Program-made: the position numbers and the translations under genes | Assembly (NCBI GenBank): GCA_035652535.1 | Contig: DASRDP010000109.1 | Span: 1 to 44,959, forward strand | DNA from: Chloroflexota bacterium | Lineage (GTDB): Bacteria > Chloroflexota > UBA6077 > SHYK01 | Reading direction: 5' to 3' | Length of the DNA: 44,959 bases | Part shown: positions 1 through 44,959 of the stretch, piece after piece | Layout: the number at the start of each line of letters is the position of its first letter | Position numbering within the stretch: position 1 is the stretch's first letter | Notes under the pieces: generated by a model | Databases searched by the model: none | What the model was told of the DNA's origin: nothing | What the model saw: the letters and a program-made list of their open reading frames with translations, nothing else

Positions 1-56
1 CTCGTCGCCCCGGGCCAGCTATTATCCTTTGACGCGATCAAGGAGGAGATGGCCGG

Positions 57-929
57 ATGGCGGCTCGCGTGTTGGTGCCCCTCGATGGATCTGATCTCGC
101 GGCCCGGGCGATACCGTGGGCGCGCGAGCTTGCCACGGCGATCGGCGCCGACGTCGAGCTGTTGGAGGTGGTGCCTGTCGACTCGAACTCGCAAGAGGGG
201 CTGCTGGCGGCGGGCGAAGAAACGGAGGCTCTTCGCCGCGGCCGCGCGCTGATGCTGGACGGCGGGCGGGTCGAGTGCCGGGTCATCCACGGATCACCGG
301 CCGACAGCATCGTGGCGCGGGCGGCGGCCAGCGGCGCCGAGCTGATCGTGATGGCGAGCCATGGACGCGGCGGGGTCATCCGTGCCGTGCTGGGGAGCGT
401 CACGGCCGACGTGCTGCGCCAATCGCCTGCGCCCGTGCTGGTCGTCCGCGCGAACCTCGCGGCCGTGGCGCGGCCGCCTCGGCGTATTCTCGTCGCGCTG
501 GACGGCACCGATCTGTCCGAGTCCATCATTCGCAGAACCTTGCCCCTCATCCAGCGGCTCGGCGCGACGGTGGTCCTGTGCTCGGTCGCGAGCCTGCCCC
601 CGCAGGCGATCCCGGTGCAGGGGGCAATGATCCCGGTGCCCGCGGGCGAGGTTCACACGCCGGCCGAGCGCGCGGACTACGTCGACCGCGTCGCGAGCCA
701 GATGCGCGATCAGTCGCTCGTCGTGGAAGCGCGGGTTGGGGTCGGGGATCCGGCCGGCGTGATCGCGAGCACGGCGGCGGACGCCGGCGTCGACGTCATC
801 GCCATGGCCACCCATGGCCGAAGCGGGCTGGAACGCTGGGCGCTCGGCAGCGTCACGGAGGTCGTCATTCGCGACGCGGGGGTTCCGGTCCTTGCTGTTC
901 ACCCCGTGCCGCCGGATTCAGCCTCCTGA
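57..929 (+). CDS. Tandem universal stress protein (two UspA domains)
   Basis: A 290-residue cytoplasmic stress protein made of two Usp folds, about residues 1-134 and 140-285. Each half carries the nucleotide-binding signature of ATP-type Usp proteins: SHGRGG at 101-106 followed by LGSVT at 112-116, and THGRSG at 252-257 followed by LGSVT at 263-267. The ATG at 57 is chosen because an AGGAGG lies at 41-46; the ATG at 49 is out of frame. Tandem Usp proteins are usually induced by starvation or energy stress, but their exact target is rarely known. The gene ends tail-to-tail with the next gene, overlapping it by 12 bp. Confidence 0.93.
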   Translation: MAARVLVPLDGSDLAARAIPWARELATAIGADVELLEVVPVDSNSQEGLLAAGEETEALRRGRALMLDGGRVECRVIHGSPADSIVARAAASGAELIVMASHGRGGVIRAVLGSVTADVLRQSPAPVLVVRANLAAVARPPRRILVALDGTDLSESIIRRTLPLIQRLGATVVLCSVASLPPQAIPVQGAMIPVPAGEVHTPAERADYVDRVASQMRDQSLVVEARVGVGDPAGVIASTAADAGVDVIAMATHGRSGLERWALGSVTEVVIRDAGVPVLAVHPVPPDSAS

Positions 930-1802
930 GTCCGCGCTGACGAATGTCACTTTGAACAGCTTGGGCCAAAGCTTGCCCGTGATGAGAAACGTCTCGTCGT
1001 CGGGATCATAGGCGATCCCGTTCAGCACATCAGCGCCCACGCGCTCGTCGTCGGTGAGGAGGCCGGATGCGTCGATCGTGGCGTCGACGCGTCCGCTTTG
1101 TTTGTCGATCCGGACGATTTCGTCGGTCATCCACACATTCGCGTAAACCTCGTCGCCGACGCATTCCAGCTCATTGAGCTGGTCGACCGGTGCGCCGTCG
1201 AGGGTCACGTCCACAGCGCCCAATACATCAAAGGTTTGCGGATCCCGAAACGTGAGCGCGCTGCTGCCGTTGCTCATGACGAGCCGCGCGCCGTCGGTAC
1301 AGAGGCCCCACCCTTCTCCGCCGTAGCGCAGCTGGCCTACGCGCTGGAACGTGCTCGCATCGTAGACGAATGCCGTATTCTCGCGCCAGGTGAGCTGGAT
1401 CAGCCGCGAGTCAGCTAGGGCGATGCCCTCCCCGAAAAATCGCGGATCGACCGGCACGCTCTGGAGGATCTGGCCCGACTCCGGGTCAACGCGACGAAGC
1501 GAGGATCGACCGTAGAGGCCGGTGCTTTCCAACAGGGCCCCGTCCTGCCAGACGAGTCCTTCCGTGAACGCGTCGCGGCTATGGGGAAAGGCGGCGATGA
1601 CCTGCACGCGCAGGTGCGCGACCGTGGGCCCGTCGGGCTCCGAACCAGCGACGCCCGCCGGGATTCGTGGAGCCTGAGGGGCGATGGGGCCGCCCGCGCG
1701 TGTCCATGCCAGCAGCCCTCCGACCGCTATCAGAAGGATCGCGGCAAGGGCGGTGATGGGGAAAAGCGCCGACGAGCGCCGATCATTCGCCAGGATGACC
1801 AT
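918..1802 (-). CDS. Membrane-anchored glutaminyl-peptide cyclotransferase
   Basis: A 294-residue protein of the plant/bacterial-type glutaminyl cyclase family (five-bladed beta-propeller), which forms N-terminal pyroglutamate on exported peptides. Residues 12-34 form a single hydrophobic segment (signal anchor), so the catalytic part should be outside the membrane. Family motifs seen in order are FTEGL, STGLYG, FFGEGI, LTWRE, GEGWGL, NELE, ANVW and LNGIAYD near the C-terminus. The start at 1802 has a GGCAGGG just upstream. Its last codons overlap the stress-protein gene on the other strand, so the two are convergently transcribed. Family assignment is firm; the substrate is unknown. Confidence 0.9.
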   Translation of the reverse strand: MVILANDRRSSALFPITALAAILLIAVGGLLAWTRAGGPIAPQAPRIPAGVAGSEPDGPTVAHLRVQVIAAFPHSRDAFTEGLVWQDGALLESTGLYGRSSLRRVDPESGQILQSVPVDPRFFGEGIALADSRLIQLTWRENTAFVYDASTFQRVGQLRYGGEGWGLCTDGARLVMSNGSSALTFRDPQTFDVLGAVDVTLDGAPVDQLNELECVGDEVYANVWMTDEIVRIDKQSGRVDATIDASGLLTDDERVGADVLNGIAYDPDDETFLITGKLWPKLFKVTFVSADSGG

Positions 1803-1855
1803 CGCCCTGCCAAATAGGGCTCAGCACAAATGATTTTCGCGCATTTTTCGGCCTG

Positions 1856-2932
1856 CTACAGGCCGAATGCCATCGCCAGCCCGCCAGCCACCACGCCCGC
1901 GAGCGCGGTGAGGCCCGCGAGGGCTGCGAGGGCGCGGGGCGGGAACCCGTGCGACACCATCGCCAGCGATGGGAGGTTGAGGGGCGCAAGCGTGAGGAGC
2001 AGGGCCCCCGCCGGACCGGCGCCCAGGCCGTAGCTGCGCATGGTTTGGATGATGGGGATCTCAGCGCCGGTCGGGATCGGAAACGTCATGCCCGCGACGG
2101 CGAATCCGAGGATGACCAAGGGATTGTTCGCCCATTCGGGCGTAATCGCCGGGAAGAGGTACGCCCGCACGGCGCCGAGGATCAGGGTGAGGACGATCAA
2201 GACCGGCACGAGGAGGAGGGTCAGGCGCACGACCGTCGTGAGCCAGCGCAGCGCCCATGGGCCGGACTCCTCGCGGCTCGTGGCTGCGATGTCGGGATCT
2301 CCGGCGAAGGACGGAACGAGGCGACTCACCACGACCGCCGCGCCAGCGACGAGCGCTAGCCCGACGATGCCGCGAATCGCCGCCCATTGCCAGCCGAGGG
2401 CAAACGTGATCCAGGCCAACACGGCGAGATTGAGGGTCGGATTCGCGAGCCAGAATGCGACAGCCGAGCCCGCCGAGGCTCCTCGGCGCCGAAGTGCCAG
2501 CCCCACCGGGGCTGCGCAGCAGCTTCACATGAAGCCGGGGATGGCAAGAACGCCCCCGAGGAGCGACGTGGCGAGCTTGGATCGCCCGAGGACCCGGAGC
2601 AGCCAGTCGCGAGGGATGAGCGACTCAATGGTGGCAGCCAAGAGGATTCCCACGACGAGGGCCTGCCAGATCTTGTCCATGTACACGCGGGCATAATCGA
2701 CCGCGGTGGTGATGGAGGGCGGTGGCGCGGCGGCGTCCTTGCCGGACACGATGGACGAGCCGAGGGAATGGCTCACGAATACGTCGGCAGTCCGGGCGAC
2801 GTACGGCATCCACTTGACGTAAGCGAGCCCGACCACCGCGATGATCAGCAGGATCGAGAATCCCCGAAAATACTCGATGCGGCGGTCCGCCGCCGTTTCG
2901 ACCAGCTCGGGCGCCACGCTGTGTTGGTGCAT
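1856..2932 (-). CDS. Permease (ArsP/YraQ-like) with in-frame TGA, candidate selenoprotein
   Basis: A multi-pass permease of the predicted-permease/ArsP-like superfamily that is open in one frame from 2932 to 1856 except for a TGA at 2527-2525. Read through, it has 358 residues. The interruption falls after Ile-Pro-Gly-Phe-Met and before Ser-Cys-Cys-Ala-Ala-Pro-Val, followed by the LRRRGAS and ANPTLN family motifs. In my memory of homologues (unchecked) this place carries a Cys-rich Met-Cys-Thr-Cys-Cys type motif, so the TGA would be selenocysteine 136. A SECIS-like hairpin follows at 2518-2495. The ATG at 2932 is preferred over upstream starts because GGAGA lies 8 nt before it; the N-terminus begins MHQH. 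A LysR gene is divergent. Alternatives are a recent nonsense mutation or a sequencing error. Substrate unknown, probably a metal or metalloid. Confidence 0.8.
2495..2518 (-). promoter_or_regulatory. Candidate bacterial SECIS hairpin after the in-frame TGA
   Basis: On the minus strand, 17 nt after the TGA, a three-base loop GGU (2507-2505) is closed by a perfect 7-bp stem, CAGCCCC (2514-2508) with GGGGCTG (2504-2498). Three more pairs, TGC (2518-2516) with GCA (2497-2495), follow after one bulged G at 2515. Published bacterial SECIS rules ask for a loop 16-37 nt after UGA and a G among the first two loop bases; both hold. The E. coli fdhF element likewise has GGU at its loop start and a bulged base in the stem. 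The structure was drawn by eye, not folded by software. Confidence 0.6.
2525..2527 (-). other. In-frame TGA, proposed selenocysteine codon
   Basis: The only stop codon in the permease frame between 2932 and 1856. It replaces a codon in a cysteine-rich motif; the next codons are AGC TGC TGC (Ser-Cys-Cys). No insertion or deletion is needed to join the two halves, which argues against ordinary frameshift decay. Confidence 0.6.
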
Positions 2933-2985
2933 GGAAGTCTCCGAATACTGGGTTTGAGTGGAAATGCTGAAGCTGACCGACACGT

Positions 2986-3004
2986 ATGCTAAAGCGTGTG
3001 GCAT
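2986..3004. promoter_or_regulatory. LysR-type dyad in the permease/LysR divergent region
   Basis: ATGC at 2986-2989 and GCAT at 3001-3004 form an inverted repeat with an 11-base spacer, the layout of LysR-family (T-N11-A) boxes. ATGCTAAA occurs at 2986 and again at 3021, with a degenerate copy (ATGCTGAA) at 2964. The site lies between the permease start (2932) and the LysR start (3064), the usual place for a LysR regulator to control its own and the divergent gene. Confidence 0.45.
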
Positions 3005-3063
3005 CATTCGTTCAAGCGCTATGCTAAATCGTCATCGCCAGGCCCAGCGATCCGGATAACTCC

Positions 3064-3963
3064 GTGGACATTGCCGATCTCGAGTCCTTTCTCGCCCTGA
3101 GCCACCAGGGCAGCTTCACCCTCGCCGCGCGCGAGCGTGGCCTCACGCAGCCAGGCCTTAGCCGCCAGATTCAGCGGCTCGAGCGATCGATCGGGGCTCG
3201 CCTATTCGAGCGCGCGCCGGACGGCGTCGCCCTCACGCCCGCGGGAGAGCGGTTCCAGAGCTACGCTGAGGCGGCGGTGGCTGCGTACTGGGGTGTGCTC
3301 GAGGAGCTACATCGACAACCGGCCCCGCTGGAGGGCGAGCTGCGTCTCGCGGCCAGCACGACGCCGGCCGAATTCATGGTCCCGCAGATCATCGCCGACT
3401 TCACCTCGGCCTACCCTTCGGTTCAGGCGACGGTCTACACGGCGAACACCCAGCGCGTCGTGGACGAGGTCGCGGCCGGTCGGCGGGACCTCGGCCTGGT
3501 TGGCGCGCGAATTCGCCAGGCCGGCGTGCGTTTCGACCCGGTGGCGCGCGATGAGGTCGTCCTCGCGGTGCCGGCCCGTCACCCGTTCGCCAGCCAGGAG
3601 GAGATTCCCCTGGCTGCTCTGGCCGATCAGCCCTTCATCGATCGCGAGAACGGGTCCGGAACGATTCTGACCGTTCGCCGTGCCCTCGCAGACCGTGGCC
3701 TCGACCTGCCGCCGCTTCGCATTGTCATGACGCTGAGCACGACCCAGGCGATTGTCTCAGCGGTCCGCGCCGGCTTTGGTGTCGGCTTCGTTTCGGCTTG
3801 CGCGCTGCGCGATCCCGGACCGGGCGGGCCCGTGGTGAAGCGCCTCGCCGAAATCCCTATGCACCGGTCGATCTTTCTCGTTCGTTCGCGCCGGCGGCCG
3901 CTCTTGCCCGTGGGCAGGCGGTTCGCGGAGTTCGTGCTTGCCGGGGCGCGATTCGCGACGTGA
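3064..3963 (+). CDS. LysR-family transcriptional regulator
   Basis: A 299-residue LysR regulator with an N-terminal winged helix-turn-helix (about residues 1-60; the helix-turn-helix includes LAARERGLTQPGLSRQ and is followed by LERSIGARLFER). A periplasmic-binding-like effector domain spans about 88-295. An NGSGT in the effector domain resembles the CysL/CbbR branch. The start is a GTG at 3064. It is transcribed away from the candidate selenoprotein permease across a 131-bp gap with a LysR-type dyad, so that permease is the likeliest target. A LysR branch linked to selenium metabolism exists, but I cannot place this protein in it by eye. Confidence 0.92.
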   Translation: MDIADLESFLALSHQGSFTLAARERGLTQPGLSRQIQRLERSIGARLFERAPDGVALTPAGERFQSYAEAAVAAYWGVLEELHRQPAPLEGELRLAASTTPAEFMVPQIIADFTSAYPSVQATVYTANTQRVVDEVAAGRRDLGLVGARIRQAGVRFDPVARDEVVLAVPARHPFASQEEIPLAALADQPFIDRENGSGTILTVRRALADRGLDLPPLRIVMTLSTTQAIVSAVRAGFGVGFVSACALRDPGPGGPVVKRLAEIPMHRSIFLVRSRRRPLLPVGRRFAEFVLAGARFAT

Positions 3964-3973
3964 CGGTCCGTTC

Positions 3974-6427
<2,454 letters not shown>

Positions 6428-6527
6428 ACCAGATGGTCCTCGATTCGGCGAGATTCGAGATCGGGACGGACCATGCCCCGGGCGGGCGGCGTGGCCGTCA
6501 TCCGAAGCGGCGACTTGGTGCCATTCG

Positions 6528-6556
6528 AGTATATTGTGGGTCCGAGGGGCTCGCAA
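6528..6556 (-). promoter_or_regulatory. Sigma70-type promoter of lon
   Basis: Minus strand: -35 TTGCGA (6556-6551), 17-nt spacer, -10 TATACT (6533-6528). Predicted transcription start is near 6521, giving a leader of about 95 nt to the TTG at 6427. This placement is the main reason for rejecting the longer lon reading frame. No CIRCE heat-shock operator is visible nearby. Confidence 0.55.
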
Positions 6557-6591
6557 AGGTCCGGGGCGAACCAGATCCGGGGGTGAGCCAC

Positions 6592-8178
6592 ATGGCCCTC
6601 ACACGCGCGACGGCGATGGGCCTCAACGGCGTTATCGCGGCGCCCCACTATCTCGCATCGGCGGCCGGCCTGCGCGTGTTGCAGGATGGCGGGAACGCGA
6701 TCGACGCGAGCGTCGCCGCCTGCGCGGTTCTTGGCGTCGTCTGGCCCTTCGCCTGCGGCATCGGCGGCGACATGTTCGTGGTGATCTGCGCCGCTGGCGC
6801 CGACCGACCGGTGGTTCTGAACGCGAGCGGACGGGCCGGGGCGAACGCCACGCCGGAATTCATTCGCGCGGCCGGCCACGACAACGCGCTTCCCAACAAG
6901 GGTCCGTTGAGCGTGGTGGTGCCGGGCTGCGTGGCCGGCTGGAACGCGGCGCTCGAGCGATATGGGACCCGCGATCTGGGATACCTGCTGCAACCCGCAA
7001 TCGCACTCGCCGAGGATGGATACCCGGTTGCTCCCCGGCTCGCAGACGCGATCCGTTCACAGGCGCGAAACCTCAACGAGCCGGCTCGAGAAACGTTCAT
7101 GCCGCGCGGCGCGCCGCCGCGCGTTGGGGCCGTGCAGCGAATGTCGGCGTACGCACGATCGCTTCGCGCCGTCGCGCGCGACGGCATTGGCGCGATGTAT
7201 GGCGGCCCAATCGGGGAAGCCATCGGCCAGCACGTCGCCTCGATCGGCGGACACCTGACGCCGGGCGACGTCGCGGCGCATCGGTGCGAATGGGTCGAGC
7301 CGGCCGCGCTGGATGCATTTGGCCATCGAATCTGCGTGGCGCCTCCCAATAGCCAGGCGATTTTGCACCTCATGGGCGCGGGGCTGCTCGACGCGTTCGA
7401 TCTCGGGGAGCCGCTGAGCTCGCGCGCGGCGCACCTCCAGGTTGAGGCGCTGAAGGTGACCTATCGGGACCGACCGAGGATCGCGGATCCCGCCTTCGTC
7501 CACGTGCCGCTCGCGGAGCTCCTTTCCGAGACGCATCTGACCGAGGGCCGATCCCTGGTGGACCCGCGCCGCGCCGCGCAGGCCCCGGCGGGCGCTCCCT
7601 CTGGGGATACGGTCTATCTCTGCGCGGCCGACCGCGACGGAAACATGGTCTCCATGATCCAGAGCCTCCGCGAGCCCTTCGGGTCCGGGGTGATGGTGCC
7701 GGGCGTGGGGATCATGCTGAACGACCGGGCCAAGGACTTCGGGATCGCTGATGGCGACCCGAATCAGATCGCGCCGGGGAAACGGCCGCGCCACAGCCTC
7801 ACCCCCGCCCTGGCCTTGCGGGACGGACGACCAGCGTTCGCCTATGGGACCAGTGGCGGCGACGGTCAGCCCTATACCGTCCTCCAGCTCCACTGCAATC
7901 TCCTGGCGTTTGGAATGGACCCGCAGGCGGCCCTCGACGCGCCCCGCTGGACCATCGAGCCCGCCGCGGCCGGGCCCGCGCGCGGCGGCATCCGGTTCGA
8001 ATCGCGCATCTCGCACGCGACGCTCGACGGGCTCGCGGCCATGGGCCACGACGTCGCTCCGATCGAGGAGTTCAGCGACGATTGCGGCCGCGCGGCTGTC
8101 GTTCAGATCGATGCGGAGCGCGGCATCCTACTGGGCGCGGCCGACCCACGGAGCGACGGCGTCGCCCTGGCGTGGTAG
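6592..8178 (+). CDS. Gamma-glutamyltransferase family protein
   Basis: A 528-residue Ntn-hydrolase of the gamma-glutamyltranspeptidase family, which is made as a proenzyme and cuts itself before a threonine. The likely nucleophile is Thr340 in GDTVYLCAADRDGN, followed by FGSGVMVPG and GIMLNDRAKDF, the family's substrate-pocket motifs. The N-terminal part has ASAAGLRVLQDGGNAIDAS and GIGGDMFVV. No signal peptide is visible, unlike classical periplasmic GGT; such cytoplasmic members often act on other gamma-glutamyl or acyl amides. ATG 6592 is preferred over in-frame codons upstream because of GGTGAG before it and alignment to the family start. It is divergent from lon. Confidence 0.9.
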   Translation: MALTRATAMGLNGVIAAPHYLASAAGLRVLQDGGNAIDASVAACAVLGVVWPFACGIGGDMFVVICAAGADRPVVLNASGRAGANATPEFIRAAGHDNALPNKGPLSVVVPGCVAGWNAALERYGTRDLGYLLQPAIALAEDGYPVAPRLADAIRSQARNLNEPARETFMPRGAPPRVGAVQRMSAYARSLRAVARDGIGAMYGGPIGEAIGQHVASIGGHLTPGDVAAHRCEWVEPAALDAFGHRICVAPPNSQAILHLMGAGLLDAFDLGEPLSSRAAHLQVEALKVTYRDRPRIADPAFVHVPLAELLSETHLTEGRSLVDPRRAAQAPAGAPSGDTVYLCAADRDGNMVSMIQSLREPFGSGVMVPGVGIMLNDRAKDFGIADGDPNQIAPGKRPRHSLTPALALRDGRPAFAYGTSGGDGQPYTVLQLHCNLLAFGMDPQAALDAPRWTIEPAAAGPARGGIRFESRISHATLDGLAAMGHDVAPIEEFSDDCGRAAVVQIDAERGILLGAADPRSDGVALAW

Positions 8179-8189
8179 GCGGGCCCCAC

Positions 8190-8245
8190 GCGTCCTTCGA
8201 CAAGCCCGTCCTGAGCGCCCTTCGACAGGGTCGGGGCCAACGGGT
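8190..8245. repeat. Intergenic CCTTCGACA-type repeat, degenerate copy
   Basis: The gap between the gamma-glutamyltransferase and cupin genes contains CCTTCGACAAGCCCGTCCTGAG followed at once by CCCTTCGACAGG and a decayed GGGCAAACGG end. The same unit occurs twice at 18950-19066. It looks like a dispersed intergenic palindromic repeat, not a gene. Confidence 0.6.
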
Positions 8246-8301
8246 TGGGGGGCGCAGGGCAAACGGGTCCCGGAGTCAGGACGAATAGTGAGCCCTCCCT
8301 C

Positions 8302-9387
8302 TCAGGCGGTCGCGTATTGCGGGCGCGGAAGCACCACCGTTGCGCCGTTCTTCGCGCATTCGCGCTCGAACAGGGCGTACACCTCAGGATCCTCGTCCTC
8401 GTAGTCGATCTGCCAGCCGCCCTCGCGCTCGCTGATCGTGCTGATGGGGAGGCCGTCCCGTCCCTCGTTGCCGCTGCGGTCGAGTGACCCGAGGCGCAGC
8501 GCGAGGTATGCCGCGGGGGTCGGCCCCGTGTTGAAGTGCTGGTGGTACTCCATCGCCTTCGGCGAGAGAACGGAGCCGTCCTTCCAGTCGATTTTTCGCG
8601 GCTTCTCGCCTTTGAACCACAGCAGGGAGTAGCCGATTCCGCTCAGGATGAGGACGTGCGCGCCGACGCCGTGCTTGTGGGCCTTCTTGTACGTGCCCGG
8701 GGGAAACTGGCTGACGTGGCACTCCATCTGGTTGCTGGCCAGCCGAAAGCGCATGTTCACGCCGCCCGCGCCGCGCTCGTGGTAGTCGTCCAGCTTGAAG
8801 TTTCGGAGGTCCGGCACGTAGTTGGTGCGCCACATGCGGATGCCGACGTGGGTTCCGGGGTCGGTGAAGTAGTTCTCCTCCGTGTTGTACCGGTCGGTGA
8901 ACACGTAGTCGTCGTTGAAGACGAAATCCGTGTTTCGGTACATGTTGATGACCATCGGCGCATTGGTCACTGCGTAGAAGCGCGCCGGCTTTTGGCCGTC
9001 GAGATTGAAATGCTGGTAATAGCAGTTGAGCGGCGGAGAGAACATACTGCCCCGCTGCCATTCGATGGTCTGCTTGGGTTTTCCCTTCTGCCAAAGCGTG
9101 GTGGCGCCCCGCCCATCCAGGACGAAGATGGTCTCTTCGTAGAGGTGGTGCTGGACCTCGGTCTGGCCGCCCGGCGCGATCTCGAGGACGTAGCCGTCGT
9201 CCTCCTCTTGGTCGGCCAGGTTGACGAATGCGCCCTTCTGCCCCGTTCGGGGCCAGGGCGCGAGGTCGAGCGTGTATAGATCGGTGACGTAGGAGCCGGT
9301 GTTGACCGGGATCCCCTCCTCCTTCTGCCAGAGCTGGTAGGGAGAGGGGCCGCGTCGCCCGACTCGTCCGTTTGTTTCTTCAGCCAT
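8302..9387 (-). CDS. Two-domain cupin (bicupin) protein
   Basis: A 361-residue protein with two cupin barrels. In the first, metal-ligand-like residues are His80, His81, Glu84/Glu85 and His126; in the second, His237, His239, His244 and the pair His282/His284. The layout resembles bicupin dioxygenases such as gentisate dioxygenase, but I cannot name the substrate. ATG 9387 is chosen because GAAGGGA sits 6 nt upstream and the sequence before it looks noncoding. It is the last gene of an apparent operon: SBP-fold protein (11729), Rieske oxygenase (10660), cupin (9387), all on the minus strand with short gaps. No signal peptide, so cytoplasmic. The stop lies beside a repeat-rich gap. Confidence 0.85.
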   Translation of the reverse strand: MAEETNGRVGRRGPSPYQLWQKEEGIPVNTGSYVTDLYTLDLAPWPRTGQKGAFVNLADQEEDDGYVLEIAPGGQTEVQHHLYEETIFVLDGRGATTLWQKGKPKQTIEWQRGSMFSPPLNCYYQHFNLDGQKPARFYAVTNAPMVINMYRNTDFVFNDDYVFTDRYNTEENYFTDPGTHVGIRMWRTNYVPDLRNFKLDDYHERGAGGVNMRFRLASNQMECHVSQFPPGTYKKAHKHGVGAHVLILSGIGYSLLWFKGEKPRKIDWKDGSVLSPKAMEYHQHFNTGPTPAAYLALRLGSLDRSGNEGRDGLPISTISEREGGWQIDYEDEDPEVYALFERECAKNGATVVLPRPQYATA

Positions 9388-9451
9388 CGTGGTCCCTTCT
9401 TCGTATCTGGCCAGCGCGAGCGATGCGCGACGCCGGCCGTGGATTGGTGCG

Positions 9452-10660
9452 TCAATAGTCTCCGGTCCGCGCGGCGGCGCGCGCAAATTCAGGTGGTGGT
9501 GGCGTCGCGCCCCGCCATCGCCCCAGATCGCGAATGGACTCCTCGAGGTTCGTGTCGACGATGGCATGGTCGGGATCGTGGTAGACGTTCATGGGATCCA
9601 GGCCGTTCTGCACCTTCTCGATCTCGCGGCGGAGCATCTGTCGCAGCATCGTAATGCCACGGTCGGAAGTCGCCAGGCGCTCGGCGGTGCGATCGGCGAT
9701 GGGGCCCTGCGTCTCCCACGCCATGTGGTCGCCGGCCTGGACGTCCGCGGTGATGTCGAACCTCGTGTTGGGGTGCAGGAGGCCCTCCGGCTTCTTATAG
9801 GAGGGCACGTAGCGCACCCGAATGTCCTCGTCGGGCTGGTCCACCTCGCTCCCATCGGGAGTTGGGTCGAACCCCACGAAGACGATGAAGGTGTGGGTAT
9901 CGTCGATGGGGACGCGGATCTGCGTGTTTTTCTGGTGTCGCAAGATGTTGGGGAAGAGGATTGGGTGCTGGTCGACGAGACCGTTCTTATACGTGCGCCG
10001 CTTCATGATGCCGTATGGCGTCTCGTAAAAGTCAAAGTGGTCGATGTCGTCGGTAAAGCCGCGGGTGACGCTCGGCGGCGTCCGGCCCTGGGTCGACGTC
10101 TCCTGATGCAGGATCGGGAGGTGGGCCGGATCGACGGAATTCTCCATCGCCTGGAACCAGTTGCAGTCGAGCTGCGGCTGCACGGTGATGCGGTGCGTGC
10201 CGTCCTTGCGCGCCCAAACGTCGTACTTGGTGATGGGCGGGACGGGCTCGGGGCCCATGTAGGTCCAGTAGAGGCCGAGCCACTTCTTGACCGGATATGC
10301 CCGCTGCTTGACGGTGAGGTAGAACCTGCTGTCCGCCGGCTCGGCGGGCGTTTCGAGACAATTCCCTTTCGAATCGTAGAGCCACCCGTGGTAGGCGCAG
10401 GCGATGCCGCGCTCCTCCACCCGACCATACAGGAGCGAGGCGCCGCGGTGAGCGCAATGGTCCGCGAGGAGACCCGCGTTTCCGCTCTTGTCGAGGAAGA
10501 GCACGAGGTCCTCGCCGAGAAGGCGAATGAACTTAGTGGGGCTCTCCGGCGTCAGCTCGCGCGCGACGCAGAACGGGAGCCAATATCGCCGGAATAGCTC
10601 CCCGGCCGGGGTACCCGGTCCGATCCTGGTCAGAAAATCATTCTCTTCCTTCGTCAGCAT
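9452..10660 (-). CDS. Rieske [2Fe-2S] aromatic ring oxygenase, alpha subunit
   Basis: A 402-residue oxygenase subunit of the phthalate-4,5-dioxygenase-like class. Rieske ligands are Cys69, His71, Cys88 and His91. The mononuclear iron site is Asn167 plus Asp177, His180 and His185 in DPAHLPILH. These enzymes add oxygen to aromatic rings or remove methyl groups, fed electrons by a reductase; no reductase or beta subunit is encoded nearby, so a distant or shared partner is required. An AAGGAG lies 8 nt before the ATG. It sits between the SBP-fold gene upstream (49 bp gap) and the cupin downstream (64 bp gap), so the three are probably cotranscribed. Substrate unknown. Confidence 0.92.
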   Translation of the reverse strand: MLTKEENDFLTRIGPGTPAGELFRRYWLPFCVARELTPESPTKFIRLLGEDLVLFLDKSGNAGLLADHCAHRGASLLYGRVEERGIACAYHGWLYDSKGNCLETPAEPADSRFYLTVKQRAYPVKKWLGLYWTYMGPEPVPPITKYDVWARKDGTHRITVQPQLDCNWFQAMENSVDPAHLPILHQETSTQGRTPPSVTRGFTDDIDHFDFYETPYGIMKRRTYKNGLVDQHPILFPNILRHQKNTQIRVPIDDTHTFIVFVGFDPTPDGSEVDQPDEDIRVRYVPSYKKPEGLLHPNTRFDITADVQAGDHMAWETQGPIADRTAERLATSDRGITMLRQMLRREIEKVQNGLDPMNVYHDPDHAIVDTNLEESIRDLGRWRGATPPPPEFARAAARTGDY

Positions 10661-10709
10661 GCGAACGACTCCTTTCGAGTCATGTGATCAGCCCGCGGCC
10701 CAGCCCCGC

Positions 10710-11729
10710 TCAGTCGCAGTCTTCGTCCTCGCCGTGACCATGGGCCAGCTCCCGCTGGATGTTGGCGATCACGCGGTCGTGGCCTCCGTAGAGGTGGTCC
10801 ACGTAGCCGGTTGCGTGGATGCTGCGCAACGTCTGCGTATCCCAGAGCTCCAGCGGGTTCACGGTCTTCGCTTCCGGATACACCATGCACGCCAGCTTGT
10901 GCACGTTGATGATGGCCTCGGCGCGGGGATACGGCTTGGTCTCGTACTCGGCGGCGTGCTCGTCGTACTGGGCCACCAGGCGGTCCATCTGGCCTTCGCG
11001 CATCGGCCCGACGGGTTCCTTCATCAACTCCAGGGTTTGCTCTTTCTTGGTCTTGAAGAAGTGGGTCGAGTCCACGAGGACCTTCATGATCCGGTCAGCG
11101 AAGTCATTCTCCTGCTGGAGGCGCGGCCACGTGGTGGTGAAGGTGATGCTGTGGACCATCGGCATGGGCGCGAGGCGGTGGACTTTGAGGCCGGCCGCCT
11201 CGGCGCGGTCCGCCCGGTTCGGATCGATGAAGCACGCTTCGGCCTTGCCGTCGCGCACCGCCTCGATGGCGTTGCCGACCGTATTGGGCAGGAGGAACTC
11301 GACGCCTTTCGTATCCACCCCTTGCAGCTCGAGGAGCAGGATCTTGTTACCTTCTCCGTGACCGGTGAATTTCCCGTTCAGGAAGAGGGGTTTGCCGACA
11401 ACGCGCTTCCCGTTCAGGTTACTCAAGCTCGCGATGGCGGGGTCCGTGGCGACCCACTGGTGCAGCCAGTTCTCCGTCTGCGCCAGGCACACCATCGGCT
11501 CGCCGCGCGCCAGGCGCATGTAGGGGGACACGTGGTTCCCGAAGATGAAGTCGATGCCGCCGTCGAGAAGCTGCTCCTCGGCGTCGAGCGGATCGGCGCT
11601 GAACCGATAGTCGCGCACGTCGATGCCGTGCTGCTTCCAGATCTCGGCCTTCTCCATGACGGTGAGGAGCGGAACCATCGACTCGGATCGGTAGATAAAA
11701 CGAACGGGGACGATCTTCTGCTGCGTCAT
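10710..11729 (-). CDS. NMT1/SBP-fold protein without signal peptide
   Basis: A 339-residue periplasmic-binding-fold protein of the NMT1/THI5-like or Pht5 type. Typical segments are VMEKAEIWKQHGIDV, GGIDFIFGNHVSPY, LNGKRVVGK and GKAEACFID. The N-terminus (MTQQKIVPVRFIYRSES) begins directly with the first beta-strand and has no signal peptide or lipobox, so it should stay in the cytoplasm. A known precedent for an SBP-fold enzyme is 4,5-dihydroxyphthalate decarboxylase, and this gene heads an operon with a Rieske oxygenase and a cupin. No ABC permease or ATPase gene is near. The C-terminal tail is His/Asp/Glu-rich (HGHGEDEDCD). GAAGGAG precedes the ATG. Function is inferred, not shown. Confidence 0.8.
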   Translation of the reverse strand: MTQQKIVPVRFIYRSESMVPLLTVMEKAEIWKQHGIDVRDYRFSADPLDAEEQLLDGGIDFIFGNHVSPYMRLARGEPMVCLAQTENWLHQWVATDPAIASLSNLNGKRVVGKPLFLNGKFTGHGEGNKILLLELQGVDTKGVEFLLPNTVGNAIEAVRDGKAEACFIDPNRADRAEAAGLKVHRLAPMPMVHSITFTTTWPRLQQENDFADRIMKVLVDSTHFFKTKKEQTLELMKEPVGPMREGQMDRLVAQYDEHAAEYETKPYPRAEAIINVHKLACMVYPEAKTVNPLELWDTQTLRSIHATGYVDHLYGGHDRVIANIQRELAHGHGEDEDCD

Positions 11730-11785
11730 GCGCGCGTCTCCTTCGGTTCATGCTTCGCAATCGCAATCATTCGTTCTAAGGTGGA

Positions 11786-11814
11786 ACCCTACTCGGGAAC
11801 CGCGGCGCTGTCAA
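11786..11814 (-). promoter_or_regulatory. Sigma70 promoter of the SBP-Rieske-cupin operon
   Basis: Minus strand: a perfect -35 TTGACA (11814-11809), 17-nt spacer, -10 TAGGGT (11791-11786). The start of transcription would be near 11779, about 50 nt before the ATG at 11729. Confidence 0.55.
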
Positions 11815-11837
11815 ATTTGCGGTGTGCGCGAACCTGA

Positions 11838-12300
11838 TCAGATTCGAGGGGGCGAATTTTCCCCCACGGGTCGTCGCCCGCAACGTACCGTGCCTCCAAG
11901 CTGGGGGAGCCAAAACGGGTCGAGGCAGGTCTCGGGCTGTGGTGTTAAATCCCGCGCAAGCCTAAACGGCCACATTGGTCGGATGTGGCCGATGTGCGTC
12001 TTGGCCGCCGGCGAGGCGCCCGCGCGGAAGCGCTCGCGCTCGTTCGGGAATTTCTCGACCAGCGCCGCGTTGCGCTCCGTGAACCTGTCCACCACGTCGA
12101 CGCGCGGGTCGCGATCACGCCGATCGCACGCTTGCCTATCCTACGGCTACGTCCGCCGCGGTCCGGCCATCACACGGGAGCGAAGTCGTCGCGGCGCCAG
12201 AGTCACGGCGCCACGAATTGCCAGGGCCGCCGCCCGGTGCCAAAATGGGCGGCAACACGGCCGGCTCGACCACCGACGCTCGAGTCAAGAAGGGGGAGCG
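11838..12300. other. Non-genic stretch with a possible minus-strand gene remnant
   Basis: No intact gene is recognised in these 463 bases. On the minus strand, about 12125-12000 reads DVVDRFTERNAALVEK then FPNERERFRAG with very GC-rich third codon positions, as real genes here have. Downstream the frame loses this character and ends at 11838 in unconvincing sequence. It may be a decayed gene end. I do not recognise the family. The lipoprotein gene's ribosome site (GGGGGAGCG) closes the interval. Confidence 0.3.
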
Positions 12301-14007
12301 ATGCCGAAGATGACGCGTCTCTCGACAATGTGGACCATCATCGCGCTCGGCGCCGTCGCGGCGTGCGGCGCGCCGACGGCCGCTCCCCGAACGGCGAGCG
12401 ACGTGGGCTCCCCCGGCTCGACCGAGAAGACGGTGAAGCGCGCCGTGACGATCGTGGAGACGCGCGAGCCGACGTCGCTGGAGCCCAGCCTGCAGCCCCA
12501 AAACCGTGAGTGGTCCGCCTTGTCGTCCGGATTTCTGGCCTACTTCAACCGCGACAGCAGCGAGCCCCAGCCCTATCTGGCTGAAGAGCTGCCCAGCGTC
12601 GAGAAGGGGACCTGGAAGCTGCTGCCGGACGGCCGGATGGAGACGACGTACACCATCAAGCGCAACGCGACCTGGCACGATGGCGAGCCCATTACCGCGA
12701 GGGATTGGGTCTTCGCGTATCAGGCACGAACTGCGCCCGACGTCCCCGCGCATAACGCCGTCGTCGAGAAGCGACTGGCCCAGGTGGTCGCGGTCGACGA
12801 CCACACGCTCTTCCTGGAATGGCGCGAGCCCTACATGTATGCGGGCTACACCCATCTGCCAGATTTCTCCCCGATGCCGCGGCACCGGTTGGAGGAGCAG
12901 TTCCTGCAGGACCGCGCTGGCTTCATCGACGGTCCGCAGTGGCGCGAAGAGTTCGTCGGGAGCGGGCCATATCGGGTCGTGAGCTGGGAGCCAGGCGTGG
13001 ATATTGTCTTCCGGGCCCACGAGGGGTTCGTGTTCGGGAAGCCGCGGATCGACGAGGTTCGCGTGCGCTTCATCGGCGATGCGAACACGATCGTCGCCAA
13101 CCTCCTGAGCGGGACGCTCGACGTGGCCTACTCCGGTAACATCGGGTTCTCGCAGGGCCAGGCCCTCGAGCAGGCGGGATGGAGCGGCAAGGTCACGTAC
13201 GTCGAGGGGAACCCGCGCTTTCTGGAGTTCCAGGGACGCGACTGGGGCGACACGGTCCAGGCCGTCTTCGACGCGCGCGTCCGCCGGGCCGCGCACTACG
13301 CCATCGACCGCACGTCCATCGTCGACGCGATCTATGCCGGCCGTGCGCCCGTCGCGTATTACTGGCTATCGCCCCGAGACCCGTCGTACGCGGCCGTCGA
13401 GCGCGCGGTCCCCAAGTATGACTATGATCCCGGGCGTGCCGAGGCCTTGTTGCGCGAGGCAGGCTGGACCAAAGGGACTGATGGTCGACTCCGAAACGGC
13501 GCCGGCCAGCCGCTCACGCTTCCGCTCACCAACCTGCCCGGCGAGGTCGAGCAGCTCGAAGCCGCCATCGTCGTCGACAACTGGAAGGCGGCCGGCTTCG
13601 CCAGCGACGTGCAACGCCTCTCTCCCCAGGAGTGGCGTGACAACGAGCTGCGAAGCAAGTTTCCCGCCGTGGCTTACAACCGCCGCAACCTCTCGTACGA
13701 CGATATGGTCTGGTTCAGCAGGAACGTCTCCCTCCCCGAGACTCGCTGGGGCGGGCAGAACCGCATCGGCTACGTCAACCCGCAGCTCGATGACCTCTGG
13801 GGCAAAGTGTTGGCCAGTGTCAACACGAGGGAGCGCGAGGGCTACCTCATCGATGCGATCCGCGTGATGATGGACGACGCGATGGTCGTATTGACCCACC
13901 TCCAGGCGGAGGTGCTGGCGTTCAACGCCGATCTCGTCGGCCCGTCGGAGCCGCCAGTCGAGAAGACCTCCCGCGTGTGGAACGTCTGGGAATGGGAGTG
14001 GCGGTGA
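12301..14007 (+). CDS. Oligopeptide/dipeptide ABC transporter substrate-binding lipoprotein
   Basis: A 568-residue family-5 extracellular solute-binding protein (OppA/DppA type). The N-terminus has a lipoprotein signal with cysteine at residue 22 in AVAAC, so it should be lipid-anchored outside the membrane. Typical features follow: TSLEPSLQPQ near the mature start, WHDGEPITARDWVFAY, GSGPYRVVSW and ARVRRAAHYAIDR. The ATG at 12301 directly precedes the signal peptide and has AGGGGGAG upstream, although the frame is open further back. No Opp/Dpp permease or ATPase genes are adjacent, so it is an orphan binding protein. An MFS gene converges on it 27 bp downstream. The ligand cannot be read from sequence. 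Confidence 0.92.
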   Translation: MPKMTRLSTMWTIIALGAVAACGAPTAAPRTASDVGSPGSTEKTVKRAVTIVETREPTSLEPSLQPQNREWSALSSGFLAYFNRDSSEPQPYLAEELPSVEKGTWKLLPDGRMETTYTIKRNATWHDGEPITARDWVFAYQARTAPDVPAHNAVVEKRLAQVVAVDDHTLFLEWREPYMYAGYTHLPDFSPMPRHRLEEQFLQDRAGFIDGPQWREEFVGSGPYRVVSWEPGVDIVFRAHEGFVFGKPRIDEVRVRFIGDANTIVANLLSGTLDVAYSGNIGFSQGQALEQAGWSGKVTYVEGNPRFLEFQGRDWGDTVQAVFDARVRRAAHYAIDRTSIVDAIYAGRAPVAYYWLSPRDPSYAAVERAVPKYDYDPGRAEALLREAGWTKGTDGRLRNGAGQPLTLPLTNLPGEVEQLEAAIVVDNWKAAGFASDVQRLSPQEWRDNELRSKFPAVAYNRRNLSYDDMVWFSRNVSLPETRWGGQNRIGYVNPQLDDLWGKVLASVNTREREGYLIDAIRVMMDDAMVVLTHLQAEVLAFNADLVGPSEPPVEKTSRVWNVWEWEWR

Positions 14008-14034
14008 GCGTCGGTCGCACGAGCCGCCGTGCGC

Positions 14035-15330
14035 TCATGTCGACGGACGTGGATCCGGTGTCGCGATCGTGGAGCGCTCGATCCGCGCGCTCGCGCGCCA
14101 GCGCTGAATCGTGAGATCGCCGGCGACGTAACACCCGAATGCCCCCAGCGCGACGATCGGGAACATCCCTTTGATGCCCGTGGCACTGGCGATGAGTCCG
14201 GCCGCGAGCGGCGCCACGATGTTCGACACGTCCGACGTTGCGCTGAACACGCTCGTGGCCACGCCGCGGCTCACCCGCGTGTCGTCCACCTCTTCCGCCA
14301 GCCCAGCGCTGTTTGACACCACGACGAGCGCGCGGCTCGCGGCAAAGAGGGTGAAGATGCCGAGGATAACCGCGAACGCGGGCGCGGCCGGCAGTGCGGC
14401 CATGAGCCCCATCTGGGCGACGAGGCCGAGGTAATTCACCTGGCGCAAGGTGAGGCGCCTGATCAGCGCGGCCAGGCTCGGCCGACCGATGGCATTGATG
14501 AAGGAGTACAACCCACGGGTCAGCCCGACCTCGGCCGGGCCGAGGCCCACGGCTGCGCCAAAAACGGGGAAGAAGCTCGACAGGACCAGGTGGAACAAGT
14601 TGTTCCAGAATCCCACGTTCACGACGCTCCAGAGTCCCGGATCTCCGATCGCCCGCACGAGGCTCGTTCGCCCGCCGGCCGCCCCGCTGGTCGCGGGCTT
14701 CGGCCGCGGATGGAGCTCCGGCGCGCCGACCAGAAGCGCGATGCCGAGGGCGCAGAAGACGACGCCGTAAAAGAAGGCGGCCGGATACCCGACGTAGTCG
14801 GCGAGCAGGCCCACCAGCACGTTCGATGTTGTGTAGCCGAACGCCTGCGTTCCCCCGTACCATCCCATCGCCTGACGGCGGTCAGCGCCGGCGACCAGCA
14901 GGTCCAGATATCGGGCGAGGAAGAAGGTCGTAGCAAGCCCGACGAAGATCCGATTCAGCACGAACATGACCATGAACGCGCGGATGTCGGGAAGGAAGGG
15001 CATCACCGCGCACGTCGGGATGGCTGCGCCCAGGCTGGCGAAGATGAGCGCGCGAGACCGCTCCGGTCGGTAGAGCTTCGGCACGGGGAAGCGCGAGGCG
15101 AGGGACGAGACGCCGCCGAGCGCAACGACCGCGCCAACGACCCCGACGGGGTATCCCAGATGGCTCAGGTACAGGGGGATGAGCAACGTCATCATGTTGA
15201 AGGGCCCCGAGATCGCCGCCAGAATGGCGTTCTCGCGAAGGGCAGAGCGTCCCAAGGCGCCTCCAAAAGTGGAAAACGTCACATGCGCGGCGTGGAAGGG
15301 CGCATGATCGCGTACGATCTCCCCCAGCAT
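14035..15330 (-). CDS. MFS transporter
   Basis: A 431-residue major facilitator superfamily protein with about twelve hydrophobic segments, two six-helix halves and a charged central loop (near ELHPRPKPATSGAAGGRTS). Glycine-rich turns such as GLLADYVGYPAAFFYGVVF are typical of drug or small-molecule carriers. It has a hydrophilic C-terminal tail. No good ribosome site is seen before the ATG at 15330, and a GTG about 16 codons in is an alternative. It is divergent from the mannosyltransferase and convergent with the peptide-binding lipoprotein. Substrate and transport direction are unknown. Confidence 0.87.
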   Translation of the reverse strand: MLGEIVRDHAPFHAAHVTFSTFGGALGRSALRENAILAAISGPFNMMTLLIPLYLSHLGYPVGVVGAVVALGGVSSLASRFPVPKLYRPERSRALIFASLGAAIPTCAVMPFLPDIRAFMVMFVLNRIFVGLATTFFLARYLDLLVAGADRRQAMGWYGGTQAFGYTTSNVLVGLLADYVGYPAAFFYGVVFCALGIALLVGAPELHPRPKPATSGAAGGRTSLVRAIGDPGLWSVVNVGFWNNLFHLVLSSFFPVFGAAVGLGPAEVGLTRGLYSFINAIGRPSLAALIRRLTLRQVNYLGLVAQMGLMAALPAAPAFAVILGIFTLFAASRALVVVSNSAGLAEEVDDTRVSRGVATSVFSATSDVSNIVAPLAAGLIASATGIKGMFPIVALGAFGCYVAGDLTIQRWRASARIERSTIATPDPRPST

Positions 15331-15350
15331 TGAGCGGCAGGAGGAGTTCG

Positions 15351-16085
15351 ATGTCCGCTCTGGTGATTATCCCCACCTTCAACGAGCGGGACAACCTGCC
15401 AGCGCTCGTCGAGGCCATTCTCAGCCTCGACGCCGGGCTCCACGTCCTCATCGTCGACGACGGATCGCCCGACGGGACCGGGGAGATTGCCGATCGCCTG
15501 GCGCGCGAGACGGGGCGGGTTTCCGTCCTGAAGCGCTCCGGCAAACAGGGTCTCGGCACGGCATACGTCGCCGGATTTCGCTACGCGCTCTCCCACGATT
15601 TTGACCTCGTCGTGGAGATGGACGCCGATTTCTCGCACCGGCCCGAGGACCTGCCCCGCCTCATCGCCGCGGCCAAGGAGGCGGACGTCGTCATCGGGTC
15701 GCGGAACGTGCCGGGCGGGCGGGTGGTCGGCTGGTCGCCGCTACGGCAGCTCGTGAGCAAGGGCGGTAGCATCTACGCGCGGCTGCTCCTCGGGCTGCCG
15801 GTCGCCGACTGCACCAGCGGGTTCAAGTGCTTCCGCCGGAGCGCGCTTCAGATTCTCGACCTCGATGCCCTCCGCTCCAACGGCTACGCGTTCCAGGTTG
15901 AGGTGAACTTCGCGTGCGCGCAGGCGGGTCTGCGCTTCGCGGAGGTTCCGATCGTGTTTCCGGACCGCGCCCGAGGGAAGTCCAAGATGTCGTGGCACAT
16001 CGCGGCGGAGGCCGCGTGGCTCGTGCTCCGATTCCGGATGGGACTGAGTCAGCCGCCGATCCTGTCGGCGGCGGTGGGCGGCTAG
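15351..16085 (+). CDS. Polyprenol monophosphomannose synthase (GT2 glycosyltransferase)
   Basis: A 244-residue GT2 enzyme of the dolichol/polyprenol-phosphate mannose synthase family, moving mannose from GDP-mannose to a polyprenyl phosphate on the inner membrane face. Seen are PTFNERDN at 8-15, DDGSPDGT at 36-43, the metal-binding Asp-Ala-Asp at 91-93 in EMDADFSHRPED, and SGFKCFRRSAL. It lacks C-terminal membrane helices, so it belongs to the soluble DPM1-like type. AGGAGG is 6 nt before ATG 15351; an in-frame TTG at 15330 is rejected. The lipid-sugar product could feed protein or glycan mannosylation elsewhere in the genome. Confidence 0.9.
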   Translation: MSALVIIPTFNERDNLPALVEAILSLDAGLHVLIVDDGSPDGTGEIADRLARETGRVSVLKRSGKQGLGTAYVAGFRYALSHDFDLVVEMDADFSHRPEDLPRLIAAAKEADVVIGSRNVPGGRVVGWSPLRQLVSKGGSIYARLLLGLPVADCTSGFKCFRRSALQILDLDALRSNGYAFQVEVNFACAQAGLRFAEVPIVFPDRARGKSKMSWHIAAEAAWLVLRFRMGLSQPPILSAAVGG

Positions 16086-16121
16086 ACTTGTTCTGCGCCA
16101 ATCGTCTCGTAGGGGATTGCC

Positions 16122-16688
16122 GTGGATAGCAGCCTGCCCCAATCACTCCTCAACGCCGATGGGGACGAGATCGGCCCGATCTTCGATGCCGCCTGGCAGG
16201 CCGCCAGCATCCCACGCCAGCTCGCCCTCGCGTGCGCGCTGGCGGAATCCGGCCTGAACCCGCGGGCGGAGCGGTGGGGCCGATCCACAGCCGCGGCGCG
16301 CTCGGCCATCCAGGCTGACGACCGAGCCTGGCTTGCCGAGATCATCGACGCCGCGTGGCCGGACATCTCCTTCGGATACGGGCAGCAGATCGTCCTCTAC
16401 CATTACCTGGGCGACCGAACGTCGTCGGTGGAAAACGTGCTCGCGGTCCGTGACGGCGTCTTCGCAGATCCAGCGGGCAATCTCGTCGACATGTGCCGGC
16501 GGCTCGCCGGCTGCCTGGCGCGCGCACGGGCCTGCGATTTGGAGCCCGTGGCGGGCGATGAGCTGCTCGGCGCGCTAGTCGTCTACAACAGCGGCGCGTG
16601 GCACGCGGCGGACGACGCGTGGTGGACGAGCTGGGCAGGGAATGTGCGCGCCTACGCGTCGATGCTGCAGCGCATTCGGAGCGGATGA
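16122..16688 (+). CDS. Lysozyme/transglycosylase-like fold protein
   Basis: A 188-residue protein whose N-terminal part (IPRQLALACALAESGLNPRAE, written here from Ile30 to Glu50) resembles the helix carrying the catalytic glutamate of soluble lytic transglycosylases; Glu42 would be that residue. Later aromatic-rich segments (GYGQQIVLYHYLG, YNSGAWHAADDAWW) also fit a small lysozyme-like domain. There is no signal peptide, so how it would reach peptidoglycan is unclear; phage-derived proteins can look like this. The GTG start at 16122 has AGGGGA 6 nt upstream. It lies between the mannosyltransferase and an SBP-fold gene, on the same strand. Fold assignment is moderate, function unproven. Confidence 0.65.
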   Translation: MDSSLPQSLLNADGDEIGPIFDAAWQAASIPRQLALACALAESGLNPRAERWGRSTAAARSAIQADDRAWLAEIIDAAWPDISFGYGQQIVLYHYLGDRTSSVENVLAVRDGVFADPAGNLVDMCRRLAGCLARARACDLEPVAGDELLGALVVYNSGAWHAADDAWWTSWAGNVRAYASMLQRIRSG

Positions 16689-16730
16689 GCGACCCGACCG
16701 AGACGCGACAGCAGGAAGGGGGCAACGCAG

Positions 16731-17795
16731 ATGAGCGGCTTGGACCAACCGATCGTCATCGCGAACTCCAACTACCACGTTGGCCAGGAGCGATCGTTCC
16801 GCGTCGCCGAGGAGCAGGGCTTCCTACGGGAGGAGGGGCTCGATCGGTACGTCTACGAACGGGGCGGGCTCATTCCGGGGCGGTGGGAGTTCGAGGCCCT
16901 CGGCCAGGTGATGTGGGAGCGCGGCGTTGACATCGCGACGGCGGTGGACGTTCGAGCCGCCGTCCTCCAGCGGGCTCGGGGCGAGGACGTCTACATCGTC
17001 GGCGGGTGGCGGGTGCAGCTCGCTCCGCGGCTGATCGGCGCGAAGGGGATCACCGGCCCCGAGCAGCTTCGCGGCGCGCGGATCGGCGTGCGCGAGAAGT
17101 GGGGGCTCAATCACATCGGCCTCGCCTCGGCCATCTCGACCTTCGGAATCGATCCAGAGCGCGAGATCGAGTGGGTCGAGGACCCCATCGTCGGCTACGG
17201 AAGCGCTGGTGTGGAGGAGCTGCTTCGGTCCGGACGGGTGACGGTGCTGCCGCTCAACGGACGCGAGGCCGACCGCCTCATGGATGAAGGCTACCCGCTC
17301 GTTCTCGACCTCGAGACCTTCTACCGCGGCCGTGGCGCGTGGCCGCCCGGCAAGGTGATCGTGGCAACGCGGCGGACGGTCGAGCAGCGCGGCGCGGAGC
17401 TTCGCGCGTTCCTCCGGGCGAACCTGCGCGCTTTCTGGTTCGTCCAGGACCCGGCGAACCACGAGTACATGTTCGAACTCGAGACGCGGATGCGCGCCTC
17501 GACCTTCAACGACGACGAGCGCAAGCTGCGCATGCTGAGGAGCGAGTCGGAGGTCCCCGTGCAGACCTACGATGGTCCCCGGTCGACCGGCTATATGCCG
17601 ATGGATGGCCTCGTGCCGCGCCCGGCGCTGGCCGCCATCGTGCAAGGGATGGCGCAGAAGGGGGAGATTGACTCGGCGTTCGCCGTGGATGACGTGCTGA
17701 AGGATCAGGCGTCCATCGACGCGTACGATCGGCTGGTGAGTCGAGGGCTCATCGACGCGGCTCTCGTGGCGCGGTGGCGGGGAGGCGCGGTCTGA
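16731..17795 (+). CDS. NMT1/Pht5-like SBP-fold protein without signal peptide
   Basis: A 354-residue SBP-fold protein starting PIVIANSNYHVGQ, with no export signal. It shows EEQGFLREEGLDRYVYE, a domain crossover near LRGARIGVREKWG and RPALAAIVQGMAQKG at the end. Large insertions compared with thiamine-precursor binding proteins recall 4,5-dihydroxyphthalate decarboxylase-type enzymes. GGAAGGGGG precedes ATG 16731. It is followed, 147 bp on, by a double-VOC protein, so it may again be paired with an oxygenase-like gene. No transport partners are encoded nearby. Cytoplasmic enzyme is the inference; ligand-binding regulator is the alternative. Confidence 0.75.
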   Translation: MSGLDQPIVIANSNYHVGQERSFRVAEEQGFLREEGLDRYVYERGGLIPGRWEFEALGQVMWERGVDIATAVDVRAAVLQRARGEDVYIVGGWRVQLAPRLIGAKGITGPEQLRGARIGVREKWGLNHIGLASAISTFGIDPEREIEWVEDPIVGYGSAGVEELLRSGRVTVLPLNGREADRLMDEGYPLVLDLETFYRGRGAWPPGKVIVATRRTVEQRGAELRAFLRANLRAFWFVQDPANHEYMFELETRMRASTFNDDERKLRMLRSESEVPVQTYDGPRSTGYMPMDGLVPRPALAAIVQGMAQKGEIDSAFAVDDVLKDQASIDAYDRLVSRGLIDAALVARWRGGAV

Positions 17796-17942
17796 GGGTC
17801 GACGGCAGCGGGCCGCGGCGTCGATCCGTCAGCGCGGCGGTTCAGCCCAGGCGGGGTATACTCGGACCCACGAGCCCCGCGCGGGACGCGCACCGCTTGG
17901 CGGCGCAGAATTGGCAGACATCATCCGGGAGAGGAGGCCACG

Positions 17943-18944
17943 ATGGAGGACCAGCGCCCAGGAGCCGCGTACTGGATCGATCACTACGTGGTGCCCGTGA
18001 CCGACATCGAGCGATGGGACGCCTTCTACACGAACGTGCTTGGCGCACAGCATCGCCAGATGGGCGGTGGCGGGCCCCGCCGGCCATCAGCGGCGCCGCC
18101 CACGAGGTTCACCTTCGTCAGCACGTGCCACGTCGGGGGCGCCCTCCGAACGGACGGGCTTCCCCCCAGCAGCGGCCTCGGCCGGGGGTTGCCGCGCTAC
18201 AGCTACTTCGTTCGTTCTGAGGACCTCGACGAGCACCTGCGCCGCCTCGATCGCTTTCAGGTGCCCCATTCTGACGCCATGCGCACGTCGGAAGAGGGGG
18301 AGGATGGCATCGCGATTCGGTTCGAGGACCCGGACGGCAATCAGCTCGAGTTCTGGGCGCCCGACCGCCTGCCCCAGGGCGCGATGGAGGACGAGACGGC
18401 TGTCAAGGTCGGTCGCGTCGCGGGCGCGCTGTTCGAGTCGCGTGACCTCGCCCGGACCGCGGACTTCTACACGCGCTACTGCGGCGTCGACCCGGTCTCG
18501 AACGCCGACCTCCCGCATGATGTCCTCGTGCTGAAGCTGGCGGCGGGCGGCCGCATCGCCTTCAAGAAGGTCGATGCGCTGAGCGGCCGAACTGGCGGCC
18601 ACATCCATCCTCTTCACACGGCACTCGTCGTCCGCGACGACGAGATGATGCAGGTTTATCGCCGCATGTGGGACGAGCTGGTGGAGTGGGATCATGACCC
18701 GACGATTCGTCGCCTGCTGCCGGATGAGGAAGCGCAAAGCCTGCCGGCGCGCACGGGAATCCACGGGAGTCCGAGCGGGCAGCCCTGGCGGACCGGATTC
18801 GGGCGCGGCGACAGCTTCTGGGACTGGGACACGAACGCGTTTCACTGGGTTCCTGGGGCGCCGATCGACGGCTCGATGACCACGTTCAAGGCGCTTTCGC
18901 CCTACCCCTACATCGACGCGTTTGTGGGGAGTGATTCGGCCTGA
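17943..18944 (+). CDS. Double-domain VOC (glyoxalase/extradiol dioxygenase fold) protein
   Basis: A 333-residue protein with two vicinal-oxygen-chelate modules. The first, about residues 12-145, starts DHYVVPVTDIERWDAFY and ends RFEDPDGNQLEFWAP, the classic last strand with its metal-binding Glu. The second, about 160-310, starts ALFESRDLARTADFYTRY and contains HIHPLHTALVV. Such pairs form metal sites in extradiol dioxygenases, 4-hydroxyphenylpyruvate-type enzymes and glyoxalases; I cannot choose among them. GAGAGGAGG precedes the ATG. It is downstream of an SBP-fold gene and upstream of a repeat-filled gap. Confidence 0.85.
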   Translation: MEDQRPGAAYWIDHYVVPVTDIERWDAFYTNVLGAQHRQMGGGGPRRPSAAPPTRFTFVSTCHVGGALRTDGLPPSSGLGRGLPRYSYFVRSEDLDEHLRRLDRFQVPHSDAMRTSEEGEDGIAIRFEDPDGNQLEFWAPDRLPQGAMEDETAVKVGRVAGALFESRDLARTADFYTRYCGVDPVSNADLPHDVLVLKLAAGGRIAFKKVDALSGRTGGHIHPLHTALVVRDDEMMQVYRRMWDELVEWDHDPTIRRLLPDEEAQSLPARTGIHGSPSGQPWRTGFGRGDSFWDWDTNAFHWVPGAPIDGSMTTFKALSPYPYIDAFVGSDSA

Positions 18945-18949
18945 GGGGC

Positions 18950-18999
18950 GCCTTCGACAGGCCTCTCGTGAGCCAAGGCGAAGGGCTCAGGGCGAACGG
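18950..18999. repeat. CCTTCGACAGG...GGGCGAACGG intergenic repeat, copy 1
   Basis: Begins CCTTCGACAGG and ends CTCAGGGCGAACGG, with an inner part able to fold on itself (TTCGACAGG, then AAGGCGAAGGG). Related units lie at 19018 and 8190. It occupies the gap between the convergent VOC and pirin genes. Confidence 0.65.
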
Positions 19000-19017
19000 G
19001 CGGACGGAGCCCGCCCG

Positions 19018-19066
19018 CCCTTCGACAGGACTGTCCTGTGCGAAGCCGACAGGCTGAGGGCGAACG
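19018..19066. repeat. CCTTCGACAGG...GGGCGAACGG intergenic repeat, copy 2
   Basis: Second unit, same ends as copy 1 and the same orientation, starting 68 bp later. It contains the inner inverted repeat CAGGA-CTG-TCCTG. It ends 8 bp before the pirin stop codon, so it may also act as a transcription end signal. Confidence 0.65.
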
Positions 19067-19074
19067 GCGCTTCC

Positions 19075-20034
19075 TCAGGACTCGCCAGGCGGGATCACGC
19101 CGAGGCGACCGGCCTGATAGTCCTCAAAGGCCTGCGCCAGCTCTTCGCGGGTGTTCATCACGAACGGCCCGTAGTGCGCAACGGGCTCGCGGATTGGCAG
19201 ACCCCCTAGGAGATAGATCTCGAGGGACGCGCTGGGTCCATCCTGGGCGCGCTCCGCGCCGACGCGGATGACGTTGCCCGGGCCGAGCACCGCGAGCTGG
19301 GCGCCGCGAATGGGCGTCCGCTCCTGCCCCGCATATCCACGGCCGCCCAACACGTAGACCAGGGCGTTGAAGTCCGACCGCCACGGAACGTCGACTTCGG
19401 CGCCGGGCGCGATCGAGGCGTGGACGACGGTGATCGGCGTGCGGGTGACGCCGGGCCCTTGATGCTCCCCAATGGCACCGGCGATGACCCGAATGAGGGC
19501 GCCCCCGTCCGGTGAGCGAAGCAGCGCGACAGACTGGCCACGGATGTCCTGATACCGAGGCTCGATCATCTTCTCGCGCGCGGGCAGGTTCACCCAGAGC
19601 TGCACGCCGTGAAAGAGCCCGCCGCTCGCCACGAGCTGGGCTGGCGGCCGCTCGATGTGGAGGATTCCGCGGCCGGCCGTCATCCATTGGGTGTCCCCGT
19701 TGGTGATCACGCCTCCGCCGCCGTGAGAATCCCGGTGCTCCATCACGCCGTCGATCATGTACGTTACGGTTTCGAATCCGCGGTGGGGGTGCCACGGGGT
19801 TCCTTTCGGTTCGCCGGGCGCGTAGTCGACCTCACCCATCTGATCCATGTGGACGAACGGATCGAGGACGGAGAGGGGCACGCCGGCGAATGCGCGGCGC
19901 ACCGGAAATCCCTCGCCTTCGAGACCGGCCGGGGCGTTGGTGACGGATCGAATCGGCCGCACCACGACCTGCTCGGCGGGCAGGGTCGGGAGAATCGGGA
20001 GGGCAAGGGGGTCTTCGACGGTGACGGCTGGCAT
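19075..20034 (-). CDS. Pirin family protein
   Basis: A 319-residue bicupin of the pirin family. The N-terminal domain keeps all four metal ligands: His82 and His84 in WHPHRGFETV, and His126 and Glu128 in TAGRGILHIERP, with spacing close to human pirin. Some bacterial pirins open flavonols (quercetinase activity); others regulate metabolism. A C-terminal cupin follows, with PGAEVDVPWRSDFNALVYVL. The frame opens at a TTG (20058), but ATG 20034 has GAGG upstream and fits the family start. It stands alone on the minus strand; the gene on its 5' side is a tRNA. Confidence 0.93.
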   Translation of the reverse strand: MPAVTVEDPLALPILPTLPAEQVVVRPIRSVTNAPAGLEGEGFPVRRAFAGVPLSVLDPFVHMDQMGEVDYAPGEPKGTPWHPHRGFETVTYMIDGVMEHRDSHGGGGVITNGDTQWMTAGRGILHIERPPAQLVASGGLFHGVQLWVNLPAREKMIEPRYQDIRGQSVALLRSPDGGALIRVIAGAIGEHQGPGVTRTPITVVHASIAPGAEVDVPWRSDFNALVYVLGGRGYAGQERTPIRGAQLAVLGPGNVIRVGAERAQDGPSASLEIYLLGGLPIREPVAHYGPFVMNTREELAQAFEDYQAGRLGVIPPGES

Positions 20035-20218
20035 GGTGACCTCGGCGTGATTCGGCAAGAGCCATTCAAACTATAGTCGCAGCGACGCCTCACCCGCCGC
20101 CGATCGCCTGTTGTCGACCTCAGACGTTTCAAACCCGACTCGGAGGACAGGCCCGGCAGCGGCGCCCTCCCGGGCTGGTTGGGAGGCGTCCTCCAATCGA
20201 TGAAGAAGCCGCAGGTCC
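20035..20218. other. Gap upstream of pirin, nothing recognised
   Basis: Holds the pirin promoter region, but no clear -35/-10 pair, repeat or gene is seen. Together with 20219-20435 it forms a roughly 400-bp interval whose only candidate gene is a 57-codon frame described separately. Confidence 0.4.
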
Positions 20219-20392
20219 ATGCGGGAATGCGCATCCGTGTCCGGGATCGAGGAGGCGGAGGCTATCGGCGAGGAGGTGCGGCGGCGGGTCCATCAGGGCG
20301 CCGACACGGGGTACTGTGTGGTCTCCGTGGGCGCCGCCCGGCGCGCATTGTGCCTGCCTGGACGTCCCTGGTGGCGCGAAGGACCCGCTTGA
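20219..20392 (+). CDS. Possible small protein, 57 residues
   Basis: An ATG frame ending TGA at 20390-20392. The core reads ASVSGIEEAEAIGEEVRRR then VHQGADTGYCVVSVGAARR, an amphipathic helix followed by a possible beta-strand, with third codon positions mostly G or C as in nearby genes. Three cysteines are present. The ribosome site is weak (AGG about 3 nt upstream), and no homologue comes to mind. It could be a gene fragment rather than an expressed small protein. Confidence 0.3.
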   Translation: MRECASVSGIEEAEAIGEEVRRRVHQGADTGYCVVSVGAARRALCLPGRPWWREGPA

Positions 20393-20435
20393 AGACGAAC
20401 GTAACTCGAAGTTTGCGGGCAAGAACGTCGGGTCT

Positions 20436-20512
<77 letters not shown>

Positions 20513-20558
20513 TCAGACCAGCATTCTACGATGCCTCTCCACCTTCCGCAAGCCGTTC

Positions 20559-21815
20559 TCAGGCCCTCGCAGCGGCGACCGCGCCGGTCTCGCGTCGCGA
20601 CCGCGTGAGGTGGGGAAAGGCTGCCCGCCAGTTGGTTCCCGCGATCGTCTCGCCGAAGGTGTCCACGTGCTGGTATGTGTTGTCGCTCTCCGCATAGACG
20701 AGATTTGGCGGCTCGCCCCCATTCTGGAAGGCGTCGAGCACGTCGAGCAGGTAGCGACGCATGGCGATGACGGCCTTGTCGCTGACCCCGAGGTGTTCGC
20801 GGCTCCGGTCGAAGATCGGGCCCATCGTTTCCGTCGCCATAGCGTCGTGGATGATGAAATTCAGCCCGAGCCCCGTAAAGTTCTCGGTCTTCTGCTTCTC
20901 GCGGTCGATCAAGTAATGGTTGTGGATATTGCGGAGCTTGCGGTAGTCGGGCCCATACCAGGGCTCGATCGCGCCCGAAAGGCGCGATTTGTCCAGCGGC
21001 CCGTCCTCACGGAAATTGAGGTTGAATCGCCAGCTCGCGCCATCGTCCACCGGCACGTAGAAGTGCACCGACTTCGTCGCCCCCGGAATCCAGCAGTCCG
21101 TGGGAAGCACGATGCTGGACACCCGGACGTACGCCGCGCCTGGCTCGGGCTGGCGCACGGCCACCAGCCGCAATCCGAAGTCCGTTTCCTCGATGGTGTA
21201 CTCGCTCACCGGGTGCTCCAGGAGAATTCCCCTCGGATCGCGGCCGTTGAAGAACCGGTGGAGATACGTGAGGTGGGTGGAGTCGCACTCGCCCTCCACG
21301 CCCTGGAGATAGCTGCAATCTTGATAGCTCTTGGTCGCGAGAGTTTGGTCCGGCGATAGCCGGCTCCACACATAGTTGGGGAACACGGGCTGGCGATTCC
21401 TCGGGCCCATGTACGCGAAGATAATGCCCGCGGCCTCGTGGGTTGGGTACGCTGGGTGCCTCAGGCGATCCTTGAACGTGCTCCCGGCCGGCTCGGCGGG
21501 CGTCTCGAGCACCGTGCCGTGCACGTCGTACTTCCACCCGTGGTAGACGCATCGAAGCCCATGCTCCTCGTTCCGCCCGTAGAAAAGGGACGTGCCGCGA
21601 TGGGCGCAGTGCTCCTCGAGGAGCCCGACCCTGCCCGCGCTGTCCCGAAACCCCACGAGATCCTCGCCGAGAATGCGGACCTGGACCGGCGCGCAATCTG
21701 GCTCGGGGAGCTGCTCCGAGAGAAGCACGGGAATCCAGTATCGTCGGAAGAACTCTCCCATCGGGGCGCCTCGGCTCGTCCGGGTCAACAGCTCATTCTG
21801 GGCCTGCGTCAGCAT
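20559..21815 (-). CDS. Rieske [2Fe-2S] aromatic ring oxygenase, alpha subunit (second)
   Basis: A 418-residue Rieske oxygenase paralogous to that at 9452. Rieske ligands are Cys70, His72, Cys89 and His92; the catalytic iron site is Asp178, His181 and His186 in CDSTHLTYLH. The two proteins share MLT-Q/K-N near the start, FFRRYW and CAHRG. The substrate pocket region differs greatly, so they probably act on different compounds. GGAGGAGAG precedes the ATG. It is divergent from a leaderless SBP-fold gene that starts 88 bp away, and no reductase is near. Substrate unknown. Confidence 0.92.
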   Translation of the reverse strand: MLTQAQNELLTRTSRGAPMGEFFRRYWIPVLLSEQLPEPDCAPVQVRILGEDLVGFRDSAGRVGLLEEHCAHRGTSLFYGRNEEHGLRCVYHGWKYDVHGTVLETPAEPAGSTFKDRLRHPAYPTHEAAGIIFAYMGPRNRQPVFPNYVWSRLSPDQTLATKSYQDCSYLQGVEGECDSTHLTYLHRFFNGRDPRGILLEHPVSEYTIEETDFGLRLVAVRQPEPGAAYVRVSSIVLPTDCWIPGATKSVHFYVPVDDGASWRFNLNFREDGPLDKSRLSGAIEPWYGPDYRKLRNIHNHYLIDREKQKTENFTGLGLNFIIHDAMATETMGPIFDRSREHLGVSDKAVIAMRRYLLDVLDAFQNGGEPPNLVYAESDNTYQHVDTFGETIAGTNWRAAFPHLTRSRRETGAVAAARA

Positions 21816-21903
21816 CGCTCTCCTCCGCGGCGGGCTCCTCAGCAGTGTAACAGGGAAGGCGAGGGCATGCGCCCGAGTAGAATCAGGCCCCTGGAGGTGC
21901 GCG

Positions 21904-22821
21904 ATGCTGGTGACCGTCTCGGACGTGGTTTCCCCGTCGTATTTCGTGGCGACCGCGGCCGTCGAGCTGGGCTACTTCAAATCCGAGGGTGTCGATGCCG
22001 AGTTCGTGTTTCCGCCAGCGGACCGGCCACGGGCCCTCCGCGAGGGCCGCCTCCATTTCGTTGGGACTTCGGCCTACAGCGGTCCCGTCGCGTTTCCCGA
22101 GTGGCGCGGTGGGAAGCTCCTGTGCGCGCTTTCGCAGCACAGCTACTGGTTCCTCGCCGTCCGCGCCGATCTCCATGCCCGTCGAGGAGACGTCTCCGCC
22201 GTGAAGGGGCTGCGCATCAGCGCGACAGGCCAGCCAGGCCTGTTGCTCAAGCGCCTGCTCGTCGACGCCGGCATCGACCTCGAGCGCGACGGCGTTCGCA
22301 TCGTTCCACCCCCGCCCTCGCACGACCCGACCGGGAACCTGGCGCGGATCGGAGCGCAGGCTATCGAAGAGGGGCTGGCGGACGCCTTCTGGGGAAACGC
22401 GATGCGGGCCGAGTATGCGGTCCGACGCGGCATCGCCACGGTGCTCGTGGACGTCCGCCGCGGGGACGGCCCGCCCTCAGCCCGACAGTACACGTTTCCG
22501 GCCCTTCTCACGTCGGACACCGTCATCGAGGAGCATCCGGACGCGGCGGCCGGCGCCATTCGCGCGATCGTGAGAACGCAGCAGGCCCTACGGGCCGATC
22601 CGAGCCTCGCTACTCAAGTAGGAAACAAGCTCTTCCCCTCAGAGGAGGCGGGCCTCATCGCAGATCTCATCGCGCGGGATGCGCCCTTCTACGACGCGAC
22701 GATCTCCGAGGACGCGGTGGACGGGATGACCCAGTTCGCGCGCGACGCCGGCCTCCTGTCCAGGTCGGTCGCGTACGATGACGTCGTCGCGACTCAGTTC
22801 CGACACCTGTGGGCGCCGTAA
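21904..22821 (+). CDS. NMT1/SBP-fold protein without signal peptide (third)
   Basis: A 305-residue SBP-fold protein beginning MLVTVSDVVSPSYFVATAAV and continuing ELGYFKSEGVDAEFVF, typical of NMT1/SsuA-like folds but with no signal sequence. Further segments are REGRLHFVGTSAYSG, VKGLRISATGQPGLLLKR and EEGLADAFWGN. GGAGGTG precedes the ATG; the frame is open far upstream but only as an antisense shadow of the Rieske gene. It is divergent from that Rieske oxygenase, repeating the pairing at 9.4-11.7 kb. No ABC partners are near. Cytoplasmic ligand binding or catalysis is inferred. Confidence 0.75.
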   Translation: MLVTVSDVVSPSYFVATAAVELGYFKSEGVDAEFVFPPADRPRALREGRLHFVGTSAYSGPVAFPEWRGGKLLCALSQHSYWFLAVRADLHARRGDVSAVKGLRISATGQPGLLLKRLLVDAGIDLERDGVRIVPPPPSHDPTGNLARIGAQAIEEGLADAFWGNAMRAEYAVRRGIATVLVDVRRGDGPPSARQYTFPALLTSDTVIEEHPDAAAGAIRAIVRTQQALRADPSLATQVGNKLFPSEEAGLIADLIARDAPFYDATISEDAVDGMTQFARDAGLLSRSVAYDDVVATQFRHLWAP

Positions 22822-22833
22822 TCGAACGCCGGG

Positions 22834-22865
22834 GCGGCGGCGGAGCGCTAGCGCTCCGCCGCCGC
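22834..22865. terminator. Perfect 32-bp palindrome, likely bidirectional terminator
   Basis: GCGGCGGCGGAGCGCT followed by its exact reverse complement, centred at 22849/22850 with no spacer. It lies between two convergent genes and contains the TAG stop codon (22848-22850) of the minus-strand gene. There is no T tract on either side, so termination would rely on hairpin strength or Rho. Confidence 0.5.
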
Positions 22866-23768
22866 GCGAGCGACCGCGTCGCTCTGCTCGCCTCCGCCGC
22901 CTCCATGCACGCCAACGGCTCCGACCACGTGCCCGTCGACGATGATCGGCACGCCACCCCCGCCTGCAAGGATCTTGAAGTGTGCGATCTGTCGGATTTC
23001 GGCGAGGCGGTCGGCCGACAAGGTCCTGCCCACATCGAGACTTGGGCGCTGAAAGTTGAGCGCCGTGAGCGCCTTCGCCTCCGCCAGATCCGGGGCCATG
23101 GGCGGCGCGCCGTCCATGCGGTCCATCTGCATGAGCTGGCCGGCTTCGTCGACGACGGCCACGCCGACGCGATACCCGCGCCGCTCCGCATCGGCGATCG
23201 CGCGGTCGGCGACGCGCCGCGCGGCGTCGAGGGAATGGGGGAGGTCGTCGGTCCGTTCTTCGATCCGGGGTCCCACGAGGCGCTCCACGTCGGGATGCTG
23301 GTTCTGATAAGGAATGCCGAGCGCCTGGGAGATGATGTAGTCCTCGACGTTCGCGCCGGCGAGAGGGCTCAGATCGACGTCCGGCACCTCGGTCCACGGC
23401 CCTATCCCGCCGCCCGTCGATAACGCGCCGACCACGCGCCCGTTCTTGCGGATCGGCAAGGCGCCCGGTCCAGGAAAGATGTCGTCGCGCATGAGGCGCT
23501 GCATCGACGCGAACACGGCGGGCCGGTCGCGCCACTGCGTGGCGCTGCGCGCGCTGGGGGCTCGCTGGACCGCGGCGACGTACGCCTTCGCACGAGAGAT
23601 CCACATCGACGACGTGGGCCCTTCCCCGATGCGGGAGGCAGAGACGACGCCGCCCCCGACATCCACGATGACAAACGAGCCACCCTGCTTCAGGGATCGG
23701 GCGAGCGCGAGCGCGCGATCGATCGTCGTTCGCGCGTCGGTGAGCGTCAAGTCCGGTTGAAAGCTCAT
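22848..23768 (-). CDS. Tandem GlcG/HbpS (DUF336) heme-binding-like protein
   Basis: A 306-residue protein with two copies of the GlcG/HbpS domain, about residues 8-140 and 155-300. Repeated landmarks are the first-half opening (DARTTIDRALALARS, then FVIVDVGGGVVSASRIG) and the second-half counterpart (AARRVADRAIADAERRG, then VGVAVVDEAGQLMQMDRMDG). Each half ends in the family's glycine-rich loop (GALSTGGG; GAVGVHGGGGG). HbpS-type proteins bind heme or flavin-like ligands and often sit in catabolic operons; the role here is unknown. Most members have one domain, so the tandem form is notable. AGGAGG lies 11 nt before the ATG. No signal peptide is seen. Confidence 0.87.
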   Translation of the reverse strand: MSFQPDLTLTDARTTIDRALALARSLKQGGSFVIVDVGGGVVSASRIGEGPTSSMWISRAKAYVAAVQRAPSARSATQWRDRPAVFASMQRLMRDDIFPGPGALPIRKNGRVVGALSTGGGIGPWTEVPDVDLSPLAGANVEDYIISQALGIPYQNQHPDVERLVGPRIEERTDDLPHSLDAARRVADRAIADAERRGYRVGVAVVDEAGQLMQMDRMDGAPPMAPDLAEAKALTALNFQRPSLDVGRTLSADRLAEIRQIAHFKILAGGGGVPIIVDGHVVGAVGVHGGGGGEQSDAVARAAAER

Positions 23769-23916
23769 GATTCCACCGCCTCCTCATTTGCGACCAGTAT
23801 AGTTACAGGGCCGTGAATTTCCTCACTTCGGGCGAGACAGGTAACGAATGAACACAGTACAGTCACTCAATGAGGGATTTATTTAGTTTCATCCATCTTC
23901 TTGGAGGACGAACACT

Positions 23917-24339
23917 GTGCCCCTGGCGATGAGACCTCAGCAGCAGGCGTCCGACCCGCAGCCGTCAGCCCGATGTGATCCGGCGGCCGGCGGCGCAGCC
24001 GCGAGCAGGCCGGTGACGATCTTTTTTGCGAACGGCGGCCGCGTCACGATTCCCCGCGCCACGAGTGTCCAACTTCGCGAGTATTCGACCGGCGAGTTAA
24101 ACGTCATCTGTCGAAACGGCCCTGAGGAGGTCGCTGCCTTCAGCTCATCCCACATCGTCGGATGGGTCATCGGGGAGCGACAGATCGACGGCGAGGCCGG
24201 ATTGACCGAAGCGCGTCCCGCTCTCGTTGATGCGGTGACATCCGAGGCGGAGCTCCAGCGGGCGCAGGCCATTCGCGAGGCCATCGGACCTGACTTCGTC
24301 GATGACGAGTCGCGCTTTCTCCCGGTCGGGGTCGAGTAG
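23917..24339 (+). CDS. Hypothetical small protein, 140 residues
   Basis: Not recognised. After a 30-residue flexible, proline/alanine-rich start it reads PVTIFFANGGRVTIPRATSV and ends a compact beta-rich part with ELNVICRNGPEEVAAFSS and HIVGWVIGE, then an acidic helical tail. The first part suggests a small beta-barrel. The GTG start at 23917 has GGAGG 9 nt upstream. The 150 bp before it are clearly more A+T-rich than the surroundings, consistent with a promoter. No signal peptide or membrane segment. It stands between the GlcG-like gene (divergent) and the exonuclease (same strand). Confidence 0.7.
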   Translation: MPLAMRPQQQASDPQPSARCDPAAGGAAASRPVTIFFANGGRVTIPRATSVQLREYSTGELNVICRNGPEEVAAFSSSHIVGWVIGERQIDGEAGLTEARPALVDAVTSEAELQRAQAIREAIGPDFVDDESRFLPVGVE

Positions 24340-24466
24340 CCGCTCGCTCGCGTTACACTGAGGCCACTACCCGCCCGAGATGGGGGAGGCCTCCGCCCGT
24401 GGATCGCGTCGTCCGAGCGCGCACGCGCCCGATCCGTTGCTCGCTTCTGGACCGGCCAGAGCTTCG

Positions 24467-25213
24467 ATGAGCGCCGCGGATCGCGGATTCAGCGGGTCGC
24501 CGTCGTCGCTTCTGGAGCACGACCTCGTGTTTCTCGACTGCGAAATGACGGGCGGGGACCCCGATCGCCACGACATCATCGAGATCGGCGCAGTGCGGTC
24601 GCGGCTCCCGGAGCTCGCGGTTCTTGCCGAGCTGAGCGTGAAAGTCGCCCCGCGAACCACACGGGGGTCGAATCAGACCTCCATCCGCATCGCGCGGTAT
24701 TCGGCAAAGGAGTGGAAGTCGGCGATCCAGATCGACGAAGCGCTCCGCCAGCTTCGGCAATTCGCCGACGCCGCGATGTTCGTGGGTTGGGCGACATACA
24801 ACGATCTCCTGTTCGTCCGAGCCGCGGCGGAGCGCTGCGGGGTCGAAGGGCTCGTGGGCGACGCATACCTGGAGCTGCAGGACTGGGCCCAGGCCAGACT
24901 GCACATCGCGCGCACGCCAGGGCTCCAGAGCGTTGCAGACCAGCTCAAGGTCGTTCGAGACCAGGAGCACTCAGCGATCGAGGACGCCTTCGTGAGCTAT
25001 GAGGTGTTCCGAATCCTCTGGCGCTTCAGCCAGGAAGAGCTGGACGAAATCGTGCCGACGCTCGACTGGAATAGCTACGCGCAGCTCGCGGGCCCGGTCA
25101 TCCTGGAGCCCGACGCGCTCTCGACCCGGCTGGCTGAGCTTGCCGGCTACGTCGTCCGCGGCACGAGCCGCGAGCAGCTAATCTCCCGCCGCGGCACCTT
25201 TCGAAGGGACTGA
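24467..25213 (+). CDS. DEDDh-type 3'-5' exonuclease domain protein
   Basis: A 248-residue protein of the RNase T/DnaQ exonuclease superfamily. All acidic and histidine residues of the DEDDh site are visible: Asp24 and Glu26 in FLDCEMTGGDP, Asp113 in GWATYNDLLF, and His168 and Asp173 in EHSAIEDA. These enzymes trim DNA or RNA ends with two metal ions. The C-terminal 75 residues are extra to the domain. The start is uncertain: ATG 24467 is used, but an in-frame ATG at 24380 exists, and neither has a clear ribosome site. The following GH26-like gene starts 8 bp after its stop, suggesting cotranscription. Confidence 0.85.
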   Translation: MSAADRGFSGSPSSLLEHDLVFLDCEMTGGDPDRHDIIEIGAVRSRLPELAVLAELSVKVAPRTTRGSNQTSIRIARYSAKEWKSAIQIDEALRQLRQFADAAMFVGWATYNDLLFVRAAAERCGVEGLVGDAYLELQDWAQARLHIARTPGLQSVADQLKVVRDQEHSAIEDAFVSYEVFRILWRFSQEELDEIVPTLDWNSYAQLAGPVILEPDALSTRLAELAGYVVRGTSREQLISRRGTFRRD

Positions 25214-25221
25214 TCAACCCG

Positions 25222-26688
25222 GTGGCCGGGCCGGTGGACGTCGGGGTGACGAAGCCCCGGCTTCGCCATCCGCGCCCGTCGCGTCTCCGGGTGCTTGCCG
25301 CCGTGTGTGTTGGCTCCATGGGCCTCATCACCGCTCTTGCCGGTTTCCAGTCGTCGTCGGCTCGTGCTCCGCTATACGAGCCTCCGGATGGCTTCGCCTA
25401 TAGCGGCATGTTCGTTCGACTCTGGGATTCGACCGACTCCCGCGTGGGCGATCTGCGTCCCTTCGCCGTCCGCCTGCAGGACTCTATCGACCAGGAGCTG
25501 GCGGGAAAACCCCCGGCGATCTTGCTGGTCCCCACCACGTGGCAGCGCGCTGACGGGGTTCCTATCCCCTTCGCGAATACCCTGGATGAGATCAAGAAAT
25601 TCCAGGCGTTTAACGCTGGGCAGATCGTGCCCTTCATCAAGTGGAACGCGCAGTCCGGGTGGGACAATATGGATTCGTCCTACCGCGGCATCACGACCCG
25701 AGACGTGGCGCAGGGTCGACTGGACGAGTACATCCACGCGTACGCCCGCGACATTCGGGACTATGGTGGGGCGGTCTTCATGAGCCCGATCTGCGCCGAG
25801 TTCAATGGCGGTTTCTGGAGCTGTGGCCCGGCCGTGAACCGAAGGCTGACGGTCGACGACTTCATCGCCGCGTGGCGGCGCACCGTCGACATCTTCCGGG
25901 CCGAAGGGGCGGACAACGTGGCCTGGGTGTGGAACCCGATGCCGCCAACGACGGGCGGCATGGACTTTCCGCCCTTTTACCCCGGCGACGACTACGTCGA
26001 TTGGGCAGGCCTCGACATGTACGTTGGGGCGCCCCTCTCGGCGATAGAACCCGCTTACCGCTTCGCGGTGGCCCGCGGGAAGCCATTCTTCCTGGGCGAG
26101 TGGGGCATTCGCGTCATCAGCACTCTGTCGATGGCACAGCAGCGGGACTGGCTCGAAGGAATGTTCGACGTCTTCGAGTCGCATCCGAAGATCAAGGCCA
26201 TCGTCTACTACAACTACAAGCAGCACTGGGAGCAGGAAGACCGAGCCCACATGGCGCCGCACGTCTTCCTGTACGGCGGCCAGGTGAATTACCACCCGAA
26301 CGTCAGTGATGGGGATAGCCGCCTATTGGCGGACAGCGGCGTGGGGTTCCGCGCCACCTACGCGCGACGAATCGCGAATCCGCGCTATCTCACCGTCGTA
26401 CTCGGTCGCCCGACGCCAAAACCGACGCCCGTTCCCACCGCGACCGCGCCGCCGCCGACCTCGACGCCGGTAGGGCCCACAGGGGCCGCGGCGCGCTGGC
26501 TCGTCGTACGGATCGAGACGCCCGCGCTGGCGCTCGACGGGGCGCCGAATGGGACCTTGGAGCCCGGGGAGCGCTGCGAGATCTGGCGGGTCGAGGAGGG
26601 ATGGGCGCTGTGTCGTCGAGCAGGCGATCCGCCGACTGTCCTGGTCTGGATTCGGCTCGACGATCATGTCGAGTTCGCCCGCGAATAG
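25222..26688 (+). CDS. Anchored GH26-like glycoside hydrolase with C-terminal SH3-like domain
   Basis: A 488-residue exported protein. Residues 22-46 form a signal or anchor segment. The catalytic barrel (about 55-390) resembles GH26 mannanases: Glu193 in SPICAEFNGGFWSCG would be the acid/base, and Glu293 in FFLGEWGI the nucleophile. A threonine/proline-rich linker (about 395-425) leads to a small bacterial SH3-like module. The true substrate could be a beta-mannan or another beta-glycan. The start is a GTG without an obvious ribosome site. It converges with clpP, 15 bp apart. Confidence 0.82.
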   Translation: MAGPVDVGVTKPRLRHPRPSRLRVLAAVCVGSMGLITALAGFQSSSARAPLYEPPDGFAYSGMFVRLWDSTDSRVGDLRPFAVRLQDSIDQELAGKPPAILLVPTTWQRADGVPIPFANTLDEIKKFQAFNAGQIVPFIKWNAQSGWDNMDSSYRGITTRDVAQGRLDEYIHAYARDIRDYGGAVFMSPICAEFNGGFWSCGPAVNRRLTVDDFIAAWRRTVDIFRAEGADNVAWVWNPMPPTTGGMDFPPFYPGDDYVDWAGLDMYVGAPLSAIEPAYRFAVARGKPFFLGEWGIRVISTLSMAQQRDWLEGMFDVFESHPKIKAIVYYNYKQHWEQEDRAHMAPHVFLYGGQVNYHPNVSDGDSRLLADSGVGFRATYARRIANPRYLTVVLGRPTPKPTPVPTATAPPPTSTPVGPTGAAARWLVVRIETPALALDGAPNGTLEPGERCEIWRVEEGWALCRRAGDPPTVLVWIRLDDHVEFARE

Positions 26689-26703
26689 CGGCGTCGTCGA
26701 CGG

Positions 26704-27423
26704 TCAGCTGCTCGTGGCGGGCTCGTCGCCCGGGGAATGATCGCCGCGCGCGGCCCGCCTGCTCGGACGCGGCGCGGGCTCCTCCGCCGCGACGGCGGGC
26801 GCCACACCGTCGGCACGCCCGATGATCCGGTCGACGATGCCGTACTCCAGCGCCTGTTCGGGCGTCATGAAGAAGTCGCGGTCCGAGTCGTGGATGATGC
26901 GCTCCAGCGGCTGCCCGGTGTGCTGGTGCAGGATTTCGCGAAGCCGCGTCTGCAGCCGCAGCACCTCTCGAGCCCGGATCTCGATGTCCGCGGCGGTCCC
27001 CTCGAACCCGCCGGCTGCCTGGTGAAGCATGATCGTCGAATTCGGGAGTGCGAAGCGCTTTCCTGGCGTCCCCCCAACGAGGAGGATGGCGCCCATGCTG
27101 GCGGCCATGCCTACACAGATCGTCGAAACGTCCGGACGGATGAGCTGCATGGTGTCGTAGATCGCGAGGCCTGCCGTTACGCTGCCGCCGGGCGAGTGAA
27201 TGTAGATCTGGATGTCGCGTTCGGCGTCCTCGCGCTCCAGATACAGCAGCTGCGCGATGATGAGGTTGGCCACGTGGTCGTCGATGGGCGTGCCGATAAA
27301 GACGATGCGCTCCTTCAGGAGCAGGGAGTAGATGTCATACGCGCGCTCGCCGCGCGTGCTGGTCTCGACGACCGTGGGAATGAGCTGACCGCGAATTCCG
27401 AGAGGATCAAAGGCGTTCATCAT
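26704..27423 (-). CDS. clpP: ATP-dependent Clp protease proteolytic subunit
   Basis: A 239-residue ClpP, the barrel-forming serine protease that works with ClpX/ClpA/ClpC. The catalytic triad is Ser109 in GMAASMGA, His134 in MLHQAAGG, and an Asp in DSDRDFF (179-183); Ser-His-Asp spacing matches E. coli ClpP. It is about 30 residues longer than usual because of a charged, disordered C-terminal tail ([17 protein letters not shown]). Two ATG codons in a row open the frame with no clear ribosome site. It is the last gene of the miaA-dapF-dapL-hflX-clpP run. Confidence 0.96.
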
Positions 27424-27477
27424 ACACAGAAGTGTATCCGACCGCCCGACACCGTCGCGCGGGCCATGGCGCGTGCC

Positions 27478-28806
27478 CTACGCGTTCGAAGCCGCGTCGC
27501 GCCCGAGGATGAAAGGCCGAAAGCGCTCGACGAACCGCGCCGGTATCCGCCCTTCGATCTCGGTCCCGTCCGCGCGATATTCGACCCTCGTCGGATGGCC
27601 ACGACGGTGGAAGAGGTCGATCAGGTCCGTGCGCTCGTAGGGAACCCGGGCGGCGAGCCATGCGGTCGCGTCGTCGATCTTCGCAGCGATCCGCGCGCGG
27701 AGCGCCTCGAGTCCGAGCCCGGTTTGCGCGGAGACGAGGACCGTGTCCGGGTCCGGGGGCTGCTCGAGCGCGGGAAGCGCGTCTCCGGGCGGCGCTGAGG
27801 ATTTCGACGGAGCCGGGCCGACCCCGCCCGGAACGGCGTCGATCTTGTTGATGGCCGTGATGATGGGCTTGTCGTGCAGCTCCAGCTCGCGCAGGATGTC
27901 GTGGACGACCGCGTTGCATTCGGCGGCGTGGGGGTCCGTCACGTCGACCACGTGGATGAGCACCGTGGCCTCGCGCAGCTCTTCGAGCGTTGCGCGGAAG
28001 GCGGCGACGACGGTTGGGGGGAGCTTGGAAATAAATCCCACCGTATCGGAAACGAGGACGTGCTGGCCAGACGGTAGGCTCATCAGGCGTGTCAGCGGAT
28101 CGAGGGTGACAAAGGGCGCGTCCGCAGCGACCGCTTCGCTCCCAGTCAGGGCGCTCAGAAGCGTTGACTTGCCCACGTTCGTGTAGCCGACGAGGGCGAC
28201 CAGGGGGAGCGCCTGCTGCCTTCGACGCTGCCGCGAGCGACGTCGATGCTCGCGGATTTCATCGATCTCGTGCTTGAGGGTGGTGATGCGCTGTCGCACG
28301 CGTCGCCGGTCGAACTCGAGTCGGGTCTCGCCGGGCCCGCGGGTGCCGATGCCGCCGCCCTGGCGCGAGAGCATGGCGCCGCGCCCGACAAGGCGCGGGA
28401 GCAGGAACTCATATTGGGCAAGCTCCACCTGAACGCGCCCCTCATGGCTCCGCGCGTGGCGGGCGAAGATGTCCAGGATCAGCGTCGTGCGGTCGATCAC
28501 TCGGCGGGCCAGCGTGTCCTCCAGCGCCTTCTGGGCGCGCGGCGTCAGCTCGTCGTCGGTCACGACGGCGTCGACCGCGAGGACGGCTGCCCGGTCGCGC
28601 AGTTCCTCGAGCTTCCCGCTGCCGACGTAGTGGTTCGGGTCCGCGTGGTCGAGGCGCTGCCACATGGAGTCGACGGGCTCGAGGCCGGCCGTTCGCGCGA
28701 GCGCCGCCAGTTCGGCGAGCGAGGTGGGCGCGTCCCATGGGGCGCTGGGGGTTTCGACCGCGACGAGAAGCGCGCGCTGCGGAGCTGCCTCCGTATCGAT
28801 TCGCAT
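27478..28806 (-). CDS. hflX: Ribosome-associated GTPase HflX
   Basis: A 442-residue HflX-family GTPase that binds the 50S subunit and splits stalled ribosomes. The N-terminal HflX domain ends in the family signature GGGIGTRGPGETRLE; a coiled basic linker (EHRRRSRQRRRQQ) leads to the G domain with G1 GYTNVGKST, G3 DTVGF and G4 NKID. A short C-terminal domain follows. ATG 28806 is used; a TTG at 28848 in frame is possible. It lies 48 bp downstream of dapL. In many bacteria hflX follows miaA and hfq; here miaA is upstream with dapF and dapL in between. Confidence 0.94.
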   Translation of the reverse strand: MRIDTEAAPQRALLVAVETPSAPWDAPTSLAELAALARTAGLEPVDSMWQRLDHADPNHYVGSGKLEELRDRAAVLAVDAVVTDDELTPRAQKALEDTLARRVIDRTTLILDIFARHARSHEGRVQVELAQYEFLLPRLVGRGAMLSRQGGGIGTRGPGETRLEFDRRRVRQRITTLKHEIDEIREHRRRSRQRRRQQALPLVALVGYTNVGKSTLLSALTGSEAVAADAPFVTLDPLTRLMSLPSGQHVLVSDTVGFISKLPPTVVAAFRATLEELREATVLIHVVDVTDPHAAECNAVVHDILRELELHDKPIITAINKIDAVPGGVGPAPSKSSAPPGDALPALEQPPDPDTVLVSAQTGLGLEALRARIAAKIDDATAWLAARVPYERTDLIDLFHRRGHPTRVEYRADGTEIEGRIPARFVERFRPFILGRDAASNA

Positions 28807-28854
28807 GCGTCGGACGCTGGATCGCGCTCCCGTGCCAGGGACCGGCAATCGAGC

Positions 28855-30039
28855 CTATCCCAGCTTCAGGCGCGAAAGGCGGTCGAGCGCCTCGGACAGG
28901 CGCTGGTCCGGCACCGTGAGCGAGATCCTGAAGTACCCCTCGCCGTTCGCGCCAAAGCCGACGCCGGGCGTGATCCACACCGCGGCCTCGTCGAGGACGC
29001 GCAGGCAGAAGTCGACGGACTTCTGGCCGCGCGGGACTGGCGCCCAAACGTACAGGGACGCCTTCGGGACCGGCGGATTGATGCCGATGTCCGTCAGCGT
29101 GGAGATCACCGCGTCGCGGCGCGCCTGGAATCGGGCGTTCCGGTCCTCGACCCACGCTGGGTCCCCATCGAGGGCCGCGATCGATGCGAGCTGGATCGCA
29201 TCAAAGATTCCGCTGTCGACGTTCGTCTTGACCCGTCCCAGCGCTTCCACCGCGATGGGATTGCCGACCATCATGCCGGCCCGCCAGCCGGTCATGTTGT
29301 AGGTCTTCGAGAGGGAGTGAAACTCGACGCCCACGTCCTTCGCTCCCGGGACCTGCAGGAGGCTGGGCGCTCGATAGCCGTCGTATGCGACGTCGGAGTA
29401 CGCGTTATCGTGGCAGAGAAGAAGATTGTGCCGGCGGGCAAAGGCCACCGCCTCCTCGAAGAAGGACAGCGGGGCGACAGCGGCGGTGGGGTTGTTCGGG
29501 TAGTTGATCCACAGAAGCCTGGCACGACTGACGACGTCCTCCGGGATGGCGTCCAGGTCCGGCAAGAACCCCCGATCGGCGCGCAGCGGCATGAAGTAGG
29601 GCTCGCCGTTCGCGAGCATCGTGCCGATGCTGTACACGGGGTAGCCCGGATCGGGCACGAGGGCGACGTCGCCCGGGTCGATAAACGCGGTGGCGATGTG
29701 CGCGATGCCCTCTTTGGAGCCAATGAGGGGGACCACCTCGCGGTCTGGATGGAGGCTGACGCCGAATCGATTCTCATACCAGCGGGCGATGGCCTGCCGG
29801 AACTCTGGCAGGCCGTAGTAGTCTGGGTAGCGGTGCCGGCGTGGATCGGCGACCGCCTCGCGCGCCGCGTCCACGACGTGCGGTGGGCTCGGGAGGTCGG
29901 GATCGCCGATTCCGAGGCTGATGACGTCGAAGCCGGCGGCGCGCTTTTCCGCGATTCGCCGGTCAACCTCCGCGAAGAGATATGGCGGGAGACTTTCGAT
30001 CCGTCGGGCGGGGCGAATGGCCGCGGTCTCACCCAACAA
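28855..30039 (-). CDS. dapL: LL-diaminopimelate aminotransferase
   Basis: A 394-residue fold-type I PLP aminotransferase that converts tetrahydrodipicolinate directly to LL-diaminopimelate for lysine and peptidoglycan. Family marks are PPYLFAEVDRRIAEKRAAG near the start, SLGIGDPDLPSP, NYPNNPT, and the PLP lysine (about residue 245) in SLSKTYNMTGWRAGM. The longer open frame has a noncoding-looking 29-residue extension. TTG 30039 is chosen because GGGAGG lies 6 nt upstream inside the end of dapF and the length matches the family. It overlaps dapF by 11 bp, so translation is probably coupled. Confidence 0.93.
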   Translation of the reverse strand: MLGETAAIRPARRIESLPPYLFAEVDRRIAEKRAAGFDVISLGIGDPDLPSPPHVVDAAREAVADPRRHRYPDYYGLPEFRQAIARWYENRFGVSLHPDREVVPLIGSKEGIAHIATAFIDPGDVALVPDPGYPVYSIGTMLANGEPYFMPLRADRGFLPDLDAIPEDVVSRARLLWINYPNNPTAAVAPLSFFEEAVAFARRHNLLLCHDNAYSDVAYDGYRAPSLLQVPGAKDVGVEFHSLSKTYNMTGWRAGMMVGNPIAVEALGRVKTNVDSGIFDAIQLASIAALDGDPAWVEDRNARFQARRDAVISTLTDIGINPPVPKASLYVWAPVPRGQKSVDFCLRVLDEAAVWITPGVGFGANGEGYFRISLTVPDQRLSEALDRLSRLKLG

Positions 30040-30973
30040 CGGCGGCCTCCCTCTTGGCGATCCGGGCTTCCCCGCTGGTCTCACCCGGTTTCGACCACCA
30101 CGACGGCATCGGATACGTGCCGGCAAAGACGTACTCCGTCGGACCGGTCATGAGGACCGGCTCGCCGGGCGCCCAGTTGATGGTCAGCGTTCCGCCGGGC
30201 AGCTCCAACCGAATGGGCGGACGAATCCGGCCCGCTCGCGTCGCGACTACGGTGGACGCGCACGCGCCCGTACCGCAGGCGAGGGTGACCCCGGCGCCTC
30301 GCTCCCACACGCGAACGCGCATATGGTCCGGCGCGACGACCTCGCAGACCTCGAAGTTCGTGCGCTCGGGAAAGCTCGGATGGCGCTCAACTTTCGGCCC
30401 GATCGTCTCGAGCGGATACGCGTCGAGCGCACCGGGCTCCACGAACGTCACCGCATGCGGATTGCCCATCGAGACGCAGCCGATGGGGATTCGGTCGCTT
30501 CCCACCGTGATGGATTCGTCGAGCGCGTCGTCTCCGCTGAAGGCCGTCGGGATTTGGGCAGGCGCAAATACCGGGAGCCCCATGTTTACCGTCACCATGC
30601 CGCCATCGAGCACCGAAATCGTCGTTACGCCGGCGCCGGTCTCTACGCGCAAATCACCAGCGCCCAAGCCGTAGCGGTCCCGCACGTATCGGCCGAGGCA
30701 CCGGATGCCGTTTCCGCAGCTCGCCGACTCGGACCCATCGGGATTGAACATGCGCATCCGCGCATCCGCGATGGTTGACGGCAGGGCGAGGAGCAAACCG
30801 TCTGACCCGATTCCGAAGTGTCGGTCGCACATCTCCCTCGCCAGCCGCGCCCATCGCGCATCGTCGACGAAGGAACCGGATTCAAGCACTGTTTGTGGTT
30901 TGAGCACGTCGAGCAGGACGAAGTCGTTTCCCGCGCCGTGCATCTTCACGAACTGCAACGCGTCCCCCAGCAC
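30029..30973 (-). CDS. dapF: Diaminopimelate epimerase
   Basis: A 314-residue epimerase converting LL- to meso-diaminopimelate without cofactor. The two active-site cysteines are Cys86 in SCGNGIRC and Cys233 in LACGTGACAS; MHGAGNDFV opens the protein as usual. It is about 35 residues longer than E. coli DapF because of a C-terminal tail. The start is a GTG at 30973. Its end overlaps dapL, the enzyme of the preceding step, and miaA lies 91 bp upstream on the same strand. Confidence 0.96.
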   Translation of the reverse strand: MLGDALQFVKMHGAGNDFVLLDVLKPQTVLESGSFVDDARWARLAREMCDRHFGIGSDGLLLALPSTIADARMRMFNPDGSESASCGNGIRCLGRYVRDRYGLGAGDLRVETGAGVTTISVLDGGMVTVNMGLPVFAPAQIPTAFSGDDALDESITVGSDRIPIGCVSMGNPHAVTFVEPGALDAYPLETIGPKVERHPSFPERTNFEVCEVVAPDHMRVRVWERGAGVTLACGTGACASTVVATRAGRIRPPIRLELPGGTLTINWAPGEPVLMTGPTEYVFAGTYPMPSWWSKPGETSGEARIAKREAAVVG

Positions 30974-31064
30974 AGCTCATTCGCCAGCGGTTCGCCGTTC
31001 CGGCAGCCAAATCAACCCGGGAGCGCCTGCCGGCGACGGCACCCGCCGAATTATGCCGGAACGG

Positions 31065-32030
31065 TCAGTCGGCCGCCGCGCCGCGTGGCGCGAGGCCGGA
31101 TGGCTCGCGAAGCGCGCGGACGACGCGGTCTGCGAGGGTTGGATCCGCGGCGTCGAACCACTCGACGCGGCGCTCAGCGCGGAGCCACGTCTCCTGTCGT
31201 CGAACGAACGCGTGGGTCGCGTGGAGGACTCGGTCGCGCGCCTCGCCGAGCTGCGCGCGCTGGAGCACGACCTGCGCAAGATCGGCGTAGCCCGTCGCGG
31301 ACATCGACGGCAACGTCGGCTCGAAGCCCATGGCGAGGAGCGTTCGGACCTCATCGAGCCAGCCGTGTTGGAGCATACGGTCGAAGCGCTGTGCGAGGAT
31401 CTCGTGAAGGCCCCGACGGTCGCGACGGAGCCCGATCCAGCGGGCCGGGATCGCGACGCCGCGCTGTCTGCCCGACCGCGAGAACGGGATCCCCGTCGCG
31501 ATGGTGACTTCGAGCGCTCGGATGACTCGGCGTCGGTTCCGCGGGTCGATCGTCCGAGCCGCCAGCGGATCGAGGACGGCGAGCCACCTGTTGAGGCGGC
31601 TGGGTCCGTCGCGCGCATCCGCGCGCTCGAGCCAGCGACGAAGCACCGGGCTCCGCGGACCGGGTTGGAGGCGATCGACGAGCGCCTGGATGTAATGTGG
31701 GCTCCCCCCGACGATCAGCGCGACGCGACCTCTTCCCGCGATGTCCGCCAGCGCCCGCTCGCCGAGGTGTTGGTACGTCGCAACGCTGAACGGCTCGTCC
31801 GGGTAGACGACGTCGATCAGGTGGTGGGGCGCGGCGGCGCGCTCGGCCGCTGTTGGCTTCGCGGTGCCCACGTCCATGTAGTGGTAGACCTGCCGCGAGT
31901 CCGCGGAGATCACCTCTCCGCCGATGCGGCGAGCGACCTCGATCGCGAGCGCAGTCTTCCCGACCCCGGTTGCCCCCGTGATGACGACGACCTGGGGGTC
32001 GAACCCCGGCGACAGGACGCGGTTCACCAT
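31065..32030 (-). CDS. miaA: tRNA dimethylallyltransferase
   Basis: A 321-residue enzyme adding the isopentenyl group to A37 of tRNAs that read UNN codons. Motifs: P-loop GATGVGKT (19-26), SADSRQVYHYMDVGTAKPT, HHLIDVVYPDEPFSVA, GGSPHYIQAL, and the tRNA-binding QRFDRMLQHGWLDEV with a late FVRRQETWLR. ATG 32030 places the P-loop at the usual distance; the open frame begins earlier at a TTG (32090). It is the first gene of the miaA-dapF-dapL-hflX-clpP run and is divergent from the ROK kinase. Confidence 0.95.
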   Translation of the reverse strand: MVNRVLSPGFDPQVVVITGATGVGKTALAIEVARRIGGEVISADSRQVYHYMDVGTAKPTAAERAAAPHHLIDVVYPDEPFSVATYQHLGERALADIAGRGRVALIVGGSPHYIQALVDRLQPGPRSPVLRRWLERADARDGPSRLNRWLAVLDPLAARTIDPRNRRRVIRALEVTIATGIPFSRSGRQRGVAIPARWIGLRRDRRGLHEILAQRFDRMLQHGWLDEVRTLLAMGFEPTLPSMSATGYADLAQVVLQRAQLGEARDRVLHATHAFVRRQETWLRAERRVEWFDAADPTLADRVVRALREPSGLAPRGAAAD

Positions 32031-32268
32031 CCGGTCGTCCGGCGCAAGATGGTGACGCGTAGTGCGACGGAGATCGCTGATGGCCCCCAATTCTTCGACG
32101 CCCGGAGTCGCGGAGGCATGCTGGTTGGCGTGTTCGGCTGTGTCAACTGCGACTCCACCCCGCGTCCGTGGCTCAGTGTACGACGCAACGACGGCGCGCC
32201 CGGACCGGTCGACGATGCGAGCTGCCGGTCGGCCGTGACGCGAGATGCGGGGAAACGCTTGCTATACT

Positions 32269-32278
32269 CGGGGCACAG
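32269..32278 (+). promoter_or_regulatory. Extended -10 promoter element before the ROK kinase gene
   Basis: TTGCTATACT: a TGN extension followed by -10 TATACT (32273-32278), 22 bp before the ATG at 32300. No good -35 box is seen at the expected distance, as is common for extended -10 promoters. TATACTCGG occurs also at 17861-17869. Confidence 0.4.
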
Positions 32279-32299
32279 CTTCGGGAGCGACGCGTCGGA

Positions 32300-33337
32300 A
32301 TGGACGACAAGCGAAACACGTCCCAAGCCAGAGCGTTCCCGAACGAGCCCGTTGCCATCGCCATTGACCTCGGCGGGACCCAGTTTCGTGTGGCCGCCCT
32401 CACGTCCGTCGGTCAAATCCTGGTCCGTGAGGCGTGCGCGACCCCGGCGACGGCAGAGCCGGACGAACTCATTCACGACCTGGCCGACGTGGTCCAGGTC
32501 GTCCGATCCCAAGCCGGAAAGCATCGCGTGGTCGGTCTCGGCGTCGCTGCCCCCGGTCCGCTCGATCCGGTCGCCGGCGTGGTCTTTCGCGCGCCGAATC
32601 TCCCGCGGTGGTCCAACGTGCCGCTGGCGGCGCGACTCGCGGAGCGAACCGGTCTCTCCGTACATCTCGGCAATGATGCGAACCTCGCCGGACTGGCCGA
32701 GGCTCGGCTTGGCGCGGGGAAGGGGGAGGCGAACCTCGTGTATCTGACGGTGAGCACCGGCGTCGGGAGCGGCATCGTCGTGGACGGGCGCTTGCTCCTC
32801 GGCGCGCGCGGGGCGGCGGCAGAGGCAGGCCACATGGCGGTCTCCATGGGCGGCCCACTGTGCAGCTGCGGTAATCGGGGGTGCCTCGAGGCATACGCGT
32901 CCGGTTCCGGCATGGTCCGTCGCGCCCGCGATGCCATCGCCGCCGGGCGACCGTCCCAGCTCCAGGAGCACGTGGATGATCTCCACGCGACGATCATCGC
33001 CCAGGCTGCCGAGGAGGGCGACGAGCTGGCCCAGGAGCTGATTCATGACGCGGGGAGGGCCCTCGGTTTCGGCGTCCGGAACCTGCTCCACCTCTTCAAC
33101 CCGTCCGTCGTCGCGATCGGGGGAGGAGTCAGCCGAATCGGCCGCCGTCTCTGGGACCCAATGTTCGAAGTGGTGAACGCCGACACCCTGACGATGTATC
33201 GGGAGGGGCTGCGGATCGTGCCGGCCGAGCTGGGCGACGATTCTGGTCTCGTCGGAGCGGCGCTGCTCGCCCACGAAGCTGCAGCGGCACCCAGGACCGG
33301 GAGTCCATCCTCGATTCCGAACCAGCGCGGGCGCTGA
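32300..33337 (+). CDS. ROK family sugar kinase (glucokinase-like)
   Basis: A 345-residue ROK kinase. The phosphate-binding start IAIDLGGTQFRVA is at about 20-32, the catalytic Asp is in HLGNDANLAGLAEA, and the zinc-binding signature is CSCGNRGCLEAYASGSG. Full-length kinases of this form without a DNA-binding domain are usually glucokinases, but N-acetyl-sugar kinases cannot be excluded. The frame is open upstream, but ATG 32300 follows a -10 element and a GGGAG. Its stop is 3 bp before the GTG of the polyprenyl synthase, so the two form an operon. Confidence 0.9.
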   Translation: MDDKRNTSQARAFPNEPVAIAIDLGGTQFRVAALTSVGQILVREACATPATAEPDELIHDLADVVQVVRSQAGKHRVVGLGVAAPGPLDPVAGVVFRAPNLPRWSNVPLAARLAERTGLSVHLGNDANLAGLAEARLGAGKGEANLVYLTVSTGVGSGIVVDGRLLLGARGAAAEAGHMAVSMGGPLCSCGNRGCLEAYASGSGMVRRARDAIAAGRPSQLQEHVDDLHATIIAQAAEEGDELAQELIHDAGRALGFGVRNLLHLFNPSVVAIGGGVSRIGRRLWDPMFEVVNADTLTMYREGLRIVPAELGDDSGLVGAALLAHEAAAAPRTGSPSSIPNQRGR

Positions 33338-33340
33338 GCC

Positions 33341-34363
33341 GTGGAAGACAGGTTCTCCGAATTCTCGTGCGCCGTCGACGACGTGATCGCCGAAATGCTG
33401 GCGTCGCCGGCCCCGTACGCCGGTCTGTACGACATGCACCGGTACCACCTCGGATGGGTCGACGAGTCGGGCGCGCGCACCGCCGCGCCCCCCGGCAAGC
33501 GCCTTCGCCCGGCCCTCAGTTTTCTCGTTGCCGACGCGGTTGCCGGAGACTGGCGGGTCGCCGTTCCAGCCGCCGCCGCCGTTGAGATGATTCACAATTT
33601 TTCGCTCATCCACGACGATATCGAGGATCGGAGCGCGCTGCGTCGCTTCCGACCGACCGTATGGGCACGTTGGGGCGAAGCGCAAGGGATCAACGCGGGC
33701 GACGCCCTCCTCGTTCTCGCCGAGCTGACGCTGGTCGAGCGCGCGCCCGCGGAGTGGTCGTTGGAGGCCTTGCGGTTGCTGAACCGCACCTGCCGCGCGC
33801 TGTGCGAGGGGCAATACCTCGACCTGCTCTGGGAGCGGGAGCCGACGGTGACTCTCGCGCAGTACCTGGACATGATTGAGCGCAAGACCGCGCGGCTCTT
33901 CCGAGCCTCTGCTGAGCTGGGAGCGCTGGCCGGCCGCGCGAGCGCGGAGTCTCAGGAGCTATTTGGTGAGTTCGGTGGCGCTCTCGGGATGGCGTTTCAG
34001 GTCCTGGACGATTTCCTGGGCGCGTGGGCGCCGGCCCTCGATACGGGCAAGACGGCCGGGCTCGACATCACCACGCGCAAGAAGGCTCTGCCGGCCATCC
34101 TCGGCCTGGCCAGCCCGAGTTCTCCTGCCAAGGACCGATTCCGATCGCTGTTCGAGCGCGATAGGCCGCTATCGTCCGAGGAAACCGAGGAGGCGATCGC
34201 GCTGCTCGATGTCATGGGGATCCGCGGCCAGACGACGCGCATGGCACGACGCTATCGCGAGGATGCGGCGCGAATCCTCGACCGCCTGGCCCCCCTGTAC
34301 GACGTCACGTCGCTCCGGGACTTCCTGCGGGTGATGCTCCCCCTTACGGATTCAGACGCTTGA
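33341..34363 (+). CDS. Polyprenyl synthetase (isoprenyl diphosphate synthase)
   Basis: A 340-residue head-to-tail prenyltransferase that builds geranylgeranyl or longer diphosphates. The first aspartate-rich motif is HDDIED (91-96) in LIHDDIEDRS; the second is reduced to DDFLGAW in QVLDDFLGAW, as in several bacterial members. GKRLRPALS and EGQYLDL are other family marks. Product length cannot be judged safely. It follows the ROK kinase by 3 bp from a GTG start and overlaps the next, convergent gene by 20 bp. Confidence 0.92.
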   Translation: MEDRFSEFSCAVDDVIAEMLASPAPYAGLYDMHRYHLGWVDESGARTAAPPGKRLRPALSFLVADAVAGDWRVAVPAAAAVEMIHNFSLIHDDIEDRSALRRFRPTVWARWGEAQGINAGDALLVLAELTLVERAPAEWSLEALRLLNRTCRALCEGQYLDLLWEREPTVTLAQYLDMIERKTARLFRASAELGALAGRASAESQELFGEFGGALGMAFQVLDDFLGAWAPALDTGKTAGLDITTRKKALPAILGLASPSSPAKDRFRSLFERDRPLSSEETEEAIALLDVMGIRGQTTRMARRYREDAARILDRLAPLYDVTSLRDFLRVMLPLTDSDA

Positions 34364-36182
34364 GGTCTTGCCCCACCTGCATGACCTGAGCCCGGTCTTT
34401 GCCCTGGATCGTGACCTCCGTGCCGCCGATGGTGATGTCCAGAATCGTCGGCAGAGCCGGTGCGGGACCGGCAGACTGTGATCCCTGCGACGGCTGCGGC
34501 GTCGGTGGCGGCGGCGGGACGATCACCGTCCCATGGTTGCCATTGATGGTGACCGCTTCCCCCTGAGGTCCGCCCGGTAGCGCGCCGGCCGCCGGTCCCC
34601 CCGACGGTCCGCCGCCCGGTGGCGGCGCGGCGCTCCGTCCGGACTGTGCCCCCTGTGCCGACGCCGGACGTTGCAGAATCGTGACGCTTGCCGGGGCGCC
34701 CTGCCCGCTCGGCTGCGACGGGACATAGACCTCAGCGACGAAGCTCATGCTGCCGCCCGGCGGCGCTGGCGCGCCGGGAGCGGGGGGGCCCGAAACCTGA
34801 TCCTGGGAGATCGAGACCAGCGAGTAGCCGGGGTAGTCGCTGCCCAGCCAGTAGAGATCGAAGTCGTGCATCGCCGACGCCGCGTCGGGCGAGAGAATCT
34901 TCGAAACGACCTTCGACCAATCGGACGGGATAGTCGGCGCGAACACGTCTGCGCCGACCTGGCTCAAGCCCTCGACCTGGTCGTAGGTGACGACGTGCGT
35001 CTGGGCCACTTGCCGCGAGCCGCTGGAGCCCGGTGCATAGGCGATCTCGCGAACGAGGAGCCCGTTGTCCTTGCGCAGCCACACGTCGATCCCCCCGGAA
35101 TCTCCTTGCGGTGGGACCTGCACGTGAACCGCGGGCTGACCGTCGATCGTGTCGTCGCCCACGTACACGAGCCGGTTCTGCTCGTAGGCCAGCCGATAGC
35201 CGAGCAGCGCGTCGCGGATCTCATTGAGCTGTGGCGCACTGGTGTCCGGGAGAATCTGGGTCATCGCCCGCTTCTCCTGGCTGAACATCTGGGTAATGGA
35301 TTGCCCGGTTCGAATCGTGGAGCTGATCTCGTTACCGGTGGACGGGTCCTTCTCGGTTGTCCGTGCGTTCCCATTACCGCGGTCAATCCAAGTCTCCGTC
35401 TGTGACGTGCGCTGGACATCGCCCTGGGGAGATATCCAGCTGTGATCCGCGATCACGTGCAGCACGCTCTCAGACGGGAGGCGTCCAAGAGGCGGGAGCG
35501 CGCCCTGGGACTGCGGCTGGGGCGAGCCCGGGATCGCCGGAGCGGGGCCACTGGGAAGCGCCGGCGGCGCTCCGGTCAGGGGCGTGCCCTGGGGTTGGGC
35601 GGGAGGTTGGTCCGAGAGTGGGGGCCCCGATACCCCGCTGGGCGGCGTGGATTCGCCGTTGCCTCCTTCGCAGGAATCGGCGGTGAAGCTCCAGCCGTAC
35701 GTCTCGGCTTGCCCGTCGTCGTCGAGGATCGTGATAGAAGCCTGATGCGCGCCGGCGTCGAGGGGATCGGCAGGCTGGTACCAGACGGTAGCCGAGCTCT
35801 GGGGCGAGTCGTCCGCCCCGGCGATCTGCGACTGGCCGGTGATGTCGGCGCCATCGAGCACGAACGCGATCGTCGATGGGTCAAAGCGCGCGTCGGTGCG
35901 CATCGCGTCATTCAACAAGAAGCTCGCGCCCACGGGATCTGTGACACAGGCCTGCGAGCCGTCGTCCGGGATGACGCTGAGCCCGGTCGGCCACGCCGAC
36001 CGGTCACCGCCCTCGGACTGGCCCTGGCCATTCTCGCCTGGCTGTCCGTTGCTCTGGAGCAGCGTTGGAGCCGAGGTGGACCCGCCGACCTGGCTCGACC
36101 GATCGGACCCGAAGCGCCAGAGGCTACCTCCGGTCATGAACAGCACGACCACTAACGCAGCCAGTCCTACTCCATTCTTCAT
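34344..36182 (-). CDS. Anchored secreted protein, Pro/Gly/Gln-rich, LolA-like middle domain
   Basis: A 612-residue exported protein of unknown function. It starts MKNGVGLAALVVVLFMTGG, a signal or anchor. Next come an Ig-like beta region (ATVWYQPADPLDAGAHQAS and ITILDDDGQ are recognisable) and a Pro/Gly/Ser/Gln-rich linker. The middle part (LHVIADHSWISPQGD on to VRKDNGLL-like strands) resembles the LolA/MucB-type curved sheet seen in lipid- or envelope-stress-binding proteins. The C-terminus has another flexible linker and a final small beta segment. An in-frame GTG at 36215 is an alternative start; AGGAGG lies 14 nt before ATG 36182. The LolA-like link is tentative. Confidence 0.65.
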   Translation of the reverse strand: MKNGVGLAALVVVLFMTGGSLWRFGSDRSSQVGGSTSAPTLLQSNGQPGENGQGQSEGGDRSAWPTGLSVIPDDGSQACVTDPVGASFLLNDAMRTDARFDPSTIAFVLDGADITGQSQIAGADDSPQSSATVWYQPADPLDAGAHQASITILDDDGQAETYGWSFTADSCEGGNGESTPPSGVSGPPLSDQPPAQPQGTPLTGAPPALPSGPAPAIPGSPQPQSQGALPPLGRLPSESVLHVIADHSWISPQGDVQRTSQTETWIDRGNGNARTTEKDPSTGNEISSTIRTGQSITQMFSQEKRAMTQILPDTSAPQLNEIRDALLGYRLAYEQNRLVYVGDDTIDGQPAVHVQVPPQGDSGGIDVWLRKDNGLLVREIAYAPGSSGSRQVAQTHVVTYDQVEGLSQVGADVFAPTIPSDWSKVVSKILSPDAASAMHDFDLYWLGSDYPGYSLVSISQDQVSGPPAPGAPAPPGGSMSFVAEVYVPSQPSGQGAPASVTILQRPASAQGAQSGRSAAPPPGGGPSGGPAAGALPGGPQGEAVTINGNHGTVIVPPPPPTPQPSQGSQSAGPAPALPTILDITIGGTEVTIQGKDRAQVMQVGQDLKRLNP

Positions 36183-36299
36183 CCGCTGACCAATCGCCTC
36201 CTCATCATCACGCACTCAAACATCGGGAAATGCAACCGCCGTCTACCGGGCGCGGAATCGGTGCAGACTCTACCATAGTACACAACCTGTCCTGCCCGC

Positions 36300-37562
36300 T
36301 TATCGTCGCGCCGCTGCCGACTCGGACTCCGTCGAGGGCAAGATTCGGCTGAGGACCGCGTTGCAGACAAAGTAGGCGCGCGGGTCGAGTGCGAGCCGGT
36401 CGCCGGTCCAGACGAGCAATCCCGCGCGCAGCAACTCGTCGAGACCCGCCCCGCAGTAATCCGTGAGAGACCGAGCAAAGCGATCCTCGAACTCCGCGTT
36501 CGAGACGCCCTCGGCAAGCCGCAATCCGAGCATTACCGTATCGCGCATCATCTGCGACACTGTCCACGGCTCCACGGAGACGTAGGCGTCATCGCCCGCC
36601 TGGGCCGCTGCGATGTAGTCGCGAACGTGGGGCGTTCGCCGGTATCGAGCGCCCATGAAGGAGCCCGCCGCCCCCGCGCCAATGCCGGCGTACTCCGCGT
36701 TTCGCCAGTACGTCAGGTTGTGAATCGATGCGTGGCCGGGGAGCGCCCAGTTCGACAGCTCGTACTGCGCGTAACCGGCGGCCTCCAGGGACTCCTGGAT
36801 CGCCGCGTATTGGTCGGCGACCGCGTCGTCTTCGGGGAGGGCGATCTGGCCGAGGCGAGCCTGCTCCCCGAGCGGGGTGCGCTCCTCGACCGTCAGCGCG
36901 TAGCACGAAATGTGATCGGGCCCGAGGTCGATCGCCCGGGCGAGCGTCGCCTGAACCGACGAAACGGTGCTAGTCGGCAAGCCGTACATGAGATCGACGC
37001 CGATATCGCGGCAGCCCGCGTCGCGAGCCGCGCGCACTGCCCGAACGGCCTTGTCGGCGGAGTGGCGCCGACCAAGAAAGCGCAGCTCCGCATCGTCCAG
37101 CGACTGGATGCCGATGCTGAGGCGCGTCACCCCTGCGCTCAGGTACGCGGCTACCTTGTGTGCCACGACGTCGCTCGGGTTCGCCTCCACGGTGATCTCG
37201 CGGCCGATCCCGTCTCCAAATTGCACGCGGCATGCCTCGATCACGCGCTCGAGTCGGACCGGCGTAAGGAGGCTGGGCGTTCCGCCACCGAAATACAGAC
37301 TGTGGGCGGCGCGTCGCGGGGTCTGGGTGATGTGGCGACACAGGGCGTCGACGTACACGTCGACGAGGCGGAAGTCGTGGGCTTGCTTGTCGAAATCGCA
37401 ATACGGGCAAATGGAGGCGCACCAGGGAATGTGAACATACACGCCAATGGTCGGGCTGCCATTGCGCTCGCGGGCGATCAGCGCCGACGGGTGGGGGCTG
37501 GATTCGACCGCGCGAGGCGCGCCGGCCGACGGTACGGAGGTGGGGTCACTGAATGCGTGCAC
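36300..37562 (-). CDS. hemW: Radical SAM heme chaperone HemW-like protein
   Basis: A 420-residue HemW-type radical SAM protein (formerly called coproporphyrinogen III oxidase-like), thought to carry heme for insertion. The iron-sulfur cysteines are Cys48, Cys52 and Cys55 in WCASICPYCDF; GGGTPS, EANP and the C-terminal NLTYWRNAEYAGIGAGA follow as in the family. The frame is open for 70 more codons upstream with noncoding-like sequence. GTG 37562 is used because a TATAGT lies exactly 6 nt before it, which suggests a leaderless mRNA; there is no Shine-Dalgarno. It is divergent from the amidohydrolase. Confidence 0.88.
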   Translation of the reverse strand: MHAFSDPTSVPSAGAPRAVESSPHPSALIARERNGSPTIGVYVHIPWCASICPYCDFDKQAHDFRLVDVYVDALCRHITQTPRRAAHSLYFGGGTPSLLTPVRLERVIEACRVQFGDGIGREITVEANPSDVVAHKVAAYLSAGVTRLSIGIQSLDDAELRFLGRRHSADKAVRAVRAARDAGCRDIGVDLMYGLPTSTVSSVQATLARAIDLGPDHISCYALTVEERTPLGEQARLGQIALPEDDAVADQYAAIQESLEAAGYAQYELSNWALPGHASIHNLTYWRNAEYAGIGAGAAGSFMGARYRRTPHVRDYIAAAQAGDDAYVSVEPWTVSQMMRDTVMLGLRLAEGVSNAEFEDRFARSLTDYCGAGLDELLRAGLLVWTGDRLALDPRAYFVCNAVLSRILPSTESESAAARR

Positions 37563-37836
37563 ACCGGAACTATACGGGGCGCCGCCGCCAGATGATGAGG
37601 CGAAGAAGATCTCGCCGCCGCGTCGCCCGAACGCGGTGCGCCGCGCTCTCAGCGGTCGTGGCGCCGGAGGTGGCTGTGGGCAGCGGGCATCCGATAACGC
37701 TAGACTTGGCCCCGTTGGAACGACGCGAACGCCGTTGCGCGCGGGGATGTGCCACCGTCGGCGTCCGCTCACGCCCGCGGGGGCTGGACGTGGTCGGATG
37801 CCGGGGCCGCCCCTCGCAGATCGAAGGAGAACGCCG

Positions 37837-38847
37837 ATGCGGGTGGATGCCGACGCGCACGTGGACGAAACCGAGGCGACCTGGGACTACCTGGAGGACG
37901 GCGATCGTTTCAAGCCGATCAGCATTGATCCGGGTGTCCCGACCGTGCCCGGGGACAGGCGGCCGCACCGCCGATGGGTTATCGACGGCCGCTTCGGCGT
38001 GCGCCGCTGGCGCGACGACAAGCGTACGGGGACGACTCAGGTTACTCGCGAGTTGGTCGATATCGATGCCCGCCTCCGTCACATGGACGAGCTACGCATC
38101 GACGTGCAGGTCATCTACCCGACGTTCATGCTGTACGGGATTAGCTGGCCCGAAGGCCTGACGCAACCCGAAGCGGAGCTGGCGCTCGCCCGGTCGTACA
38201 ACCGGTGGCTGGGCACGAGAACGGCGGAGAGCCGCGGGCGCCTGCGTTGGGTCGCGGTCACGCCGACGTCGACGATGGACAAGGCGCTGGACGAAGTGCG
38301 CTGGGCCAAGGACCACGGCGCGTGCGGCGTGATGCCGCGCGGCGAGGTCGCCAAGCGGCGCTCGGCCAGCGACCCCTACTTCTTCCCGCTGTATCAAGAA
38401 GCGGCGGCCCTCGACCTGCCCATCTGCTTTCATCAGGGCAGCGGTAGCGGGCCCCATCTCTTTACGCAGCTCGTGACCGCGCGCATCCCGGAAAAGTTCC
38501 CGAGCCTGAGAGTGGGATGGATCGAGACCGGAGCGTCCTGGGTGCCATATCTCTGCACGGATCTGCAGGCGAAGGACAGGCGGCTCCATCCTCTCCATCT
38601 GAAGGAGGACTTGTTCCGCAGTTACCGATTCTATGTGACGTGTGAGAGCACGGACGACATCCCCTACATCCTCCGATTCGGGACCGAGGACAGCCTGATG
38701 GTCGGCACCGACTATTCCCACGCCGATCAGGCCAGCGAGATCGATGCCCTGGACATCGTCGAGCAGCGGGCCGCGCAGGGAGAGTTCTCCACAGAGATCG
38801 CGCGCAAGATCCTGGACGACAACCCGCGCCGCTTCTACGGCCTGTAG
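37837..38847 (+). CDS. Amidohydrolase-2 (ACMSD-like) metal-dependent hydrolase or decarboxylase
   Basis: A 336-residue TIM-barrel protein of the amidohydrolase-2 family, which includes aminocarboxymuconate-semialdehyde decarboxylase and several aromatic-acid decarboxylases. The N-terminal metal motif reads DADAHVDE, a later ligand His is in FHQGSGSG, and the last Asp is in GTDYSHAD. It ends in the common NPRRFYGL. GAAGGAG precedes ATG 37837; the upstream open frame is antisense to hemW. Given the ring oxygenases elsewhere in the window, decarboxylation of a ring-cleavage product or aromatic acid is plausible, but the substrate is not readable. Confidence 0.88.
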   Translation: MRVDADAHVDETEATWDYLEDGDRFKPISIDPGVPTVPGDRRPHRRWVIDGRFGVRRWRDDKRTGTTQVTRELVDIDARLRHMDELRIDVQVIYPTFMLYGISWPEGLTQPEAELALARSYNRWLGTRTAESRGRLRWVAVTPTSTMDKALDEVRWAKDHGACGVMPRGEVAKRRSASDPYFFPLYQEAAALDLPICFHQGSGSGPHLFTQLVTARIPEKFPSLRVGWIETGASWVPYLCTDLQAKDRRLHPLHLKEDLFRSYRFYVTCESTDDIPYILRFGTEDSLMVGTDYSHADQASEIDALDIVEQRAAQGEFSTEIARKILDDNPRRFYGL

Positions 38848-39260
38848 CTCCTCACGCGCCACCTGTTTTGCCGTCTTGCCGGCGGGCGTGGCGTGGTTGA
38901 CGCCGCCAAATTTCAGTTGTGCCGAGATCTGCGCAGCGTCCCGGTGGAAACCTGGCCTGAAGGCGCCCGGGTTGCCACCAGGCATCCAGGTCGAGCATAT
39001 CCCAGCGAGCCGACGGCCGCGCACGATCTGTCCTGTGAAATGCATCGATGCGTATCGAAGCAGACCCGCTCGCAGTGGCAAGGGTGAAGGAATAGGGATT
39101 GCCGCCTCGCCCGTACGGAACTTGGACGTTCGTGACTTCGACCGGGATGCTGGCTAAGTCCCATCTTATCGGGCTTCCCAAAGTTCGCGGCGCGATGCGC
39201 GAGGAGGTCCGTCGCAACCCAATCTCGCGAGTTCCCTGCGCGGGCGGAGGGTCCCCATGG
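38848..39260. other. 413-bp gap with a possible minus-strand gene remnant
   Basis: No intact gene. On the minus strand two frames look coding-like in succession. About 39130-39040 reads NVQVPYGRGGNPYSF on to ASGSASIRIDA. About 39050-38870 reads WMPGGNPGAFRPGFHRD, then QISAQLKFGGVNHATP and AGKTAKQVAREEL. They are offset by a frameshift, and the second runs out into the amidohydrolase gene without its own stop. This is compatible with a decayed gene overrun by its neighbour. Family not recognised. The rest shows nothing definite. Confidence 0.3.
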
Positions 39261-40253
39261 TCAGTTGGCAAAGTCCTCGGTGAACATCCGCCCGCGTCCA
39301 TCCGCGACCGCCGCGCCGATCCCGACGCGGGTGTACTCGGGTCGAAGGATGTTGGCGCGGTGCCCCGGGCTCTCCATGAGCCCTTGATGGGCCAGGGTCA
39401 CCGTGGGCGCCAGCGCCAGATTCTCGCCGGCCACGGAGAAGCGAACGCCCGCGGCCCGCAGCCGCGCGAACGGTGTGTCGCCCTCCGGCGTGTCGTGGGC
39501 GAAGTAGCCACGGCGCAACATGTCGGCGGCATGCTCGCGTGCGACGCCGTCGATCGCCGCGTCGCGCGCCAGCGTCCCCAACCCGCGCCGCGTCCGCTCT
39601 TCATTGAGCAAGCTCAGCATCTGCGTTTCGGCGGCTTCGTCGAACGTCGGCGACTCGACTCGAAAGTCCAGGTCGATGCGCTCGGTCTCGTCCGGCTTGA
39701 CGGTGAGGAGCGTCAGCGTTTCGGTGAGCGGCTCGCCCACGACCTCGCGCGCGAACCGGTCGAAAGACGCCGTCTGCTCGACCAGCACTTGAGCCATCTG
39801 CGAGGCTCGAATTCCCTCCCGGAGCTGCGCGAAAGCGAGGAAGCCGGGGACGCCCGGGGCCAGCGGTGGGACGGAAAGAATGATGGTCAGGACGATTCCC
39901 GCCACGAGGACGCCTTTGAGGGCGGACGGGATGAGGCTCAACAGGATGTCGAGTGCCGTGCCGCGGATGAGGCTGGCGAACGGGCGCATCACGAGGCGTC
40001 CGATGATCGACACGATGAGACCCGTGACGATCCAGAGGACTGCAAAGGCCAGCGGATTGGCCAGCAGCTCGGGGATCGGCCAGGTGCTGGAAGCCCACTC
40101 CGCGACCTGTGGGTAGAACGTGAGGCTGATGATCAGGGAGAGGACGAATCCGATGAGATCGATGACGGCGCCGAGGAACCCGCGCCGGACACCATCCGCG
40201 ATGTTCCACGCCACGACGAGGAGGATGGCGATATCCACCCAGCTGTCGGGCAA
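39261..40253 (-). CDS. CvpA-like membrane domain fused to CAP (SCP/PR1) domain
   Basis: A 330-residue two-part protein. Residues 1-130 hold four hydrophobic helices of the CvpA type (WVDIAILLVVAWNIADG, RRGFLGAVIDLIGF). Residues 205-330 form a complete CAP domain: LLNEERTRRGLG, REHAADMLRRGYFAHDTPEG, GENLA, and HQGLMESPGHRANIL with the cavity histidines. The CAP part is probably outside the cell; CAP proteins bind lipids or act in envelope processes. The start is TTG 40253 with GGAG 8 nt upstream. It is divergent from aspS. Confidence 0.87.
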   Translation of the reverse strand: MPDSWVDIAILLVVAWNIADGVRRGFLGAVIDLIGFVLSLIISLTFYPQVAEWASSTWPIPELLANPLAFAVLWIVTGLIVSIIGRLVMRPFASLIRGTALDILLSLIPSALKGVLVAGIVLTIILSVPPLAPGVPGFLAFAQLREGIRASQMAQVLVEQTASFDRFAREVVGEPLTETLTLLTVKPDETERIDLDFRVESPTFDEAAETQMLSLLNEERTRRGLGTLARDAAIDGVAREHAADMLRRGYFAHDTPEGDTPFARLRAAGVRFSVAGENLALAPTVTLAHQGLMESPGHRANILRPEYTRVGIGAAVADGRGRMFTEDFAN

Positions 40254-40284
40254 CCTTCAACTCCGACGCGCTCTTGGCGGTCAG

Positions 40285-40290
40285 TATAAT
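40285..40290 (+). promoter_or_regulatory. -10 box upstream of aspS
   Basis: A consensus TATAAT, about 97 bp before the aspS ATG, in the divergent gap with the CvpA-CAP gene. No convincing -35 at 16-18 nt upstream, so the call rests on the -10 alone. Confidence 0.35.
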
Positions 40291-40386
40291 GGCGCGTTCC
40301 CCCCTCGCATGTCCGGGCGGCCAGCGTGTGTATTGCGCCTCGGCCGTGTGGGAGAATGTCGGGCAGCGAGTTCGCATGGAGGCGAG

Positions 40387-42159
<1,773 letters not shown>

Positions 42160-42171
42160 TCGAGACTGCCA

Positions 42172-43926
42172 TTGCCTGACCCATCGCAGCCGCCGCCGAC
42201 CCAGCGCGTGTCCTCGAGCAGCCTCGGCGAAGACCACATCGTGTTCGTGATCGAGGACGCGGTCGCCGAGGTCGAAGGATCCTGGACGGACGATCGCGGC
42301 GCGCTCCCCGACCCCGCGCTGTCTCGCGTCGTTCTGTACGGCTGGGCGACGGGAGCCCTCACCGCGGGTGACATTGCGTTGCGCTCGTCCAGCGACGTGG
42401 GCGCGCGATACCTGCTCCGCGGCGCGTCGACCTCGTTTCGGGAGGTGCGTGCATTCCGCGAAGCACGGTATGCGGAGTTGCGGAGCCTGTACTCCGAGGT
42501 GTTCGAAGTGTTGGCCCTTGCGGGAGCCAGGCGACTGGGGCGAATCGCGCTGCCGATGGCGAGCGGTCGCGATCGGCGCCAATTGGATGAGCTTGCCATG
42601 GCGTGCGACGAGCTGGCGCGCGAATGGCTGGACGAAGCACAGGCCGCCGATGAGGACGACGATCAGGACCTCGCGGAATTCCCCGATCGGGACTATCCAG
42701 GTTCGCTGGCCTCGCGAAAGACGCGCCGCTTAGCCTTCGCGACGTCGCGCGCCGCTCGCGCCTCGGTGTCGGGCCGATTCGGGCGCCCCGCCGGGCCGAC
42801 GACTTTCAACGCGTTGGAGCTGAGCGCCGGCCGCGACGCGCGACGGGGGATTCGGGCCCCCTCCGCTGCTCGCCTCCCGCGCTCGCGGACGCGGATCGTC
42901 GGCGCAGCCGCCAGCGCCGCCGTGTTGTTCGTAGGGCTCGCGCTGTTGCGCTGGGTCTCGACATCCGTTCCGGTCGCGAATGGGGAGCCGCGCGTGGTCG
43001 CTCGCCAACCGACTCCGATGGGAGCGCAGCCGACCATCGCCGAACCGTCCCGGGTGATTCCACCCACGGATACGCTGAGGACCGCCGCGGCCGCGACCGA
43101 GCTGGCCGATGCGCGGGATGAGGCGATGGGCCTCGCGGCGCAGTCGCTGGCGAGCGATGATCTTCAGGCTGCCCGCGACTTCTACTTCCTCGCCGTCCAA
43201 TCGGTTCCATCCGATCCAGAAGCGAGGGACCGGCTGCGCCAGGTGGAGACGGCTTTGAGCGTCGATCAACCGCGATTGAACTGGGACGATACGCTGAGCG
43301 ACCTTCAGGAGCTTCGCGATGCCGCGCCGGCATCTCCAGCGGTGCTCCAGGCGTACGTCACCGCGCTCGTCGGCGCCGGGCGCGCGGCCCTGCTGTCGGG
43401 TGATCGCGATCGGGGCGTCGGGTACTGCGGCGAAGCCGTTCGCTGGCTACCGGGGCGCGATGATACCCAGGGGTGTCTGCGCCTGGCCAACGGCGAGACG
43501 GCGACCGCGACGCCAACGCCATCCTCGACCGCGACGCCGAGCCCGACCGCGTCGCCGACGTTGTCGGCTCTCATCCAGCAGACTCCCCAGCCTGGCGATG
43601 TACCCACGGCGGGCGGCGCTGCGCCGCCGCTGGAGGTCGTGTTCTCGGGCGCCTGCCAGCCCGCTCCCGGCCGCCCCAACGCGGCGGGCCTGATTCGATT
43701 GAACGGGGTGGTCAGCTCGGCGGACGGCCCGGTGCCGAACTACCGACTCATTGCCACCGCGAAGAGCCCCTCCGGACAGGCGACGGTCGTCGCGAATGCG
43801 ACCTACCTCACGCCGATCTTTCAGATCCAGCAAGCGGTTCCGGACTCGGGCCCCTACAGCGTCACCGTCACTGTCGCCAAGGACGGGTACACGGCTGGGC
43901 AGTCCAGCGTCGACGTGACGTGCTAG
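42172..43926 (+). CDS. Domesticated transposase N-domain fused to membrane-TPR-beta protein
   Basis: A 584-residue protein of unusual make-up. Residues 18-165 match the N-terminal region of IS1182/IS5-type transposases (DUF772): LGEDHIVFVIEDAVAEV, VVLYGWATGALTAGDIALR, a Phe-Arg-Glu-Val-Arg motif, and GARRLGRIALPMASG. The transposase catalytic Asp normally found in ALDG is replaced (ALPM), and the rest of the DDE domain is missing. A basic stretch leads to one membrane helix (242-262), a TPR-like repeat region (305-440), a Thr/Pro linker (443-466) and an Ig-like beta domain (485-584). The start is TTG 42172 with a weak ribosome site. Probably a sensor or regulator; function unknown. Confidence 0.75.
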   Translation: MPDPSQPPPTQRVSSSSLGEDHIVFVIEDAVAEVEGSWTDDRGALPDPALSRVVLYGWATGALTAGDIALRSSSDVGARYLLRGASTSFREVRAFREARYAELRSLYSEVFEVLALAGARRLGRIALPMASGRDRRQLDELAMACDELAREWLDEAQAADEDDDQDLAEFPDRDYPGSLASRKTRRLAFATSRAARASVSGRFGRPAGPTTFNALELSAGRDARRGIRAPSAARLPRSRTRIVGAAASAAVLFVGLALLRWVSTSVPVANGEPRVVARQPTPMGAQPTIAEPSRVIPPTDTLRTAAAATELADARDEAMGLAAQSLASDDLQAARDFYFLAVQSVPSDPEARDRLRQVETALSVDQPRLNWDDTLSDLQELRDAAPASPAVLQAYVTALVGAGRAALLSGDRDRGVGYCGEAVRWLPGRDDTQGCLRLANGETATATPTPSSTATPSPTASPTLSALIQQTPQPGDVPTAGGAAPPLEVVFSGACQPAPGRPNAAGLIRLNGVVSSADGPVPNYRLIATAKSPSGQATVVANATYLTPIFQIQQAVPDSGPYSVTVTVAKDGYTAGQSSVDVTC

Positions 43927-44129
43927 CGATGCCCGGCGGCGCTGGTCGCAACTGAACGCGGAGCGGCCAAGTGATCGGCTCACACGAACACGCGGGGAGC
44001 GTTTCGCTCTTGAAACAGTCGTTGTGCCGTTCGCTCGGCAACGTCACAGGATAAATGCGTATTCGTTTTCATAGCGTAACACGCAAGAAGCGGCGCTCCC
44101 GCGGCGACAGCTCGATTGTTGGAGAATCC

Positions 44130-44540
44130 ATGAAGCGATCCGTCCTGGTCGTCGACGATGATCGTGGTGTTCGGGAGATGCTTGCCGACGCACTGTGCTG
44201 CTGTGGCTACGAAGCGCAGACGGTGGCCAACGGACTGGAAGCGCTCGCGGAGGTCATGCGCGACGCTCCGGATTCGGTGGTGCTGGACATGCACAGGCCG
44301 AGCGTGGGAGGGCTGGCTTTCGCCCACGGCCTTCGCGATTTGGGAATGCGCGTCCCGATTCTCGTCGTGAGCAGCACTGGCGAAGCGCATCGCTGGGCGG
44401 ACGTGATCGGGGCGGAAGGCTATTTGAACAAGCCGTTCGACCTCACCCAGCTACTCAGCCACGTCGACCGTCTGTGCAGAACCGGGGTTCGCGCCGGCCT
44501 GTCGCTCGTGCCGATGCAGTCCACGGCCGATCGCGACTGA
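44130..44540 (+). CDS. Single-domain response regulator (CheY-like receiver)
   Basis: A 136-residue stand-alone receiver domain. Acidic pocket Asp10/Asp11 in VVDDDRG, phosphoacceptor Asp53 in VVLDMHRP, conserved Ser/Thr at 82/83 in VVSSTGEA, and Lys101 in LNKPFDL. No output domain is attached, and no histidine kinase is in the window. It is cysteine-rich early (LCCCGY). GGAG lies 5 nt before ATG 44130. The 203 bp upstream contain small hairpins (GAGCG-TTT-CGCTC near 43999) but no clear gene. Confidence 0.92.
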   Translation: MKRSVLVVDDDRGVREMLADALCCCGYEAQTVANGLEALAEVMRDAPDSVVLDMHRPSVGGLAFAHGLRDLGMRVPILVVSSTGEAHRWADVIGAEGYLNKPFDLTQLLSHVDRLCRTGVRAGLSLVPMQSTADRD

Positions 44541-44612
44541 GGGCGGGGGTTTTATCTCCCGACGCGACGTCGAGCGCCGCAACGGGGGCGGAAACCCAAC
44601 GTTCCCCGTTTC

Positions 44613-44959
44613 CCGGCCGCGCCTGACGGTGCGGCCGGCCTCTCCCCCTGCGAGGGCCGAGGCGCACGAGTAAACTCCCTCCCCTGCCGCAGCGGGGGAG
44701 GGTCTCCCCCTGCGAGGGCCGAGGCGCACGAGTAAACTCCCTCCCCTGTCGCAGCGGGGGAGGGTGGGGGTGGGGGCGACCCGACGCTCCCCCCTCACCC
44801 GGCCGCGCCTGACGGTGCGGCCGGCCTCTCCCCCTACGAGGGCCGAGGCGCACGAGTGAGCTCCCTCCCCTGCCGCAGCGGGGGAGGGTGGGGGTGGGGG
44901 CGACCCGACGCTCCCCCCTCATCCGGCCGTGCCTGACGGTGCGGCCGGCCTCTCCCCAT
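44613..44959. repeat. 124-bp tandem repeat array, cut by the window end
   Basis: Units begin TCTCCCCCTRCGAGGGCCGAGG at 44641, 44703, 44827 and 44951. Spacing is 62, 124 and 124 bp: one half-length unit followed by two full units and a truncated third. The tail of an earlier unit (GGCCGCGCCTGACGG) is at 44615-44629. Each full unit holds two inverted repeats, CCGCACC/GGTGCGG-like and CTCCCCC/GGGGGAG-like. Minus-strand frames through it (PTPTLPRC and similar) are repeat translation, not genes. Confidence 0.85.

Follow-up and report, generated by a model that had tools for sequence, protein, structure and literature searches.

A YraQ-type permease of Chloroflexota with a very likely selenocysteine codon and relatives beside selenium genes

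The permease gene described here raises two questions: whether the single TGA within its reading frame is decoded as selenocysteine (Sec), and what a membrane carrier with such a residue may transport. In the window (the whole stretch of 44,959 nucleotides from a Chloroflexota bacterium that was analysed), the first-pass annotation had described this frame as intact except for one TGA, and we found the same: the only internal TGA is codon 136, in the context IPGFM-TGA-SCCAAPV, and the gene, when read through, corrects the two gene fragments expected from automatic annotation. The read-through protein matches Pfam ArsP_1 (PF03773) over residues 87-350, with 92.7 bits versus a gathering cut-off of 32.3. 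Membership in the YraQ family was judged by full-length homology to YraQ and by the CxCC motif, and the protein shows both; the alignment with E. coli YraQ spans the full length at 41% identity and makes it a YraQ-type permease. Among plasmid records, tblastn returned YraQ of enterobacteria and Paenibacillus, with close relatives in Caballeronia. A phmmer search of the PDB with the permease sequence found no relative, and a fold search of the PDB with its AlphaFold model, which is of moderate quality (pLDDT 66, pTM 0.71), gave nothing significant; in this model, residue 136 is predicted to lie at the break between helices 120-129 and 137-149. The features of this locus and of the related loci discussed below are collected in Table 1.

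Table 1. Positions of the permease gene, its regulatory elements and related loci in other contigs and genomes
Feature	Sequence	Position	Strand	Remark
YraQ-type ArsP_1 permease with one predicted Sec codon	window	1856-2932	minus	358 aa when read through (frame 2932-1856)
TGA codon 136, predicted Sec, first Cys of the PGMM-C-[ST]CC motif	window	2525-2527	minus	homologue column Cys or TGA
SECIS-like hairpin TGC-g-CAGCCCC-GGU-GGGGCUG-GCA	window	2495-2518	minus	loop 2507-2505, 17 nt after the TGA
Second TAGCATA element	window	2985-2991	minus	
TAGCATA element in divergent promoter, possible LysR operator	window	3020-3026	minus	
LysR-type regulator, divergent from permease	window	3064-3963	plus	NF040786 222 bits versus cut-off 250
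selD(Sec)-senA-senB	L106 (G000:C130)	about 8930-12308		window genome
senB	L106 (G000:C130)	11355-12308		
In-frame TGA of senB	L106 (G000:C130)	11988-11990		context HWRV-TGA-RLIA
LysR, then senA-senB	L114 (G002:C274)	2013-5474		
Distinct ArsP_1 permease	L093 (G087:C14)	8131-9168		TGA in SV-TGA-SCTAIP
Fragmentary frame, TsuA/YeeE and selenium YedE models	L093 (G087:C14)	5636-5914		
selU/mnmH-yraQ of Caballeronia	L095	3717-6020		
selU/mnmH-yraQ of Caballeronia	L094	3750-about 6014		

The TGA had been placed inside a Cys-rich motif, and the homologues bear this out. In a 12-sequence alignment in which the TGA was written as Cys, residues 136, 138 and 139 are invariant Cys, and the codon-136 column holds TGC or TGT in all 15 distinct full-frame homologues without a stop, which comprise three that belong to the class, three that belong to further classes within the phylum, and homologues from Methylobacter, Gallionella, Bhargavaea, Caballeronia, Enterobacteriaceae and Paenibacillus. 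This permease subfamily is encoded in 9 of 400 genomes of the phylum, and three of the nine carry TGA at codon 136 with no further stop: the window genome (G000), G003, which belongs to the same family and whose permease is 59% identical, and G028, which belongs to another family of the class and whose permease is 49% identical, the TGA occupying the identical codon in both relatives. In the tree, Sec falls on at least two well-supported branches, and G024, the sister of G028, has Cys; Sec and Cys would thus exchange among close relatives, at the likely substrate site of a transporter. Past the TGA, the window gene and its G003 counterpart show 20, 12 and 41 differences at codon positions 1, 2 and 3, respectively (70 codons), a third-position bias of the kind that selection on a protein leaves behind. 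Two other matches proved not to be TGA genes of this kind: a G072 match with an apparent TGA was dropped, its genome being devoid of selA and its Pfam match of any stop, and Caballeronia, suspected of a TGA since no gene is listed there, has Cys in its sequence.

The hairpin that follows the TGA has the geometry given in the first-pass annotation, with a 3-nt GGU loop and a 7-bp stem plus 3 bp past a bulged G (10 bp with the bulge), and its minimum free energy is -22.4 kcal/mol for 43 nt. As set out in PMC13188914, the bacterial SECIS (bSECIS) model comprises a loop of 3-9 nt with a G in the first two positions, 16-37 nt from the UGA, a stem of 4-16 bp and a minimum free energy of at most -7.5, and the window hairpin lies within every one of these limits. 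It had also been argued that chance would not place a stop at a Cys position and such a hairpin behind it. The first half of this argument holds, as a TGA at an invariant Cys that recurs at the identical codon in two relatives exceeds chance, but the second half does not: the hairpin is thermodynamically unexceptional against shuffles (z = -1.3 to -1.6), and when the gene was recoded synonymously with weights from the codon usage of the genome, an equal or better SECIS-like stem appeared anywhere in the allowed spacing in 19% of recodings (1.2% at spacing 17), so that in GC-rich DNA the hairpin alone is weak evidence. Stronger evidence is provided by the register shared among the three TGA genes. 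The G003 hairpin, CAGCGCC-GGU-GGCGCUG, has the same spacing of 17 and differs in one C-G pair that has become G-C, a compensated pair that arose via one synonymous and one non-synonymous change; the stem in G028 is 6 bp long, again at spacing 17. By synonymous recoding, a same-register hairpin in all three genes has a joint rate of 1e-4 (1/10,000), a figure that treats the three genes as independent and is overstated for relatives; among 455 Cys triplets, not one matches the trio.

All four of selA, selB, selC and selD, whose presence in the same genome had been proposed as a check, are found in the window genome: selA scores 558 bits, selB lies above its cut-off, selC is a tRNA-Sec with anticodon TCA (UCA; 69.5 bits), and selD has a Sec-type TGA of its own (CSG-TGA-ASKIG), accompanied by a similar hairpin whose loop starts with G. 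The other TGA genomes (G003, G028 and also G087) all have selA; it is likewise present in G009, G011 and G024, whose permeases carry Cys, which indicates that the machinery permits Sec and does not predict it. Taken together, the invariant Cys column, the TGA in relatives, the Sec machinery and the shared-register hairpin make it very likely, as judged from sequence, that UGA codon 136 is decoded as Sec and that this YraQ-type permease is a real selenoprotein; the earlier reading of the gene as a Sec-containing permease is upheld both by the Cys/TGA column and by the set of sel genes. SelB and tRNA-Sec would decode the codon at the hairpin 3' of it, and Sec would take the place of the first Cys in the conserved C-x-C-C motif, turning the site into U-S-C-C.

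Two other readings of the TGA were weighed against Sec. The UGA could be read through with insertion of Trp or Cys under a changed code, or it could serve as a switch under selenium control, with a truncated protein as the normal product, and an in-frame UGA together with Sec machinery would indeed also permit selenium-dependent control of the protein level; however, TGA is the commonest stop in the window (23 of 34 predicted frames), so that a changed code is rejected, and the Cys at the same column elsewhere favours a functional Sec; we consider this pair of explanations very improbable. Even less credible is a true stop, in a decaying pseudogene or through a sequencing or assembly error, since, although the assembly has draft status (168 contigs, 4.6% contamination) and a TGA resembling a nonsense mutation or error interrupts the senB frame in this genome, the permease TGA stands at the identical codon in three separate genomes on two branches, always in the Cys column, which makes a base-calling error very unlikely, none of the three genes has another stop, and the divergence past the TGA is biased as described above. 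The senB TGA itself, at a column that is Arg in the G002 protein and with no SECIS-like hairpin there, is probably a nonsense mutation or a sequence error and makes an instructive comparison with the TGA of the permease.

A distinct ArsP_1 permease of Sec type was observed in G087. Its TGA is followed 20 nt downstream by an 8-bp hairpin, it comes closer to the SO_0444 model, at 114 bits but short of that model's cut-off, and its neighbours, an ArsR regulator and a MerB-like gene, point to metals or organometals. On the same contig, a fragmentary frame with matches to the TsuA/YeeE and selenium YedE models may represent either a disrupted frame or a further YeeE gene of Sec type.

The divergent arrangement of LysR and permease is conserved in the window, G003, G028 and G024. 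None of these regulators reaches the cut-off of 250 bits of NF040786, the model of selenium metabolism-associated LysR proteins (219-237 bits in G000, G028 and G024; 211-214 in G003), and each is the best NF040786 match of its own genome; G009 has a LysR above this cut-off, with no visible selenium context. The region between LysR and permease in the window holds the two TAGCATA elements at a distance of 35 bp, TTTAGCAT elements are found in the divergent promoter of all three Sec permeases (window, G003 and G028), and the corresponding place in G028 holds a perfect palindrome, TATGCTA-ctt-TAGCATA. The divergent LysR probably controls the permease.

Neighbouring genes were called by a simple frame picker, with family models for selected genes, and they are given as examples rather than as an all-genome count. 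In the window, the neighbours besides LysR encode a universal stress protein, a 294-aa protein and Lon and give no pointer to selenium. The gene order in G003 is senA-LysR-Sec-permease-egtB-selD(Sec)-egtD, with senA (selenoneine synthase) at 485 bits versus a cut-off of 420. Selenoneine gene sets were also seen elsewhere in the lineage, as selD(Sec)-senA-senB on another contig of the window genome, where SelD, SenA and SenB all score above their curated cut-offs, and as LysR-senA-senB in G002. The G002 LysR is of the same type and stands divergent to a PhnCD-like ABC transporter, the binding protein of which also resembles TIGR04553 (putative selenate; 154 bits, below the cut-off); no such YraQ-type permease was found in G002. 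Across the 33 genomes scanned, SenA was above its cut-off in three, two of which have Sec-permeases, and it was absent from G028 despite the Sec permease of that genome. As for the Cys versions, yraQ of Caballeronia lies directly downstream of selU/mnmH (545 bits) on the same strand, an arrangement suggesting that the usual Cys form, too, has a role in selenium, the Cys permease of G024 adjoins cysN and cysD, and that of Methylobacter lies near cysH; for the Cys homologues of G208, G394, G011 and E. coli, the stretches seen contained no selenium neighbour.

From these neighbours in related genomes (senA, SelD, EgtB and EgtD; selU; cysDN; cysH), we infer a selenium or sulfur species as the cargo, a reading that we favour tentatively and that falls a little short of probable. 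The permease would move such a species, or a soft thiophilic adduct, through the membrane, and the selenol and thiols of U-S-C-C would bind the substrate. A narrower proposal, toward which we are more reserved, is that the Sec-YraQ permease may be a dedicated selenium transporter under a selenium-responsive LysR, serving either to bring in selenium from an inorganic or small organic source or to export excess selenium or selenoneine. Such a transporter would fill the slot that is taken in G002 by the PhnCD/selenate-like ABC transporter beside the same LysR type, and selenium availability would set its amount through UGA decoding.

The cargo, though not the Sec residue, could also be accounted for by a role in detoxifying soft metals or metalloids through efflux (trivalent organoarsenicals, Hg or Cu/Zn), as for the ArsP and SO_0444 relatives, with Sec strengthening the metal site and with the selenium gene neighbours being incidental. 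ArsP_1 membership and weak matches to the SO_0444 and SaoE models are in line with such a role, as are the ArsR regulator and MerB-like gene beside the Sec relative in G087, the ArsR that adjoins the Cys version in G168 (L105) and, according to PMC13188914, the implication of most known Sec transporters in metal resistance. However, the window permease scores far under the curated cut-offs of the SO_0444 Cu/Zn efflux model (NF033936; 54 bits, cut-off 300) and the SaoE model (NF040736; 33 bits, cut-off 325), in none of the window, G003, G028 and G024 was a metal-resistance gene recognised beside the permease, and the neighbours that were found are a LysR nearest the selenium type and selenium/sulfur genes. 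We regard metal or organometal efflux as a serious rival function, somewhat less likely than the selenium/sulfur cargo that we favour. The metal or metalloid site suggested in the first-pass annotation is possible too, but selenium/sulfur chemistry is indicated at least equally by the gene context.

A membrane carrier with Sec had been put forward as a new functional class, and this claim is not supported. A May 2026 catalogue (PMC13188914) already lists Sec-containing MerT, E1-E2 ATPase, YeeE/YedE, SaoP and SO_0444 Cu/Zn efflux proteins, the last of which (NF033936, motif UxC) belongs to the ArsP_1 superfamily, so that Sec in a membrane carrier, even one of this superfamily, is known. In the passages of the catalogue consulted we found no selenoprotein of the YraQ subfamily, and a search of the openly available literature returned no paper linking YraQ or COG0701 with selenium. 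What appears to be new is Sec in the YraQ subfamily together with its selenium gene context, which adds this subfamily to the catalogue of selenoproteins. No dedicated selenium transporter was known in any organism in 2024 (PMC11097638), and no specific high-affinity selenium system in prokaryotes is known according to PMC13188914 (2026); the Sec permease in the selenoneine/SelD cluster of G003 and the Cys version in an apparent selU operon of Caballeronia make this family a concrete selenium-transporter candidate.

Among known systems, the YraQ permeases (for example E. coli YraQ) align with the window permease over the full length at 41-59% identity and share the motifs PGMM-C-[ST]CC-AAP and FxIPT-x-x-E-[IV]P; they differ in that the first Cys of the former motif is TGA in the window gene and two relatives, and in that the window clade has a conserved divergent LysR. 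The SO_0444 Sec transporter belongs to the same Pfam superfamily, and its Sec (WP_014809615.1) probably sits at the homologous Cys-x-Cys, to judge from the UxC motif, whereas the window permease has U-S-C-C rather than U-x-C, another gene context and 54 bits versus 300; the Sec relative in G087 is nearer to that model (114 bits) and has V-U-SCT. The Sao system (SaoE, SaoP, SaoB and SaoC) is similar in being Sec-rich, in its ArsP_1-type SaoE and in its proposed organometal chemistry, and it differs in the SaoE score (33 versus 325) and in its partner genes, none of which was recognised in the neighbourhoods examined. The YedE/YeeE selenium/thiosulfate candidates are likewise carriers tied to selenium by context, some with Sec, according to PMC13188914 and PMC5322559, but they form an unrelated family, to which the window permease had no match in Pfam or NCBIfam. 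Finally, the selenoneine cluster has been described as SenA, SenB and SenC only, with no permease as part of it (PMC10891094); the likeness to SenABC clusters lies in the SenA, SenB and SelD encoded in the window genome itself and in the SenA gene that stands beside the LysR/Sec-permease pair in G003.

Follow-up and report, generated by a model that had tools for sequence, protein, structure and literature searches.

Can the N-terminal part of a transposase be captured by a bacterial membrane protein, and what would it do there? The question is raised by an open reading frame near the end of a Chloroflexota contig (GenBank assembly GCA_035652535.1, contig DASRDP010000109.1), the whole 44,959-nucleotide stretch analysed being called the window below. 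An earlier note on this DNA had delimited the frame and its strand correctly (Table 1) and had read it as a transposase N-terminal domain captured into a membrane protein. The gene is the sole copy in its own genome (G000; 4.45 Mb, 168 contigs); two family-level relatives are a protein of genome G025, here called L002, and another in G027. Searched whole against Pfam and NCBIfam, the protein shows no domain above cut-off, the entries of the Pfam scan being just TetR_C_16 and Chap-C, both at E 0.18. We regard the origin of its N-module from an IS1182 transposase N-terminal part, and its overall architecture, as near certain.

Table 1. Features of the gene and its upstream neighbour in the window.
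Feature	Position	Strand	Basis or remark
Whole ORF, 584 aa	42172..43926	+	TTG start, 12 nt past the stop of the aspS ORF
N-module, residues 15-205, from IS1182-family transposase N-terminal part (DUF772-type region, first RNase-H strand, helical insertion after first catalytic Asp)	42214..42786	+	Profile and tblastn homology; AlphaFold2 (AF2)
Pro128-Met129 codons at the first catalytic Asp-Gly place of IS1182	42553..42558	+	Alignment
Arg-rich linker, weakly conserved, residues 206-241	42787..42894	+	25% identical to L002 (20 codons aligned, within residues 206-243)
Single membrane helix, N-terminus inside (predicted), residues 242-260	42895..42951	+	Hydropathy 2.09 over 19 residues; K/R charge; helix in model
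TPR-like helical domain, residues 299-439, Cys pair C419/C435	43066..43488	+	AF2, Foldseek, conservation
Thr/Pro-rich linker, residues 444-484	43501..43623	+	Sequence; pLDDT under 50 over most
Beta-sandwich, possibly Ig-like, residues 485-584	43624..43923	+	7 strands, pLDDT mostly 71-89
aspS ORF (aspartyl-tRNA synthetase), upstream neighbour	40120..42159	+	Pfam tRNA-synt_2 E 1.7e-117 within 40390-42159; same neighbour in G025

The evidence for this origin begins with the NCBIfam model of IS1182 transposases, NF033551, which matches the N-terminal part given alone at E=0.0058 (residues 15-127, model positions 15-141), a score under the curated cut-off. With tblastn, the whole protein matched 6 of the 29 genomes of the class: its own, the two same-family relatives (G025 and G027), and three that carry IS1182 transposase N-terminal parts (G005, E=5.3e-8; G002, 2.0e-7; G007, 7.7e-7). 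The G005 element lies above the NF033551 cut-off and contains DUF772 and DDE_Tnp_1 by Pfam, and a profile of this single element placed our frame at the top of the 246 window ORFs with 32.2 bits, the runner-up scoring 5.3. Together, the NF033551 match, the tblastn matches, the classification of the G005 element by cut-off and by Pfam domains, and its single-element profile constitute the independent chain of homology. A profile of 21 IS1182 N-terminal parts gave higher scores (52.9 bits for the window protein and 63.0 for L002, against 9.2 for the best of 10,000 shuffles), which are not independent because the source matches were themselves found by profile search; the 21 were hand-chosen from those matches, with duplicates and L018, L022, L024, L031 and L036 left out. 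Loci selected by NF033551 scored 28.6 and 36.4 bits, where the shuffles did not exceed 10.1; 4 of the 12 loci had a usable frame, the frames were picked by the 21-sequence profile, and two of the elements already belong to that profile's set.

At the level of the phylum, a profile of the window protein and its two relatives matched 29 of 400 genomes. Among the 35 places listed, with at most four candidates scored per genome, 3 are the proteins themselves and 31 fall within model positions 3-215, the remaining one (G251, five internal stops) looking like chance; where the frame beneath an N-only match was read, it proved to be an IS1182-type transposase, either intact or truncated. The alignment starts at a helix that precedes DUF772, covers the DUF772 motifs and the strand of the first catalytic Asp, and continues into the acidic and helical IS1182 insertion, ending at about residue 205. 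The IS1182/DUF772 resemblance proposed earlier holds as homology, and its extent exceeds the 165 residues then given by about 40. The profile match to PF05598 (DUF772) that had been suggested as a check was not found at E<=10, either in this protein or elsewhere in its genome, which rules out a Pfam-level DUF772 assignment. Both facts, the missing PF05598 match and a weak NF033551 score under cut-off, are what might be expected if the likeness were a product of chance or composition, an explanation that the shuffle controls and a tblastn E of 5e-8 contradict; the companion idea, that the fusion is an assembly artefact, is countered by the recurrence of this joint in an independent genome, from another genus, and of its C-side in a third. 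As far as the tests reach, chance and artefact are refuted, and we give them only a very small residual probability.

Compared with an IS1182-family transposase (NF033551; PF05598 DUF772 plus PF01609 DDE_Tnp_1), the window protein is homologous over residues 15-205, the helical insertion included, but differs in having no DDE core, a replaced catalytic Asp, and an added membrane helix with outside domains. The earlier reading of the catalytic position as Pro-Met is borne out by the alignment with IS1182. L002 keeps an Asp at this position (LDPRG), so that its loss in the window protein is incidental and does not define the event; judged from the sequences, the defining change is the missing DDE core rather than the single Asp residue. 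Pfam detects no DDE family in the window protein. A remnant DDE frame was sought in or just after the gene and none was found; within the window the top match (E 0.025) lies at 23401-23577. In place of the DDE domain, prediction and models put a membrane helix, TPR-like helices, a Thr/Pro linker and a beta-sandwich, much as the earlier note had described. With its catalytic core gone, the protein cannot transpose or cut DNA.

By tblastn, the gene is present in 3 of the 5 genomes of the family, and none of the remaining 24 class genomes showed a match over the protein's whole length; its absence from G024 (76% complete) and G026 (88%) counts for little as evidence. The suggested search for the same architecture in other Chloroflexota thus returned two family-level relatives. 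In G025, a genome of another genus, the protein is full length to the contig edge and has the same joint between N-module and membrane protein; in G027 it is readable from about residue 148, most of the N-module being lost at the contig edge (WHTR01000035.1, Chloroflexi MAG Dino_bin42, which comes from a study of Centrosaurus fossil bone, PMC8067395). In both genomes where the upstream side is readable (G000 and G025), aspS lies directly upstream, the ATG start of the G025 gene overlapping the aspS stop. Although aspS was found in 26 of the 29 class genomes, the gene follows it in G000 and G025 alone among the loci listed. An ancestral aspS-linked version devoid of the N-module was also looked for, and none occurs among the loci listed, at least three of which have fewer than 140 bases downstream. 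Two scans of IMG/VR and a promoter scan yielded nothing.

The N-modules of the window protein and L002 form one clade (99/98). Their alignment has 68 identical residues in 183 columns, 34 of them common in IS1182 and 34 new, the latter including W58, D67, R83, T87, R93, E97 and R136; the place of T87 is a Pro in 21 of 21 IS1182 sequences. One clade that combines inherited with newly shared residues points to one capture, followed by change and then by constraint. The conservation and dN/dS check proposed earlier agrees, pN being below pS both in the N-module (38% identity; pN 0.458, pS 0.700) and in the TPR part (residues 309-440; 58% identity; pN 0.320, pS 0.795), with dS saturated and the ratios thus indicative. 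The better conservation of the TPR part is what one would expect if the N-module were a passive inside anchor or an evolutionary passenger, with the outside TPR part and beta-sandwich as the working part. Against this, the N-module frame has survived at 38% identity with pN below pS, and 34 new residues in common are hard to expect of a passenger; since the N-modules share later changes, such a role is disfavored and we consider it unlikely. We are instead highly confident of a single capture in the ancestor of this small family, in which an IS1182 N-terminal part was fused to a membrane helix with an outside part, later changes came to be shared, and the frame stayed constrained behind aspS. 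With the joint in two genomes, its C-side in a third and shared later changes, one capture can be followed.

The 20 residues before the membrane helix contain 7 K/R and those after it 2, from which the transposase module is predicted to lie inside the cell. The G025 protein agrees (6 before, 2 after), and the G027 frame carries no charge signal (0 and 1). Hydropathy and charge thus favor the cytoplasmic placement that had been proposed for the module, and homology, clade and membrane-helix prediction concur in the broader proposal, a transposase N-terminal domain captured into a bitopic membrane protein.

For the outside half, AF2 modeling of residues 236-584 from a two-row alignment (mean pLDDT 72.7, pTM 0.44) yielded the membrane helix, together with seven more helices and a sandwich of seven strands. 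The seven helices show the repeated pairs of the TPR fold, and Foldseek matched the model to TPR chains including 2vyi (E 8.5e-4) and to the designed cage 8ump (E 2.7e-4), at modest E-values and with a TM by query that is low because the model is multi-domain. The sandwich drew nanobody and filamin-domain matches mixed with others. Pfam names neither a TPR nor an Ig domain in the window protein. C419 and C435 are invariant across all three proteins. When residues 309-438 and their relatives were used as a profile, with at most ten candidates scored per genome in the search results listed, 39 of 400 phylum genomes matched at E<=0.01, nearly all of them weakly, as is usual for TPR profiles.

Among the matches listed for the phylum, the non-orthologous protein that fits this outside profile best is a G025 membrane Ser/Thr kinase, composed of a kinase domain (PF00069), a membrane helix, a TPR-like stretch and a Thr/Pro tail. 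Its outer part scores 30.3 bits, against 13.6 for the best of 10,000 shuffles; among 18 kinase frames scored from the 19 loci found in G000, G025 and G027, it alone is clear, the next reaching 5.2 bits. Such an outside part therefore does occur on a signaling protein. Like the window protein, this Hanks-type kinase (L107/L111) joins an inside domain through a membrane helix to a TPR-like stretch with a Cys pair and a Thr/Pro tail; its inside domain is PF00069, whereas the window protein has no protein kinase domain and carries the transposase part. On this comparison with one kinase, the layout resembles that of a membrane signaling protein in which the kinase would have been exchanged for a transposase module. 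G000 contains 9 Pkinase matches at E<=1e-10, G025 8 and G027 2, and their outside parts are very varied. In the window's own genome, the membrane Ser/Thr kinase L121 (G000:C143) ends in a Cys-to-Cys Ig-like stretch. A link between this end and the Ig-like end of the window protein was considered, the two being similar by eye, and was dropped at 9.0 bits against a best shuffle of 14.5.

What the inside module does is approached through its ancestry and surface. The N-terminal part of IS1182-type transposases presumably binds the ends of the element. The AF2 model of the N-module (pLDDT 77.1, pTM 0.70) is all helical save two short bridges, and ends in a long helical hairpin of lower confidence (residues 135-169 and 175-203, the second helix at pLDDT of about 53-64), and leans toward the IS1182 fold because the alignment rows are mostly IS1182. 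Sequence search found no solved structure related to the IS1182 N-terminal part, and fold searches with the model did not rise above chance (lowest E 0.5; highest Z 5.0, for globins), a result compatible with a known fold. The core residues Y56, G61, F95, G118, L122 and G123 are kept and catalytic-site residues are changed. Of the basic residues, K67, K131 and K139 are lost or reversed in both the window protein and L002, with K67 turned to D and K139 to D or E, and E97 is new in both; R96 is kept from IS1182, and R83, R93 and R136 are newly common to both. Net charge over residues 18-127 is -3 in the window protein and +1 in L002, compared with an IS1182 mean of +0.8, so there is no overall basic enrichment. 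A simple loss of basic character was likewise set aside, the net charge being not clearly different from that of IS1182.

We infer the case for DNA binding from ancestry, the kept R96 and the new R83, R93 and R136; the changes of K67 to D and of K139 to D or E, together with E97 and the net charge, speak against it. The same surface can be read otherwise: after the same capture, the inside module may now be a protein-interaction or pairing platform that ties a cytoplasmic partner to the outside TPR scaffold and makes no contact with DNA. The long hairpin predicted for the IS1182 insertion, the lost or reversed lysines, and a kept core around a changed catalytic site would suit such a platform; the new shared arginines, which suggest a charged ligand, and the absence of any linked partner gene save aspS do not. 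A CadC-like membrane-tethered regulator is, in our view, the most likely function, at a probability still somewhat below one half, and the protein-binding adaptor is nearly as likely.

The protein arose once, by the fusion of an IS1182 N-terminal part to a membrane helix; the part taken over includes the first catalytic position with the helical insertion behind it and lacks the DDE core. Beyond the helix came an outside part of TPR-like helices and, in the window protein, also the Thr/Pro linker and beta-sandwich. As a DNA-binding regulator, the protein would respond on the outside to a signal or a partner. The single helix would pass this on by altering how the inside module pairs or where it sits, and that module would keep a remodeled basic face, bind DNA and act as a membrane-tethered regulator. 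The whole statement, the capture together with CadC/ToxR-like working, comes close to an even chance yet does not reach it, its functional half being inferred. Only tentatively, and with less conviction than for the regulator or the adaptor, do we describe the protein as a membrane-anchored bacterial transcription regulator whose DNA-binding domain derives from IS1182 and whose outside sensory part is of the membrane-kinase kind, that is, as a one-protein signaling system.

Among known systems, the likeness to CadC and ToxR is one of working: a cytoplasmic N-module, one membrane helix (predicted, N-terminus inside) and an outside domain of sensory type. Their OmpR-type winged helix is absent from the window protein by Pfam. 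CadC is a membrane-integrated activator according to PMC7888679, PMC6320335 and PMC3096576. The window protein also resembles transposase-derived host genes, in which a transposon-encoded domain is likewise reused in a host protein and no transposition is involved. The literature describes such reuse in eukaryotes and, as TldR, in bacteria. In animals and plants, the fusion of host with transposase domains is well recognized as a source of regulators; to our knowledge, clear bacterial cases are few, and TldR is presumably of transposon origin. In open-licence PubMed Central, we found no paper pairing DUF772 with tetratricopeptide and none on an IS1182 membrane fusion. Host reuse of transposase parts is thus known, and a bacterial membrane protein that carries an IS1182 N-module, not found in that collection, is unusual. 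If the regulator reading is true, a bacterial host-transposase fusion would make up a one-protein signaling system; in any event the protein provides a catalysis-free IS1182 N-module, usable for testing what that domain binds.

Apart from aspS, the neighbors of the gene are not shared among the genomes: a receiver-domain gene lies downstream in the window, and the G027 copy stands near frames that we take to be Usp-like and IMPDH-like. The downstream gene (44055-44540, +) encodes a stand-alone response-regulator receiver domain (Response_reg E 9.8e-19) and is not kept beside the G027 copy. On the opposite strand, adjoining aspS, one frame (39261-40253, -) combines a CvpA-type membrane domain (Colicin_V E 1.5e-17) with a CAP domain (E 1.2e-16) and is thus a further membrane fusion. 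The contig ends in a tandem G+C-rich repeat (44641-44957) built of 62- and 124-base units; with 125 bases of it as the query, the genome yielded 35 matches, whole or partial, and this dispersed repeat probably broke the assembly there.
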